From the NCBI GenBank assembly GCA_009380025.1, contig WHSP01000006.1, positions 1-64,000 of the forward strand: 64,000 nt of DNA, in the 5' to 3' direction. The notes beneath the pieces are model-generated. The model did not search any database and was not told the DNA's origin. It was given only the letters and a program-made list of their open reading frames with translations. The stretch is from Gemmatimonas sp. (GTDB lineage Bacteria > Gemmatimonadota > Gemmatimonadetes > Longimicrobiales > Longimicrobiaceae). Shown here piece by piece: positions 1-64,000 of this stretch; the stretch's first letter is position 1, and the number at the start of each line of letters is the position of its first letter. Both the position numbers and the translations under genes were made by a program.

Positions 1-2
1 CG

Positions 3-815
3 ACGGGTCTAACGGAGGATCGCTGCATCATGGCGATCGAGACGAAGCCGTCGGTTCCGGGTCGTTCGGTGACGCACCACGCGAACTCCACGTTCATGAC
101 GAAGGACGAGGACGGCCAGTTGGAGCAGACGGGCCGGCTCTCGTAGTACGCGCTGGGCAAGCTGGGGGAGATCGTTCCGGAGGACGGGTGCCGGATCGCG
201 CCGAAGGAGTCGTTCGTCGAGTGGGACATCCACTACTACCCGGACGGGGAGACGAACCTGGAGGACGACCAGGTCGAGGTGGGGATCTGGCTGTATCCGG
301 AGGAGTTCGACGAGGACTCGGTCTACGAGCAGGACCTGACGCTCTACTTCCTCCAGGGCGGCGACTACGACATTCCGCCGCACGGGACGTTGATGACGCA
401 GGGCTTCCACTCGTTCGACTCGCCGGTGCGGATCGACAGCTTCCAGCCGCACGGGCACCTGCGTCTGAAGGCGATGTCGCTGGAGGCGTACTACCCGGAG
501 ACGGGCCGGAAGGAGATGCTCAGCATGGTCTCGAACTGGAACCCGGGGTGGCACCTGAGCCACGTGTACGAGGATGATGTCGCGCCGCTGCTGCCCAAGG
601 GCGCGGTGATGATCATCACCGGGTGGTACGACAACACCGTCGGCAACCCGCACAACCCGGATCCGGATCAGTGGGTCGGCGCCGGCGACCGCACGGCGGA
701 CGAGATGTCCCACGCCTGGATCGCCGTCACCCACCTGGACGATGCGGGCTACGACGAGCTCCTCGCCCAGCGCGAATCCGCCGAGGACGCCAAGACGGAA
801 ACGGCGGGCAACTGA
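3..815 (+). pseudogene. Copper type II ascorbate-dependent monooxygenase-like C-terminal region, interrupted by in-frame TAG (144-146); 5' end outside window
   Basis: Frame 3 reads ..SVTHHANSTFMTKDEDGQLEQTGRLS*YALGKLGEIVPEDGCRIAPKESFVEWDIHYYPDGE.. on into the 279-815 ORF. HH pair, HGH and a later Met (ADEMSHAW) resemble PHM-type copper ligands. Confidence 0.6.
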
Positions 816-866
816 TCGAGAGCGGCCCGGGCGCGCAGTTGTTCCCCCGCGTCGGAGCCCTCGTTG

Positions 867-905
867 CGAAGGAGTCCCTCGACCGATCGAGGGGCTCCTT
901 CGGCC
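867..905 (+). terminator. Hairpin downstream of the monooxygenase-like gene (no clear T-tract)
   Basis: gaaggagtccctcga-ccga-tcgaggggctccttc inverted repeat. Confidence 0.4.
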
Positions 906-1085
906 TCGGGAACTTCCCCTGGCCAGGCGGTACGAACCGACGAACGTCGCACTTCGGTGACCGGCGCGGGCCACTCGAGTCGTGCCTCACCACCGACCAT
1001 TCACGCAGCTCTCGTCGGCCGCCAATTCGTTTCACGCCAGGCGATTCGCAACGGATCGTCAGTAATCGTACTTAGGAGAAGCAAG

Positions 1086-1946
1086 ATGATGCAGCGCAGG
1101 CTGGCCCTCACGGCCCTCGCCCTGGCCCTCACCGGGCTCAGCTTCGTTCCCGCCGTGGCCCAAGAAGCGGAACTTCAGTTCAAGCAGCTCAAGCCGCTGA
1201 AGCCGAGTGGTGACATCGTCGCTCCGTTCTTCGACGGCTGGTATCCGAACCCCGACGGCACCTACACGCTCTCGTTCGGATACATGAACCGGAACACGCG
1301 GGAGATCGTCGACATCCCGGTCGGTCCGAACAACGTCATCGAGCCGGCCGAGTTCGACGGGATGCAGCCGACCCACTTCGAGCCGGTCAACTACGGCGGC
1401 TTCGATGCTCGCCGTGAGCGGGGCGCCTTCACGATCACGATCCCCGCCGAGCTCGCCGATACCGATGTCGTGTGGACCATTACCCACGCCGGCGAGACCT
1501 ACTCGGTCCCGGGTCGCGTCACCTCGCCCGCCTACGAGCTGTCTTACTCGCCGATGACGGCCGGCTCGGAGCCGCCGCGGATGGCGTTCGCCGAGAGCGG
1601 TCCGTTCTCCGTCGGACGGGCCGGCGAGTTCTACGAGGAGACCCTGACGACGACGGTCGGGGCCCCGGTGACGCTGAGCGTCTGGGCCGAGGACAACGGC
1701 GTTCGCGAGGAGACGTTCCCGGTCGAGGTTGTGTGGTGGCACCACCAGGGTCCGGGTGAGGTCGTGTTCGAAACCGAGAGCACCGAGCTCGAGAGCCTCG
1801 GCGAGGCCACGACGACCGCCACCTTCAGCGGGCCCGGCGAGTACGTCATCCGGGCCCGGGCCGACAACTTCGGTGCCTCCGACAGCTCGTTTGGCAACCA
1901 GTGCTGCTGGTCAAACCTGTACTTCCGGGTCAACGTCACCGAGTAG
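1086..1946 (+). CDS. Secreted hypothetical protein
   Basis: ATG after aggagaag SD; signal peptide MMQRRLALTALALALTGLSFVPAVAQ; C-terminal GNQCCWSNLYFRVNV. Confidence 0.75.
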   Translation: MMQRRLALTALALALTGLSFVPAVAQEAELQFKQLKPLKPSGDIVAPFFDGWYPNPDGTYTLSFGYMNRNTREIVDIPVGPNNVIEPAEFDGMQPTHFEPVNYGGFDARRERGAFTITIPAELADTDVVWTITHAGETYSVPGRVTSPAYELSYSPMTAGSEPPRMAFAESGPFSVGRAGEFYEETLTTTVGAPVTLSVWAEDNGVREETFPVEVVWWHHQGPGEVVFETESTELESLGEATTTATFSGPGEYVIRARADNFGASDSSFGNQCCWSNLYFRVNVTE

Positions 1947-2037
1947 AAGACCTTCGCTGAAGTCCGTTTGCCACGATCTTCAGCCCTGGTCGATAGGCCA
2001 TCGGCGCCGGGAAGCGCTCCCGAATCGAAGCCGATCG

Positions 2038-2079
2038 GACGCCCGACAGACTCGCCGTCGTCGGGCGTCTTCCTTTTTC
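2038..2079 (+). terminator. Rho-independent terminator
   Basis: gacgcccgac...gtcgggcgtc stem followed by ttcctttttc. Confidence 0.75.
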
Positions 2080-2462
2080 GCCACGGGGGATCACGCGAGG
2101 ACGCAAAGTCAGGATGGCGGTTAGGGGCAGGCTGACGCGTCCTCGAGCCTCCGTCGTCGTCCGGCCACGGAGCCTGTCCCCGCAGCGATCGACGGTAGGG
2201 CTAAGCCTTGGGGCCAGGGTCGGGATTGAGTACAGCATCCCGTGGACATCCCCGATTCTTGTCGGTATACTGAGCAATTGAATGGTTCTTCCCCATTGAG
2301 CTCCTGCTCGGCGTGTTACGGGAGCTCGGTCCCCAATCCCGAATCCACGAGACACGCCGGATCATAGACCTCCGGCGGCTTGCCAGTCACTTCTGCGATA
2401 GTTTCTCCACACCCCCGGCCCGGGGGCCAACTCCGTCTACGGGTCTCCAACCTCGGAGGAAG

Positions 2463-4502
2463 ATGAAGATGATGACTGTAGCGCCGTGGTTCCGCTGGCA
2501 GCGGATGCTCGGGTATTCCCTGCTCCTTGCGATCGCGGTCCCGGCGACGGACTTGCCCGCCGCCGCACAGGAGAGGGGTACCCCCGTCGGTGAATGGCGC
2601 TACCAGAGCGCCGATGCCTGGGGCACGCGATACTCGCCGCTCGACCAGATCAACGCAGAGAACTTTGGGGACCTGGAGGTCGCCTGGCAGTGGCGAGGGG
2701 ACAACTTCGGTGACCACCATGACCCCGTGTCGAGGTCGACACCGTCGTATATCGACGGGAAGTTGTACACGGTTGCCGGGTATCGCAGGCAGGTCGTTTC
2801 GATCGATCCGGCGACGGGCGAAACGCTGTGGACCTACCGCGAGCCGAACACTGAACGCTACGAGCGATCGATGCGCTCCAACTACGGGAAGGGCGTGGCC
2901 TACGCGGAGATCGATGGCCGCAACGTGATCTACATGGTCAGCCCCGCCTTCTTCCTGCATGCGCTCGATGCGGAGACGGGACGGCCGTTAGCCGGGTTCG
3001 GCAGCCCGGTGCCGGTAGAGGGCTTCCCGGAGACCGGTGTGGTCGACCTCCTGGCCGATCTGGGCCACGAGTACGACCCGTACGGCGGGATCCCACGAGA
3101 GGTCGGGATGATCACCAGCTCGTCGCCGCCGATCGTCGTCAATGATGTCGTCGTAGTGGGCAACTCGGCGGAGCAGGGGTACAACCAGACCCGAATCGAG
3201 AACGTTCCGGGCGACATCCTGGCCTACGACGCCCGCACGGGGGAGCACCTTTGGAAGTTCAACGTCATTCCTCGTCCGGGTGAGTTCGGCCACGAGACCT
3301 GGGAAAACGACGCATGGGAGTGGACGGGTGACGTCTCTTCCTGGGCGCCGATGTCCGCCGACGTTGAGCGGGGCATCGTCTATATCCCGACAAACCCGCC
3401 CACGGTCGATTACTATGGTGGATTCCGACCGGGCGACGGCCTGTTCGGAACGAGCGTGATCGCTCTCGACGTTCAGACCGGTCAGAGGGTCTGGCATTTT
3501 CAGACCGTCCGCCACGACATCTGGAACTACGACCTACCGGGCGTACCGGTGTTGGCCGACCTGAACGTCGACGGTCAGGAGATCCCGGCAGTGATCCAGC
3601 CGACGAAGCAGGGGATGCTCTTCGCGTTCAATCGGGAGACGGGCGAGCCGGTCTGGCCGATCGAGGAGCGGCCGGTTCCGGAGTCGGAGGTGCCGGGCGA
3701 GCAGCTGTCGCCGACACAGCCATTCCCGACGCGGCCGGAGCCCCTCGAGAAGTTGGGAATCACGGAGGACGACCTGATCGACTATACGCCGGAGCTTCAC
3801 CAGGCGGCCGTCGAGACTTTCCAGGAGTATCGCGTCGGCGGACCGTACGAGCCCCCGTTGCACGTCGGTCACGACGCCGGGGTCAAGGGATCGCTGTCGT
3901 GCAGCGGCGGCATCAACATCACCCACCCGGTCACGATGGACCCCGAGACGAACATCATGTACCTGTCGTCCGGGCAGGGGTGCAGCTCGCGGATGGTGAC
4001 CGGAGGTGAGGAGCTCGACCTACCGAACGATCCGATGACGACGGGTCAAACCATCTCCGACTGGGTCGCTGGCCCGAGCGCCGGATTCCCCGGCCCCGAG
4101 GGGCTGCCGATCTATAAGCCTCCTTACAGCCGGATCACGGCGATCGACATGGACACCGGCGAGCACCTCTGGTGGGTGCCGGCCGGAGAGACCCCCGACC
4201 GCATCGCCAACCACCCCTCACTCCAGGGCGTCGATCTGCCGAACACCGGGACTACTTCGCGCGCCATTCTGATGACGACCGGCAGTCTTTTGTTGGCCGC
4301 GACCATGGACGCCGCCGAGAACCCAATCCTGATTGCGCACGACAAGGCCACGGGTGAACGCATCGCGAACATCGACCTCCCCGCCCGCGGGCAGTACGGG
4401 ATGATGACCTACCTGCACGAAGGCAAGCAGTACATCGTCGTGCAGATCGCGAGCGACGACATGCCCGGCTCTCTGGTCGCGCTGACCCTGCCAGAGGAGT
4501 AG
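2463..4502 (+). CDS. PQQ-dependent dehydrogenase (quinoprotein glucose dehydrogenase-like), secreted
   Basis: Repeated beta-propeller motifs (DPATGETLWTYR, YDARTGEHLWKF, LDVQTGQRVWHFQTVRHDIWNYDLP, AFNRETGEPVWPIEERPVP); signal peptide; SD ggagga. Confidence 0.85.
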   Translation: MKMMTVAPWFRWQRMLGYSLLLAIAVPATDLPAAAQERGTPVGEWRYQSADAWGTRYSPLDQINAENFGDLEVAWQWRGDNFGDHHDPVSRSTPSYIDGKLYTVAGYRRQVVSIDPATGETLWTYREPNTERYERSMRSNYGKGVAYAEIDGRNVIYMVSPAFFLHALDAETGRPLAGFGSPVPVEGFPETGVVDLLADLGHEYDPYGGIPREVGMITSSSPPIVVNDVVVVGNSAEQGYNQTRIENVPGDILAYDARTGEHLWKFNVIPRPGEFGHETWENDAWEWTGDVSSWAPMSADVERGIVYIPTNPPTVDYYGGFRPGDGLFGTSVIALDVQTGQRVWHFQTVRHDIWNYDLPGVPVLADLNVDGQEIPAVIQPTKQGMLFAFNRETGEPVWPIEERPVPESEVPGEQLSPTQPFPTRPEPLEKLGITEDDLIDYTPELHQAAVETFQEYRVGGPYEPPLHVGHDAGVKGSLSCSGGINITHPVTMDPETNIMYLSSGQGCSSRMVTGGEELDLPNDPMTTGQTISDWVAGPSAGFPGPEGLPIYKPPYSRITAIDMDTGEHLWWVPAGETPDRIANHPSLQGVDLPNTGTTSRAILMTTGSLLLAATMDAAENPILIAHDKATGERIANIDLPARGQYGMMTYLHEGKQYIVVQIASDDMPGSLVALTLPEE

Positions 4503-4667
4503 ACCGCTCGGCCGAGATCTCAAACCCGCCTGGAAAGGCGCTCATCGCGAAGGGAGCGGTGAGCGCCTTCGAGTAGGCGGAAGTATGGCGACTGGGGCTC
4601 CAAACCCGCTGCGCATGTTTCGTGTCGCTACTGGCGATCGGCTATTGGCCGGGTCTGATCACAGATA

Positions 4668-4807
4668 GAAGGCTATTGATGATCAGGCTTCAGCGAAGGC
4701 CGACGAGAAGTCGTACAGATCGAGGCGCGAGACGAACTGCGAGGAAGCGGGCGCCTGAAGGAAGGTTCTGTTCCCACGTAGTGCTGCGCGATTTATCAGC
4801 GGCCTTC
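4668..4807 (+). repeat. Dispersed intergenic TIR element, copy A
   Basis: Starts gaaggctattgatgatcaggctt, ends gctgcgcgatttatcagcggccttc; homologous to 9089-9249 and reverse of 34128-34236. Confidence 0.75.
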
Positions 4808-4842
4808 TTGCCAATCGAGGAGGGGCTCGCGCCCTCGATCCT

Positions 4843-6909
4843 TCAGGGCTCGAGGCGAAGCGGAACCGTCACCCAGACCTGTGAGGGGACGTTGGGATCC
4901 GGCGCCCCCGTGAATTGCATCAGCCGGGCGGAGTAGACGGCTGCGTCGTCGAGATAGCGAACGCCGCTGGTGGTCTGGATCTCCGCATCGACGACGGCGC
5001 CCTTCTCGTTGACGAGGACGTTCAGCACCATCACCCGCCGCGCCGGCCGGACGCCCGGAACGCGTGCGGTCGAATTGTAGATCCGCGTCAGGCGCTCGAT
5101 GAACGTAGATGCGTTCTGGAGGCGCGGCTGCACGTCGGTAGCGCGTTCGGAGCGCGGTATCGCCGAATCGTCGCGAATCGGGGGTGCTACAAGGGACTCG
5201 GTGCTGCGGATGGAGGCGGGCGGGATCGGCGGGAACGCGAACGCGCTGACGAGGTCGTCGTCGAGGGGGAGAAGCGCCGAATCTGTCGGGGTGCCGATGG
5301 GTTGGACTGGCGAGTCGATTGCGGCCGGCGCCATCGGGACGAATTCGTCGGTCGTGCGGGCGGAATCGGTGGTGATGGCAGTGCTCGGAGGCTCGTCCGC
5401 AGCCTGCTCGGACACCGCGGGCGTCGTGCGGACAGGCACGGGCTCGTCGCTCGAGTCGGCGAGCGCCAGGCCGCCGACGATCACGGAGTCGACCTCTTGC
5501 TCCGTCGGGAAGGGAACGGCCTCCTCCGCGGCGAGCGGCGCTCCCTGCTGGGGACGCGTAACGGCGAACGCGAACGCGCCAATGACCAGCAGGGCCACGA
5601 TGGCCGCGAGCACGCCAACCATTCTCGGGCGCCGAAGGAACCACGGCTCGTCTTCGTCGACGGGATGGTCGTTCTCCGGATATTCGTCCTCCGGGTCGTC
5701 GCCCTGCGGATAGTCCATCTCTATCAACGCGTCACCCCCGAGCACTCCCCCGACCTCGATACCGCTGGGGTCCTCCACCTCCACCTCAACCTCCACCTCC
5801 AACTCAGGATTGACCTCGTCCCACGGCTCCGCCTCGCCAACGGCGGCGGCCGGAGGCGTGGCCGCCTGCTTCCCGGCCGAGACCGGCACGTGGATGGGGA
5901 CGAGCGCCGGGGTCGTGGGTGTGGCCGGCGCTTCCAGCTCGGGCGGAGGAGTGGGCTCGGGCGCCGGAGCCGAGATCTCGGTCGTCGGCGTAACCGCCGG
6001 CGGCGAGACCCGGGTCGGGGTCGGGGCGGCGGCCGGGGTCGAGATCGAGGTCGGGATGGCGGATCTGCCCTCGAGGTGGGCGAGCAGCGCGGCCGCATCG
6101 TCCCAGCGATCTGCAGGACGCTTCTCGGTGGCCTTCTCGATGGCAAAACGAAGTCGATCCGAGACGTCCGACCGGATCTCCTTCAGAGACGGGAGCTTTT
6201 CGGTCTTCTGACGGAAAATGACGCTGTAGAGGTTCTCTCCCGCCCACGGCCGCCGCCCCGTCAGCATCTCGTAGCCCACCATGCCGAGACTGTAGAGGTC
6301 GCTTTGGCCAGTCACGCCCGTGCCGTCGATCTGTTCCGGCGACATGTACGCGGGGGTACCGATGACGACGCCAGTCAGCGTGACGCTCGCCTGCCCATCG
6401 CCCGGCTTCGCGATCCCGAAGTCGGCGACGAAGGCACACCCCGACTCGCTGTCGACGAAGATGTTCTCGGGCTTGATATCGCGGTGGACGATCTGGTGGC
6501 TGTGCAGGTACTGGAGGGCGGCGACGACGTCGACGAGAATGCGTTCGGCGACTTCGGGGGTGAACGGACCGCGTTCCCGGATCAGCGACTTCAGCGTTCG
6601 CCACCCCGCCGAGTGCTGCATTACCAGCGCGAGGGACCCGTCGGCCAGCTGTTTCGCCGAGTACAGCATCACGATGTTCGGATGCTGGAGCCTGGCGAGC
6701 ACGCGGGCTTCGCGTTCGAAGCGGGTGACCGCTTCCGTGTCGTCCAGCTGCGTGCCGCGGATCAGCTTGATCGCGACCTCCCTGCCCAGCACCAGATCGC
6801 GACCATGGAACACCACGGAAGAACCGCCACGCCCGAGCTCTTCTAGGATCTGGTACTCGGACCCGATGGCCAGGTCTAGATCTCTTCGAAAATCTCGTTC
6901 TGTGGTCAT
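4843..6909 (-). CDS. Ser/Thr protein kinase with TM segment and C-terminal TonB-like domain
   Basis: GRGGSSVVF, VAIKLI, HRDIKPENI, DFGIAKPG; TM VGVLAAIVALLVIGAFAFAV; C-term VMVLNVLVNEKGAVVDAEIQTTSGVRYLDDAAVYSARLMQFTGAPDPNVPSQVWVTVPLRL resembles TonB_C. Confidence 0.85.
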   Translation of the reverse strand: MTTERDFRRDLDLAIGSEYQILEELGRGGSSVVFHGRDLVLGREVAIKLIRGTQLDDTEAVTRFEREARVLARLQHPNIVMLYSAKQLADGSLALVMQHSAGWRTLKSLIRERGPFTPEVAERILVDVVAALQYLHSHQIVHRDIKPENIFVDSESGCAFVADFGIAKPGDGQASVTLTGVVIGTPAYMSPEQIDGTGVTGQSDLYSLGMVGYEMLTGRRPWAGENLYSVIFRQKTEKLPSLKEIRSDVSDRLRFAIEKATEKRPADRWDDAAALLAHLEGRSAIPTSISTPAAAPTPTRVSPPAVTPTTEISAPAPEPTPPPELEAPATPTTPALVPIHVPVSAGKQAATPPAAAVGEAEPWDEVNPELEVEVEVEVEDPSGIEVGGVLGGDALIEMDYPQGDDPEDEYPENDHPVDEDEPWFLRRPRMVGVLAAIVALLVIGAFAFAVTRPQQGAPLAAEEAVPFPTEQEVDSVIVGGLALADSSDEPVPVRTTPAVSEQAADEPPSTAITTDSARTTDEFVPMAPAAIDSPVQPIGTPTDSALLPLDDDLVSAFAFPPIPPASIRSTESLVAPPIRDDSAIPRSERATDVQPRLQNASTFIERLTRIYNSTARVPGVRPARRVMVLNVLVNEKGAVVDAEIQTTSGVRYLDDAAVYSARLMQFTGAPDPNVPSQVWVTVPLRLEP

Positions 6910-6959
6910 GATCCGATCTGAACTAGAGGGCGTGGAAGCTCCGGAAGCCGAGACCGTTC

Positions 6960-7991
6960 TCAGCCAAGCGTCGAAGGGTGCGCCAGCAGCCAGAGCACCG
7001 GAATGGCCACGGACACCCCGAAGAGGGTGTTGTCACCGGCGATCACACCGAAAAATCTCCGGATCCAGCGGAACACGCCCGGTTCCGTAACCGACCCCCA
7101 GAGGGCTGGACTGATTGCCGTCTGCGTTTCTGAATGGCCGCCCGCGTCGGCAGCCGCCAACGCGGTACGGCGAACGGTGGGGGGTGGCGCCGAAAGCTGC
7201 TCGAATGCCACGGGCCGCGCCGCCTGCGGCGGAAGCGAGTTCGCCTGCGGCCCGTTGGGCATTTTCACGACCCGTCCAAACTCGACCCCGGCGACTGACA
7301 TGTTGTCGTCGCTCCCCCCCTGGAACGCCCGGGTCGCGACCACTTCGGCCGCCGACGCAAGGTCACCGCACGAAAGCACCAGCTTCTGGATCGCCTCGTC
7401 CGACACGGACCGGTAGACGCCGTCGCTGCAAAGCAACGCGATATGCGGCGACTCCGTCCAGCCAAAGGGCCCGAAAAGATCGACCTCGACCGACTCCTCG
7501 GCGCCGAGGGACCGCGTCAACGCGTTCCGCCACGGAGACCGGGCGATCTCCTCGGGCGACATCAGCCTACTCTGACGGGCCTCGGCCGCGAAAGAGTGGT
7601 CACGCGTGATCGGAAAGATGCCCGTCCGCGCGATGCGGTAGGCTCGGCTATCGCCGACGTTCGCGATCTCGTAGGTCGACCCCTGACGGAGGAGGGCGAC
7701 GAGCGTCGTCCCCATGCCGCTTCGCCTGGGGTCCCGTCTCGCCGCGTTGTAGATGGCTAGGTTGGCGGCCCGTACCGCTTCGCGCAAGTCCCGGCCGCCC
7801 GCGACCTCGCGGCTGAGCACGTCGACCGCCATCGAGCTCGCCACTTCGCCGGACTGATGCCCGCCCATCCCGTCGGCAACCGCGACCAGGTGACGCCCGT
7901 CCGGGAAGCGCAGGTCGACGACCGAGTCCTCATTGTTTCGGCGCCGACCGGAAAGCGTCAACTTAACGCTCCTGACCTCGGCTTGACTCAC
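6960..7991 (-). CDS. PP2C-family Ser/Thr protein phosphatase
   Basis: RRNNEDSVVD, VAVADGMGGHQSGEVAS, NVGDSRAYRI, LLCSDGVYRSVSDE, GGSDDNMSVAGVEF. Confidence 0.88.
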   Translation of the reverse strand: MSQAEVRSVKLTLSGRRRNNEDSVVDLRFPDGRHLVAVADGMGGHQSGEVASSMAVDVLSREVAGGRDLREAVRAANLAIYNAARRDPRRSGMGTTLVALLRQGSTYEIANVGDSRAYRIARTGIFPITRDHSFAAEARQSRLMSPEEIARSPWRNALTRSLGAEESVEVDLFGPFGWTESPHIALLCSDGVYRSVSDEAIQKLVLSCGDLASAAEVVATRAFQGGSDDNMSVAGVEFGRVVKMPNGPQANSLPPQAARPVAFEQLSAPPPTVRRTALAAADAGGHSETQTAISPALWGSVTEPGVFRWIRRFFGVIAGDNTLFGVSVAIPVLWLLAHPSTLG

Positions 7992-8617
7992 GGTCGCCCT
8001 ACCCGATAGCGGAGTTCCACCTCACCCAGCTCGATCCGGTCCCCGTCCACCAGTACCGTCGCCTCCTCCGGTGAGGCCAGCGCCCGACCGTTGATTCGAA
8101 CCGGGTTGGTCGCCGACAGGTTCGCGATACACCAGCACTGTTCATGGAATCGCAGCCGTGCATGAACCCGGCTCACCGTCGGAACCGGAATCTGCACGTG
8201 CATGTGCGTCGGGCCGTGCGCCCGCCCCACTGTGATCTCGGGCACCTCCTGGCCAAGCACGCGAACGAAGCGGAACTCTCGCCCCACTTCCGCTCCCTTC
8301 ACGACCTCCAACCGACCCGGTAGAAACTGAATCCGGTCTGCCCCGTTCGTGTCGATGCGAACGTTCTCACTGTCTTCCCCGTGCGCCGTCGAAGAACCGG
8401 CCCTGAGCGGCGGGCGCACGGGCCGCGGCTCCCCCGATGTCTCGCTTGCACGCTCTGCCTCGGTGCCGGCGATCAACAGTGGCCTTCCTCTTCGGACTCT
8501 CGCTTCCGTTTCCTGCGAACCAGGTCCTGCGTCATCTTCAGCAACGCCACATGGAACAGCACACCGGGAACGCGCCCACTGTACGACGATCATGAAGCGA
8601 CCCGGGATGGCGCGCAA
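7988..8617 (-). CDS. FHA domain protein (start uncertain)
   Basis: PTVSRVHARLRFHEQCWCIANLSATNPVRINGRALASPEEATVLVDGDRIELGEVELRYR; ATGA overlap with downstream PP2C. Confidence 0.75.
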   Translation of the reverse strand: MRAIPGRFMIVVQWARSRCAVPCGVAEDDAGPGSQETEARVRRGRPLLIAGTEAERASETSGEPRPVRPPLRAGSSTAHGEDSENVRIDTNGADRIQFLPGRLEVVKGAEVGREFRFVRVLGQEVPEITVGRAHGPTHMHVQIPVPTVSRVHARLRFHEQCWCIANLSATNPVRINGRALASPEEATVLVDGDRIELGEVELRYRVGRP

Positions 8618-8989
8618 ACGTCACGTGCGTTGTGCGCACACAACCCATCTCGAGCTCCGGCCAGGACCCCTGTCGCACCGCTGTACCTCAGGCAGCCAAA
8701 GAGCGCAAACCTCGCATTCCGACTGGGGAATCTGCGGGTCAGGGCGGTTCGGCGAAAGGCCTTCGAGAGAGGGCACCGAAGCGAAATCGCACGGTGCTCC
8801 CGATCGCCAACGATCAAAAGGGTGATGAAACGGTGCCGGACCAGACAGAGGACGCCGGCACGGTCGCGGGGATTGCGTACGGCAGGGCGATCGTCGGACG
8901 GCTCACCGACACGTCGAAGGTCGCGTTCGCAGAACGGACTGAGTAGGACTGCCAGAGAATGTACGGGGAAACGATGCGAGATGAAAGCG

Positions 8990-9096
8990 TTTTGATGATT
9001 CAGCTATCGACGATCGGCCAGGGCTGCGCAGGGAGGGGTGCGCGCCCGAGGGAAGCCGCCATTCCCACGCAAAGCTGCGCGATGTATCGAAGGCCT
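8990..9096 (+). repeat. Partial copy (B') of the intergenic element, immediately upstream of copy B
   Basis: Tail ttcccacgcaaagctgcgcgatgtatcgaaggcctcc matches copy A tail ttcccacgtagtgctgcgcgatttatcagcggccttc. Confidence 0.5.
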
Positions 9097-9249
9097 CCGG
9101 AGAGTTCCCGATACAGGCCTGAAGCGAAGGCCGGAGAGAAATCGTGCAGGTCAGGGCACGCGACGAGCTGCGAGTGAGGCGTACTTTCGTACGCGCGGGG
9201 AGCGGCGAGGAAGCGTAACGCAGAGCTACGCGATTTTATCGAGGCCTTC
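9089..9249 (+). repeat. Dispersed intergenic TIR element, copy B
   Basis: gaaggcctcc...acaggcctgaagcgaaggccggagagaaatcgtgcaggtcagggcacgcgacgagctgcgag...gaggaagcgtaacgcagagctacgcgattttatcgaggccttc. Confidence 0.75.
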
Positions 9250-11950
9250 ACGGGTTGAGCCAATAGGTTGCCTTGATCATGAAAATGTTGTCGGGACGGA
9301 GGGAGAGGAGATCGCGCGCATCGCGACCAAAGTCGAAGCGGCCGATGTCGTCGGCACCGAGACCCGGGGAGAAGACGTCGAGCTCGTCGGAACGGCTCTG
9401 CTGCCAGACGAGGAAGAGGGTGCTGCCCGGGCGGTACTCCCAGCGGAGAACGGCGTTGCCGCGGAGGGAGCGGAGGTTGAAGTCGCGGTCGGGGAGATCG
9501 AACGCCGGAGCGGGTCCGGCGCCGTCGGGGTCGATGGAGTAGCGGCCATCCACGAGGGCGAAGGAGCCGAGGTCGTGGCCGAACTCGAGGAAATCGAAGG
9601 TGCGGGGGGCGCGGAGTTGTTTCGGCGTAGCGTACTCGCCGCTGGCGAGGAGGGGTTGGGCGTAGAGCTCGAGAGTGAGACCGGGGGTGAAGGTGACGTC
9701 GACGCGGGTGGAGAGCGCGATCTCGGTCTGCTCCAGCGCAGCGAAGAAGTAACGGCGGCCGAACGTTTCCTCGGCGAAGGGGTCGTCGAAGGACGCGACG
9801 TACTGGGCCTCGCTGCGGCCGAAGGAGACTTCGGGCTGCACTTCGATATTGAGGTTCTCGAGCGGTCGCCACTCGACCTCGGTCTCGAAGGAGGTAGACC
9901 AACCGGCCGCGGGGCTCCAGTCGACGTCGATCTCGGGGGAGAGTGAGTAGCTGCGCCGGGGGTCCGTCTCGACTCCGAAGCCGAACGAGTAGCCGACGGG
10001 CTCCCGGGAGAGCGGGCCGCCACGGGTGAGGCGGTCGTTCAGGGTACCGCCGAAGCGGGAGAAGCGAAGCTCGGCCTCCCAGAAGTTGACGAACTCTCCG
10101 CGTGCGAAGATACCGATGTCGGCCTCGATCAGGTCACCGCCGAAGTTGAAGGTGAGATCCGGTCCACTGTTGATCTCCCAACTCTGGAAGACGGAGCCGG
10201 GCACGGTCTGCTCGTAGCCAAGGTCGGTGGAGAGCGAGATGCGGTCGGCGTCGGTCTGGAATCCGAGGTCGTTGATCTCGTAACCGGCGCTCACGGCGTC
10301 GAAGCCGATGCCTCCCGTGACCGCGCCGGCGCGCTTGTCGAGGGAGAGGGAGGCCGTGTACCCGGAGAGGGAGGTCGCGTCGGGATCGAGCTCGAGGTAG
10401 TCCGCGTCGGGCCGGTGGTAGTAGCGGGCGCTGGAGCGTTGGGCGGCGGTGATGACCTCCGGACCGCCCTGGATATGGCTGGCGGTGAAGCCGCCGTCGA
10501 TCGACCAGGTGCGGTCGGCCCAGTCGTGGGCGAAGTCGACCCCTCCGGTGTAGGCCGCGCCCCGGTAGCGTTCGCGAAGCCGGGTGCTGCCGAGGCTGCG
10601 GTTCACCGCCGTCGCGATCGCGCCGAAGTGGCTCGCTCCCTGGCGAAGGTCCCGGCGAACGCGCGCCGCCATGTAGTTCGCCAGCGGCTCGACCACCGCG
10701 TCGCCGGTAGCCTCGTCGGCCATCACGAAGTCGGCGTGCTCCCGGGCCGTCACCGCCTCCATCACGCCGATCGACCAGCCGCTCGAGGTCCGGCCGGTGA
10801 CCTTGCCAGCACCGACGATGGTCGTCTGGTCCGGCACATCGGCATAGACGGCGTTATCGGGCGCATCGAGGCCGGGCGCGTCGCCAATCCGCCGTGAGTA
10901 CAGGAGGTCCCCGCCTGGGCCACCGAAGCGGAGGATCTCGGCGCCCTCGACGAAGAACGGCCGCCGCTCGTCGAAGCGAGTCTCGAAGGCGGAGAGGTTG
11001 ACGACGGCGGGGTCGACCTCGACTTGGCCGAAGTCGGGGTTGAGCGTCGCGTCGACGGTGAAGTTGGAGGTCACCCGGTACTTGATGTCGGCGCCGAGGC
11101 CGGGAGTGAAGTCGGACCCGGACCGGTAGGGGTTCGTGAAGTCGACATCGGGGTCGCGGGGGACGAAGCGATAGTCGGCGCGCAGGGAGGCATAGGGAAG
11201 GATCTCGAGCGGATCGCGCTCCCCGATCTGTTGGAGGCCGTCGAGATGGCCGAAGCGGTGGACGCCCCCGCGCTCGAGGAGCGGCGTGAACGCGAACTGT
11301 GCCTCCTCCTGGGTGCGGGCAATCACCCGCTCGAGCTGGATTCCCCACGTCTGCACCTCGGCCGATCCAAAGCGCAGCTGGCTGAACGGGATCCGCATCT
11401 CGGCGACCCAGCCGTCCTCGTCGACCGTGGTCTCGACAGTCCACACGGGGTCCCAGCTCTCGTCCTGGTCATCGCCGAAGCCGCCGCCTCCGCCCGACAG
11501 TACGCGATCTCCGCGTACGCCCGAGGGGTTCACGCTGAAACCAAACCCGGTCCGGTGGTCGTGGTAGCTGTCCAGCTCCACGACGAAGAGGTCGGAGTCG
11601 TCGAAGTCGGCGTCCCGGCGACCCAGCCGAGTTGAGGGCAGCGCGCTGTCCCGCAACAACGCGCCGATGTAGAGCGCCTCCTCGTCGTACAAAATCCGCA
11701 CTTCGGTGGGCTCGCTCACCGGTGCACCCTCAACCGGCTCCCGCTGGGTGAACCCAGTCGCCGGTACGGCCTCCGCCCAGACGTCCTCGCCCAGCTCGCC
11801 GTCCACCTCGATCGGCGTGGTGATCGGGTGCGCGCGGATCAACGGCGCTTCCGCAGCGTGCACGTACGTGGATCCGCCTCCCTCCTGTTGTCCCGCCACC
11901 TCGGTGACGGCCAGAAGAAGGAGGACCACGGCAAAGGAGAGAATGGCCAT
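9248..11950 (-). CDS. DUF5916-type outer-membrane protein with N-terminal carbohydrate-binding-9-like domain
   Basis: Signal peptide MAILSFAVVLLLLAVTEVAGQ; IEVDGELGEDVWAEA; DLFVVELDSYHDHRTGFGFSVNPSGVRGD; FDERRPFFVEGAEILRFGGPGGDLLYSRRIG. Confidence 0.85.
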   Translation of the reverse strand: MAILSFAVVLLLLAVTEVAGQQEGGGSTYVHAAEAPLIRAHPITTPIEVDGELGEDVWAEAVPATGFTQREPVEGAPVSEPTEVRILYDEEALYIGALLRDSALPSTRLGRRDADFDDSDLFVVELDSYHDHRTGFGFSVNPSGVRGDRVLSGGGGGFGDDQDESWDPVWTVETTVDEDGWVAEMRIPFSQLRFGSAEVQTWGIQLERVIARTQEEAQFAFTPLLERGGVHRFGHLDGLQQIGERDPLEILPYASLRADYRFVPRDPDVDFTNPYRSGSDFTPGLGADIKYRVTSNFTVDATLNPDFGQVEVDPAVVNLSAFETRFDERRPFFVEGAEILRFGGPGGDLLYSRRIGDAPGLDAPDNAVYADVPDQTTIVGAGKVTGRTSSGWSIGVMEAVTAREHADFVMADEATGDAVVEPLANYMAARVRRDLRQGASHFGAIATAVNRSLGSTRLRERYRGAAYTGGVDFAHDWADRTWSIDGGFTASHIQGGPEVITAAQRSSARYYHRPDADYLELDPDATSLSGYTASLSLDKRAGAVTGGIGFDAVSAGYEINDLGFQTDADRISLSTDLGYEQTVPGSVFQSWEINSGPDLTFNFGGDLIEADIGIFARGEFVNFWEAELRFSRFGGTLNDRLTRGGPLSREPVGYSFGFGVETDPRRSYSLSPEIDVDWSPAAGWSTSFETEVEWRPLENLNIEVQPEVSFGRSEAQYVASFDDPFAEETFGRRYFFAALEQTEIALSTRVDVTFTPGLTLELYAQPLLASGEYATPKQLRAPRTFDFLEFGHDLGSFALVDGRYSIDPDGAGPAPAFDLPDRDFNLRSLRGNAVLRWEYRPGSTLFLVWQQSRSDELDVFSPGLGADDIGRFDFGRDARDLLSLRPDNIFMIKATYWLNP

Positions 11951-12296
11951 GCGTGGGATTGAGATTGTGGAGCCCTGAGGGCATCGATCGGCGAGACGCC
12001 GGAGGGCGAGCACTATAAGTAGTTACCGGAATAGGGGTTGCCGCGTTGGTCGTCAAACTTCGCCGACTCCCAGCGTCGGATGTCCCGTTGATGCTAAATG
12101 TCTAGCATGCGGCACGCCCGTCGTCAAGGCACTACGTATAGGATGACGGAACTAAGGCGACGGATTCGAATCGAAACGCTGCGGAAGGGGTCACGAGGGC
12201 GGGTGGGCTGGCGGTGGGGAAAGAGGCCATGCGACGGAGGAGCGATCCGGATACCGCATAGCGACGAGGAGCCGCTCGCGGCCATTCATCCCTCGA

Positions 12297-13136
12297 TCAG
12301 GTCTCCCTCCCCACCCGCCTCGCCTGCCGCTCTTCGTTCAACATCTGCACGAAGGCCTCGGCCGCGTGCCGGAAGGCGCCCCGGTCGCGCAGCTCGGAGG
12401 GGCTGGCGGCGAGGAACTTCTGGGTGATCCGGCGCAAGCCGCTATCAGAGGAGTAGCCGCAGGTGTGGGCGACGCTGAGGACGGTGCGGCCGGGGTCGTC
12501 GAGGAGCTCACAGGCGAGGAGGACCCGCATCCAGGCGAGGAGGCGACGCGGTGCGGGCAGGCCGGCACGTTGGCACCAGCGGAGGAGCGTACGGCGCGAG
12601 AGGTTGAGGGAGCTCGCCAGGTCACGCCCGTGCTCGCCGACCGTGACGACGTCCGTCGCGGCTTCGACGATCGCCCGTGCCCGCCCGCTCGTCTCCGGCG
12701 GAAGCACCTCCTCGAGCAGTGCGCGTAGCGGACGACCCCGGGCTCCGCGCAGCCGCTGCGCGATCGAATGCGGCGTGTCATCGTGGTCGATCGAGATGAC
12801 CTGCACGACGCCCCAGCGTCCCAGGGTCCGCAGATCGTCGTAGCGCTCCGGGCGGACCTCGAGAGCCGCCAGCACCGCGAGCGACGGGTACTCCGACAGT
12901 AGCGTCCGCAGCGACGGCGACAGCGCCCCGCGGCCGTTCCGCCGCGCCCACGCTTCCGGCTCGTACGGATCCACCACCGCCAACGCCGCCGGCGGTGACT
13001 CACGCACCGCCTCGTACAGCCCATCCCAGTCGGGGATCACCTGGAAGTGGTAGTCGTTGCCGCACGCTTTGCGCACCCGGTCCCGGAACGCCCGGTCCGG
13101 ATGCATGACCAGGAGTGGCCGGTAGACTCTTTTCAT
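12297..13136 (-). CDS. AraC-type helix-turn-helix transcriptional regulator
   Basis: C-terminal SLNLSRRTLLRWCQRAGLPAPRRLLAWMRVLLACELL..VAHTCGYSSDSGLRRITQKFLAASPSELR. Confidence 0.7.
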   Translation of the reverse strand: MKRVYRPLLVMHPDRAFRDRVRKACGNDYHFQVIPDWDGLYEAVRESPPAALAVVDPYEPEAWARRNGRGALSPSLRTLLSEYPSLAVLAALEVRPERYDDLRTLGRWGVVQVISIDHDDTPHSIAQRLRGARGRPLRALLEEVLPPETSGRARAIVEAATDVVTVGEHGRDLASSLNLSRRTLLRWCQRAGLPAPRRLLAWMRVLLACELLDDPGRTVLSVAHTCGYSSDSGLRRITQKFLAASPSELRDRGAFRHAAEAFVQMLNEERQARRVGRET

Positions 13137-13359
13137 GAGATGCCGCTCGTCGATTCAGGCCGCTCGCCGGTTACCAGTTGGCAGGTACCCAGTTGCTGGT
13201 AGCCGGTCGTCGGCCCGTGCCGGTCGCCTGACATGCGATCGTGTACACTTCGGTGGCGGTCAGGCTCCCGCGGCGCGTCGCTTGCCTGCCCTCACCACCG
13301 ATGTACCTTCTGGAGGTACTCCGCTCGACCGACCGTCAATCGACCGCTTGGAAACTGGC

Positions 13360-14151
13360 GTGAGACAAGTCCTGAAGCACCTGGGCGTGTTCCTTTTGTG
13401 GAACCTGGTGGCCGGGAGCTTTCTGCTCTTCGCTCCCCCCGAGATCGGGCTGCCGATCGCGCTGACGCTTTCGGCTGGGCTCCTCTGGGGGTATCTGCTG
13501 CGCCCCGCCCCCGGCTCGTCGCCGCGCCGGCGCTGGGCGACGCTGCGCCTCCGGCCGCTCCGGGGGCCGGCGCTCGGCTGGTCGCTCTTCGCCGTCCCCG
13601 TCGTCCTCCTTCTCTCGTGGGCACTGGGGGACGTCTATAGCCGGTTCGTGGCGGTGCCGCCGGAGAGCCTCAACCCGTTCGAGCCGATCATGCGGACGCC
13701 GATGGGGCGGCTGTCGATTTGCGTGTTCGCGATCGCCGTCGCGCCGATTGTCGAGGAATTCTTCTTTCGTGGCCTGATCCAGCGACAGATGGAGCGCCGC
13801 AGGGGGGTCGCCGCCGGCATCCTGATCGCGGCTGCAATCTTCGCCGCCGTCCACCTGCTGCCGTGGGTCTTTCCCCTGCACTTCTTCCTCGGCGTCGCCT
13901 TCGGCTTCGCGGTCTACGCCACCCGGAGCATCTGGACGGGGGTGATCCTGCACGCCGCGAACAACTCGGCGGCGATGCTGGGGGTCGTGTTCGGAGCGGA
14001 AGAGATGGCGGTGAACACCGTCTGGGAGATGGGATTCACGCCTGACCTGTGGGTGAGCGTCGTGTTGCTGGCCAGCACGATCGTGCTGGGGGCATGGACG
14101 GCGCGGAAGCTGCTCGAGAGCAGCCACCCCGTCGGCTTGCCAACCGGTTGA
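13360..14151 (+). CDS. CPBP-family intramembrane metalloprotease
   Basis: EEFFFRGLIQ, HLLPWVFPLHFFLGVAFGF, GVILHAANNSAA; hydrophobic; GTG start proposed. Confidence 0.8.
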   Translation: MRQVLKHLGVFLLWNLVAGSFLLFAPPEIGLPIALTLSAGLLWGYLLRPAPGSSPRRRWATLRLRPLRGPALGWSLFAVPVVLLLSWALGDVYSRFVAVPPESLNPFEPIMRTPMGRLSICVFAIAVAPIVEEFFFRGLIQRQMERRRGVAAGILIAAAIFAAVHLLPWVFPLHFFLGVAFGFAVYATRSIWTGVILHAANNSAAMLGVVFGAEEMAVNTVWEMGFTPDLWVSVVLLASTIVLGAWTARKLLESSHPVGLPTG

Positions 14152-14172
14152 AGCGGCGCCTACCTTGCAACC

Positions 14173-14448
14173 ATGCGCATCCTCTTGCTCTGCCTCGCCC
14201 TGGCGGTTTTCCTCGGCGCGTGTCTCGATGCGATCGGGCCGGGGGGAGATTGCTCGCTGCGGATGCGGCAGGTGCGCCTCACCGAGGGACCGCCGATCTC
14301 GAGGCAGCCGCAGCAGGATGGCGCCGATAACTCGGAGCGCTGGCACTACGATGAGGTCGTCTACTTCTTCCGCTGGGGCGCTTCGTACGACGGCTGCCAG
14401 GTCACCACCGCCGGCCTGAACCTGATGCCACTACTCCTGTTCCCCTGA
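14173..14448 (+). CDS. Small putative lipoprotein
   Basis: [17 protein letters not shown] lipobox-like start. Confidence 0.5.
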
Positions 14449-14515
14449 CGCGTCCTCTCGCCCGCGCCGTCCACCGAAAGTGAACCGCCCTGACCGGCAC
14501 CACCGGAGGCTCTCG

Positions 14516-16531
<2,016 letters not shown>

Positions 16532-16619
16532 GACGTTATTGATGGCTACCTGCCCGCGCGTCTCGATCCGACGATGGGGACGTCCATGAGTATGCCAGGA
16601 GATCTGCTACACGTCGATT

Positions 16620-17789
16620 CTACCTTGATCTCCCGCCGGCGATCTGAGCGATAGGAGCCGGCACATCGGCCGCTCCAAGCGCCTCGGTGAGTATCGGACC
16701 CACCTGATCGGGCTCGAGCAGAAAGCCATCGTGGCCGCGTTTCGAATGGACCTGTCGGTAGGTCGCGCCTGCGAGCCGCACCCATTCCAGCACGTCTTCT
16801 TCGCGGTAGAGGAGGTCGCCCGGGATCCCGACGCCGATCAACCGGTCGCCGACGGGGCGAAGGACGGCTTCGGCGCCGCCGCGCCCTTTCCCGACGTCGT
16901 GGGCATCCATCGTCTCGAGGAGGGTGAGGTAGCTGTCCGCGTCGAACCGGGCCAGGAGTTTCTCGCCATGGCGTGAGAGGTAGGATTCCACGGAGAAGGA
17001 GCCATTGCCGTTGCGGTCCCGGCCGAATCGATCCTGGAACTCGCCGGCGGTTCGATACGTCATCATCGCAACCATGCGGGCGATCTCGAGACCCGTGTCG
17101 CCCGCCGCCTCGATCATCCGGCGCTGGATGTGGCTCCACCCGATCGCTGCCGCGGTGTGCGACGCAGGCGCCGCGAACACGACGGTGCGATCGGTCAGCT
17201 CGGGATAGGAGGCAGCCCACTCGAGGGCGACCATTCCGCCGAGGGAGCCACCCGTGGCGAGCCGCACCCGGCGGATCCCGAGGTGATCGATGAGTTCGCG
17301 CACGAGCCTGGCCAGGTCGCGAGTGGTCACGCGGGGAAACGGCCGTCGCGCTGGATCGGACGGTCCGGTGCTCCCGTAGCAGGAACCGACGAAGTTGGCG
17401 CAGACGATCGCATAACGTTCCGTGTCGACGGCTCGACCCGGCCCCAACACGTCGCTCCACCAGTCTCCGACGGCATCGGCCGAGCCGGTCAGCGCATGAA
17501 AGATCACGACGGCGTTGTCCCGATCCTCGTTCAGTTTCCCGTCCAGATGGTACGCCTGCTCGACGTCGCGCAGCACCTCGCCCGACTCCAACTCGAAGCT
17601 CTCGATCCTGTGGATCCGGCGCACCCGCTTTCTCAGCACGTGACCTTCCCGCGCTCCGCAGCCAATCGCGTTGCTGTCCAGAGCCGTCGATCCGGCAGGG
17701 ACATGGGGTGAGCGCTCGATCCCGCTCTTCTTTCGCAGCGCTCGGTACGCGCGCACGCCTGCTGGCCGACGGGTACTGCTCGTGTCCAT
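16620..17789 (-). CDS. metX: Homoserine O-acetyltransferase-like alpha/beta hydrolase
   Basis: HALTGSADAVGDWW, CANFVGSCYGSTGP, TGGSLGGMVALEWAASYP, C-term SKRGHDGFLLEPDQVGPIL. Confidence 0.85.
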   Translation of the reverse strand: MDTSSTRRPAGVRAYRALRKKSGIERSPHVPAGSTALDSNAIGCGAREGHVLRKRVRRIHRIESFELESGEVLRDVEQAYHLDGKLNEDRDNAVVIFHALTGSADAVGDWWSDVLGPGRAVDTERYAIVCANFVGSCYGSTGPSDPARRPFPRVTTRDLARLVRELIDHLGIRRVRLATGGSLGGMVALEWAASYPELTDRTVVFAAPASHTAAAIGWSHIQRRMIEAAGDTGLEIARMVAMMTYRTAGEFQDRFGRDRNGNGSFSVESYLSRHGEKLLARFDADSYLTLLETMDAHDVGKGRGGAEAVLRPVGDRLIGVGIPGDLLYREEDVLEWVRLAGATYRQVHSKRGHDGFLLEPDQVGPILTEALGAADVPAPIAQIAGGRSR

Positions 17790-17852
17790 GATTTCGGCTC
17801 CCGCTCCAGATCGCCCATCTCGCTCATCGCTCCGACCATCGAGGTATAACAA

Positions 17853-17885
17853 GAAACCCGGCCGCTACTTGGCGGCCGGGTAGGC
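17853..17885 (-). terminator. Rho-independent terminator/attenuator in the metX leader
   Basis: Minus strand cccggccgc-caagta-gcggccggg-tttcttgtt. Confidence 0.75.
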
Positions 17886-18012
17886 GACGGCGGAGTCGAT
17901 CGGATCACACCCGATCTCGGCGCCGAATGCAGGGCCCGGCCACCCCCTCCAGCGGAGCTCGGCAGCAGCCGGCGAGCGAATCCAGTCATCGAGCCAAACC
18001 ATGCTTCAACCA

Positions 18013-18058
18013 CACAACGAAAGGGTCCCAGGCGTCAGTGGCGACGCCCGGGACCCCC
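18013..18058 (-). terminator. Rho-independent terminator/attenuator directly after putative leader peptide
   Basis: Minus strand gggtcccgggcgtc-gccac-tgacgcctgggaccc-tttcgttgtg. Confidence 0.7.
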
Positions 18059-18067
18059 CGAAGCGGT

Positions 18068-18100
18068 TTAGCAGTTGATGACGCGGATGCAATCGCCCAC
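18068..18100 (-). promoter_or_regulatory. Putative leader peptide ORF MGDCIRVINC* upstream of metX
   Basis: Minus strand gtg ggc gat tgc atc cgc gtc atc aac tgc taa, stop about 10 nt before a strong terminator stem. Confidence 0.4.
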
Positions 18101-18200
18101 AAATCGCCGCGGTGCCGAAACACGAAATGGATCCTAACGAACGTCCCGCCGCCTTGTCAAGCTCGATAGCGGAGCAGCGGTCCTGCACGATCGAACCGTC

Positions 18201-19049
18201 TCAGAATCCCTCGCCGATCTCCGTGCTAAGGACGCCGACGCCGTCGATCTCCACCTCGTACACGTCGCCCGGCTCCATCGCCTCGGTCGAGCCCATCGTA
18301 CCCGACCAGATCAGGTCACCCGGTCGCAGCTCGAAGTACTTCGAGATGTAGCTGACCATGTAGTCGAAGTTGAAGAGCATATCGGACGTGTTCTCGCCCT
18401 GTTTCACTTCGCCGTTCAGGCGCCCCTCGACCTGCACGTTGTTCGGGTCGAGCCCGGCCACGAGCACCGGCCCGACAGCGTTGAACGTGCGGCTCCCCTT
18501 CGCACGGGTCCACTGCGTGTCCGCGCCCTGCCAGTCGCGCGCGCTGCCGTCGTTGCCCGCCGTGACACCGAAGATGCAATCCGGCGCGTCTTCCACCGAC
18601 ACGTTCACACACTCGCGCCCGACCACGACGACCGCTTCGGCTTCGTAGTGGAACGCGTCCGTGTCCGTCGGCTTCAGCATCTGCTCCTCGGGCCCGATGA
18701 CCGACGTCGCGGGCACCTGGAAGATACCGGGATACTCAGCCGGCTCGCCGTTGATGTGACTGCGGAAGTTCAGCGCAGTCATGTAGATGTTGACCGGCTC
18801 CACCGGCGCCTTGAGCATCACTTCCGAGCGCTCGACGGACTCGCCCGTCTGCGTCCCACCCAGGTACGGTGCGTCCGAGAGCTGATGGATCGTCTCACCC
18901 TCGAGGACACCCCAGGAGACCGTGCCGCCCTGGTCGTACCGGACGTACTGCGTCGTCGCCTGCGCCGCCGCGGCTTCCACCGCCGGCGGCGAATACCCGA
19001 TCACAGTCACCATCAAACCCGTTGCGATCGCGACAAACCGTTGCTTCAA
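18201..19049 (-). CDS. Fumarylacetoacetate hydrolase-family protein with apparent signal peptide
   Basis: FAH core (MTALNFRSHINGEP, FHYEAEAVVVVGRECVNV, GVTAGNDGSARDWQ, YISKYFELRPGDLIWSGTMGS, GDVYEVEIDGVGVLSTEI); N-term MKQRFVAIATGLMVTVIGYSPPAVEAAAAQ; TTG start after ggaggtgtc. Confidence 0.82.
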   Translation of the reverse strand: MKQRFVAIATGLMVTVIGYSPPAVEAAAAQATTQYVRYDQGGTVSWGVLEGETIHQLSDAPYLGGTQTGESVERSEVMLKAPVEPVNIYMTALNFRSHINGEPAEYPGIFQVPATSVIGPEEQMLKPTDTDAFHYEAEAVVVVGRECVNVSVEDAPDCIFGVTAGNDGSARDWQGADTQWTRAKGSRTFNAVGPVLVAGLDPNNVQVEGRLNGEVKQGENTSDMLFNFDYMVSYISKYFELRPGDLIWSGTMGSTEAMEPGDVYEVEIDGVGVLSTEIGEGF

Positions 19050-19356
19050 GAGACACCTCCAGTTTGAGGGATGTTGCTCCGGCCGCCTCAAGAGGCTCGT
19101 TCCCGAGCGGCAAGGAAGACGTCCGGTTACCGGTCCGGACGAGCTGCGGAGTTGCAAGGACGCCGACCCGCGCCCCGGCTGCGCGGAGATGCGCTCGATC
19201 GGGTAAGATGTCGCGCGTCAGCCCCGAAGAATTCGACGGAGAAAGTAGGCAGAGACGGACCGGAACCACTGAAGCTAGAAGGAAGCCACCCTCCGCGCCA
19301 GCGGGAGATAACGTTCCTTGAAAGCTACACTTGGGATCTGAATCGCGTTGGGAGGC

Positions 19357-19545
19357 TCAGGGAAGCGTCGTGCGGGTGTTGTCGATATCGACGACGGTCG
19401 TGTCACCCGCCGGATCGGTCGCCATGGGCTCGGTTTCCCCTCCGAACATCTCGACGACGACCCAGATCAGCAACGCGAGAACGAGTAGCCCGATGACCCA
19501 CGGCCAGACGCCTGGCCGAACCCGTTCGACATCGATTTCCGCCAT
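19357..19545 (-). CDS. Small single-TM protein
   Basis: MAEIDVERVRPGVWPWVIGLLVLALLIWVVVEMFGG. Confidence 0.5.
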   Translation of the reverse strand: MAEIDVERVRPGVWPWVIGLLVLALLIWVVVEMFGGETEPMATDPAGDTTVVDIDNTRTTLP

Positions 19546-19715
19546 CCGACACCTCTAGAAGTCGACTGTCCCGGCCCGCGTTGGTGGCCGAATTGCGTTG
19601 CAAAGTCGAGACCTACATCCAATCTTCCCATGCCTCGAGCGGCTACCCGGATGATAGGGATCGAGGGCAATCGAACATCCACGGGTGAGAAACACGACGG
19701 AGCGAGGGAACGGCC

Positions 19716-20579
19716 GTGAGCGAAGAGACCGAAAAGCTGCTGGATCTGCTCGACCTCGAGCCCCTCGAGGTCAACATCTACCGTGGCCGGAATCGGGACA
19801 TCGGCTCCGGCCGCGTCTTCGGGGGGCAGGTCCTGGCGCAGGCGCTGGTTGCGGCCCGCCGAACGGTCGATGAGCCGCGAGAGGCGCATTCAATCCACGG
19901 GTATTTCATCCTCCCGGGTGACGTCGCGGCACCGATCGTCTACTTCGTGGACCGCCTGCGCGACGGCAAGAGTTTCACGACCCGGCGCGTGACGGCGATA
20001 CAACACGGACGCGCCATCTTCGACATGGCGGCCTCTTTCCACGTGATGGAGGAAGGCGTTGCCCATCAGGCCGGGATGCCCGACGTCCCACCACCAGATT
20101 CCCTGGCGAGCGAGCTCGACCTCTTGAGGCAGATGGCCGACCGCATTCCTGAGAGGGTGAGGGAGTTCTACACCGCCGACCAACCGATCGACTTCCGGCC
20201 CGTCGAACCCGTTGACCCATTCAAACCCGAGCAGCGCCCCCCGCTCAAGTACACCTGGCTGCGGGTGCTCGGCGACGCCGGACCGGACGAAGTGACCCAG
20301 CAGGCCGTTCTGGCGTATGCCTCGGACTACGGGCTCCTGGGAAGCGCCCTCCTTCCGCACCGCCTCTCCCTCCAGATGCCGCAGCTCCAGGCCGCATCGC
20401 TCGACCATTCCCTCTGGTTCCATCGCCCTTTCCGCGCCGACGAGTGGCTGCTCTATGAGATGGAGAGCCCCACGGCGGGCGGCGCCCGCGGCTTCACCAG
20501 GGGCTCCATCTTCACCCGTTCCGGAGAGCTCGTAGCCTCCGTCGCGCAGGAAGGATTGCTTCGGCTCCGCACCCCGTAG
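19716..20579 (+). CDS. tesB: Acyl-CoA thioesterase II
   Basis: DLEPLEVNIYRGRNRDIGSGRVFGGQVLAQAL, HSIHGYFILPGD, DHSLWFHRPFRADEWLLYEMESP, FTRGSIFTRSGELVASVAQEGLLR. Confidence 0.92.
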   Translation: MSEETEKLLDLLDLEPLEVNIYRGRNRDIGSGRVFGGQVLAQALVAARRTVDEPREAHSIHGYFILPGDVAAPIVYFVDRLRDGKSFTTRRVTAIQHGRAIFDMAASFHVMEEGVAHQAGMPDVPPPDSLASELDLLRQMADRIPERVREFYTADQPIDFRPVEPVDPFKPEQRPPLKYTWLRVLGDAGPDEVTQQAVLAYASDYGLLGSALLPHRLSLQMPQLQAASLDHSLWFHRPFRADEWLLYEMESPTAGGARGFTRGSIFTRSGELVASVAQEGLLRLRTP

Positions 20580-20712
20580 CCCGAATCCCTCTCTTGTGAC
20601 GTAGTCGCCATTTCTGCGTCTGGCCCCAATTGCCGTCACCCCCAGGTTTCCTGAAGGGACGGTCGACCCGCGTCCGACCACTCATCATTTCCGACCACCC
20701 GTCATTCGCGCC

Positions 20713-20787
20713 CCCATCTCGTCATAATTCCCGCGAAGGCGGGAATCCGGCGGCTGGATCCCCGCGTCGCGGGAATGGCAAAGCAAT
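20713..20787. repeat. REP-like inverted repeat of the widespread ATTCCCGCGAAGGCGGGAAT..CTGGATCCCCGC..GGGAATG type
   Basis: cgtcataattcccgcgaaggcgggaatccggcggctggatccccgcgtcgcgggaatgg. Confidence 0.7.
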
Positions 20788-22108
20788 GGCGGAGGACGAG
20801 ATGCATCGGACCAGTCGGACCAGGTTGCCTGGAATCGCGCCACCGTTGGATCCGCTTTCCGTACTGGATGGCGACTGGGCGAAAGGGGGCGGGAGATCCC
20901 AGGCGAGCCCCTGGCCGGGGATCGCGGAAACGCGAATGCTCGCCCGGCGTGGACAGAGGCGGCTCCTGATGTTCGAGACCGCAGTAGGGACCAGGCTCCC
21001 GGACTATGGACGACGGCGCCGGCTGCGTAGCCGCCTGACACAGATCGGATTGGTCGATGAGGGGGACGTAGTGACCTTCACCGATTCCGCGCACTCCAGC
21101 TTCTTCTGGGTGTGGACCGCTCCGGCCGCTGTCGGCGGCCACCGATACGTCGACTATCGGTTCCCGATACGTGCTGAATCGATCAGGCGCGACCTTCGAT
21201 CGTTGCCCCACGAACTCGCTCTGACCGATTCGGCACGGAGCAGCGGGCTCGATCCCCTCCAATCGTGCATCGTTCGACGGATCGCCAGCTACATCGATCG
21301 GTCCCGGTCGGACGACGGCGACCCTGGCACACTCCTCCTGGCGATCGCGGGCACCCGGGACGTCCGTCCCCTCAGGAGACTCTGGAGCGGTCTCGAACGG
21401 CTAACGATTCTGGACGAGGCCTGCGGAACGGGGGATTGGTTGTTCTCGACAGGTCGTATTCTGGAGTCGATCTATATCGCGTGCGTCGACCGGATGCGTG
21501 CCTGGCTGGATGATCTGGAGGTAGCCGGGCACTGCCGCAGGCCCGAGTACCTGTCGGACTTCCGCGCGATAGTCCGGATGGCCGAGGACTCCCGACTACA
21601 TCCCACACCCGAGGTGTTCGTCCGAAGGCTTCTCCTCCAGAGGAACCTCTTCGGCATTTCCAGCGTTGGCAGGGAGATCCGGATCTCTCGTCGAGCTTTG
21701 TTGGAATTCGGCCGGTTCGGCGACGGCGGCATTCCGGCCTTCGACTTGAATATCGTTCCAAGCGTCGCTCGCTCCGCGCCAATGGGCCCCGCGCGAGACA
21801 CATCTGAGGGCTGCGGGATGCGGCAGAAGGCGGACGATTCGGAGGAGTTCGAGGTTTTGGCTCGTACGCTATCCCTGCTTCGGTCGTATCGACTGTGTGG
21901 GGATGGATCACGCGAGGCGTTTCGGCTGGCAGCCATCGAGTTGACCCGTCGGCGTCGGATCATGACCGGAGACCCGCCGGGATCCGACCCGCGCGAGGTC
22001 GGTGACACCGGCTCGTTTGCTGGGACCTCGCGAGGGAGTTTGCGGAATATCTTCCTTCGGTCGATCGATCTTGGTGGTTTCGACTTCGTGCGCCCCAGGA
22101 TCCAATGA
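20786..22108 (+). CDS. Divergent DNA adenine methyltransferase-like protein (degenerate motif I, no recognisable NPPY)
   Basis: LTILDEACGTGDWLFSTGRILESIYIACVDRMRAWL..FVRRLLLQRNLFGISSVGREIRISRRALLEF..IPAFDLNIV resembles LDPxCGSGAFLFAA.ILE..Y.AC..RM..NNLYGVD.M.EAVEI..LRL..LPD.DFNI of Eco57I/BREX-type methylases. Confidence 0.55.
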   Translation: MAEDEMHRTSRTRLPGIAPPLDPLSVLDGDWAKGGGRSQASPWPGIAETRMLARRGQRRLLMFETAVGTRLPDYGRRRRLRSRLTQIGLVDEGDVVTFTDSAHSSFFWVWTAPAAVGGHRYVDYRFPIRAESIRRDLRSLPHELALTDSARSSGLDPLQSCIVRRIASYIDRSRSDDGDPGTLLLAIAGTRDVRPLRRLWSGLERLTILDEACGTGDWLFSTGRILESIYIACVDRMRAWLDDLEVAGHCRRPEYLSDFRAIVRMAEDSRLHPTPEVFVRRLLLQRNLFGISSVGREIRISRRALLEFGRFGDGGIPAFDLNIVPSVARSAPMGPARDTSEGCGMRQKADDSEEFEVLARTLSLLRSYRLCGDGSREAFRLAAIELTRRRRIMTGDPPGSDPREVGDTGSFAGTSRGSLRNIFLRSIDLGGFDFVRPRIQ

Positions 22109-22719
22109 ACTCCGGCGACTGGCCTCGACGGGTTGGTGATCGCGGCAACTGCGCGTCGGCCGAACTGTGCAGGGGTTCGATCGATCCCGAACTCCGCACG
22201 ATCGGCGATCCCGAGCTACTGAATCGACCCTACCTGGCCATGCTGACCTCGCGGAAGCCCCCTCCTGACCTCTTGCTCCCCACTTTCGATCTGTTCAGGC
22301 GACTCCGCGAGGAGCGGATTCCGGTGGCGGGCGGGTTCCACGGTCCGCTGGAGAGGTCGTGCCTGCGCCTCCTTCTCCGAGGCCGTCAGCCGGTTCTGAT
22401 CTGCCCAGCTCGGACCCTGAAGCGGTTCCGTGTACCCCTCGGCTGGACGGATGCGGTCCGGGCACGGCGGCTCCTGATCGTATCTGAGTTGCCCGATCGC
22501 TGGACCCGCCCATCCAGTCGCTCGGCCGAGTTGCGCAACGATACCCTGACGCGGCTCGCATCGAGGATCTTCGTCGTGAGCGCGAACCCCGGGAGCCGCA
22601 CCTTCGAGCGGGCGCTACGAGTGATGGATGCGGGGAAGCCTGTCCTGTGCTTCGATCACCCGGCCAACCGCGAGCTGCTCATCGCCGGAGCGAGATCCGT
22701 CGAGCCTCGACGACGTTGA
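22105..22719 (+). CDS. DprA/LOG-like Rossmann-fold protein
   Basis: LLNRPYLAMLTSRKPPPDLLLPTFDLFRRLREERIPVAGGFHGPLERSCLRLLLRGRQPVLICPARTL..AELRNDTLTRLASRIFVVSANPGSRTFERALRVMDAGKPVLCFDHPANRELLIAGA; ATGA overlap with upstream gene. Confidence 0.6.
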   Translation: MNSGDWPRRVGDRGNCASAELCRGSIDPELRTIGDPELLNRPYLAMLTSRKPPPDLLLPTFDLFRRLREERIPVAGGFHGPLERSCLRLLLRGRQPVLICPARTLKRFRVPLGWTDAVRARRLLIVSELPDRWTRPSSRSAELRNDTLTRLASRIFVVSANPGSRTFERALRVMDAGKPVLCFDHPANRELLIAGARSVEPRRR

Positions 22720-22743
22720 AGTCGGCTCCTCAGAACCCGGCAA

Positions 22744-23004
22744 TCAGCCGGTACTGCACTGGAGCCGTACCGGGACAGCCGCCCGGCAGGCGATCACCTC
22801 CGACATCCCGCTGGCGTTCCCCCCGCACGCGCTTTCCTGAGCCGCCCGGGTCGCAGCCTCCTCCGATTCACCCGCGCCGCGCCGGCAGACCATCTCGCCG
22901 TCGAACTCGAGACACACCTCGCACTCGACCTGCGCGGACGCGAACGTACTGTACACGACCACCCCCACGAACAACGCGATTCCGAGCAGAACGACCCACC
23001 TCAT
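22744..23004 (-). CDS. Small membrane/secreted Cys-containing hypothetical protein
   Basis: MRWVVLLGIALFVGVVVYSTFASAQVECEVCLEFDGEMVCRRGAGESEEAATRAAQESACGG. Confidence 0.55.
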   Translation of the reverse strand: MRWVVLLGIALFVGVVVYSTFASAQVECEVCLEFDGEMVCRRGAGESEEAATRAAQESACGGNASGMSEVIACRAAVPVRLQCSTG

Positions 23005-23081
23005 CGCTACCGTTTCCAGTTGCCGGTTGCCAGTTGCTCCGTGGAGAGATGAATTTTCGGATACTAGAGTCAGCACCGGGG

Positions 23082-23597
23082 TCAACGCAAGACGTGGGCG
23101 GACCTCTCCCCAGCGGATTCGCCGTCCTCCGTGTCCTCCGGCGGGAGCACCACGTACGCGCCGACGCTCTCGCCGACTTTCCTGCCCGCTTTCCGCAGCT
23201 CGACGATCAGTTCGATTCTACCTCGACCCCGGCGCCGGAGAACGCGAGTGAATCGGGCCCAGTCTTGGGGGGCGGGAGGCACGGCCACGGCATCGAAGTC
23301 CCCGTCGATCGGGTGGGTATAGTCGACCGAGTTCCGCTGAATGACAATCCGCTTGCTGTGACCGCCAGCGCCCAGGCGGAGGTGCAGGAGCGACCAGCCA
23401 GCCAGAATCGCGACGGCGGCCGCGCTGCCACCGAAGACCGTGCTTCGATGGTTGATGTTCAGATCGAGCGGAGCCCTCAAGCGAACCTCGTTCTCGTCGG
23501 CCGCCTCGACCGTGACCCCCATCGCGGCCGAGATCGGGATGTGCTCGTAGAGGTAGTCCTGAAGCCGCGACTCCGGACCGACAACGAAAGGGTCCAT
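23082..23597 (-). CDS. Putative thioesterase (YiiD C-terminal-like hotdog)
   Basis: LQDYLYEHIPISAAMGVTVEAADENEVRLRAPLDLNINHRSTVFGGSAAAVAILAGWSLLHLRL. Confidence 0.78.
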   Translation of the reverse strand: MDPFVVGPESRLQDYLYEHIPISAAMGVTVEAADENEVRLRAPLDLNINHRSTVFGGSAAAVAILAGWSLLHLRLGAGGHSKRIVIQRNSVDYTHPIDGDFDAVAVPPAPQDWARFTRVLRRRGRGRIELIVELRKAGRKVGESVGAYVVLPPEDTEDGESAGERSAHVLR

Positions 23598-23604
23598 CAG
23601 TCGC

Positions 23605-24480
23605 TCAGGACGGATTCGGGGCCGGGGGATGGTCCTCGACCATCCGGCCGCACCAACGGATATCTTCGCGGCCAGCGAAGCGGCGTTGCATGACCCGGAT
23701 GGCTTCCGGGTTGTCGTCGACGAGGACGAAGCGCCGCCCCAACTCGAGGCACGCGGCACCCGTCGTTCCGCTGCCTGCGAAGAAGTCGAGGACCAGGTCC
23801 CCCGGTCGAGAGGAGGCGGTCACGATCCGCCTGAGGATGCCGATCGGCTTCTGGGTCGGATAGCCCGTCTTCTCCACGCCGCTCGTCGGGACGATCGTGT
23901 GCCACCACGTGTCGGTTGGCAGCTTGCCGAGCGCTGCCTTCTCGGCCGTGACCAGACCGGGCGCCATGTATGGAATCCGATCGACGGCCTCGGCGTCGAA
24001 CCAATATCGGTCAGGATCTTTCACGTAGAACAGGATGTTGTCGTGCTTCGGCGGCCACTTCTTCTTCGTCCGCCCGCCGTAGTCGTAAGCCCAGACGATC
24101 TCGTTCAGGAAGCACCGGCGGCCGAAGATCTCGTCCAGGAGGATCTTGCAGTAGTGGACCTCGCGGTAGTCGATGTGGAAGTAGAGTGAGCCGTCGGACG
24201 CAAGCACTCGATGAGCTTCCCGAAGCCGTGGCTCGAGGAAGCCCAAAAAGTCGTCGAAAGCGTCCGGGTAGGACCGGGTCTCTCCGCGGGTCGTGCGATA
24301 GGGTCGTCCGCCAAAACCGATGCGGTCCGCTCCGGCAGCGTGCGTACGAACCACACGGAGCTCCGAGCGACGGCGGAAGCGACCGGTGTTGAAGGGGGGG
24401 TCGATGTAAATGAGGTTCGCGCTGCCCGACGGCGTCGCCTCGAGAACCTCGAGGTTGTCAGCGTGGTGGATCTGATGCAC
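23605..24480 (-). CDS. Site-specific DNA methyltransferase (beta-class), apparently without cognate REase
   Basis: LIYIDPPFNTGRF; HIDYREVHYCKILLDEIFG; EKTGYPTQKPIGILRRIV; DLVLDFFAGSGTTGAACLELGRRFVLVDDNPEAI. Confidence 0.85.
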   Translation of the reverse strand: MHQIHHADNLEVLEATPSGSANLIYIDPPFNTGRFRRRSELRVVRTHAAGADRIGFGGRPYRTTRGETRSYPDAFDDFLGFLEPRLREAHRVLASDGSLYFHIDYREVHYCKILLDEIFGRRCFLNEIVWAYDYGGRTKKKWPPKHDNILFYVKDPDRYWFDAEAVDRIPYMAPGLVTAEKAALGKLPTDTWWHTIVPTSGVEKTGYPTQKPIGILRRIVTASSRPGDLVLDFFAGSGTTGAACLELGRRFVLVDDNPEAIRVMQRRFAGREDIRWCGRMVEDHPPAPNPS

Positions 24481-24527
24481 GAATCCCGTCTACCCGCCGG
24501 CCCGCGGCGATTTCGCCGGGCCGTTCC

Positions 24528-24761
24528 TCAGAGGTGATCGACGGCGCCCGGCTCGCCAGACTGCCGGGCGCAGCTCGCACAGCAATAGAACGTTCCGTCG
24601 CCCTCGATGCCATGCCCTGCGATCTTCACACCACAGTGGTCGCACACCGGCGCCAGGCTGTGAATCGCGCATTCGAAGCTGTCGAACACGTGTCGATTCC
24701 CCGCAGCGACAACCTCGAACGCCATGTGGTAGTCGTTCCCGCAGACCTCGCACTTTGCCAT
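24528..24761 (-). CDS. Small metallothionein-like / zinc-ribbon protein
   Basis: CEVCGNDY..FECAIHSLAPVCDHCGVKIAGHGIEGDGTFYCCASCARQ. Confidence 0.7.
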   Translation of the reverse strand: MAKCEVCGNDYHMAFEVVAAGNRHVFDSFECAIHSLAPVCDHCGVKIAGHGIEGDGTFYCCASCARQSGEPGAVDHL

Positions 24762-25059
24762 GCTATGCTCCAGTCGAGGGTTCTATGCAGCGGCTGAAGC
24801 GACAGATGCATCGAGCGCGCCAGTGATCGGCGGCCGAAGACTGGTCTCACGGAGGAACCGGAAGCCACGAAGCCGCGAGGGGCGACCCTCATGACTTTAT
24901 GTTGAAGAAGAGAACGTCGAATCCGGTGTCGATGGGAGTCACGCCTTCGCGTCTTCGCGTGAACTCCCGAGCCGACGGGACGGGGGAATGACGAGGAGGT
25001 GGGGAAGCCCGTTAGTAAAATCGATGTCGCCCCTGGCCGAAGGGGCGGACCGAAACGGG

Positions 25060-25473
25060 TCAGCGGTCTCCGATCGCGAAGGTAAGAAGTGCCTCGGGAT
25101 TTGCCCTGCCGGTCACGAGAAGCCGGAATTCCCGTTCGCTCAAGTCACTTCCGAGGGCTTCGATCAGGGCCGCTTCGTCGACGTCCGCGGAGGCCCCCAG
25201 AAGTCGAAGGCTGCTCGTCATGTTGTTCACCACATCAGGACCGAGCCAGAGGGCGAAGGCGATGCTCGCAGCGGCGACGATCGGGATGAGCGGCTTGGGC
25301 AGGATGCCGCGCCAGCGAGCGCGCTTCCTCGCCAAGAGCAGTTCCGCACGCCGGTTGATGGAGCGGCGCATTGCGTCGAAATCGACATCATCGGGCACAT
25401 CGCTGCTCAGCTCAGTCATCGCCGTGGCGAGAACCGGATCCGAAATACGGTCGTCCAGTGCGTCTCGATTCAT
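25060..25473 (-). CDS. Small membrane protein, candidate anti-sigma factor
   Basis: ATGA overlap with ECF sigma gene; single TM PLIPIVAAASIAFALWLGP. Confidence 0.55.
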   Translation of the reverse strand: MNRDALDDRISDPVLATAMTELSSDVPDDVDFDAMRRSINRRAELLLARKRARWRGILPKPLIPIVAAASIAFALWLGPDVVNNMTSSLRLLGASADVDEAALIEALGSDLSEREFRLLVTGRANPEALLTFAIGDR

Positions 25474-26072
25474 GCCTGCCTCCTCGCATACGGCTCGAGT
25501 GCTTCACGGAGCACTCGCCGCGCCTGATGGAGATGCCAACGAACAGTGCCATCGGAGATACCGAGAACCTCCGCGATCTCGGGGCTCGAGAAGCCCTCGA
25601 GATCGAACATCGTGACGATGGTGCGTTGCCGCTCTGGCAATCTGAGCACGGCTTGTTCGAGATGCCGTCTCAACTCAGAGCGCTCCGCTTCCGCGAGCGG
25701 CGAGGCGACCGAAGACGCCGCATCGCTCGGCAACTCGACGGTCCAGCGGCGCGATCTCGACTTGCGCGCGTTCAGACATCGGTTGACCAGAATCCTGTAG
25801 AACCAGGGGGAGAAGTCGCGATTGGTATCGAAACTGTCGATCTTCTCCAGCGCCGCGAGGAACGCTTCCTGTACCAGGTCTTCCGCGTCCTCGCGCTGGC
25901 CGAGCAAGCGCAGCGCGACCCCGAAGGCGCGCTGGATGTGCCGGCCGACGAGAGCGTCGAAGGCGCCGGCATCACCCTTCTGCACCGTTGCCGCGAGCTG
26001 TGCATCCGTCAGCTCCGAGGAAGGGCGCACCGGGACACGGCTTCCCCCGGTCAGGCTTCCAGCCGGGGACAT
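25470..26072 (-). CDS. ECF-type RNA polymerase sigma factor
   Basis: LLGQREDAEDLVQEAFLAALEKID..FSPWFYRILVNRCLN..LPERQRTIVTMFDLEGFSSPEIAEVLGISDGTVRWHLHQARRVLRE. Confidence 0.9.
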   Translation of the reverse strand: MSPAGSLTGGSRVPVRPSSELTDAQLAATVQKGDAGAFDALVGRHIQRAFGVALRLLGQREDAEDLVQEAFLAALEKIDSFDTNRDFSPWFYRILVNRCLNARKSRSRRWTVELPSDAASSVASPLAEAERSELRRHLEQAVLRLPERQRTIVTMFDLEGFSSPEIAEVLGISDGTVRWHLHQARRVLREALEPYARRQA

Positions 26073-26079
26073 GCTCCCA

Positions 26080-26556
26080 CTAATGCCGGCGATCTCTGGA
26101 TCGTGAATCGCGATCGCTTCGCTCACTATTCTCGTTCCGGTCACGGAGGAGGCGCGCCAACCTGTCCTTCTGGGCTTCGGTGAGCACCTCGCCCACCTGC
26201 GCCATCGCGCCCTTGTTGTTCTGGTCGATCTCACGCATCAGCGGGCGCGCTTCCGCGATGTACGACTCGAAAACCGCGTGGTCTTCCGACGACATCTGCC
26301 GACGGGGACCGAGCGCGCGGATCTTCCGTCGGATCTCCATCAGCCGCGTCACCAACGGCTGGTTCTGCTGCTCCAGCGCGAGGTCGATGCTCGTTAGCTC
26401 CTCGACCTGCGCAGCCGTCAAGCCGACCTCCACCTGGAGTTTCACGAGAGTCGTGATGGGGCCTGGATCGTCGGCGTCTCGAGAGTGCTGCTGCCCCTGT
26501 AGATGCGCACTCGTCCCAGTCAGGACGAGAATCGCAATGGTCAGAGAACGGATCAT
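26080..26556 (-). CDS. Spy/CpxP-like periplasmic protein (LTxxQ-type)
   Basis: Signal peptide; VGLTAAQVEELTSIDLALEQQNQPLVTRLMEIRRKI.. and VLTEAQKDRLARLL. Confidence 0.7.
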   Translation of the reverse strand: MIRSLTIAILVLTGTSAHLQGQQHSRDADDPGPITTLVKLQVEVGLTAAQVEELTSIDLALEQQNQPLVTRLMEIRRKIRALGPRRQMSSEDHAVFESYIAEARPLMREIDQNNKGAMAQVGEVLTEAQKDRLARLLRDRNENSERSDRDSRSRDRRH

Positions 26557-26693
26557 TTCCGTTGTTTCTACGTGCTTACGTCACCGTCGCCATGGCCGAA
26601 CCCGGCCGCGGTATAGGTACAGCACGTCGAGCGAGGCCGTTGGCCCGGTGTGGGATCGACGGCCCGGTAGGGAAGCCTGGATCAGGCGAACCC

Positions 26694-27545
26694 TCAACGC
26701 CAGCCGCGATCGGGGCGTCGATCGATCAGGTCCCGAGCCTCTCTCTTGAGAGAGCTCCATCCGTGACGGAACCGATCGGCCAGGTCCCGGTCATAGTTCC
26801 GGCCGAAAGTCCACGGGGATGGCTCGGGGTACGACGAGTCCCGGCGCCTCGAGGCCTCGTAGCGTGGTCGAGCGGGCTCGCTGATCCGCTCGACTACTTC
26901 CTCGACCTCGAGCTCGCGATCGACGTCGAGCCCTGCGTAATCTACTGCGAGATCCGCCTGAGCGATAATCCCGATCAAGCGGCCCGACTCGTCCGTGACA
27001 GGCACGCGCCTCACTCGCTCCCGCTTCATCACGGTGAAAACGTCTCGCACCGACGCACCGCTCCCGACCGTCGCCACGTCGCTCGACATATACTCTCGCA
27101 CCTTTGCCTTTTCCATATTCTTGCCTTCGGCGACGGCGCGAACCGCGATATCGCGGTCGGTGATCACACCCTCCAGGTGGTAACCCTCCAGATCGGATAC
27201 AACGGGGACGATCCCGATATCGAGATCGCGCATCCGCTTGGCGACGTCGGCGAGGCTGGTGTCGCGGGTCACCGCCTCCGGGCCTTCAGTCATGATATCC
27301 CGCACGCACACGCGGTTCACGTTCGAAGGGCCGGTCCCCCAGGGCTCGCCGGTTCGCCAGTCTCTCGAGGTACCGAACCAGTCCGGTCCTCCGCCGAATT
27401 CCGGTGACCGGACCGGCCCCGCACCATATGGCTGGCGAGGGGGGTAATCCGGATACCCATACGCCGACCAGGTTCGTGGATCCCCGTAGGTGCCGCGATC
27501 CCACAATTCGTGGGCACGAGGGTAGCCGAAGCCGTAGCGTCTCAT
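26694..27545 (-). CDS. CBS-domain pair protein with Tyr/Trp/Arg-rich flanks
   Basis: VRDIMTEGPEAVTRDTSLADVAKRMRDLDIGIVPVV..GVITDRDIAVRAVAEGK..VREYMSSDVATVGSGASVRDVFTVMKRERVRRVPVTDESGRLIGIIAQADLA. Confidence 0.85.
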   Translation of the reverse strand: MRRYGFGYPRAHELWDRGTYGDPRTWSAYGYPDYPPRQPYGAGPVRSPEFGGGPDWFGTSRDWRTGEPWGTGPSNVNRVCVRDIMTEGPEAVTRDTSLADVAKRMRDLDIGIVPVVSDLEGYHLEGVITDRDIAVRAVAEGKNMEKAKVREYMSSDVATVGSGASVRDVFTVMKRERVRRVPVTDESGRLIGIIAQADLAVDYAGLDVDRELEVEEVVERISEPARPRYEASRRRDSSYPEPSPWTFGRNYDRDLADRFRHGWSSLKREARDLIDRRPDRGWR

Positions 27546-27751
27546 GGTTCCCTCCGGGTGAGCGATCGAAGACCAAAGCCTGCGACAGGGTGCAAGGGAG
27601 ATGCCTCCGATCGGTCGAGCGCACGTCAGGAAGGCACCGCCGCTCGGACGCCGGGTAGTAAGCGCCTCGATCCCCTACTCGAAGCTCGCTCGAAGGCCGT
27701 TGTCCTCAGCCCTCTAGAGCCCGATAACCGATAGCTGAGAGCTTCCTTCTC

Positions 27752-28702
27752 ATGACTGAAGAGCGGCCACGCGTCACCCCTCGCAGAAGCGTCATGGTAC
27801 GTTGGATCCAGCTCGTGTCCGGGCTCTTCTTGTTCGCGTTGGCCATCCCCCTGATGATCCAGAGCGGCCTCGGGCTGGGACCCTGGGACGCATTCCATCT
27901 CGGCCTCCACTACCAGACCGGCATCAGCGTAGGGCTGGCGAGCATCCTGGTCGGCGTGGTGATCGTCGCCGGCAGTTGGTTTCTGCAAATCCGTCCCGGT
28001 CCGGGCACGTTGGCCAATATGGTCTTGATCGGCGTGTTCATCGACCTCTTGCTCCCTCGGGTTCCGTCGGCGTCGCATTGGATAAGCGGCCTGGGATACT
28101 ACCTGGTCGGGATCGTCCTGGTGGGCGTGGCGACGGGGATGTACATCGGCGCGGGACTCGGAAACGGCCCCCGCGATGGTCTGATGGTGGGGATCAGCGC
28201 CGCCCACGGTTGGTCCGTTCGTCGCGTTCGCACCGCGATCGAGATCTCGGCCCTCGCCGGGGGATGGGCGATGGGCGGTACGATCGGGCTCGGGACGATC
28301 CTCTTCGCCCTGACGATCGGCCCGGCGACCCAGCTGGGCCTGGGGCTCTTCGGAGCGCTTCGCGAGTCTCGCGAGCCGGTCGACCCGGACCCGAAGGTCC
28401 GACCGCGGCGGACATGGAGGGCGGGCGGCCTGAGATCAGCCGAGATCCGCGCCGAAGGGGTAGTCGCCGCCGCCCGCCTTCTTGGGTCGCTCCGGCCTCG
28501 CCCTGGAGTAGCTCCCCGAATCCGCACGGGAGATGCGACGGTGGGCCGCGAGACCCTCGAGCAGGAGCTCGGCGACGGCGACCTCGGCAGCGCGATCGTC
28601 CCGCTCGCAGAGATCGGTGACCCGGACGGCCTCCATGAGCCCCGGCACGGAGTCGAGAGCCTGCCAGGAGGCTTCGACGCTGGCGCTGTCCGAAATTCGT
28701 AG
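27752..28702 (+). CDS. YczE/YitT-like integral membrane protein (C-terminal extent uncertain)
   Basis: SGLFLFALAIPLMIQSGLGLGPWDAFHLGL..YIGAGLGNGPRDGLMVGI..GWAMGGTIGLGTILFALTIGPATQLGL. Confidence 0.75.
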   Translation: MTEERPRVTPRRSVMVRWIQLVSGLFLFALAIPLMIQSGLGLGPWDAFHLGLHYQTGISVGLASILVGVVIVAGSWFLQIRPGPGTLANMVLIGVFIDLLLPRVPSASHWISGLGYYLVGIVLVGVATGMYIGAGLGNGPRDGLMVGISAAHGWSVRRVRTAIEISALAGGWAMGGTIGLGTILFALTIGPATQLGLGLFGALRESREPVDPDPKVRPRRTWRAGGLRSAEIRAEGVVAAARLLGSLRPRPGVAPRIRTGDATVGRETLEQELGDGDLGSAIVPLAEIGDPDGLHEPRHGVESLPGGFDAGAVRNS

Positions 28703-29911
28703 GACGCCACCGCCGTCGAAGTACTCGACGGTTTCTTCGAAGTCGTCGGCTTCGGAAACCGTGTCGAAAAGCTCGCGGGCGGCCGCTGCGACGAGGTCTC
28801 GCGCGATCGATTCAGCACCCTGCAACTCGCCTTCGTACTCCAGCTCCATCTTACCGGTCATCGCCGGTAGAGCGGCATAGATGTCGGCGATACGCGGGAG
28901 GATACGATCTTCACCGGTCCGTAGAGCCCTTCGTTCGGCGTTCGCGACGGTCGTTTCGAGAACCGTGATCGGCATTCGCTGCGAAACGCCACTCCGCCTG
29001 TCGATCCTCTTGTCCTCGCGCGCCAGGAACGCGACCCGCTCGATGAGCTCCGCCAGAAAGGGAACGATGCGAACCTCAGTGCCATCACGAGCCGTCCAGG
29101 CCTCCTGGCGCGTGATCGCCATCCCGTCTTCCGGCGTTCGGGGATAGTGGGTCTGGATCTCAGCGCCGATCCGATCCTTGAGCGGCGTGACGATCTTCCC
29201 TCGGGCCGTATAATCCTCCGGGTTGGCGCTGAACACCAACATCACGTCCAGCGACAACCGGACCGGGTAGCCTTTGATCTGAACGTCGCCTTCCTGCATC
29301 ACGTTGAAGAGGGCGACCTGCACCTTGCCGGAGAGATCCGGCAGCTCGTTGATGGCGAAGATGCCCCGATTCGCTCGCGGCAGCAGACCGAAATGGATGG
29401 AGAGCTCATCCGATAGTAGGTGCCCGCCTCGCGCGGCCCGAATCGGGTCCATGTCACCGACCAGGTCGGCCACCGTCACATCCGGGGTCGCAAGCTTCTC
29501 GACGTACCGGGCGTCGCGCCCTACCCATGCGATCGGTGCGTCGTCTCCCTGCTCCTCGACCAACTGACGCCCAAACCGCGATATCGGTGCGAACGGATCG
29601 TCGTTCACCTCCGATCCCGCGAGTACCGGGATCTCGGGGTCGAGCAGATCGACCATCTGACGCAGAATCCTGCTCTTCGCCTGTCCGCGAAGACCGAGCA
29701 GAATGAAATTGTGCCGACCCAGTATCGCATTCGCGAGCGCCGGTACCACCGTTTCCTCGTACCCGACGATCCCCGGGAGGAGATCGCCTTTGCCGCGAAG
29801 CCGTGAAGCCAGGTTCTCTCGCAACTCCGTCTTGACCCCTCGGGTACGGTAGCCGGAGTCTCGGAGGGCGCCAAGTGTGCTGGGTCTGGAGCTCATCAGG
29901 TATGCTTGCAT
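28436..29911 (-). CDS. Magnesium chelatase subunit I-like / MoxR-type AAA ATPase
   Basis: ILGRHNFILLGLRGQAKSRILRQMVDLL; GLLPRANRGIFAINELPDLSGKVQVALFNVMQEGDVQIKGYPVRLSLDVMLVFSANPEDYT. Confidence 0.85.
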   Translation of the reverse strand: MQAYLMSSRPSTLGALRDSGYRTRGVKTELRENLASRLRGKGDLLPGIVGYEETVVPALANAILGRHNFILLGLRGQAKSRILRQMVDLLDPEIPVLAGSEVNDDPFAPISRFGRQLVEEQGDDAPIAWVGRDARYVEKLATPDVTVADLVGDMDPIRAARGGHLLSDELSIHFGLLPRANRGIFAINELPDLSGKVQVALFNVMQEGDVQIKGYPVRLSLDVMLVFSANPEDYTARGKIVTPLKDRIGAEIQTHYPRTPEDGMAITRQEAWTARDGTEVRIVPFLAELIERVAFLAREDKRIDRRSGVSQRMPITVLETTVANAERRALRTGEDRILPRIADIYAALPAMTGKMELEYEGELQGAESIARDLVAAAARELFDTVSEADDFEETVEYFDGGGVLRISDSASVEASWQALDSVPGLMEAVRVTDLCERDDRAAEVAVAELLLEGLAAHRRISRADSGSYSRARPERPKKAGGGDYPFGADLG

Positions 29912-30363
29912 AGAGTGCGGAGGTCGTTCCGCGCCCCTCGCCACCAGGCGCCGCGGTGCGGTTCAGGTATTCGGCTTGTCGACGCTCTCGGCGACAGTCT
30001 AGCTTACCCACGTGTCACTCGGGCCGCAAACCCACCGCGAACGACGTACACGCGGCTGGGCCGCCGGGTCGTCTTTTCCCTGCCGTAACGGCACGAACGT
30101 GCCGGAGCGACAGCTTCCCCCGACTCGGGCTCGCCGTATCGGCAGGCTCGGTTCCGATGACCCAAATTCCTATGAAGTATTGGACTTAGCAGGGCACATC
30201 CGGGCTGGGCACGGGTATCCAGACCTTGGCAAAGATGCTGCTTCATCCAAGCGTCGCTACGTCACATCGCAATTGGTCTCAGCGTTCTCCCCGCGGCGCC
30301 GCACGCCGGAGGGGCAGTTCGGTTCGCGCTGAGTTGCTAGTCGCAATAATGAGAGAGTGAGAC

Positions 30364-32901
30364 ATGAGCGAACGAGTCATGTTGCCGGTACTCCCCCTGC
30401 GGGAGACCGTGATATTTCCCGGAGTCGCGGTCCCGATCTCGGCCGGTCGGCCGGGCACTCTGCTGGCGGTGGAGGCTGCGTTGAAGGCGGACCGTCAGCT
30501 CTTCGCGGTCGCCCAGCAGGAGAATCGGGACGAAGTGGAGGCGGACAACCTGTACACGATCGGAACGATCGTGCGGATTGCCCAGGTGCAGCGCGGCGTT
30601 GGCGGGATGCAGCTGCTCATCCAGGGGGAGAGCAGGGCAATGGCGTTGGGCTACAAGGAGGACGAGGATAAGGGGTTGGTCGCCGCGGTGCGGCGGATGG
30701 CCGAAATCCCTCCCGCCGCGCCAGACGATCCGGCCTTTCAGGCACTGCACCGGGAGTTTCGGGATCGGTCGGCGGAGCTGGGCCGGCGGCGGGGAATTCC
30801 GTCGGAGATGCTGCAGCAGTTTCTGAACGGAGTGACGGAGCCAGGCCCGTTTGCCGACCTGGTTGCGTTCTACATCGAGGCGGACACGGCGACGAAGCAA
30901 AAGATCCTGGAGGTCGTCGGGGTCGAGGAGCGCCTTCGCGGGTTGCTCGTGCAGGTGCAGCGGCAACTCACGCTGCTGGAGGCCCAGGAAGACATCCAGC
31001 AGCAGGTTCAGGAAGAGCTGGGCGAGCGCCAGCGGGAGATGCTGCTGCGCGAGCAGATGAAGGCGATTCAGCGGGAGCTCGGCGAGGATGCCGAGGAGCA
31101 CGAGGTAGACGAGCTCAGAGAGCGTCTCGACGCGCTCGAGCTTGCGGAAGGCGCGCGTGAGGAGGTCGAGCGTGAGCTCGGGCGACTCGAACGGACCAGT
31201 CCGCAGAGCGCCGAGTACCAGGTGATCCGCACCTATCTGGAAACGGTCGCTGACCTACCCTGGAACACTCGCACCGAAGATAAGCTGGAGCTCGCCGCCG
31301 CGGAGCACATCCTCGACGACGATCACTACGGCCTCCAGGACGTCAAGGACCGCGTGCTCGAGTTTCTCGCGGTGCGGCAGCTCGCCGCTCGCCGCGCCGC
31401 CGAAGAGGTGGAGCCGGAGGAGACCGCCGAAGAATCGCACCACGACGAAAAAGAGGAGCAGCAGGCGAAGGCGCGGGCCACCGCCAAGGGGCCAATCCTT
31501 CTCTTCGCCGGCCCCCCGGGGGTCGGGAAAACCTCCATCGCCAAGAGTATCGCCCGCGCGCTCGGCCGGAAGTACGTGCGCCTCGCACTCGGCGGCGTGC
31601 GCGACGAAGCCGACATCCGCGGCCACCGCCGAACCTACGTGGGCGCGATGCCGGGACGCATCATCCAGGCGCTCAAGACTGCCAAGTCGCGTAACCCGGT
31701 CATCCTTCTCGATGAGGTCGACAAGCTCGGCGTCTCCATGCAGGGAGATCCGTCGAGCGCTCTCCTCGAGGTCCTCGATCCCGCGCAGAATCACGAGTTC
31801 ACTGACCACTACCTGGGCGTGCAGTTCGACCTGTCGGAAGTCTTGTTCATTGCAACGGCCAACTATACGACCGGGATACCGGCTCCGCTCTACGACCGAA
31901 TGGAACCGGTCGAGTTCCGTGGATATACGGAGCAGGAGAAGAAGGAGATAGCGGAGCGGTACCTGATTCCACGGCAGCGGGAGGAAGCGGGTCTGGAGGC
32001 GAAGGAGCTGAAGATCACGGAGGAGGCGCTGCGGCTGGTGATCTCGTCGTACACGCGGGAGGCGGGGGTTCGGCAGCTGGAACGAGAGATCGGAAAGGTA
32101 TCGCGGAAGGCCGCCCGTCGGATCGCGGCGGGACGATCGAAGCGCGTCCGGGTAACGGACAAGCTGATCCGGAATCTATTGGGTCGCTCGCGAGTGCATC
32201 CGGAGAAGGCGGGAATGGAGCACCTGATCGGGGTAGCGACGGGGATGTATTACACTCCGATGGGTGGGGACATCATGTTCATCGAGGTGAGTGCACAGCG
32301 GCACAACCCGTTGTCGGGGAGCCCGTCGAGCGATGCGGAGGACGGACTGAGGGGGACGGGTTCGCTGGTGCTGACGGGACAGCTCGGTGACGTGATGAAG
32401 GAATCGGCCAGAGCGGCGTTGACGTACGCACGAGCGCACGCGGGTCGGTTCGGGCTGGATCCGCGCAAGGCGTGGGGTTCTGAGGTTCACATTCACGTAC
32501 CGGCCGGGGCGGTTCCGAAGGATGGGCCGTCGGCGGGCGTGGCGATGACGACGGCGCTCGTATCGGCACTTTCCGACCGACCGCTGCGTTCGGACGTGGC
32601 GATGACCGGCGAGGTGACGCTGACTGGGAGGGTTCTGCCCATCGGCGGGGTGAAGGAGAAGCTGCTGGGCGCCTACCGCGCTGGCATCAGGACAATCATC
32701 CTGCCGGAGGACAACGAGCCGGATCTCGAGGATCTTCCGGCCGAAGTGGTGGACGCCCTCGAGGTTCATCCGGTCGCTACGATCGATCAGGCGCTGGCGA
32801 TTGCCCTCGAAGGGGCGTCGTTCGCGGACGGGAACCTGCGGTTTCCAACCGCGGCCTTGCCGCTAGCGCGTGCGGAGTCGCAGCTTCACCGTCCTCGCTG
32901 A
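30364..32901 (+). CDS. lon: ATP-dependent endopeptidase Lon
   Basis: LLFAGPPGVGKTSIAKSIARAL; GGVRDEADIRGHRRTYVGAMPG; HIHVPAGAVPKDGPSAGVAM; GGVKEKLLGAYRAGIRTIILPEDN. Confidence 0.97.
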   Translation: MSERVMLPVLPLRETVIFPGVAVPISAGRPGTLLAVEAALKADRQLFAVAQQENRDEVEADNLYTIGTIVRIAQVQRGVGGMQLLIQGESRAMALGYKEDEDKGLVAAVRRMAEIPPAAPDDPAFQALHREFRDRSAELGRRRGIPSEMLQQFLNGVTEPGPFADLVAFYIEADTATKQKILEVVGVEERLRGLLVQVQRQLTLLEAQEDIQQQVQEELGERQREMLLREQMKAIQRELGEDAEEHEVDELRERLDALELAEGAREEVERELGRLERTSPQSAEYQVIRTYLETVADLPWNTRTEDKLELAAAEHILDDDHYGLQDVKDRVLEFLAVRQLAARRAAEEVEPEETAEESHHDEKEEQQAKARATAKGPILLFAGPPGVGKTSIAKSIARALGRKYVRLALGGVRDEADIRGHRRTYVGAMPGRIIQALKTAKSRNPVILLDEVDKLGVSMQGDPSSALLEVLDPAQNHEFTDHYLGVQFDLSEVLFIATANYTTGIPAPLYDRMEPVEFRGYTEQEKKEIAERYLIPRQREEAGLEAKELKITEEALRLVISSYTREAGVRQLEREIGKVSRKAARRIAAGRSKRVRVTDKLIRNLLGRSRVHPEKAGMEHLIGVATGMYYTPMGGDIMFIEVSAQRHNPLSGSPSSDAEDGLRGTGSLVLTGQLGDVMKESARAALTYARAHAGRFGLDPRKAWGSEVHIHVPAGAVPKDGPSAGVAMTTALVSALSDRPLRSDVAMTGEVTLTGRVLPIGGVKEKLLGAYRAGIRTIILPEDNEPDLEDLPAEVVDALEVHPVATIDQALAIALEGASFADGNLRFPTAALPLARAESQLHRPR

Positions 32902-32942
32902 GGCGTAGCGTACGCGCTAGGCTTCGGATGTGGTGGAGCGAG

Positions 32943-32972
32943 GCTCTCCGATGGTGACAATCATCGGAGAGC
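32943..32972. terminator. Hairpin downstream of lon
   Basis: gctctccgatg-gtgacaat-catcggagagc. Confidence 0.5.
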
Positions 32973-33097
32973 TTCTGCGCTCGTGGCCAAGCCGGCAAGA
33001 CCGCGAAGGGACTGCGACCGCGGGCGTTTGTCCGCCGAGCGGCGGCATGGCGGAGCCTCGAAGGAACCGGATTCCCGCACGCTGAAGAGGAGGGGGC

Positions 33098-34078
33098 ATG
33101 AGGGCGATCGTGATCACCGAGCCAGGCAGTGCCGAGGTGCTCGAGGAAGAAGAGCGGCCGATCCCCGAGCCGCGAGCATCACAGATCCGGGTGCGAGTCA
33201 AGACGTCGGGGCTCAATCGTGCTGACCTCTTGCAGCGTCGCGGAATGTACCCGCCACCCAATGGGGCCCCGGCCGACATCCCAGGTCTCGAGTATGCCGG
33301 TGAAGTCGAGGCGGTAGGCCCGGGCGCTGGTCTCTGGGCGGTCGGGAGCCGGGTCATGGGCATCGTCGGGGGCGGGAGCTACGCCGAGTTCCTCTGCGTC
33401 CACGAACGGGAGGCGATCCGAATCCCGCACGGGCTGGACTGGGATGATGCTGCGGCGATTCCGGAGGCCTTCCTGACGGCCTACGACGCCCTGTTCCGAC
33501 AGATGGACCTCGAAGCGAGTGAGAGGGTTCTCATCCATGCCGTCGGCAGCGGCGTCGGAACGGCCGCTGTGCAGCTCGCTCGTGCCTTCGGCGCGATTAC
33601 CTATGGCACGTCGAGGACGCCCGAGAAGCTGGATGCCGCGAAGAAACTCGGCCTGCAGCATGGGTTCGATGCTTCGGACGACGACTGGGTCGAGAAGGCG
33701 AAAGCTGCGACCGACGGCGAGGGAATCAACGTCGTGCTGGATCTGGTCGGCGGCCACTACGTCCCCCTCAACCTTCGGCTGTTGGCGCCTCGAGGCCGCG
33801 CCATAATCGTCGGAACCATCGCGGGCTCCCGGGCCGAGGTCGACTTTCGCGTCGTTATGCAGAAACGACTGCGAATCGCCGGAACCGTTCTCCGTTCGCG
33901 GCCGCTCGAGGAGAAGATCCAGCTGGCACGCGAGTTTTCCGACTCGGTTCTGCCCCTCTTCTCGTCCGGGCAGCTCCGGCCCGTCATCGATCGAGTCTAC
34001 CCCTTCGCCGAGGTCGTCGAGGCTCACCGCGCGATGGAGGAGAACCGGAGCTTCGGGAAGATCGTTCTCAAGTGGTAG
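33098..34078 (+). CDS. NAD(P)H-quinone oxidoreductase, MDR/zeta-crystallin-like
   Basis: LNRADLLQRRGMYPPPNGAPADIPGLEYAGEVEAVG; VLIHAVGSGVGTAAVQLARAFGA; DVVLDLVGG-type segment. Confidence 0.92.
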   Translation: MRAIVITEPGSAEVLEEEERPIPEPRASQIRVRVKTSGLNRADLLQRRGMYPPPNGAPADIPGLEYAGEVEAVGPGAGLWAVGSRVMGIVGGGSYAEFLCVHEREAIRIPHGLDWDDAAAIPEAFLTAYDALFRQMDLEASERVLIHAVGSGVGTAAVQLARAFGAITYGTSRTPEKLDAAKKLGLQHGFDASDDDWVEKAKAATDGEGINVVLDLVGGHYVPLNLRLLAPRGRAIIVGTIAGSRAEVDFRVVMQKRLRIAGTVLRSRPLEEKIQLAREFSDSVLPLFSSGQLRPVIDRVYPFAEVVEAHRAMEENRSFGKIVLKW

Positions 34079-34127
34079 GTAAATCGGTGACCGACAACCG
34101 GTAACCGGTTCGCCATCTGATCTCCAC

Positions 34128-34236
34128 GAAGGCCGTTGATAACTCGCGCAGCTCTGCGTTGCGCTTCCTCGTCGCGCGCCTTGATCTGCACGATTTCTCT
34201 TCGGCCTTCGTGGAAGCCTGATTGTCAACAGCCTTC
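34128..34236 (-). repeat. Dispersed intergenic TIR element, copy C (inverted relative to A and B)
   Basis: Reverse complement: gaaggctgttgacaatcaggcttccacgaaggccgaagagaaatcgtgcagatcaaggcgcgcgacgaggaagcgcaacgcagagctgcgcgagttatcaacggccttc. Confidence 0.8.
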
Positions 34237-34448
34237 TAGGGGAACACCCTGGAACCACCGAGGTAACACACACCCCCGACCGAAGAACGGAACGGACGGT
34301 GCGTGGATGCCACCGGGACCGGTTCGTTCGATTTTGGCGTGCAAGGGAGTGGCTGAACGGCAGAGGTCTTGCAGAATGTTGGCAGGTAGTGTCCCCCTGC
34401 GTGCTACGCCAATTGGCGGGCACGCGCTTACGCGGTTAGCGATCGAAT

Positions 34449-35357
34449 ATGGCTACGGCAGCACGAAAGACGCGACGACGCAGGCGGTCCGCTCCCTCTC
34501 TGAGGGAGGGGTTCAATGCTGCGGCGGCTGAGGATCAGTCCAGCCTCGATCAGTACCTCAAGGAAGTGAGCACACACCCGCTGCTCACGCCCGTCGAGGA
34601 GGTCGAGTTGGGTCGTCGTGCTCAGGTCGGAGACGAGGACGCAGTGCAGGAGTTGGTGCGGGCGAATCTTCGGTTCGTGATCTCGGTCGCCAAGAAGTAT
34701 CAGAACCGCGGCGTGAGCCTGTCGGACCTCATCCAGGAGGGCAACGTCGGGCTGGTCACGGCGGCCCGAAAGTTCGATCCCGAACAGGGCGTGAAGTTCA
34801 TCTCGTACGCCGTTTGGTGGATCCGTCAGGCGATCCTGTCGGCGCTTGCCAACCAGGGTCGGGCAGTGCGCGTCCCCTTGAACCGCGCGTCGGATCTGGC
34901 GAAGATCTTCCGCGAGCGAGAGCGCCTCAAGCAGGAGATCGGTCGTGACCCGAACCCGCAGGAGCTTTCGGTAGCCACCGGGCTATCGCCCGAGATCGTC
35001 GAGAGCCTGCAGACGCTCAACGCTGCGGAGATCCGTCTGGACGCACCGATCGGCGATACCGACGACTCGCAGCTCATGGATCGGTTCATCACCGACGAGG
35101 CGATCCTCACCGAGGAGGAAGTCGAAGAACGCCTGCTGACGGAGCGGATCGGCCGTGCCCTGGAAACGCTCCAGCCCCGCGACGCCAAGGTGCTCCGGCT
35201 CTATTTCGGTCTCGAGGGAGGTCGGGAGCACACTCTCGAAGAGATCGGCGACATCCTCGGCGTCACCAGGGAGCGAATCCGTCAGCTTCGCGACCGCGCC
35301 TTGAAGCGGCTCCGCGAGGGCGACCAGGGAACCGCGCTCGCCTCATTCGCTGCCTGA
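34449..35357 (+). CDS. RNA polymerase sigma-70 factor (RpoD/RpoS-like group)
   Basis: NLRFVISVAKKYQNRGVSLSDLIQEGNVGLVTAARKFDPEQGVKFISYAVWWIRQAI; HTLEEIGDILGVTRERIRQLRDRALKRLR. Confidence 0.95.
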   Translation: MATAARKTRRRRRSAPSLREGFNAAAAEDQSSLDQYLKEVSTHPLLTPVEEVELGRRAQVGDEDAVQELVRANLRFVISVAKKYQNRGVSLSDLIQEGNVGLVTAARKFDPEQGVKFISYAVWWIRQAILSALANQGRAVRVPLNRASDLAKIFRERERLKQEIGRDPNPQELSVATGLSPEIVESLQTLNAAEIRLDAPIGDTDDSQLMDRFITDEAILTEEEVEERLLTERIGRALETLQPRDAKVLRLYFGLEGGREHTLEEIGDILGVTRERIRQLRDRALKRLREGDQGTALASFAA

Positions 35358-35391
35358 CTGCCCTTGCCGCGGATCGCACGCGTAGCCCGCT

Positions 35392-35427
35392 CGGCACCTC
35401 CTTCTTCCCGGGAGGTGCCTTTTCGTT
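35392..35427 (+). terminator. Rho-independent terminator after sigma factor gene
   Basis: ggcacctcc-ttcttcccg-ggaggtgcc-ttttcgtt. Confidence 0.75.
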
Positions 35428-35443
35428 CGCCCCCGAGGAAGCC

Positions 35444-36358
35444 GTGCTGACCGGAATCGTGCTTCGCTCGAGCGGCGGCGTCTACGAGGTCGAAACGGCG
35501 GAAGGCGTGCACGAAGCACTGCTCCGCGGGCGTCTCAAGCTGGAATCGCGAGTCGGCGATCGCGTCGTCGTTGGCGACCGGGTCGAGATCGAAGCCGCGA
35601 CCCCCGGCCCAGCCTGGACGATCGAGCACGTCGACGAACGTCACAGCGCGCTCGTGCGACGAGCCCCGGGTAAGGCACCGAAAGCGAAGGTCATCGTCGC
35701 GAACCTCCATCGGGTAGTCGTCGTCTTCGCCTCGGCCGACCCCGAGCCACACCTGCGGATGCTGGACCGCTTCCTCGTCCTCGCCGAGAGTAGCGATCTG
35801 GACGCCGTTGTCGTTGCCAACAAAATCGATCTGCTCGGACAGGCGGCCGCGCGCGCGCGGTTCCACGTCTACGAGGAGATCGGGTACCGGGTCGTCTTCA
35901 CGTCGGCGAAGACGGGCCTGGGGGTTGGGGAGCTCCGGGAGATCCTTTGCGAAGGGATCTCGACCCTGACGGGTCCTTCAGGGGTGGGGAAGTCGAGCCT
36001 GCTCAACGCGGTCCAGCCGGGGTTGGGGTTGCGGGTGAGTGCGGTGAGCGAGCGGGTCCGGAAGGGGCGCCACACGACCGTGACGGCCGAGCTCATCCAT
36101 CTGGAGTGCGGGGGGTACGTGGCGGACACGCCCGGACTTCGAGAGATCGGGCTCTGGGGGGTGGATCTGGACGAGTTGGGCCTCTACTTCCCGGAGTTCG
36201 AGCCGTATCTCGGCCATTGTCGGTACAGGAACTCGTGCACGCACAGTCACGAGCCGGGGTGTTCAGTACGGGCGGCGGCCGAGAGGGGGGAGATCGCGGA
36301 ATCGCGATTCGATAGCTACTTGCGGCTGGTGCATGGCGATGACCTCGACGGCGCCTGA
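35444..36358 (+). CDS. rsgA: Ribosome small subunit-dependent GTPase A
   Basis: VVANKIDLL; LTGPSGVGKSSLLNAVQPGL; GRHTTVTAELIHLECGGYVADTPGLREIGLW; CRYRNSCTHSHEPGCSVRAA. Confidence 0.95.
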   Translation: MLTGIVLRSSGGVYEVETAEGVHEALLRGRLKLESRVGDRVVVGDRVEIEAATPGPAWTIEHVDERHSALVRRAPGKAPKAKVIVANLHRVVVVFASADPEPHLRMLDRFLVLAESSDLDAVVVANKIDLLGQAAARARFHVYEEIGYRVVFTSAKTGLGVGELREILCEGISTLTGPSGVGKSSLLNAVQPGLGLRVSAVSERVRKGRHTTVTAELIHLECGGYVADTPGLREIGLWGVDLDELGLYFPEFEPYLGHCRYRNSCTHSHEPGCSVRAAAERGEIAESRFDSYLRLVHGDDLDGA

Positions 36359-36417
36359 ACTGCATCCGTCGCCATGCTTGCTCGACGGACGCGCCCGCTG
36401 TAGCTTCGAACATAGCC

Positions 36418-36505
36418 GACAGGGGTACCCCGCTTCAGCGGGGTTGAGAGAGTCCCTTGGAACCTGATCCGGTCAATACCGGCGGAGGGAGCGCGGCGCG
36501 AGTGA
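36418..36505 (+). ncRNA. TPP (THI-box) riboswitch upstream of thiC
   Basis: caggggtaccccgcttcagcggggttgagagagtcccttggaacctgatccggtcaataccggcggagggag matches THI-box conserved elements. Confidence 0.93.
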
Positions 36506-38329
<1,824 letters not shown>

Positions 38330-38478
38330 GTAGCCCGGTACTGGGTTGCCGGTTGGTTCGGTGTAGTGGCGGCCGTTACGGGACCGGGCCTGCCGCCTCG
38401 GCCTGTTGCAACGGTCGTTGTAGCTGCGGACGGACATGCCGGGACGTCGCTTTTCCCTGCGAAAGAGAGTCGGATAAG

Positions 38479-40425
38479 ATGAAGAGAGGGATTGTAAGCC
38501 TTCTTCTTACAATGGCTGCAGTGCCGGGCGCGGCGCAGGAGATCGACTGGTACGCGAACGGCCGGGATGTGGAAGGGACGCGCTACTCGCCGGCGGCCGT
38601 TATCACGCGGGACAACGTGGCGCGGCTCGAGCCAGCCTGGACATATCGGACCGGTGAGAGCGAGGCTGGGTTTGCCACCACGAAGCCAACCTCGTTCGAG
38701 GCGACGCCCCTGGTCAGCGAGGGGGTGATGTACGTCGGTACGCCGCTCGGCCGCGTCATCGCGCTCGACGCGGCGACCGGGCGTGAGCTCTGGATCTTCG
38801 ACCCGGAGATCCAGCGAGATGTCACGTATGGCGACTTCGCGAGCCGGGGCGTTTCTCTCTGGATGGATGATCGGTCCGGGGACGGCGAGACGTGCCGCCG
38901 CCGGATCTTCGTCGCCACGGCTCAGGCGCAGTTGATCGCCATCGACGCAGCCGATGGCGAGCCTTGCCGAAGGTTCGGGGAAACAGGCATCGTCGATCTG
39001 ACCCGCGGCCTGCGCATCGCGCCATTCGAGCCTGCCGCCTACTCGATCACCTCGCCCCCGGTCATCGTCAACGACCTGGTGATCACGGGTTCCTCCGCCG
39101 GCGACAACACCGTTCCTGATCTGCCGAGCGGCGAGGTGCGCGCCTTCGATGCGCGAACAGGCGAGCTGCGCTGGAGCTGGGATCCCATTCCGCAGGATCC
39201 GGCGGATCCCGCTTACGCCGAGTGGCGTGGTGAGCTCGCGCACGGCACCGGTGCCGCGAATGTCTGGTCGGTTATGACGGCCGACCCGGAACGCGACCTG
39301 GTCTTCCTACCCACCAGTAGTCCCGCCCCCGACTACTACGGTGTGCTACGCCTGGGCGACAACCGATACGCAAACTCCATCGCGGCGCTACGCGCTTCGA
39401 CGGGGGAACTCGTTTGGGCCTTCCAGACCGTCCACCACGACCTCTGGGACTATGACAACGCCGCCCCGCCGGCGCTCGTCACCATCGCCCGCGACGGGAT
39501 CGAGATTCCCGCGGTGCTCCAGGCGACCAAGACCGGGATGCTCTTCGTTCTCCACCGGGAGACGGGAGAGCCCCTCTTTCCCGTCGAGGAGAGGGAAGTT
39601 CCGGCTAGTCGGATCCCGGGCGAGGAGCCCTCGCCGACCCAGCCGTTCACGGCCGGGCTCCGCCCGCTGAGCCCTCATTCCCTTTCGGTGAGCGACGTGT
39701 GGGGGCCCACGACCGAGGATCGGGAAGCGTGTCGAGAAATGATCGAACCGCTTCGCAACGAAGGCATCTTCACTCCTCCGGACACGGCCGGCACCCTGGT
39801 CATCCCTTCGAATATCGGCGGAGCGCACTGGGGTGGCGTCGCGTGGGATCCCGAACGACGGATCGCCGTGGTCCCCGTGAATCGTGTCGCCGCTGAAGTG
39901 CAGCTGATCCCCAGGGAGTCCATCGACATCCAGGAAGCCAGAGCCGAGAGCGATCGGCTCGGCCTGGGCTACGAGTACAACGTGATGCGCGGGACGCCCT
40001 ACATGATGCGGCGTCGGATCCTTCTCGGACCTTCCGGATTACCCTGCTCGCCACCTCCATTCGGCACCCTCGTCGCCACTTCATTGGACACCGGAGAGCA
40101 CCTCTGGGAAGTTCCGTTGGGATCGGTCGAAGCGCTCGTTCCGCCAGCCGTTGAACTGCCTGCAGAGTGGGGATCGGTCAACCTCGGTGGGCCGATCGTC
40201 ACGGCGGGTGGAGTCGTGTTCATCGGAGCTTCGCTCGATCGGTCGCTGAAGGCGTACGATATTGAGACCGGTCGGGAGCTCTGGCGTGGGGACCTTCCCG
40301 AGAGCGGGAAGGCAACGCCGATGACCTATCAGCTGGCCAACGGGGATCAGTATGTCGCGATCACTGTCGGGGGTGGAGATGTGTTCGGGGAGGGTGATTA
40401 CATCGTAGCTTTCCGGCTTCCCTGA
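38479..40425 (+). CDS. PQQ-dependent dehydrogenase (glucose dehydrogenase-like), secreted
   Basis: DWYANGRDVEGTRYSPAAVITRDNVARLEPAWTYRTGE; FQTVHHDLWDYDNAAPPALV; NIGGAHWGGVAWDPERRIAVVPVN. Confidence 0.88.
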   Translation: MKRGIVSLLLTMAAVPGAAQEIDWYANGRDVEGTRYSPAAVITRDNVARLEPAWTYRTGESEAGFATTKPTSFEATPLVSEGVMYVGTPLGRVIALDAATGRELWIFDPEIQRDVTYGDFASRGVSLWMDDRSGDGETCRRRIFVATAQAQLIAIDAADGEPCRRFGETGIVDLTRGLRIAPFEPAAYSITSPPVIVNDLVITGSSAGDNTVPDLPSGEVRAFDARTGELRWSWDPIPQDPADPAYAEWRGELAHGTGAANVWSVMTADPERDLVFLPTSSPAPDYYGVLRLGDNRYANSIAALRASTGELVWAFQTVHHDLWDYDNAAPPALVTIARDGIEIPAVLQATKTGMLFVLHRETGEPLFPVEEREVPASRIPGEEPSPTQPFTAGLRPLSPHSLSVSDVWGPTTEDREACREMIEPLRNEGIFTPPDTAGTLVIPSNIGGAHWGGVAWDPERRIAVVPVNRVAAEVQLIPRESIDIQEARAESDRLGLGYEYNVMRGTPYMMRRRILLGPSGLPCSPPPFGTLVATSLDTGEHLWEVPLGSVEALVPPAVELPAEWGSVNLGGPIVTAGGVVFIGASLDRSLKAYDIETGRELWRGDLPESGKATPMTYQLANGDQYVAITVGGGDVFGEGDYIVAFRLP

Positions 40426-40579
40426 GCTAGGCCCGTTTTAGCCTCTGGTGGGCCATCCGATTTTCGTTGTCCGGGCATCGTTGAACGAGTATGATGCGGA
40501 CCTGTATCCAACCTGAATCCGCACTGCCTATCGATCTGCGGATCGATCCCATCACCTTCAGACCCGAGAGGCGAGTTCG

Positions 40580-41236
40580 ATGAGAACGATGCTGAGCACC
40601 GCGATTCCCGCAGCGCTCCTGCTGATGGCAGTCGACGCAGACGGACAGGAACCTCGGCTGACCTTCTTCGTCACGAGTGAGGGTCCTGGGGACGGAGCGA
40701 ACCTGGGCGGTTTCGAAGGAGCTGATCAGCATTGTCAGACACTGGCGACGGCGGTGGGTGCTGGCGACCTGACCTGGCGGGCGTATCTCAGCCAGACGGC
40801 CGGCGGCGGCGTAGGGCCGATCAACGCTCGCGATCGAATAGGTGGTGGCCCGTGGTTCAACGCAGACGGCCAGGTCATCGCCTGGAACGTAGAGGACCTG
40901 CACGGCGATTTCGAGCGGGACCGGAACAACATCCGCAAGCCGACGGCGCTCAACGAGAGGGGCGAGGAGGTGAACGGAGCGGGTGATCAGCCCAACCAGC
41001 ACGATATTCTCACCGGGTCGGACTCGCACGGCCGGGCGCTGCTCGGTGTTCCCCCGATCACGACGTGTGACAACTGGGCGAGCAACGGCGAGGGACGGGT
41101 GATGGTTGGTCACCATGACCGGCTCGGCGGTGCGAACTCTTCCTGGAACGCGGTGCATCTCAGCGCCGGTTGCAGTCAAGAGAACCTGGTCTCGACAGGT
41201 GGGGACGGCTTGTTCTACTGCTTCGCCGTGATGTAA
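40580..41236 (+). CDS. Secreted C-type-lectin-fold-like (DUF1554-like) protein
   Basis: FFVTSEGPGDGANLGGFEGADQHCQTLATAVGAGDLTWRAYLS; C-term AGCSQENLVSTGGDGLFYCF. Confidence 0.7.
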   Translation: MRTMLSTAIPAALLLMAVDADGQEPRLTFFVTSEGPGDGANLGGFEGADQHCQTLATAVGAGDLTWRAYLSQTAGGGVGPINARDRIGGGPWFNADGQVIAWNVEDLHGDFERDRNNIRKPTALNERGEEVNGAGDQPNQHDILTGSDSHGRALLGVPPITTCDNWASNGEGRVMVGHHDRLGGANSSWNAVHLSAGCSQENLVSTGGDGLFYCFAVM

Positions 41237-41286
41237 CCATTCGCGCCCGTGCCGAGGCGCGGGCCAAGGGTGCGGTGCCGGACTGA

Positions 41287-41320
41287 GAGGGCGTTCGACG
41301 CAGCTGCGTCGAACGCCCTC
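41287..41320. terminator. 34-bp perfect palindrome downstream of lectin-like gene (no T-tract)
   Basis: gagggcgttcgacgcagctgcgtcgaacgccctc. Confidence 0.5.
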
Positions 41321-41417
41321 GTTCACTGGGATCGAAAGTGTGGCGCACCTGACTGGCGGTCGGCATATTCGAGCGTACCAAAGGCTGGACAGTCTCGGCA
41401 CCCCTACCCCACGGCCA

Positions 41418-41912
41418 ATGTTTCTTCGGCGCCTGATCCAGTGGATCATCGACTTCCTCCGCCACCTGTTCGGCAACAGCGACCACAAGCCTCCCCCGAC
41501 TCCTGAGAAGTACGAGTTCCTCCGGTGCCGGAACGACGACGAACAAACGGCAGGCCAGTCGATCGGGCCGGATGGCGGGAGGCTGGAAGTGGCGGGTAAT
41601 CTCTTGGAGGTGCCGCCCGGCGCCGTCGCCGAGCCAGTCGAGTTCAGCTTCACCCTGCTGGCCGACGAGTTCCTCAAGATCGAGATCCGGGCGAATCGCT
41701 CCGATAAGTTCGAGTTTCAGGGGTCGGTCACGCTCACCCTCAGTTTCGGGCGTTGCGAGAGGTCTCCCGATCCAGCCGTCGCGATCCTGAAGATCGATCC
41801 GGAAACCGATCGTGTTCTGGAGGTGGTCGGCGGACAGTTGGACCGACAGCGGCAGACGGTTACCGCGAGCCTGCAGACGCTGAGCCGCTACACCCTCGGT
41901 TGGCCGGGCTGA
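41418..41912 (+). CDS. Hypothetical protein with ZU5-like segment
   Basis: SIGPDGGRLEVAGNLLEVPPGAVAEPVEFSFTLL; N-terminal amphipathic segment MFLRRLIQWIIDFLRHLF. Confidence 0.55.
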   Translation: MFLRRLIQWIIDFLRHLFGNSDHKPPPTPEKYEFLRCRNDDEQTAGQSIGPDGGRLEVAGNLLEVPPGAVAEPVEFSFTLLADEFLKIEIRANRSDKFEFQGSVTLTLSFGRCERSPDPAVAILKIDPETDRVLEVVGGQLDRQRQTVTASLQTLSRYTLGWPG

Positions 41913-44900
41913 TCCCGACCCTGGACCCCGGGGAGGGGCTCCGGTAGCAACTCGCTGTTCGGCGGCGCTGCGGCATCTGGTAGGAGGTCACGAACCACAG
42001 TTTCCAGATCCAACTCGCCGCCGACACCCCACTCTCTCTTCCATAGCTCGTAACCCGCCGCATGCTCGGCAGCTTCCATGACCCGATCGAGCTTTGCCCG
42101 GTCCGGTCTGGCGAGCTCGCTTTCCGATTCGACGTTCAGCTTCGAGGCGTAGGCGAGCAGTCGCACGGCACGGGCCACCTCGCCGTCCCGGAGCGCCAGC
42201 TCGGCAAGGTCCGACATGCACTCGACCGGGGGCTTCAAACCAACCTGGTGAAAGATCGAGAGGCTCTGCTTCAGCATCGGGGCAGCCTCGTGCAGCCGAT
42301 CGGCCCTCAGGTAGACCGCCCCGAGGCTGTGTGCCGAGTGCGCGAGGCCGACTCTGTCGCCGAGCTCCCGCTGCAGGGCGTAGCTCTCCTCCAGGTGGGT
42401 CCTCGCGGCGTCGAACTGCTCCATGTCACGCACAATCAAGCCGAGCGTGTTGAGCGCACCGGCTAGGATCTGCTTCCCGCCCGCCGCGCGAACGACGGAG
42501 ATGCCAGACTCCAACCAGGAGCGTGCGACCTCGAGATCTCCCTTGAGATAGGCGACAGTTCCGAGGTTGAGCAGCACCGACGCGTGGAACTGACGGTCCC
42601 CGAGCTCCTCGTTCAGGGCGAGGCATTCGGCGTAGACCGCTTCGGCATCCTCGAGCCTTCCCTGATCGATCTCCAGCGATCCCAAATTGAACAGGACGCC
42701 GGCCAGTCCGCGCGCCTTCCGAAGCTCGCGCAGGATCTCGAGGCTACGGTTGTAGTACGCTCGGGCCGCCTCGAACTCGCCCTGCTTCCAGGCTTGCTGC
42801 CCGAGGCGTGATAGCGCCGCGGCGATCCCCTCGCGATCACCGACGGCTTCGAGCTCGTTGAGCGCCTCCTCGGCCATCGAGCGGGCTTCCGAGAGGTCAC
42901 CCTGGTAGAGGGCGAGGGCGCTTGCGGCGAGGAGGCTACTCCCCTTCTGCTCGACAGCATCGTCCGAGAGCCGCGAGATCCGGAGGGCTTCCCGGGTCCA
43001 GTTCCGCCCCTCGGTAAGGTGACCCCGCATCCACCAGAACCGCCAGAGTGCACCGCACAAGCGTAGCATCGTCCGGGCATCGCGGCGGTTGCGAGCACGC
43101 TCGAGGAGCGCGCGCAGGTTGTCGTGTTCCAGGTCCATCCGCACCAGCCACTCTGCTTGCTCACCACCGACAAGGCGCGGCTCGGCCTCCTCCGCCAGAG
43201 CTATGTACAACTCCGTGTGGGCCTGCTGAGTCACGCTGGCCTCATCCCCATCCTCCCATAGCCGTTCGAGGGCGAACTCACCGATCGTTTCGAGCATCCC
43301 GAACCGCGGTTCGTCTTCTTCCGGATCGGAGCGGATGACGAGGCTCTTTCCTACGAGGGAGTCCAGACCATCGAGGGGATCGAGGTCGATTCCGTCGCCG
43401 ACGGCGGCGATCGCCTCTACGGCATCCAGCCGCGCACCACCCCGAAAGATCGCCAGGCGGCGGAACAGGCTGCGCTCAGGCGTCGTGAGCAGCCCATAGC
43501 TCCAGTCGACGGCGCTTCGGAGGGTCTGCTGGCGTGCGGGAAGGTCCCGCGGGCCTCCGGTGAGGAGCTGCAATCGGTTGCCGAGCCGGCTGACGATTGA
43601 CGTCGGGGAGAGGACGCGTGTTCGCGCAGCCGCCAGCTCGATCGCCAGGGGAAGGCCATCCAGCCGCGCGCAGATCTCGGCCACGGCGGCTGCGTTGGTC
43701 GCGGTCAGCGAGAAGTCGGGCTTGACTGCTTGCGCCCTGGCAACGAAGAGCTGGACGGCGCCGTAGCGGATCAGGTCGTCCGTGTGTGCGTCGATGCGAG
43801 GATCCGGTACAGACAGCGGCGCGACCGGGAGCTCGTGCTCCGATCGGATCCGCAGGACCGCACGGCTGGTAACGAGGATCTTGACCCGCGGCGCCGCCGA
43901 GATGAGCTCGGCGACATCGTCGGCCGCCTCTGCGACGTGCTCGAAGTTGTCGAGCACCAGGAGCAGACGGCGGTCGCGAAGGTGATCTCGAACGGCCTCG
44001 GCAAGCGGCATCGGACCCGTCTCACGCAGGCCCAGCGCGCCCGCGATCGCCGGTACGACGAGATCCGGCTCGGTCAGTGGCGCCAAAGCGACGAAGGCGA
44101 CTTCGTAGGCGTAGTCCGACAGGAATCCGCGCGCGACCTCGAGCGCCAGACGCGTCTTTCCAACTCCCCCTGGCCCGGTCAGCGTAACCACGCGGACGTC
44201 CTGCCGCTGGAGGGTGGCGCGGATCGCCTGCGATTCCCCGACGCGACCGATCAGCGGCGTCGGGGAGGAGGGTAGGAAAGCCCCGGCGACTCCCGATCGT
44301 AGCGGCACCGATGCCGGCCCAAATGCCGCGGAGCCCTGCGTTGCGCCACTCGCAGCCGAGGCCGCGGCTCCACTCCGAAGCTGCTCCGCAAACGCCTCCA
44401 CCGCCGGGTCAGGCTCCGCCTCCAACTCTCTCTGCAATCGCAGCTGGAACTCGAGCGCGCGCTCGATTGCACCCGCCCGATCTCCGGCTTCGGCGAGCGC
44501 CTGCATCGTGCGGATTGCCGCTTCGGCGTCCAGCGGCGATTCACTCGCCAGCTTCGTCCAGTAGGCAGCCGCGCCAGCCGGGTCCCCGGCGGCTTCGCGC
44601 GCCTGCCCAAGGCTGCGTAGCGCGCCCACATACATCATCCGCATACGGGCTCGTTCCGCCTCGAGCCAGTGCTCCCACTCCGGCGCATCCACAATCTCGC
44701 CGAGACCTTCGAGCAAGCCCCCTCGATATAACTCGACAGCCTCTGCCAAGCGGCCCGCACCCACCGATTGCCCGTAGGCGACGGCATCACACCACAGCCG
44801 CTCTCCGTCGACGCCCACCTCGTCTGCACCCCGACTCACCACCACCTGATCCGAGAGCGACCTCCGGAGCTGGAAGAGAGCCTGGTTCAGAGAGTTGCGA

Positions 44901-45088
44901 GCTCGCGACTCGGCTGACTCCGCCCAGAAGAGCCCGAGCAGCCGATCCCGACGACAAAAATCCCCCGGCCTCGCCACCGCCATGTAGGCGAGCAGCGCGA
45001 GGCGCTTCTCCTGAGCCAGAACCGACTGGATGGATCGACCGTCAGCGGCCCGAAGGTCGATCGGGCCGAGGAGGCGAAGCCGGATCAC
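41888..45088 (-). CDS. SARP-type transcriptional activator with BTAD, NB-ARC/STAND ATPase and TPR repeats
   Basis: MIRLRLLGPIDLRAADGRSIQSVLAQEKRLALLAYMAVA; LTGPGGVGKTRLALEVA; LLLVLDNFEHVAEAADDVAELI; multiple TPRs. Confidence 0.88.
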   Translation of the reverse strand: MIRLRLLGPIDLRAADGRSIQSVLAQEKRLALLAYMAVARPGDFCRRDRLLGLFWAESAESRARNSLNQALFQLRRSLSDQVVVSRGADEVGVDGERLWCDAVAYGQSVGAGRLAEAVELYRGGLLEGLGEIVDAPEWEHWLEAERARMRMMYVGALRSLGQAREAAGDPAGAAAYWTKLASESPLDAEAAIRTMQALAEAGDRAGAIERALEFQLRLQRELEAEPDPAVEAFAEQLRSGAAASAASGATQGSAAFGPASVPLRSGVAGAFLPSSPTPLIGRVGESQAIRATLQRQDVRVVTLTGPGGVGKTRLALEVARGFLSDYAYEVAFVALAPLTEPDLVVPAIAGALGLRETGPMPLAEAVRDHLRDRRLLLVLDNFEHVAEAADDVAELISAAPRVKILVTSRAVLRIRSEHELPVAPLSVPDPRIDAHTDDLIRYGAVQLFVARAQAVKPDFSLTATNAAAVAEICARLDGLPLAIELAAARTRVLSPTSIVSRLGNRLQLLTGGPRDLPARQQTLRSAVDWSYGLLTTPERSLFRRLAIFRGGARLDAVEAIAAVGDGIDLDPLDGLDSLVGKSLVIRSDPEEDEPRFGMLETIGEFALERLWEDGDEASVTQQAHTELYIALAEEAEPRLVGGEQAEWLVRMDLEHDNLRALLERARNRRDARTMLRLCGALWRFWWMRGHLTEGRNWTREALRISRLSDDAVEQKGSSLLAASALALYQGDLSEARSMAEEALNELEAVGDREGIAAALSRLGQQAWKQGEFEAARAYYNRSLEILRELRKARGLAGVLFNLGSLEIDQGRLEDAEAVYAECLALNEELGDRQFHASVLLNLGTVAYLKGDLEVARSWLESGISVVRAAGGKQILAGALNTLGLIVRDMEQFDAARTHLEESYALQRELGDRVGLAHSAHSLGAVYLRADRLHEAAPMLKQSLSIFHQVGLKPPVECMSDLAELALRDGEVARAVRLLAYASKLNVESESELARPDRAKLDRVMEAAEHAAGYELWKREWGVGGELDLETVVRDLLPDAAAPPNSELLPEPLPGVQGRDQPGQPRV

Positions 45089-45528
45089 GGAAGCGGTCCC
45101 GCGAAGGACAGCGCGGCGGTGGATAAGTGCCGGCTAACGGGGGGATAAGGGGGTCTCGGTAGACTCGTCATCGCAGCGGTCGCCGGGCCGAGGGAGCAGG
45201 TGGAAAGCGGCGGGAGATCCAGTATGCCGCAGCCCCCGACGGGCCGCAAGGGTAAACCCGAACCCACCTTAGACATGCTGATCACCGACGTCCATCCGAC
45301 TCCTACCAGCGCCCGGGACGGAGAAGAGCTGCAGGTGCCGGGCCTCGAACCCGCCGACTCGGCCCAGGGAGAACCATCGAACCCCGAAGATCGGCCTGCC
45401 GGAGGTGCCGAGCGCGACTGGCTCTGGTCTCCCGTAACGCCTCTGCTCGTCCCCTCGCTGGCGCCACTGCACCTGCCATTCGACCACATCTACGCCCTAG
45501 CCGCATCGTATTCACGTTGAGAGGCGAC

Positions 45529-46845
45529 ATGTCAGGGAACAGACGGATCCCCGCGATGCTGTCCGTCGGCATCCTCCTCCTCGCGGCCGGTTGCCGCGAC
45601 GAGTACGAAACCCCGACCGAACCGAACCGCCAAAGGAATGAGACGATCTCGGCGACCGTGACCCGCGAGCCGGACCGGCGACTGGAGCGCCCTCACGAAG
45701 CCTCGTTTCACGAGCTGGCCAGATCAATCCGCGGGTTCGCGGGCTACTACTTTAGCGAGGAAGGAACCCTGGTGGCGCTCCTGCAGGACCTCGGCGAAGA
45801 AGAAGTTGCCCGTCGGCTTCTCGATACGGTCCTCCGCCAGCACCAGGTCAGCGATCGCCAGCAGCCGCCGGGTCGGATCCGATTCGAGACCGCACAGTTC
45901 TCCTTCCTGGAGCTCGCCGCCTGGCGTGACCGAGCCTCGGACCAGGTCCTGGACGTCCCGGGAGTTCAGTTTACGGACCTGGACGAGGTCCAGAACCGCT
46001 TCGTCGTCGGCGTGAGTCGATCTTCCGCGAGGGAGGCGGTGACGAGAGTGCTCGCGGAGAACGATGTGCCGCTGGCCGCCGTCGTCGTCGAAGAGGTAGG
46101 GACTGTCCAGGACTTCCTCACGTTGCGTGACTCCAACCGGCCGATCGAGGGTGGGTTCCAGGTCCAGAGGGGTGGGGGCGGCATTTGCACGATCGGCTTC
46201 AACGCCTACCGCTCGAGTACGCAGGTCCTCCTGACGAACTCGCACTGCACCAGCAGCTTCTGGAACAGGGACACTTCCTTGTTCTATCAGAACGACACCT
46301 CTCCCGGAAGCAACTTGGCAGCCTTCGAAACAGCCGATCCAGCACCCTTCCCCTGTGGCTTCTTCGGGCTCAACAAGTGTCGGTGGAGCGACGCCGCCGG
46401 CCTGCGCAAATATCCCTCGGTGCCGTGGAACTATGGCAAGCTCGCCCGCACTACCTCCTGGGCGACCGGCGCGGGCAACGCGGGTTCGATCACGGTCAAC
46501 TCCGACAATCCGCGTATGACGATCACGGGTGAGTACCCCTTCCCGATCGGTGGTGAGATGTTCGACAAGATGGGCCGCACCACGGGTTGGACGTACGGTT
46601 TCGTCAAGAAGACGTGTGTGGACGTCAATAAGAGCGAGGGCCGCCGGCTGCTCTGCCAGGACTGGATCCACAAGATGCATGCGACGTTCGGCGACAGCGG
46701 CTCCCCCATCTTCCGCTGGCACGGCAACACGGTGACGCTCGCCGGACTGCTCTGGGGAGGAATCACCCAGGGCGGCACACCGTACATCCTGATGAGCGCA
46801 ATGTGGAACATCGAGAAAGACCTGGGCGCTCTGAGCACCTTCTGA
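45529..46845 (+). CDS. Lipoprotein trypsin-like serine protease
   Basis: Lipobox LLLAAGC; LLTNSHC (His) and ATFGDSGSPIF (Ser). Confidence 0.8.
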   Translation: MSGNRRIPAMLSVGILLLAAGCRDEYETPTEPNRQRNETISATVTREPDRRLERPHEASFHELARSIRGFAGYYFSEEGTLVALLQDLGEEEVARRLLDTVLRQHQVSDRQQPPGRIRFETAQFSFLELAAWRDRASDQVLDVPGVQFTDLDEVQNRFVVGVSRSSAREAVTRVLAENDVPLAAVVVEEVGTVQDFLTLRDSNRPIEGGFQVQRGGGGICTIGFNAYRSSTQVLLTNSHCTSSFWNRDTSLFYQNDTSPGSNLAAFETADPAPFPCGFFGLNKCRWSDAAGLRKYPSVPWNYGKLARTTSWATGAGNAGSITVNSDNPRMTITGEYPFPIGGEMFDKMGRTTGWTYGFVKKTCVDVNKSEGRRLLCQDWIHKMHATFGDSGSPIFRWHGNTVTLAGLLWGGITQGGTPYILMSAMWNIEKDLGALSTF

Positions 46846-46847
46846 CG

Positions 46848-47411
46848 ATGGAGACCATGAACGCTTCGAGGCTCTCTGTATCGCTTCGGGCGACCCGTGG
46901 GGTCCCCCGGGGATCGATAGCCGACTACATGGTGATGGCGCTGTTACTCGCCTTCGCCTACTGCACTGGCGCGGGAGATGGAACTGAGGCGAACTCGCGG
47001 GCCAGGCCGGTCTCCGCTGGGGCTCCCGCCTCGCTCCTGCTACGCCTGGTGGTTCCCCAGAGGACCTCCGCCGGGCAGCCCGTTGCGATGACGCTCATGC
47101 TCGAGAATCAGGGTGAAGAGGAGGTAGAGATCGGGCTCGGAGGCCAGCCGATCGCCTTCGACTTCATCGTCCGTGACACGCAGGGAAGGGAGGTCTGGAG
47201 TCGGTTGGAGGGAGTACCCATCGAAAGCATCCTCCAGCTCCGTACGATAGGACCCGGCGAAGTGATGGAGTTCACCGATGTCTGGGACCAACGGACCAAT
47301 TCGGGCCTGCCTGTGGAACCGGGCACTTACGAGGTCTCCGGCGTGTTGCCGGTGGTCGATGAGCCGGACGGCTGGCAGACGGACACGGAAACGCTCCGGA
47401 TCGAGGGGTGA
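46848..47411 (+). CDS. BsuPI-like (intracellular proteinase inhibitor domain) exported protein
   Basis: GQPVAMTLMLENQGEEEVEIGLGGQPIAFDFIVRDTQGREVWSRLEG..LRTIGPGEVMEFTDVWDQ..PVEPGTYEVSGVL. Confidence 0.75.
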   Translation: METMNASRLSVSLRATRGVPRGSIADYMVMALLLAFAYCTGAGDGTEANSRARPVSAGAPASLLLRLVVPQRTSAGQPVAMTLMLENQGEEEVEIGLGGQPIAFDFIVRDTQGREVWSRLEGVPIESILQLRTIGPGEVMEFTDVWDQRTNSGLPVEPGTYEVSGVLPVVDEPDGWQTDTETLRIEG

Positions 47412-47545
47412 GACCGGCCGAGGGCGGGGGATAAAGAGCTCGCGCGATCGGGACGGGAGTTCAGCGCGCCTCCAGACACACGAGACGCCGTTTCGGCGCT
47501 ACGAGGCCGTATGACTGAGTCAGGCGTTTTCTCCCCGCAGCAGTG

Positions 47546-48310
47546 TCAGAAGAGGTAGCCGGTTGGAATCGCTCGGCCGCGGGCGATGGTCTCCATGTAC
47601 CAGTTGGAGTAGGCTCGGATGACACGTCCGCCGCCGACGACTTCCAGGACGTAGAGCTCCTCGGGTCGCAGGGATCCGAGATAATCCAGGCCGCCGATGA
47701 TTCGGGCGCCGTCGACGTAGACCTGGACTTCGGTGGGTCGTCCACGGACGTAAGCGCAGGGCGAGTGCGCGAGGCGATTCGGGCAGCGAGTCGGAGTCAC
47801 ACCGGTGCGCGATAAGACGAAGTCGAGGGCCGAGAAGTCGGAGGATGCGAGGAGGCCCATCCTGTCGAAGGCACGGACGCTTGCCCCTGACGCCCTGCGG
47901 CGGGTCGCGAAGCGATCCGCGATTGTTGTCACGCGCTCGAGGACGACGGGATCGGGCTGCAGGCTGAGCGTGACGGGTTCGGCCGATGGGTCGAAGTCGA
48001 CAGTGGTCCGGAGAGAGTCGTAGCCGAGCTGGGTGACGATGAAGGTCGTCTCGCCGGGGCGGACGTCGCGGAAAGTGAAGTGTCCATTGCGATCGCTGAG
48101 GACTGGTTCGGCGCGATCGATGATGACTACTTCGGCGGCTGGGATGGGCGCGCCGCTCTGTGCGTCGACGACGAGCCCGATCAGCGTTGGATCCTCCTCC
48201 GGCTCCTCCGCCTGCTGCGCGACAGCCGGAGTCGCGAGCGAGGTGGCTAGCGCGACTGCGCACGCGACGATCGGAAGTGGCGTGCGGAACGACGTTGGGA
48301 TCCAGGTCAT
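47546..48310 (-). CDS. Carboxypeptidase-regulatory-like + TonB-plug-like secreted protein
   Basis: LIGLVVDAQSGAPIPAAEVVIIDRAEPVLSDRNGHFTFRDVRPGETTFIVTQLGYDSLR; CAYVRGRPTEVQVYVDGARIIGGLDYLGSLRPEELYVLEVVGG. Confidence 0.75.
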   Translation of the reverse strand: MTWIPTSFRTPLPIVACAVALATSLATPAVAQQAEEPEEDPTLIGLVVDAQSGAPIPAAEVVIIDRAEPVLSDRNGHFTFRDVRPGETTFIVTQLGYDSLRTTVDFDPSAEPVTLSLQPDPVVLERVTTIADRFATRRRASGASVRAFDRMGLLASSDFSALDFVLSRTGVTPTRCPNRLAHSPCAYVRGRPTEVQVYVDGARIIGGLDYLGSLRPEELYVLEVVGGGRVIRAYSNWYMETIARGRAIPTGYLF

Positions 48311-48666
48311 CGTCCTTCCCTCCCTCTTGAGAAGCGGCGTCTCCATCCAGTTGTCGCAGACTCCTGCAATCTACGGGCAACCCCATATGGTACAATGTTG
48401 GCCCACCGACCGTGGGGTTAGCTATCGACGCCCTCTCCGTTGGACCGACCCGCAGATCGGCGAGCCCTCGCGACAGAATTGCCCCCGTGGTATAGATTCA
48501 TGCGCCGTAGAGAGCTATCCCCAGTGCGGGTACGCAGAAGGGCTGATCGTGCTCGGCACTTCAGGGGCCGGGGTCGGACAAGAACGATCCCCGGCCTCGG
48601 TTTGGGCCGGGATCCGTGCAGCCCCCAGGGGCAATTTCGTCACCATCGCACAAAGGTAGGTGTTCC

Positions 48667-50985
48667 GTGCAGGGTCTCTCGCTCCATGGCCGGACAGGCG
48701 TTTCTGCTCGGCCCACGCGGTTCCTGATCGTGCTTGTGGCCGGCTATTTCGCCGCGCCGTACCCGGTGGTCGGCCAGGAGCGCGGGCGCGAGGTAGGCCC
48801 CGACTCGTTGGCCCCATTGGCGGTGGAAGCTGAGCCGCTAGCCGACCGGCCTACAGTTCGGCCTACCCGAACGGAGACCCCCCCCGTCATCGACGGTCAT
48901 CTCGACGACATCGCCTGGGAGACAGCGGCCAGGCTGACCGAGTTCGTCCAACAATCGCCCCTCGATGGTGCGCCCGCGACTGAGGACACGGAAGTCTATC
49001 TCGCCTACGACTCAGACCACATCTACTTCGCCTTCTACGTCCACTACGAGAATCCCTTGATCATGCGGGCGAATCGTGTCGATCGGGATCGAGCTCCGCA
49101 AGACGATCTGGTGACGGTCTACTTCGACACGTTCATGGATCGGCAGCGCGGATATGACTTCGACGTCAATGGGTACGGAGTCCAGGGCGACGGGATCATC
49201 AGCGCGACGGCCGATGGTCCGATCCCCCGGGCGGACCGCTCCTGGGACGCACTCTTCGACACCGCGGGTCGCATCGTCGAGGATGGCTATGTCGCGGAAA
49301 TGGCGATTCCCTTCAAGAGCCTCCGCTACCCGAGCCGCGCCGAAGACCAAGAGCACCGCTGGGGGTTTCAGATCGTTCGGGAGATCAAGAGCAACCAGGA
49401 AAACGACGTCTGGGCTTCGATGTCACGCGGCGAGTCGAGCTTCTTCGCGCAGATGGGCGTGCTCGAGGGGATGACGAACATCTCCACCAGCAGGAACGTC
49501 GAGATCCTTCCGACGTTCACCGCCATCCAGTACGGAGAGATCGATGCGATCGAGCGCGCCTTCGTGAACCAGAGCACGGACCCGGACGCCGGAGTGAACG
49601 TCAAGTACGGCATCACCTCCAACCTGACGACGGACTTCACGATCAACCCGGACTTCTCCCAGATCGAATCCGATGAGGGGCAGATCGAGGTCAACCAGCG
49701 TTTCCCGATCTTCTTCTCCGAGCTTCGGCCCTTCTTCGTGGAGGGAGCGGAGATCTTCGAAGTGAACGCACCGGTGACGTTGGTTCACACCCGGACGATC
49801 GTGGATCCGGATTGGGGGACGAAGCTGACGGGGAAGATCGGCGCGGCGTCGATCGGGTTCGTAGTAGCCAACGACCGCGCCCCTGCGAGGGCGAACGAGC
49901 TGGAGAGCGCCGGATTCGGGGACGGAGCCCATACCGTCATCGGTCGGGCTCGCTACGATCTCTACTCGGAATCGAACATCGGCGCGATCTTCACCGATCG
50001 GGAGTTCCTCCACAGCCATAGCCGGTTGGCTGGGTTGGACGGCAACTTCCGCCTCAGTCCCACGGTCTCGGCCGACTTCCGGGCCTTCGGCACGTGGCGT
50101 CGGGATCTCGACGGAGTCGCCAGCGACGGTCGTCTCCTCAGCACGCGCCTCGAGCAGAGCGGCCGAAATGTCGAAGGGAGCGTCTACGCCTACGAGATCT
50201 CGCCCGAATTCCAGACCGACGTCGGGTTCGTGCGTCGCGCGGATCAGCGCCGCCTCGGCGGCGACGTCAGCTATCGCTTCTGGCCAGAGAATTGGATCAT
50301 TAACTGGGGCCCGGAGCTCAGCTACGCCCGCAACTGGGACTTCGAGGACGTGCTGCACGACGAGGAGATCGGGGTCGGCCTGAACTTCTCCTTCGCGCGC
50401 AACATTAGCCTCGGCGCCAACGTGAACCGCGACATGGAGCGCTTCGGCGGGATCGACTTCGAGCGGACGCGATTCCAGATCAACGGGAACGTGAATACGA
50501 GCAGGACCCTCTCGTTCGGCGCCAACTACAGCGCAGGGGATGAGATCCGGTACGTGGAGGTGCCGTTCCTCGGAGACGGATCCAGCTGGGGAGTGAACGC
50601 GACCTTTCGCCCCACCCCGCGACTCGCCTCGCAATGGAACGTCAGCTCCAGCAGACTCACCGACCCTCGCAACGACGACGTCGAGGTGTTCGACGTCAAG
50701 ATCTTCCGCGCCCGCAACACCCTTCAGGTCACCGATAGGCTCTCGGCGCGGAACATCGCCGAGTACAACACCTTCGACGGGGCGCTATCGCTCAACCTCC
50801 TGTTCAACTACCGGGTGAATGCCGGCACCGTCTTCTACATCGGGTATGACGATCACTACCAGCAAGGGAACCTCATCGAGCTGGTGGAGGCCGGCGAGGG
50901 TGATGAGCAGCTCTACCTGACCGACGACCTGCGGCGAACCAATCGGGCGCTTTTCGTCAAGTTCCAGTACCTGCTCCGTTACTAG
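48667..50985 (+). CDS. DUF5916-type outer-membrane protein with N-terminal carbohydrate-binding-9-like domain
   Basis: PVIDGHLDDIAWETAARLTEFVQQSPLDGAPATEDTEVYLAYD; DTFMDRQRGYDFDVNGYGVQGDGII; ELRPFFVEGAEIF; C-terminal aromatic LFVKFQYLLRY. Confidence 0.85.
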   Translation: MQGLSLHGRTGVSARPTRFLIVLVAGYFAAPYPVVGQERGREVGPDSLAPLAVEAEPLADRPTVRPTRTETPPVIDGHLDDIAWETAARLTEFVQQSPLDGAPATEDTEVYLAYDSDHIYFAFYVHYENPLIMRANRVDRDRAPQDDLVTVYFDTFMDRQRGYDFDVNGYGVQGDGIISATADGPIPRADRSWDALFDTAGRIVEDGYVAEMAIPFKSLRYPSRAEDQEHRWGFQIVREIKSNQENDVWASMSRGESSFFAQMGVLEGMTNISTSRNVEILPTFTAIQYGEIDAIERAFVNQSTDPDAGVNVKYGITSNLTTDFTINPDFSQIESDEGQIEVNQRFPIFFSELRPFFVEGAEIFEVNAPVTLVHTRTIVDPDWGTKLTGKIGAASIGFVVANDRAPARANELESAGFGDGAHTVIGRARYDLYSESNIGAIFTDREFLHSHSRLAGLDGNFRLSPTVSADFRAFGTWRRDLDGVASDGRLLSTRLEQSGRNVEGSVYAYEISPEFQTDVGFVRRADQRRLGGDVSYRFWPENWIINWGPELSYARNWDFEDVLHDEEIGVGLNFSFARNISLGANVNRDMERFGGIDFERTRFQINGNVNTSRTLSFGANYSAGDEIRYVEVPFLGDGSSWGVNATFRPTPRLASQWNVSSSRLTDPRNDDVEVFDVKIFRARNTLQVTDRLSARNIAEYNTFDGALSLNLLFNYRVNAGTVFYIGYDDHYQQGNLIELVEAGEGDEQLYLTDDLRRTNRALFVKFQYLLRY

Positions 50986-51254
50986 GAGCTAGATCTTCCA
51001 AAGCTCCTCCGGGCCGGCGGTCGGCACGGGAACCGTCCTTCGTCGTAACGGCGTCTCCGCCCGCTCCAGGACCAGTGCGGTCATCAACTCTGGCTCCATG
51101 GTCATCGCGGTGGGGGCGGCGGACGCCGACCGTACTGGGTACGGCAGATCAGGATGCTGGACGAAGTTCCATCCTCATGCAAGACTTACTACAACCGGCC
51201 CGCCCTCTATGGGCCACATCGCAACTTCCTCCGCTGCGGACCAAGGAGTCTCCG

Positions 51255-51686
51255 ATGCTGTGCACCGACTTCGTCCGAATTCGCGAGCTCGACCCCCGGG
51301 ACATCAACGCTATCCTCGCCCGCAACCTCGTCGGACGTCTGGCCTTCCATCGCGATGAGTTGATCGACATCGTCCCTCTCCACTACGTCTATGCCGATCG
51401 CACCATCTACGGCCGAACCACCACCGGCGGCAAACTCTCGGGGATTGACCCCGACGGCACTGCCGTCGCCTTCGAAGTCGACGAGGTCATCTCCATGACC
51501 CAATGGTGCAGCGTCCTCATCCACGGTACCCTCCAGGTCTTTCCCGCCGACGCCGAAGAGCGGCAAAACGCCATCACTGCTGTCCGCCGCCTCGATCGCC
51601 TCGCCCGCCGCGACGACCCCATGCCCGATCGCAACCAACTCTTCCGCATCACCGTCGACAACCTGATCGGCCGGGCGATGGGCTGA
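51255..51686 (+). CDS. Pyridoxamine 5'-phosphate oxidase-family (flavin-binding split barrel) protein
   Basis: LARNLVGRLAFHRDELIDIVPLHYVYADRTIYGRT..GKLSGI..VAFEVDEVISMTQWCSVLIHGTLQVF. Confidence 0.82.
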   Translation: MLCTDFVRIRELDPRDINAILARNLVGRLAFHRDELIDIVPLHYVYADRTIYGRTTTGGKLSGIDPDGTAVAFEVDEVISMTQWCSVLIHGTLQVFPADAEERQNAITAVRRLDRLARRDDPMPDRNQLFRITVDNLIGRAMG

Positions 51687-51695
51687 GGCAGCAGA

Positions 51696-52199
51696 AACGA
51701 GCCGAGAGTTGCGCTCTCGATCCTGTTGGTGGCGGGTGCAGTGCTCGTCGCGAGAACCTTCCTGGAGCTTCGCCGGGTCGATACGGGCTTCGATGACCAG
51801 AACGTCCTGACGGCGAGCGTTGCGCTGCCGCCTGCCCGATACGGAGCGGACAGCGAGATGGCGGCTGCCTTCCAGCTGTTGCGACAGGCGATCGGGTCCG
51901 TGCCCGGTGTGGAGAGCGCGGCGGCGGTCCGTCAGCTCCCGCTGACACGTCCGAGCTGGTCGAGCGATTTCGTCATCGACGGACGAGCGCCGGACGAGTA
52001 CGGCGTCGAGGTCCTTCATCGAGAGGTGACGCCAGAGTACTTCGAGACGCTTCGTGTGCTCTACGGCGTTACGCCGCGAGATCCGGCCACGCTCACTGTG
52101 GCGGCTGGCGTTCTGCTCTTCGCGGGATTGACCGCCGCAGCAGTACCAGCCATTCGGGCCGTTTGGAGCGACCCCGCGGCAATCCTTCGCCAGGAGTAG
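51696..52199 (+). pseudogene. Remnant of ADOP/MacB-type ABC transporter permease (5' truncated, internal deletion)
   Basis: VALSILLVAGAVLVARTFLELRRVDTGFDDQNVLTASVALPPARY..VTPEYFETLRV joined directly to C-terminal LYGVTPRDPATLTVAAGVLLFAGLTAAAVPAIRAVWSDPAAILRQE. Confidence 0.7.
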
Positions 52200-52230
52200 G
52201 AATGGGCTTGTTTGCGGCCTTCGGGTCAAC

Positions 52231-53457
52231 CTACGCAGTCGCGAAGACCTCGCGGACTTGCTCGATCGCAAACTCCAGGTCTTCCCTTTCAACGACCAAC
52301 GGCGGGGCGAAGCGGATAACGTGGTCGTGGGTCTCCTTGCAAAGGACCCTCCTCTCCTGGAGTGCCTCGCAGAAGGGCCGAGCGGGCACGTCCAGTTCGA
52401 TACCGATCAGCATCCCGCGACCCCGGATGTCTTTGATCGCGGGGTGGTGCAGCTCGTCCCGCAACTTTCCGAGAAGCCACTCTCCGAGCTCAGCCGAGCG
52501 TTTCACCAGGCCTTCGTCCTGGAGCACGGCAAGGGCCGAGCGCGCGACCGCGCAGCCGAGCGGATTGCCTCCGTAAGTGCTGCCATGGCTCCCGGGGCGG
52601 AAGAGCTCGAGTACGCGCCGCGGGCCGACGACTGCCGAGACCGGGTAGAACCCACCCGAGAGAGCCTTTCCGAGAACGTAGAGATCCGGCCTGCTGTCCT
52701 CGTGATCGCAGGCGAACAACTTGCCCGTCCGGCCGAGGCCGGTCTGAATCTCGTCCGCGATCGAGAGCACGTTTTCACGCCGACACAGCTCCAGCGCTTC
52801 TCTCACATAGCCATCCGCCGGAATATTGATCCCTGCTTCGCACTGGATCGGCTCGAAGAGGAAGCCACAGGTGTTGGGGTTGATCGCCGACCGCAAAGCT
52901 TCGATGTCACCGAACGGAATCGTAACGAAACCGGGCGTGAAGGGGCCGAAGCCCTCCCGGTAGGCCTCGTCGGACGAGAACCCGACGATCGTCGTCGTGC
53001 GGCCGTGAAAGTTGTTCTCGCAGACGATGATCTCAGCCCGGTCTTGCTCAATCCCCTTCAGCTCGTAGCCATAGCGGCGTGCCGCCTTGATCGCCGTCTC
53101 GACGGCCTCGGCCCCCGTGTTCATTGGCAAGACCATCTCCATCCCGCAGAGCGTGGCCAACTCCTGGTAGAACAGGGGGAGCTGATCGTTCCGGAACGCT
53201 CGGGACGTAAGCGTCACCCTGTGCGCCTGCTCGACCATCGTCTGCAGGATCCGCGGATGTGCATGTCCCTGATTAACGGCCGAGTATGCACTCAGACAGT
53301 CGAGGTAGCGGTTACCATCGACGTCGTACAGCCAGACGCCCTCGGCCCGCTCGACCACGACCGGAAGGGGGTGATAGTTCGGGGCGCCCCACCGTTCTTC
53401 GAGATCGATTAGCTCTTGCGAGCGGGTAGATGTCGTTTCCGCCGTAACTCCTGCCAT
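52231..53457 (-). CDS. rocD: Ornithine--oxo-acid transaminase
   Basis: YHPLPVVVERAEGVWLYDVDGNRYLDCLSAYSAVNQGHAHPRI; NTGAEAVETAIKAARRYGY; ADEIQTGLGRTGKLFACDHE; LGKALSGGFYPVSAVV. Confidence 0.93.
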   Translation of the reverse strand: MAGVTAETTSTRSQELIDLEERWGAPNYHPLPVVVERAEGVWLYDVDGNRYLDCLSAYSAVNQGHAHPRILQTMVEQAHRVTLTSRAFRNDQLPLFYQELATLCGMEMVLPMNTGAEAVETAIKAARRYGYELKGIEQDRAEIIVCENNFHGRTTTIVGFSSDEAYREGFGPFTPGFVTIPFGDIEALRSAINPNTCGFLFEPIQCEAGINIPADGYVREALELCRRENVLSIADEIQTGLGRTGKLFACDHEDSRPDLYVLGKALSGGFYPVSAVVGPRRVLELFRPGSHGSTYGGNPLGCAVARSALAVLQDEGLVKRSAELGEWLLGKLRDELHHPAIKDIRGRGMLIGIELDVPARPFCEALQERRVLCKETHDHVIRFAPPLVVEREDLEFAIEQVREVFATA

Positions 53458-53548
53458 CGGCCGTTCCTCGGGTATCGTCGTGTCGGGTGCTCTGGCCTGT
53501 CTCGAAATCTAGGGCACGGCGGCGTTCGGGACCACCGGAGTGGGGCCC

Positions 53549-55360
53549 CTAAGGAGTGCCCGCACCTTGCGCCTCGGACCGATCGATCCCGTCGCCGACT
53601 GTGTGATGGGGCGGCAGTGAGACCGGCAGCCTGCCGCGGATCGGACTCCTCCCCAGGAGTGCGTCCGCGATGGCTCGTTGAGCCTGGCGATCGCCACTCC
53701 AGCCGAGCAGATAGCTGTCGACGGAAGGGAAATAGTCGAGCAGGTAGGGGCTCCCGAACGATATGACGAGCACGGGAATCCCCTCGGCGACGACCCCTTC
53801 GACGAACTCCGAGATGCCTCCTCGCAGGTCGAGCGGCCCTTGCGACTGCCGGGGGACGAGACTGGCCGAAACGATGACGAGATCGGCAAGCTTTGCACGT
53901 TCCCTCAGCCGCTGGTACTCACCCGCGGGAGTTCTCTCGCCCACCTGAGTCGTCTCGATTTCCCGTTGCGAGTCCGCCAGGCTCGCGTTCAGGGCTCCTG
54001 TCACGAAGCGTCGACCGGCCGACGAATATGAGATCTGGAGGATCCGGTGCACATCCGGGCCAATGGGGACGAGTCTTGCACGGTCCCGGGCGAGAGTGAT
54101 TCCGGCCCCGGAGATCCGCCGCGCGACTGCTTCGTGCGAGGCGGGCGCACTCCAACCCAGCGCCTGAACCGAAATCCCGTCATGAAGACTCGCCGCGGCC
54201 TTGGCGGTCAGGACCCGGCGGACGGCTTCATCCACCCGTTGCCGGTCGAGACGTCCGCTGCGCACAGCATCTACGATCGCATCGATTACATCGCCGTGGT
54301 CGGGAGGCTGGAGGAGGACGTCGACCCCCGCCCGGAGCGCTAGAATCGCCGCCTCCTCGACGGTATAGTTGTTCACGATCGCGCCCATGTTCAGCGCGTC
54401 GGTGAACACGAGGCCGTCAAAACCGAGCTGCTCTCGAAGTAGCCCGGTGACCACGTCGGGCGAGAGAGAAGCAGGAGGAGCGGTCGGACCGGCGATCGCG
54501 GGGACGGCGATATGGCCCACGAGTATTCCGTGCAGACCGGAACCAACCGCAGCTCGAAAAGGAACGAGCTCGATCCCGTTCAGCTGCTCCAGATCGGCCT
54601 TGATCGTCGGAAGGTGGTCGTGCGAGTCCAGCTCGGTCGCGCCGTGCCCGGGGAAGTGTTTCCCCACAGTCTGTAACCCGCCATCGCGTGCGCCCCTGAT
54701 CCAGGCGGATGCAAGGCGCCCCACCGCCGCCCCCTGCTCGCCGAATGAGCGTGTGTTGATGATGGGATTCAGCGGGTTCGAGTTCACATCCAGAATCGGC
54801 CCGAGAGTCATGTGAATACCGACCGATCGAGCCTCTACGGCCGTGACACGGCCTGCCTCGTACGCCAGATCCTCGTCTCCCGCGGCTCCGAACGCCATCG
54901 CCGGCGGCATGTCGGTGCCGCCCGTCAGCCGCATTCCGGGCCCCGTTTCGAGATCCGAAACGATGAGCAGAGGCACCGATGCGAGCAGCTGCAACCGGTT
55001 CAGCATCGGCGCGAACTCCGATGCCTGTCCGCGAGAGACGATCAACCCGCCCACTTCCTCTCGTTCGATCCAGCGACGGATCCGGGCAAACTCGTCGCTC
55101 CGCTCGGATATCGCTCCGCCTGGAATCCAAGGAAAGACGAGTTGGGCGACCCTCTGCCGAAGGTCGAGCTCCGCGATTGTTTCTTCGATCCACGCGGCTG
55201 CCACCGGATCGAGCTCCAGTACGTGCGCGTCGTTGCCACTCATGTAACCGTCCGCCCCTGCCGGGATAGAAGCGCACCCAGCCGAAAAGAGGGACACGAC
55301 GAGGGCGGTGGCTCTCCAGGTGGATGGTCCAGCGGGACCGGAGCTTCTCGTAGCCGGCAT
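53549..55360 (-). CDS. Glycoside hydrolase family 3 (beta-N-acetylhexosaminidase-like) lipoprotein
   Basis: VGKHFPGHGATELDSHDHLP; FDGLVFTDALNMGAIVNNY; lipobox LFSAGC. Confidence 0.9.
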   Translation of the reverse strand: MPATRSSGPAGPSTWRATALVVSLFSAGCASIPAGADGYMSGNDAHVLELDPVAAAWIEETIAELDLRQRVAQLVFPWIPGGAISERSDEFARIRRWIEREEVGGLIVSRGQASEFAPMLNRLQLLASVPLLIVSDLETGPGMRLTGGTDMPPAMAFGAAGDEDLAYEAGRVTAVEARSVGIHMTLGPILDVNSNPLNPIINTRSFGEQGAAVGRLASAWIRGARDGGLQTVGKHFPGHGATELDSHDHLPTIKADLEQLNGIELVPFRAAVGSGLHGILVGHIAVPAIAGPTAPPASLSPDVVTGLLREQLGFDGLVFTDALNMGAIVNNYTVEEAAILALRAGVDVLLQPPDHGDVIDAIVDAVRSGRLDRQRVDEAVRRVLTAKAAASLHDGISVQALGWSAPASHEAVARRISGAGITLARDRARLVPIGPDVHRILQISYSSAGRRFVTGALNASLADSQREIETTQVGERTPAGEYQRLRERAKLADLVIVSASLVPRQSQGPLDLRGGISEFVEGVVAEGIPVLVISFGSPYLLDYFPSVDSYLLGWSGDRQAQRAIADALLGRSPIRGRLPVSLPPHHTVGDGIDRSEAQGAGTP

Positions 55361-55636
55361 GTTCCGTCTCGGTCAGGGCGTGTGCGTAAACGTGGTGGAC
55401 GCCAGTACTGATGAATTGCATGCATCTTCTTTGCCTGCATTTGGTTGACGCTACTCACCAGACACGCGTCCCCGGGCGAATCTGGGCAGACGGGGTGTTG
55501 GAAGCCGGCCGCTGCGACGCGGGCGCGGGTCGTGCGGCACGGCCACGACATCGGACAACGGGCGTTGCCGCGCGCGAAGTCCGCCAGTACGTTTTGCGGC
55601 CTGACGGAATCCAGCAAGTACGGAGTGCATTTCGAG

Positions 55637-56209
55637 ATGGCTACATACCCGGCCCCTGCTCAGCACCCCGATGGCGCGCTCGCAACGCTAGTCCCCGCAA
55701 CCGCAACCGGTTCCGCGGAGATACCGATACGATCTTCTGAGGTCACCATCGGGCAGGGTGCCCACAACGAGGTTCGGATCGATGATGATACGGTCTCTAC
55801 GCGGCATGCACGGCTCGAGTACGATGCCGGCGCCTGGAAGGTGACGGATCTGGACTCGCGAAATGGTACCTACCTCGAAGGGGTTCGGCTAGCGCCCTCC
55901 ACTCCCACACCCATCGATTCGGGAACCGTGCTCGGCATCGGAGCGGTCAAGCTGAGATTTCAGATCAACGAAGAGGTCGATCCGGAGACTGCTGCTGTGG
56001 AGCATGAGCCACTACCGGTCGACATCCCTGTCGCCAAGCGCCCGACCTTTCGCATCCCTCTCTGGCTGTTCTTGATCGTGCTGATCGTCCTCGCCCTCGT
56101 TGTGGGGCTTGTGTTCTGGCTCGGTAGTGGCGGTACCCCCGCAGTAGAGGCCGCCGTGCTGGCGACGATCGAGTTGTCCCCGCTTCTTTCGATGGCGCCG
56201 GTGACGTGA
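55637..56209 (+). CDS. FHA domain protein with C-terminal TM segment
   Basis: VTIGQGAHNEVRIDDDTVSTRHARLEYDAGAWKVTDLDSRNGTYLEGVRL; TM PLWLFLIVLIVLALVVGLVFWLG. Confidence 0.88.
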   Translation: MATYPAPAQHPDGALATLVPATATGSAEIPIRSSEVTIGQGAHNEVRIDDDTVSTRHARLEYDAGAWKVTDLDSRNGTYLEGVRLAPSTPTPIDSGTVLGIGAVKLRFQINEEVDPETAAVEHEPLPVDIPVAKRPTFRIPLWLFLIVLIVLALVVGLVFWLGSGGTPAVEAAVLATIELSPLLSMAPVT

Positions 56210-56943
56210 CCATCGCCTGGGAAGCGGTCGGCCGTACCGACACAGGGCGCACCCGCCGCGGGAACGAGGATGCATTCCGGATCGCGGTCGAAAAGGGTGT
56301 CTTCCTCGTCGCAGACGGCATGGGCGGGCACGCAGCCGGCGAAGTTGCCAGTCAACTCGCCGCCGACGCCGCGATCGAGTCCCTTTCCCGCTCTGACCTC
56401 TCCGGACCCGCCGACATCGAAGAAGGTCTCCGCACGGGGTTCCGGGAGGCCTATCGCAGCATTGTCGACCACTCCAGAGAGAATGCGGCCGTGACTGGGA
56501 TGGGGACGACTCTGACGATCGCGGTCGTTAGCCCGAGTGGTTCGCTTCACGTCGGACATCTCGGGGACAGTCGGATCTATCAGCTGTCCGGGGATACGCT
56601 GAAGCAGCTCACCCACGACCACACCTGGGTCCAGCAGGAGGTCGACGCTGGCCGGATCGCAGCCGAGGCCGCGCGAACCCACCCCCTCTCCCACATCCTT
56701 ACCAAGGTTCTCACCGCCGACGAACCCCCGAAGCCCGACATCGAGGTGGGCTCTGTCAAGCCGCGCGACTGCCTGCTCCTCTGCTCGGACGGCCTCTACA
56801 ACATGGTGGATGCGCAGGTCCTCCTCGACCTGCTGAGACAGGACCGATCCGTCTCCGAGACGACGCAAATCCTCGTCGAGGAAGCCAACCGTAGTGGTGG
56901 AGCGGACAACATCACCGTTGTCGTGGTGGGCATCCGGGCCTGA
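56206..56943 (+). CDS. PP2C-family Ser/Thr protein phosphatase
   Basis: TRRGNEDAFRIAVEKGVFLVADGMGGHAAGEVAS; HLGDSRIYQL; LLLCSDGLYNMV; GGADNITVVVV; GTGA overlap with FHA gene. Confidence 0.93.
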   Translation: MTIAWEAVGRTDTGRTRRGNEDAFRIAVEKGVFLVADGMGGHAAGEVASQLAADAAIESLSRSDLSGPADIEEGLRTGFREAYRSIVDHSRENAAVTGMGTTLTIAVVSPSGSLHVGHLGDSRIYQLSGDTLKQLTHDHTWVQQEVDAGRIAAEAARTHPLSHILTKVLTADEPPKPDIEVGSVKPRDCLLLCSDGLYNMVDAQVLLDLLRQDRSVSETTQILVEEANRSGGADNITVVVVGIRA

Positions 56944-56974
56944 GTTGCCTGACAGGGCGACGCCTTCGCTGTGA

Positions 56975-57256
56975 CGTGCGGTCAGTTCGCGACGGGCACA
57001 GAGGGGCATGAACCCCCGGCACCGCCCGGCGGAAGGAGGACGTTGAAGACGGTTCCCGCCGGCCCACTCTCCGCTTCGATGTCGCCGCCATGCTCTCGAT
57101 CATCTGAACCGCCGAGGCACCGCCCGCCGCGATCCTCACCGCGTAGCCGAGTCTCTTGAGCAGGGCCACGAGCTCTTCGGCGGCCGCGGAATCGTTCGCC
57201 GCCACGAGAACCAGCGGAGGCCTCGCCTGTGGCGAGGGGCCAGGGGGCAGGGCGGT
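56975..57256 (-). pseudogene. Decayed two-component gene: receiver fragment fused out of frame to a HATPase_c C-terminus
   Basis: Frame 1: LVLVAANDSAAAEELVALLKRLGYAVRIAAGGASAVQMI; another frame immediately after: EHGGDIEAESGPAGTVFNVLLPPGG. Confidence 0.55.
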
Positions 57257-58602
57257 CATACGACGGACGCTGCCGAGTCGAGTAGTTCGTCGAGCTCCGA
57301 CGGAGTCCGACGCAGGACGTCCAGCAATGAATCCCGATCGAGGTCCCGCCTCTCCGAGGCGAAAACACGGAATGCGCGCGCCGAATGGTACAGTTCGTCG
57401 GCTACGCGGGGAAGGTCGATGAGGCCCGCCCTACCGCTTTCTGGAAGCCGAACGGTTCGTCCATCTCTCTGGAGCAGGAGGAGGTCGAGCCCCATCATTC
57501 TCGGCTTCTCGGGATAGTCGACGAAGACGCTTCCCGGGGGAAGGGCCAGGTCCCGGGCAATCGCATCCTCGAGCTTCCGGCGCAATCCCGGACGCGACGT
57601 GAACCAGGTACCGAGTGGCAGATCCCGGATGGCCTCTCCCGGAAGCTCCAGGATTCGCTTGGGTAAACGGCGAAACCGCAAGGCCGGGAGCCAGCGTTCC
57701 GCCAGGCGGGCTGCGGCCTCGCCTCGATGCTGGCGTGCCCGATCGTCGAGTAGCCCCAGGAGCCCTTCGTCGGTTTGCCCGACGAGCTCTTCGGACGTCA
57801 GCAGCCCCCCCTCCACCGCCTCTTCCACTGCTCGCTTGTACAGCGCCGTGGCCGCCCTGACGGCATGATGCCAGTAGACGTTCCGGAACATCTGGTACTT
57901 CGCGAACAGCAGCGATTCGAGCGCTGATAGACCCTTCTCATGGACTCCGATTTCCAACCCCCCACCCTCAGGATCCTCGAGCAGGGTGAGCGCGTGAATC
58001 AATCGGTCCACGTCCACGGTGCCGTACTGCACACCGCACGATCTGGCATCCCGGTTCAAGTACTCGATCTTGTCGAGATCCAGGCTGCCGGCGATCAGTC
58101 CCTGAAGAGATGAACCGCTCGACCCTCGGATCAACCTCTCGACTCTCTCGTCGGCATCAGGTGCGATTTCGTTCAGCACCGTAGCCAGGTTCGGGTCGGC
58201 GAGGAACCGCCCCGTCAATACCTCGTGATGCTCGGCCAGTTGGTCGGGCCCAAGTTCCTCCAGTGCGTGCGAGAAGGGATAGTGCCCGATGTCATGGAGC
58301 AGCGCAGCATAAGGCACCACCTTGCATTCCCGCTCATCCACGTGCTGCAGCTCGCCCCGCTCATGGAGCAGCTGTAGTGTCCGTCTGGCGAGGTGGTAGA
58401 CGCCGAGGGCGTGCTCGAATCGGGAGTGCGTCGCTCCCGGATAGACCAGGTACGCGTGGCCGAGCTGGCGAATGTGCCGAAGTCGCTGGAAGACCGGCGT
58501 GTCGATGATCCGGAGAGCGACCGGATCGACACGGATCGTGTTCCAGAGCGGGTCTCGAACGACTTCGAACTCATCGTCCGGGGCACCAAACGGAGGTCGC
58601 AT
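57256..58602 (-). CDS. HD-domain phosphohydrolase (dGTPase-like)
   Basis: VRDPLWNTIRVDPVALRIIDTPVFQRLRHIRQLGHAYLVYPGATHSRFEHALGVYHLARR; LLHDIGHYPFSHALEEL; LDLDKIEYLNRDARSCGVQYG. Confidence 0.88.
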   Translation of the reverse strand: MRPPFGAPDDEFEVVRDPLWNTIRVDPVALRIIDTPVFQRLRHIRQLGHAYLVYPGATHSRFEHALGVYHLARRTLQLLHERGELQHVDERECKVVPYAALLHDIGHYPFSHALEELGPDQLAEHHEVLTGRFLADPNLATVLNEIAPDADERVERLIRGSSGSSLQGLIAGSLDLDKIEYLNRDARSCGVQYGTVDVDRLIHALTLLEDPEGGGLEIGVHEKGLSALESLLFAKYQMFRNVYWHHAVRAATALYKRAVEEAVEGGLLTSEELVGQTDEGLLGLLDDRARQHRGEAAARLAERWLPALRFRRLPKRILELPGEAIRDLPLGTWFTSRPGLRRKLEDAIARDLALPPGSVFVDYPEKPRMMGLDLLLLQRDGRTVRLPESGRAGLIDLPRVADELYHSARAFRVFASERRDLDRDSLLDVLRRTPSELDELLDSAASVV

Positions 58603-58713
58603 GCGGGCTACTCGGTACGAGAGCGGGAGGAGCGTCGAACGGCTCAGCGGGCCGCGCTGCCTGTGCGGATATGACCGAGTTCTACCGTCAGAGGTTCCGC
58701 ATGTCACGGAGAA

Positions 58714-59232
58714 CTAACGGGTCAGTTCCCAGGCAAGATGACCGAGCTCCGGCTCGATGAGCTGCTCCCAGGCCAGCCTGACGGCCGCCGGCGAGCCGGG
58801 GGTCGAGATGAGGACGGAGCCGTTGAAGGTGCCTGCCGTCGCCCGGGATAGCATCGCCGCCGAACCGACTTGATCCCAGCTGAGCATGCGGAAGAGCTCT
58901 CCGAAGCCTGGGAGCGTCTTCTCGAGCAGGCCGGCGAGCGCGTCATACGTGTTGTCGCGCTTCGAGATGCCGGTCCCGCCATTGAAGACGACGACGCGGG
59001 CCCGGTCTCGGCCCGTCAAGTCCCTCGCCGTTTCGACCACCTGGTCCGGCTCATCTCGAACGACTCGATACCCCGCCAGACGATGACCCGCGGCTGCGAT
59101 CCGTTCTTTCAGGTAGGTGCCGTTGACGTCGGTTTCCGGTGTACGCGTATCGCTCACCGTAACGACCGCGATTGGAACCGGGCCACGTTCCGTAGATGCC
59201 GCACGATGGTCCTCGACGCTGGGTTTGCTCAT
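58714..59232 (-). CDS. moaB: Molybdenum cofactor biosynthesis protein B-like
   Basis: [103 protein letters not shown]. Confidence 0.9.
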
Positions 59233-59609
59233 CTCGCTATTTTCGCTGTTCCGGTCCTCTGGACTTCTCGGAGACAAGGTAGCGGTTTCGCGTGAGGCCA
59301 GCCCGCGGGAAGTTCAATCGCGCTTCCTTCGGCCGGGTTCCAAAGAGCTGACAGGAGGTGGCAGCGCACAGGTCACTCGGACCGTGCGGCAGGAGCAAAT
59401 CCCCTTCGCTCTTGCCCCCAGACCGGCCCCCTGACGGGCCCACAGACGGGACGCGTTAGGTTCGAGTCGGTGGCGAAGCGGCTCCCGAGCAATATTATGC
59501 AGCAGGGTGACAACCCCGGACTCGGATGCGGTCCGCATCCGACACTGTAGCCGTGTCGATCTCGACGCTGCCGATCAGCTCCCCCTGGCACCTTCAAAGG
59601 AGCACTCCG

Positions 59610-60383
59610 ATGACGAATGAAAGCGAGGTTCAGGCACCTCCTTCGCCGACCACACGTAGGCCGTACTCTCGGATAGCCCTGGCCGTCCTCGGTCTGGCCA
59701 TCATCGTCGCTCTGACCGGGGTGATGGCGGGCTTGGGGCCGCGTACCGGGCTATGGGACTTTCGGACGGGCTTCCAGATCCTCCGGTGGGCCGCCTTCGG
59801 CGGGATCGCCGTCGCGATCCTCTCCGTGATCGCGCTCCTCGTTGCACGTCCCGGCGGCCCGCGCCGCGGCTTCACCGCCGCCGTGGTCTCCCTGGCGATC
59901 GGCCTTCTGGCGTTCGGTCTGCCCTGGCAGCAGTCGAGGATCGCGAACAGCGTCCCTTTGATCCACGACATCACCACCGACACGGAGAACCCGCCGGAGT
60001 TCGTGGCCGTCGCACCCCTCCGGGCCGACGCCCCGAACCCCATCGCGTACGAAGGCGAGGAGATCGCCAGGCAGCAGAGGGAAGGCTACCCCGACCTTCG
60101 GCCCGTGCTCCTCGAGCTTCCGATGGACCGCGCGTTTCAGCGAGCCCTGGATGCGGCCGAGGCTCAGGGCTGGGACATCATCGACGCGAACCCGCAGGAG
60201 GGCCGCATCGAGGCCACCGACCGCACCTTCTGGTTCGGCTTCTACGACGACGTCGTCATTCGATTGACCCCGGTCAACGCAAGGACTGTCGTCGACATTC
60301 GGTCCAAGTCGCGTGTCGGGCTGAGCGACGTCGGAGCCAACGCACGCAGAATACGCGGCTACATAGACGATCTGGAAGGATGA
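59610..60383 (+). CDS. DUF1499-domain membrane protein
   Basis: Three TM helices then VPLIHDITTDTENPPEFVAVAPLR..DVVIRLTPVNARTVVDIRSKSRVGLSDVGANARRIRGYIDDL. Confidence 0.82.
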   Translation: MTNESEVQAPPSPTTRRPYSRIALAVLGLAIIVALTGVMAGLGPRTGLWDFRTGFQILRWAAFGGIAVAILSVIALLVARPGGPRRGFTAAVVSLAIGLLAFGLPWQQSRIANSVPLIHDITTDTENPPEFVAVAPLRADAPNPIAYEGEEIARQQREGYPDLRPVLLELPMDRAFQRALDAAEAQGWDIIDANPQEGRIEATDRTFWFGFYDDVVIRLTPVNARTVVDIRSKSRVGLSDVGANARRIRGYIDDLEG

Positions 60384-60425
60384 TCGAAGTATCGGATATC
60401 GGCTCTATGCCTGCACTCTGACCTA

Positions 60426-61226
60426 ATGTGCCTAATCCTTTTCGCCCACCAGATCCACCCCGACTTCCCGCTGGTCCTGGCAGCGAATCGAGACGAGTTT
60501 CACGCTCGTCCCACCGCGGCCGCTGCACCGTGGCCGGAGGCACCTTGGGTACTCGGCGGGCGCGACCTGCTCGCCGGCGGGACGTGGTTGGCGATCTGCC
60601 AGGCTGGTCGCTGGGCCGCCGTCACCAACTTTCGAGAGGGGGCATCGGCGGCCCGTGGCGAGCGGTCACGCGGTCACCTCGTTAGCGACTACGTCACGGA
60701 TGCCTCGACCCCTGCCGACTACCTCGATACGGCACTCGGCGACGAGGATCGGTACGCCGGATACAATCTGCTCGTCGGAGACGGTGTCGAGGTCTTTTGG
60801 ACTTCGAATCGCCGCCAGGGGCCTCCCCGATATCGAAGCCTGCCGCCGGGGATCTATGGGGTCAGCAACCACCTGCTCGACACACCATGGCCGAAGGTAC
60901 GCCGTGGGAAAGCGGAACTTGCGAAGCTGCTGCGCCCGCCGCCCGGCGCCGGCCCCGATCCCGATCGCCTGCTCGACTTGCTGATGGACCGGACGCTCGC
61001 CGCCGAACAGGAGCTCCCTTCCACCGGCGTGACCGCCGAGCTCGAGCGCGCGCTATCCGCCGCTTTCATCCAGACGTCGGACTACGGCACCCGCTCCTCC
61101 ACCGCCCTCCTCCGCCATCGCAACGGAACCGTACTCTTCGCCGAGAGGCAATTCGACTCGACGGGCCGAACGTCCGGCGAGAGCCGCTTCGAGGGCGGCG
61201 CCGGCGAAGGATGGAGCATTCGGTAG
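60426..61226 (+). CDS. NRDE (TANGO2-like) family protein
   Basis: MCLILFAHQIHPDFPLVLAANRDEFHARPTAAAAPWPEAPWVLGGRDLLAGGTWLAI. Confidence 0.92.
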   Translation: MCLILFAHQIHPDFPLVLAANRDEFHARPTAAAAPWPEAPWVLGGRDLLAGGTWLAICQAGRWAAVTNFREGASAARGERSRGHLVSDYVTDASTPADYLDTALGDEDRYAGYNLLVGDGVEVFWTSNRRQGPPRYRSLPPGIYGVSNHLLDTPWPKVRRGKAELAKLLRPPPGAGPDPDRLLDLLMDRTLAAEQELPSTGVTAELERALSAAFIQTSDYGTRSSTALLRHRNGTVLFAERQFDSTGRTSGESRFEGGAGEGWSIR

Positions 61227-61318
61227 CCGCCCGTTCGCACGGGCGGTCGAAGACCGAGATGGCGTGCCTTGTGCGTTCTCTGACGAAGGCACGAACTCGC
61301 AATCCAACCGAGACCCCG

Positions 61319-62089
61319 ATGGCGCGTGATTCCTGGAAATACGGCCTGACCGGCCTCGCTGGCGTACTCGGCGGGGCCGCTTTCGTCGCCCTCACCTGCC
61401 GAGCCGACGCCGCGAAGTGTCGCCAGGAAACAGGCAGGCTGCACCGCGTCCTGGTCGATCTCCTGCTCAACGCCCTGAACGCCGGGGACCCGCTGACCGT
61501 CAGGCATTCTCGGAGGGTCGCGAACCTGACCGATGCGCTCGCCCGCACTTACTGCATCGGCGGCGACCGGCACTCGACGCTCCGGCTTGCAGCACTCCTC
61601 CACGATATGGGAAAGATCGACGATCGCTACTTCCACATCCTCCACAGCTGCGATCCCCTCTCCAAGAAGGAGCGCGAGCTCATCAACACCCACCCGGGTG
61701 AGGGCGCGGATATCCTCGAGCCACTCGAAGCGATTCACCCCGGCCTCTCTCGAATCGTCCAGGCCCACCACGAGTGGTGGGACGGCAACGGATACCCTGC
61801 CGGTCTGAAAGGGGAGGAGATCCCGTTGGGGGCCCGCCTCATCAGCGTCGCCGACGTTTTCGACGCTCTCACCCAGCCACGCCCCTACAGGGAGCCTCTC
61901 GAGCCCGAACAGGTCTTTGAAGAGTTGCGGAAGGGATCCGGAACCCGCTTCGATCCGGCAGTGATCCAGCGTCTGGATCGATCCGATGTACGATCGCCCT
62001 GGTCCGAGATCTTCGTGAACGGACGACGTGAGGAGGCAACCCAAGCATCGGCCCAAGGATCGCTCACTGTTTCCCGGCCACCACCGTGA
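61319..62089 (+). CDS. HD-GYP domain phosphohydrolase, membrane-anchored
   Basis: DPLTVRHSRRVANLTDALAR; LLHDMGKID; HHEWWDGNGYPAGLKGEEIPLGARLISVADVFDALT. Confidence 0.85.
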   Translation: MARDSWKYGLTGLAGVLGGAAFVALTCRADAAKCRQETGRLHRVLVDLLLNALNAGDPLTVRHSRRVANLTDALARTYCIGGDRHSTLRLAALLHDMGKIDDRYFHILHSCDPLSKKERELINTHPGEGADILEPLEAIHPGLSRIVQAHHEWWDGNGYPAGLKGEEIPLGARLISVADVFDALTQPRPYREPLEPEQVFEELRKGSGTRFDPAVIQRLDRSDVRSPWSEIFVNGRREEATQASAQGSLTVSRPPP

Positions 62090-62732
62090 GCAACTTCTGA
62101 AGGTCCACGTCGCGCCCCGCGACGAACAACGAGTCGGAGTCCTTCAGCGGCGCATCGGGGTCTGCCACGGGTCCAATTTGATCCGTCAGAAAGTCATGGA
62201 CGGCGACCACCGAAACCTTGAAACGGCGTGGCAAATGGATATCGCGGAGTGACAGCCCGAGCCACTCGTCTGGCACGGCCATTTCCTGGATACTGAACTC
62301 TGCCCCGAGCTTCACATAGTTCAGGATGGCCCTGCTGGTGACACGGGTGGCCAACCGCAGCGCTGATTCTCGCTCCGGGAAAATCGTTTCCGTAACGCCG
62401 ATCTTCTCCATCACGCGCGCGTGATCCTTCGAGATCACCTTCACGTAAACCTCTTGAACCCCGAGGTCGGTCAGCGCCAGGGTCGCGAGAATGCTCGCCG
62501 TGATGTCGTCGCCGGTACTGATCACCGCGGCGTCCGCCTCCCGCGCGCCCACTCGTTCCAGGACCCGGATGTCCCGGGCGTCACCGACGATCGCGCCGCC
62601 GACGACGGAAGCCAGGCTGTCGACCAGATGCTCGTTCAAATCGATCGCCGCGACGTCGTGCCCCTGCGCTCGCAGCGCCTCCGCCACACCCGCCCCGAAG
62701 TTCCCAAGCCCCACCACAATGTATCTCTTCAT
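62064..62732 (-). CDS. ktrA: TrkA/KtrA-type K+ uptake regulatory subunit (TrkA-N + TrkA-C)
   Basis: MKRYIVVGLGNFGAGVAEALRAQGHDVAAIDLNEHLVDSLA..ADAAVISTGDDITASILATLALTDLGVQEVYVKVISKDHARVMEKIGVTETIFPE. Confidence 0.9.
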   Translation of the reverse strand: MKRYIVVGLGNFGAGVAEALRAQGHDVAAIDLNEHLVDSLASVVGGAIVGDARDIRVLERVGAREADAAVISTGDDITASILATLALTDLGVQEVYVKVISKDHARVMEKIGVTETIFPERESALRLATRVTSRAILNYVKLGAEFSIQEMAVPDEWLGLSLRDIHLPRRFKVSVVAVHDFLTDQIGPVADPDAPLKDSDSLFVAGRDVDLQKLLTVVAGKQ

Positions 62733-63115
62733 CGATCATCGCTCCGCAGGTTGCTTCCGACCCCATGGGTGACGATGATCAAGGTCGTGAGAGTGATCAT
62801 TCCGAGACCACCGACCTGGATCAGCTGGAGGACGAACGCCTGGCCGGCGAACGTGAAGTGCGTCGCGGTGTTGACGACGTGCAGCCCCACAACGCAGACG
62901 GCACTCGTCGCAGTGAACAGGGCATCGAGCCAACCCAGACGAGGTCCGACGTAGAGGCCCGCGAGCCAGCGTAGCCCCAGGGTGCCAAGGGTGAGGAGAA
63001 GAATGAAGAAGGCGACGAAGAATTGCGGCGGAGTGAAGTGTCGCCAGACGCCGCTCGGCGAAGCCTCCGCTCCCAATAACGCCCCACCGACCTGGCGCCG
63101 TGGCCAATGGCTCAC
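62729..63115 (-). pseudogene. Truncated TrkH/KtrB-type K+ transporter (N-terminal pore repeat only)
   Basis: TPPQFFVAFFILLLTLGTLGLRWL..LGWLDALFTATSAVCVVGLHVVNTATHFTFAGQAFVLQLIQVGGLGMITLTT then ends after about 17 aa. Confidence 0.6.
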
Positions 63116-63122
63116 GAACCGA

Positions 63123-63902
63123 TCATCGGATGATCGAGCCGAGCCTGTCCCACCGCACCGCGGTGAGAAAGCGGGGGAAGGGTCGATCGACGAAGGGATC
63201 GATCGAGTAGTAGATGAACAGCGCCTTACCGCGGATCACGTCACGCGGGATGAAGCCCATGAAGCGAGAGTCCAGCGACTGATCGCGGTTGTCACCCAGG
63301 ACCATGTAGTGTCCCTCGGGAACGACCAGTGGACCCCAGGTGTCTCGGGTCGGCGCGTAGGTGGCCTGGTCGACGTCGTCGGTGAGCGCCTGAAGATGCC
63401 ACTGGTACCCGGGGATCCCGAAACGCTGCATCGGATCGTCGGGTAGGAATTCGGGCTCCACGTACGGCTCCTCGAGCTCCTCGCCGTTGCGATAGACCGT
63501 CCGGTCGATCATCTGGACCGTATCGCCAGGCTCGCCGATCACCCGCTTCACGACGTCGATGATCGGGTCGTTGTACGCGGGCCGAAAGACGACGATATCG
63601 CCGAACACCGGCTCGCGGAACGCCGGGATGCGGATGCCCGTGAACGGGATCTGTGCCCCGAAAATGGCGTTGTTCGCCATCAGATAGTCCCCGATACGGA
63701 GCGTGTTCTCCATACTCCCAGACGGGATGGTGAACGCCTGGATCAGGAAGGTTCGAATGACGAAGAACAACAGAACGGCGATGGCGAACGACTTTACCCA
63801 CTCCAGCAGGTCGTCGCCGGTACGCTCTTCCGTGCGTTGACTCTTGGTAACGGTGCGCCCGCCGCGTTTCGACTCTCGACGTCCGGTGGTGGAACTGCTC
63901 AC
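63123..63902 (-). CDS. lepB: Signal peptidase I
   Basis: FVIRTFLIQAFTIPSGSMENTLRIGDYLMANNAIFG; VKRVIGEPGDTVQMID; GHYMVLGDNRDQSLDSRFMGFIPRDVIRGKALFIYYS. Confidence 0.95.
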   Translation of the reverse strand: MSSSTTGRRESKRGGRTVTKSQRTEERTGDDLLEWVKSFAIAVLLFFVIRTFLIQAFTIPSGSMENTLRIGDYLMANNAIFGAQIPFTGIRIPAFREPVFGDIVVFRPAYNDPIIDVVKRVIGEPGDTVQMIDRTVYRNGEELEEPYVEPEFLPDDPMQRFGIPGYQWHLQALTDDVDQATYAPTRDTWGPLVVPEGHYMVLGDNRDQSLDSRFMGFIPRDVIRGKALFIYYSIDPFVDRPFPRFLTAVRWDRLGSIIR

Positions 63903-64000
63903 CTTTGTTCTCCTCACGAAATGAAACGGCGCCGACTCAGCCCGCGCCCACAATGTGTAGGCCGCGGACCGGGCCGGCGACCTTCAAGGCGGTCCGTGCA

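Follow-up and report, generated by a model that had tools for sequence, protein, structure and literature searches.

A shortened type IIG methylase homologue and a DprA-like protein encoded by overlapping genes in a Gemmatimonas genome, possibly descended from a restriction-type defence operon

To our knowledge, the DprA-like proteins known so far are recombination mediators and antitoxins. The known toxins of PsyrTA/ShosTA-type systems are phosphoribosyltransferases or RecQ-type helicases, and N6-adenine methylases that lose motifs IV and X lose catalysis with them. In transformation, single-stranded DNA and RecA are both bound by DprA homologues; in shosTA, syrTA and rqlHI, DprA homologues are the antitoxins (PMC9122126). 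In a 64,000-nt stretch of a Gemmatimonas sp. genome (contig WHSP01000006.1; hereinafter the window), we analysed a pair of overlapping genes, ORF1 and ORF2, encoding a methylase-like protein and a DprA-like protein. The family of ORF2 accompanies type IIG restriction enzymes in many phyla, an arrangement for which our literature search found no description; restriction-modification is thereby a third association of DprA-like proteins, which makes a defence role testable. In the window the same two partners outlive catalysis, suggesting that interaction, not chemistry, may be what is kept, and the pair offers a minimal two-protein system for testing the interaction between DprA-like and IIG proteins.

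ORF1 (20786-22108; coordinates are on the plus strand unless marked with a minus sign) encodes a 440-aa, shortened and NPPY-less homologue of type IIG (Eco57I-like) methylases. Its frame contains no stop, compared with 4-12 stops in each of the five other frames over that stretch; the start at 20786 is the first ATG and one choice, as the open frame also takes in a TTG at 20630. A short palindromic, REP-like repeat (attcccgcgaaggcgggaat) lies 5' of the ATG at 20725-20780. ORF1 matches the PADLOC type IIG REase/MTase profile (2.7e-10); Pfam returns MmeI_Mtase alone (E 0.06), and NCBIfam has no match for ORF1 or ORF2. The protein aligns collinearly to the ~1100-aa Eco57I/type IIG family. Against a profile made from 14 full-length relatives of ~1100 aa, ORF1 gives two matches in order, weakly at profile positions 56-135 (i-E 0.0027) and then at 488-590 (i-E 6.6e-22), and the homologue in genome G003, from the same taxonomic family, matches at 19-136 (i-E 1.4e-23) and 476-753 (2.5e-43).

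The likeness to the type IIG enzymes (Eco57I/PADLOC PDLC03628 group) covers two regions: the N-terminal module and that half of the methylase domain which holds motifs I-III. The N-terminal domain of ORF1 (aa ~45-139, 20918-21202), with a predicted bbabbb order, corresponds to the module at residues ~20-136 of the full-size enzyme. It is followed, in the alignment, by a junction (21203-21343) in place of ~330 internal residues with the helical domain and motif X (GAYYTKEDIT; profile ~137-476, with motif X at position 343), and by the methylase-domain half with motifs I-III (aa 187-435, 21344-22090, placed by the IIG profile). Within this half, alignment reveals that the SAM-binding motif I (LDPxCGSG), LDPTCGSG in the family, reads LDEACGTG (21410-21433) and is further worn to LGRGGSG in G001, a genome of the same genus. 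The motif II-like NLYGVD has become NLFGIS (21644-21661), with its acidic residue gone, and LPDIDFNI has become IPAFDLNI, the motif III-like FDLNI (family DIDFNI) lying at 21740-21754. The C-terminus, GGFDFVRPRIQ-stop (22073-22105), stands where relatives have GGFDVIIGNPPY and falls exactly before motif IV, whereas relatives run on into NPPY at profile position 754. Motif IV NPPY/F/W is absent from the ORF1 sequence, and none of the four members of the shortened type has a profile match past 753, where the target-recognition C-terminal half of the IIG enzymes lies. Compared with these enzymes, ORF1 is ~330 residues shorter internally and has neither motif X, nor motif IV, nor the target-recognition half; because the last three are missing, it should not methylate DNA, and its sequence supports a non-catalytic methylase-like protein.

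AlphaFold models ORF1 poorly (mean pLDDT 53), with better values in the N-terminal bbabbb unit (pLDDT ~65-83 for aa 41-110) and the motif I region. The best fold match of this low-confidence model is BREX PglX (8c45; E 0.012), suggestive at most. PglX/BrxX belongs to the same broad N6-adenine methylase class; unlike it, ORF1 is shortened, and by sequence it is far closer to the IIG group. Neither PglZ nor BrxC is found among the flanking genes, for which Pfam gives an acyl-CoA thioesterase, a YiiD thioesterase and an N6_N4_Mtase. The last is an orphan N6_N4 DNA methylase (23608-24480, minus) whose gene overlaps that of the YiiD thioesterase (Pfam); nothing in the collinear part of G001 matches this stretch.

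ORF2 (22105-22719) encodes a 204-aa DprA-like protein (SLOG superfamily) of a small, defence-associated family, and its start overlaps the ORF1 stop in an ATGA (22105-22108). It is matched by Pfam PF02481 (DprA; 7.5e-5) and by PADLOC PsyrA (9.6e-7). Its AlphaFold model reaches pLDDT 89, and the top PDB matches in Foldseek are all DprA (Streptococcus, Helicobacter; E 4e-10, TM 0.68), followed by the ShosA antitoxin (E 4e-8). ORF2 shares a predicted Rossmann fold of the same superfamily and the R-N pair with DprA/Smf of natural transformation. Unlike DprA/Smf, it is a short single domain that has lost the GxAxGxD loop: the family signature VAGGFHGPLE (22324-22353) stands in place of the DprA S-G-x-A-x-G-x-D loop, reading GGFHGPLE, and its G77, F78, P81 and E83 are invariant among 25 members. 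R144-N145 in LRNDTLT (22531-22551) is invariant and common to the ORF2 family and true DprA; the family retains S49, R144 and N145, with the GxAxGxD loop changed to GGFxxPxE. PsyrA (RqlI) and ShosA are, like ORF2, defence-associated DprA-like proteins, and ORF2 matches the profile of the former and the structure of the latter. Unlike them, it carries its own signature, GGF[HQ]xPxE, and is partnered by a methylase stub, not by a phosphoribosyltransferase or RecQ helicase. The genome of the window encodes a canonical full-length DprA as a separate gene on contig C475 (E 4.8e-75) and, on C44, a PsyrA-type copy adjoining a RecQ-type helicase (a PsyrTA-like pair), making ORF2 a third, separate paralogue. 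ORF2 is thus a member of a distinct small DprA-like family with a predicted DprA Rossmann fold.

These results bear out much of an earlier note on this DNA, written from the letters alone. Both ORFs lie where it placed them, with the ATGA overlap (start 22105, end of stop 22108), the LDEACGTG it quoted for ORF1 is in place, as are the segments it likened to NLYGVD (reading NLFGIS) and to LPDxDFNI (reading IPAFDLNI), and NPPY/NPPF is absent. The methylase framework that it described as kept holds for the N-terminal domain and motifs I-III, but the ~330 residues with motif X are deleted and the protein ends before motif IV. Its view of ORF1 as a non-catalytic methylase-like protein is supported. 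Its placing of ORF2 in the DprA/LOG superfamily is upheld by PF02481 and by the model matching DprA. SAM or DNA sensing by ORF1 is not supported, with motifs I and II eroded in some members, motif X gone and the model poor. The wide partnership of ORF2's family with full-size IIG enzymes lay beyond what the letters alone could reveal.

We looked for the pair among 61 genomes, draft MAGs in which the absence of a gene can be assembly loss; the window genome, G000, is a 5.0-Mb assembly in 478 contigs. Four members of the window's family carry the shortened ORF1 type: G000, the same-genus G001, G003 and G009; the homologues in the relatives have E-values of 8e-15, 5e-14 and 2e-26. The two homologues overlap by 8 nt in G001, are adjacent with a possible overlap in G009, and are fused into a single 696-aa ORF in G003. 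G001 and the window are collinear over ~10 kb, in which most neighbours are 53-67% identical, ORF1 28% and ORF2 42%; G009 shares with the window the tesB gene just upstream (73%) and a block further downstream. These conserved neighbours indicate vertical inheritance of the locus, and the pair has long been kept at one chromosomal spot. Conserved pairing and fusion rule out a chance overlap of unrelated ORFs. Among the observations that the earlier note named as counting against its reading were a loss of pairing in relatives, where the pair is in fact kept by overlap, adjacency and fusion, and homologues with intact NPPY, which are indeed common. The latter would mark the window copy as a decayed methylase; the four shortened members, however, are intact ORFs with one architecture, pointing to a truncated lineage and not to a single decayed copy. 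In another genus of the family (g8), an ORF2 homologue is present without ORF1, which would be dispensable there. In G001, a ~1.6-kb insertion is flanked by two copies (L145 5047-5225 and 6788-6965, 92% identical) of a stretch of ~180 bp that spans the start of ORF1. A divergent phosphoribosyltransferase gene lies beside the G003 fusion gene (L146 3630-4172); phosphoribosyltransferases partner other DprA-like defence proteins.

The rate of evolution of ORF1 greatly exceeds that of the adjacent genes and of its full-length relatives. Its dN to the homologue in G001 is 0.81, compared with 0.22-0.37 for neighbours, with third positions saturated, and the tree branches of the shortened forms measure 2.5-10 against a median of 0.49; monophyly of these forms, of which there are four sequences, has weak support (56/91). 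Realigned shuffles reach up to 27% identity against 34% for the real ORF1, so percent identity alone says little and clear constraint is limited to parts of ORF1. The same control weakens the codon-position mismatch test of constraint, and significance rests on E-values and intact frames. ORF1 is open in each lineage despite saturated synonymous sites, the chance of a stop-free ORF1 at neutral equilibrium being 2e-3 to 6e-6 per lineage. Codon-position GC is 0.64/0.54/0.73 for ORF1 and 0.72/0.45/0.83 for tesB.

A scan of 84,980 genomes with four of eight ORF2 homologues as query returned 97 relatives, of which 80 were kept, from Chloroflexota, Planctomycetota, Myxococcota, Thermodesulfobacteriota, Pseudomonadota, Bacteroidota, Armatimonadota, Acidobacteriota and other phyla. 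Among the 59 informative loci, those with at least 1.5 kb of upstream sequence, 30 carry a same-strand IIG-family homologue, full or fragment, upstream of the DprA-like gene. Many of these IIG homologues are complete, with NPPY present, and in several loci whose sequence reaches far enough an SNF2-type helicase lies 5' of the IIG gene, as in Xanthomonas arboricola (L136: helicase 1-2616, IIG 2540-5971, DprA-like 5968-6474). The helicase of L085 has a PLD-like N-terminus. Other loci have a variable gene between IIG and DprA-like: of AlbA/Schlafen type (a cluster in nine loci; Pfam for L126), DUF3644 (L118), or, by reading, resembling an ABC ATPase/TOPRIM. Some IIG loci (G116, G188) have the helicase with no DprA-like gene within the stretch read, so the DprA-like gene is optional. 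No full IIG gene or SNF2 helicase stands beside ORF2 in the window, where the shortened ORF1 is the only IIG homologue present, and G000 has no other match to the full IIG. A scan of viral_contigs yielded no relative, and the Xanthomonas ORF2 homologue had no match among plasmids; these searches lend no support to an origin from phages or plasmids. In PADLOC 2023, the IIG enzyme, the helicase class and PsyrA have separate profiles. Our literature search found no description of the DprA-IIG-SNF2 trio, which is not proof of absence, and a 2026 BREX survey (PMC12839542) leaves SLOG, Smf and Eco57I unmentioned.

We lean, with modest assurance, toward the pair having come down vertically, in stripped form, from a defence operon of restriction type; it would act by binding and gating, without modifying or cutting DNA. 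In the simplest account, the ancestor of this bacterial family had a helicase-IIG-DprA-like operon, comprising an SNF2 helicase, a ~1100-aa Eco57I/IIG methylase-nuclease and a DprA-like accessory. The helicase would have been lost and the shortened IIG and DprA-like genes retained, ORF1 keeping its N-terminal module together with motifs I-III and losing motif X, NPPY and the target-recognition half, with ORF2 as the accessory of the ancestral operon. In its favour stand the collinear alignment to full IIG, with the common internal deletion and the stop before NPPY; the same design in G000, G001, G003 and G009, with tesB and other neighbours conserved; the intact ORF1 frame in each lineage at saturated synonymous sites; the ORF2 family beside IIG homologues in many phyla, with examples that have an SNF2 helicase upstream; and the ORF2 model, which matches DprA and ShosA. 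That the partners stay together, overlap and fuse after catalysis is lost suggests that ORF1 and ORF2 interact physically. The two would be co-translated into one complex, in which the DprA-type Rossmann domain of ORF2 may bind a nucleotide or DNA (most likely single strands or DNA with ends), with ORF1 perhaps serving as its scaffold or regulatory partner, the complex binding and gating instead of modifying or cutting DNA; a residual immune or DNA-handling role is conceivable. A bolder version, which we put forward tentatively and hold to be rather doubtful, is one of domestication: two parts of a restriction operon, the catalytically dead methylase and the DprA-like protein, would now form a stable DNA-binding complex, encoded on the chromosome, that has taken on a new function. 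Likewise, SNF2-IIG defence operons would have in the DprA-like family an accessory subunit so far unrecognised, docking on the common N-terminal module.

The main rival holds that ORF1 is a functionless, decaying remnant of a restriction operon and that the cell still uses ORF2 alone, or neither protein. The acceleration of ORF1 in dN and tree branches, the motif I and II residues lost in G001, the codon-position GC eroded relative to tesB and the genus with an ORF2 homologue alone all fit decay, and the fast evolution of ORF1, which slow decay would equally produce, casts doubt on the preferred reading, as do the identity reached by realigned shuffles, the poor ORF1 model, the ORF1-less genus and the limited monophyly support. 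The persistence of four similarly built, intact ORFs although synonymous divergence is saturated, the G003 fusion and the retained overlap with ORF2 speak against decay, which we consider unlikely, if still a serious contender.

If the pair were a working module of PsyrTA/ShosTA type, for toxin-antitoxin action or abortive infection, ORF2 would be the antitoxin and ORF1 an unusual toxin. This reading would account for the PsyrA profile match (9.6e-7), the ShosA structural match (E 4e-8), the gene overlap and the antitoxin role of DprA homologues in shosTA, syrTA and rqlHI (PMC9122126). We judge it improbable: Pfam, PADLOC and NCBIfam detect no phosphoribosyltransferase or RecQ-PRTase domain in ORF1, which lacks a RecQ-type helicase domain and any recognisable catalytic site, and the solitary ORF2 homologue of genus g8, though a toxin-less antitoxin is possible, would not be expected of such a module. 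A role in natural transformation or recombination, with ORF2 as a second DprA and ORF1 as its dedicated partner, would be consistent with the DprA fold of the ORF2 model and with a fixed, vertically inherited locus. However, the canonical full-length DprA on C475 already undercuts the DNA-uptake role offered by the earlier note, and ORF2, in which the GxAxGxD loop is gone and no additional domain stands at either terminus, belongs to a family that sits with restriction enzymes; we regard such a role as very improbable.

Several DprA-like loci display further arrangements. The IIG N-terminal module is fused to a sigma-70 factor in L080 (429-1748), L082 (4504-5841, minus), L127 (1900-3393) and L102 (171-1937), with sigma-70 regions 2 and 4 identified by Pfam in L080 and L127 and sigma-like by reading in L082 and L102; the L127 fusion lies directly 5' of the DprA-like gene. 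A sigma factor carrying a restriction-enzyme domain is unusual. Short repeats of the IIG C-terminal ~20-60 residues occur 5' of the DprA-like gene in L068 (5708-5905), L076 (288-542), L077 (2108-2275) and L089 (462-707 and 2633-2797), as if insertions at this site gave rise to second copies of the IIG 3' end. A SMODS (CBASS-type) nucleotidyltransferase gene adjoins the DprA-like gene in L063 (3370-4350). Beside other DprA-like genes we identified, by reading, a reverse transcriptase (L081 3146-5197), a DUF262-like protein (L106 4526-5722) and a Cas9-like protein (L112 1-2028), neighbours that suggest a defence-island habitat.
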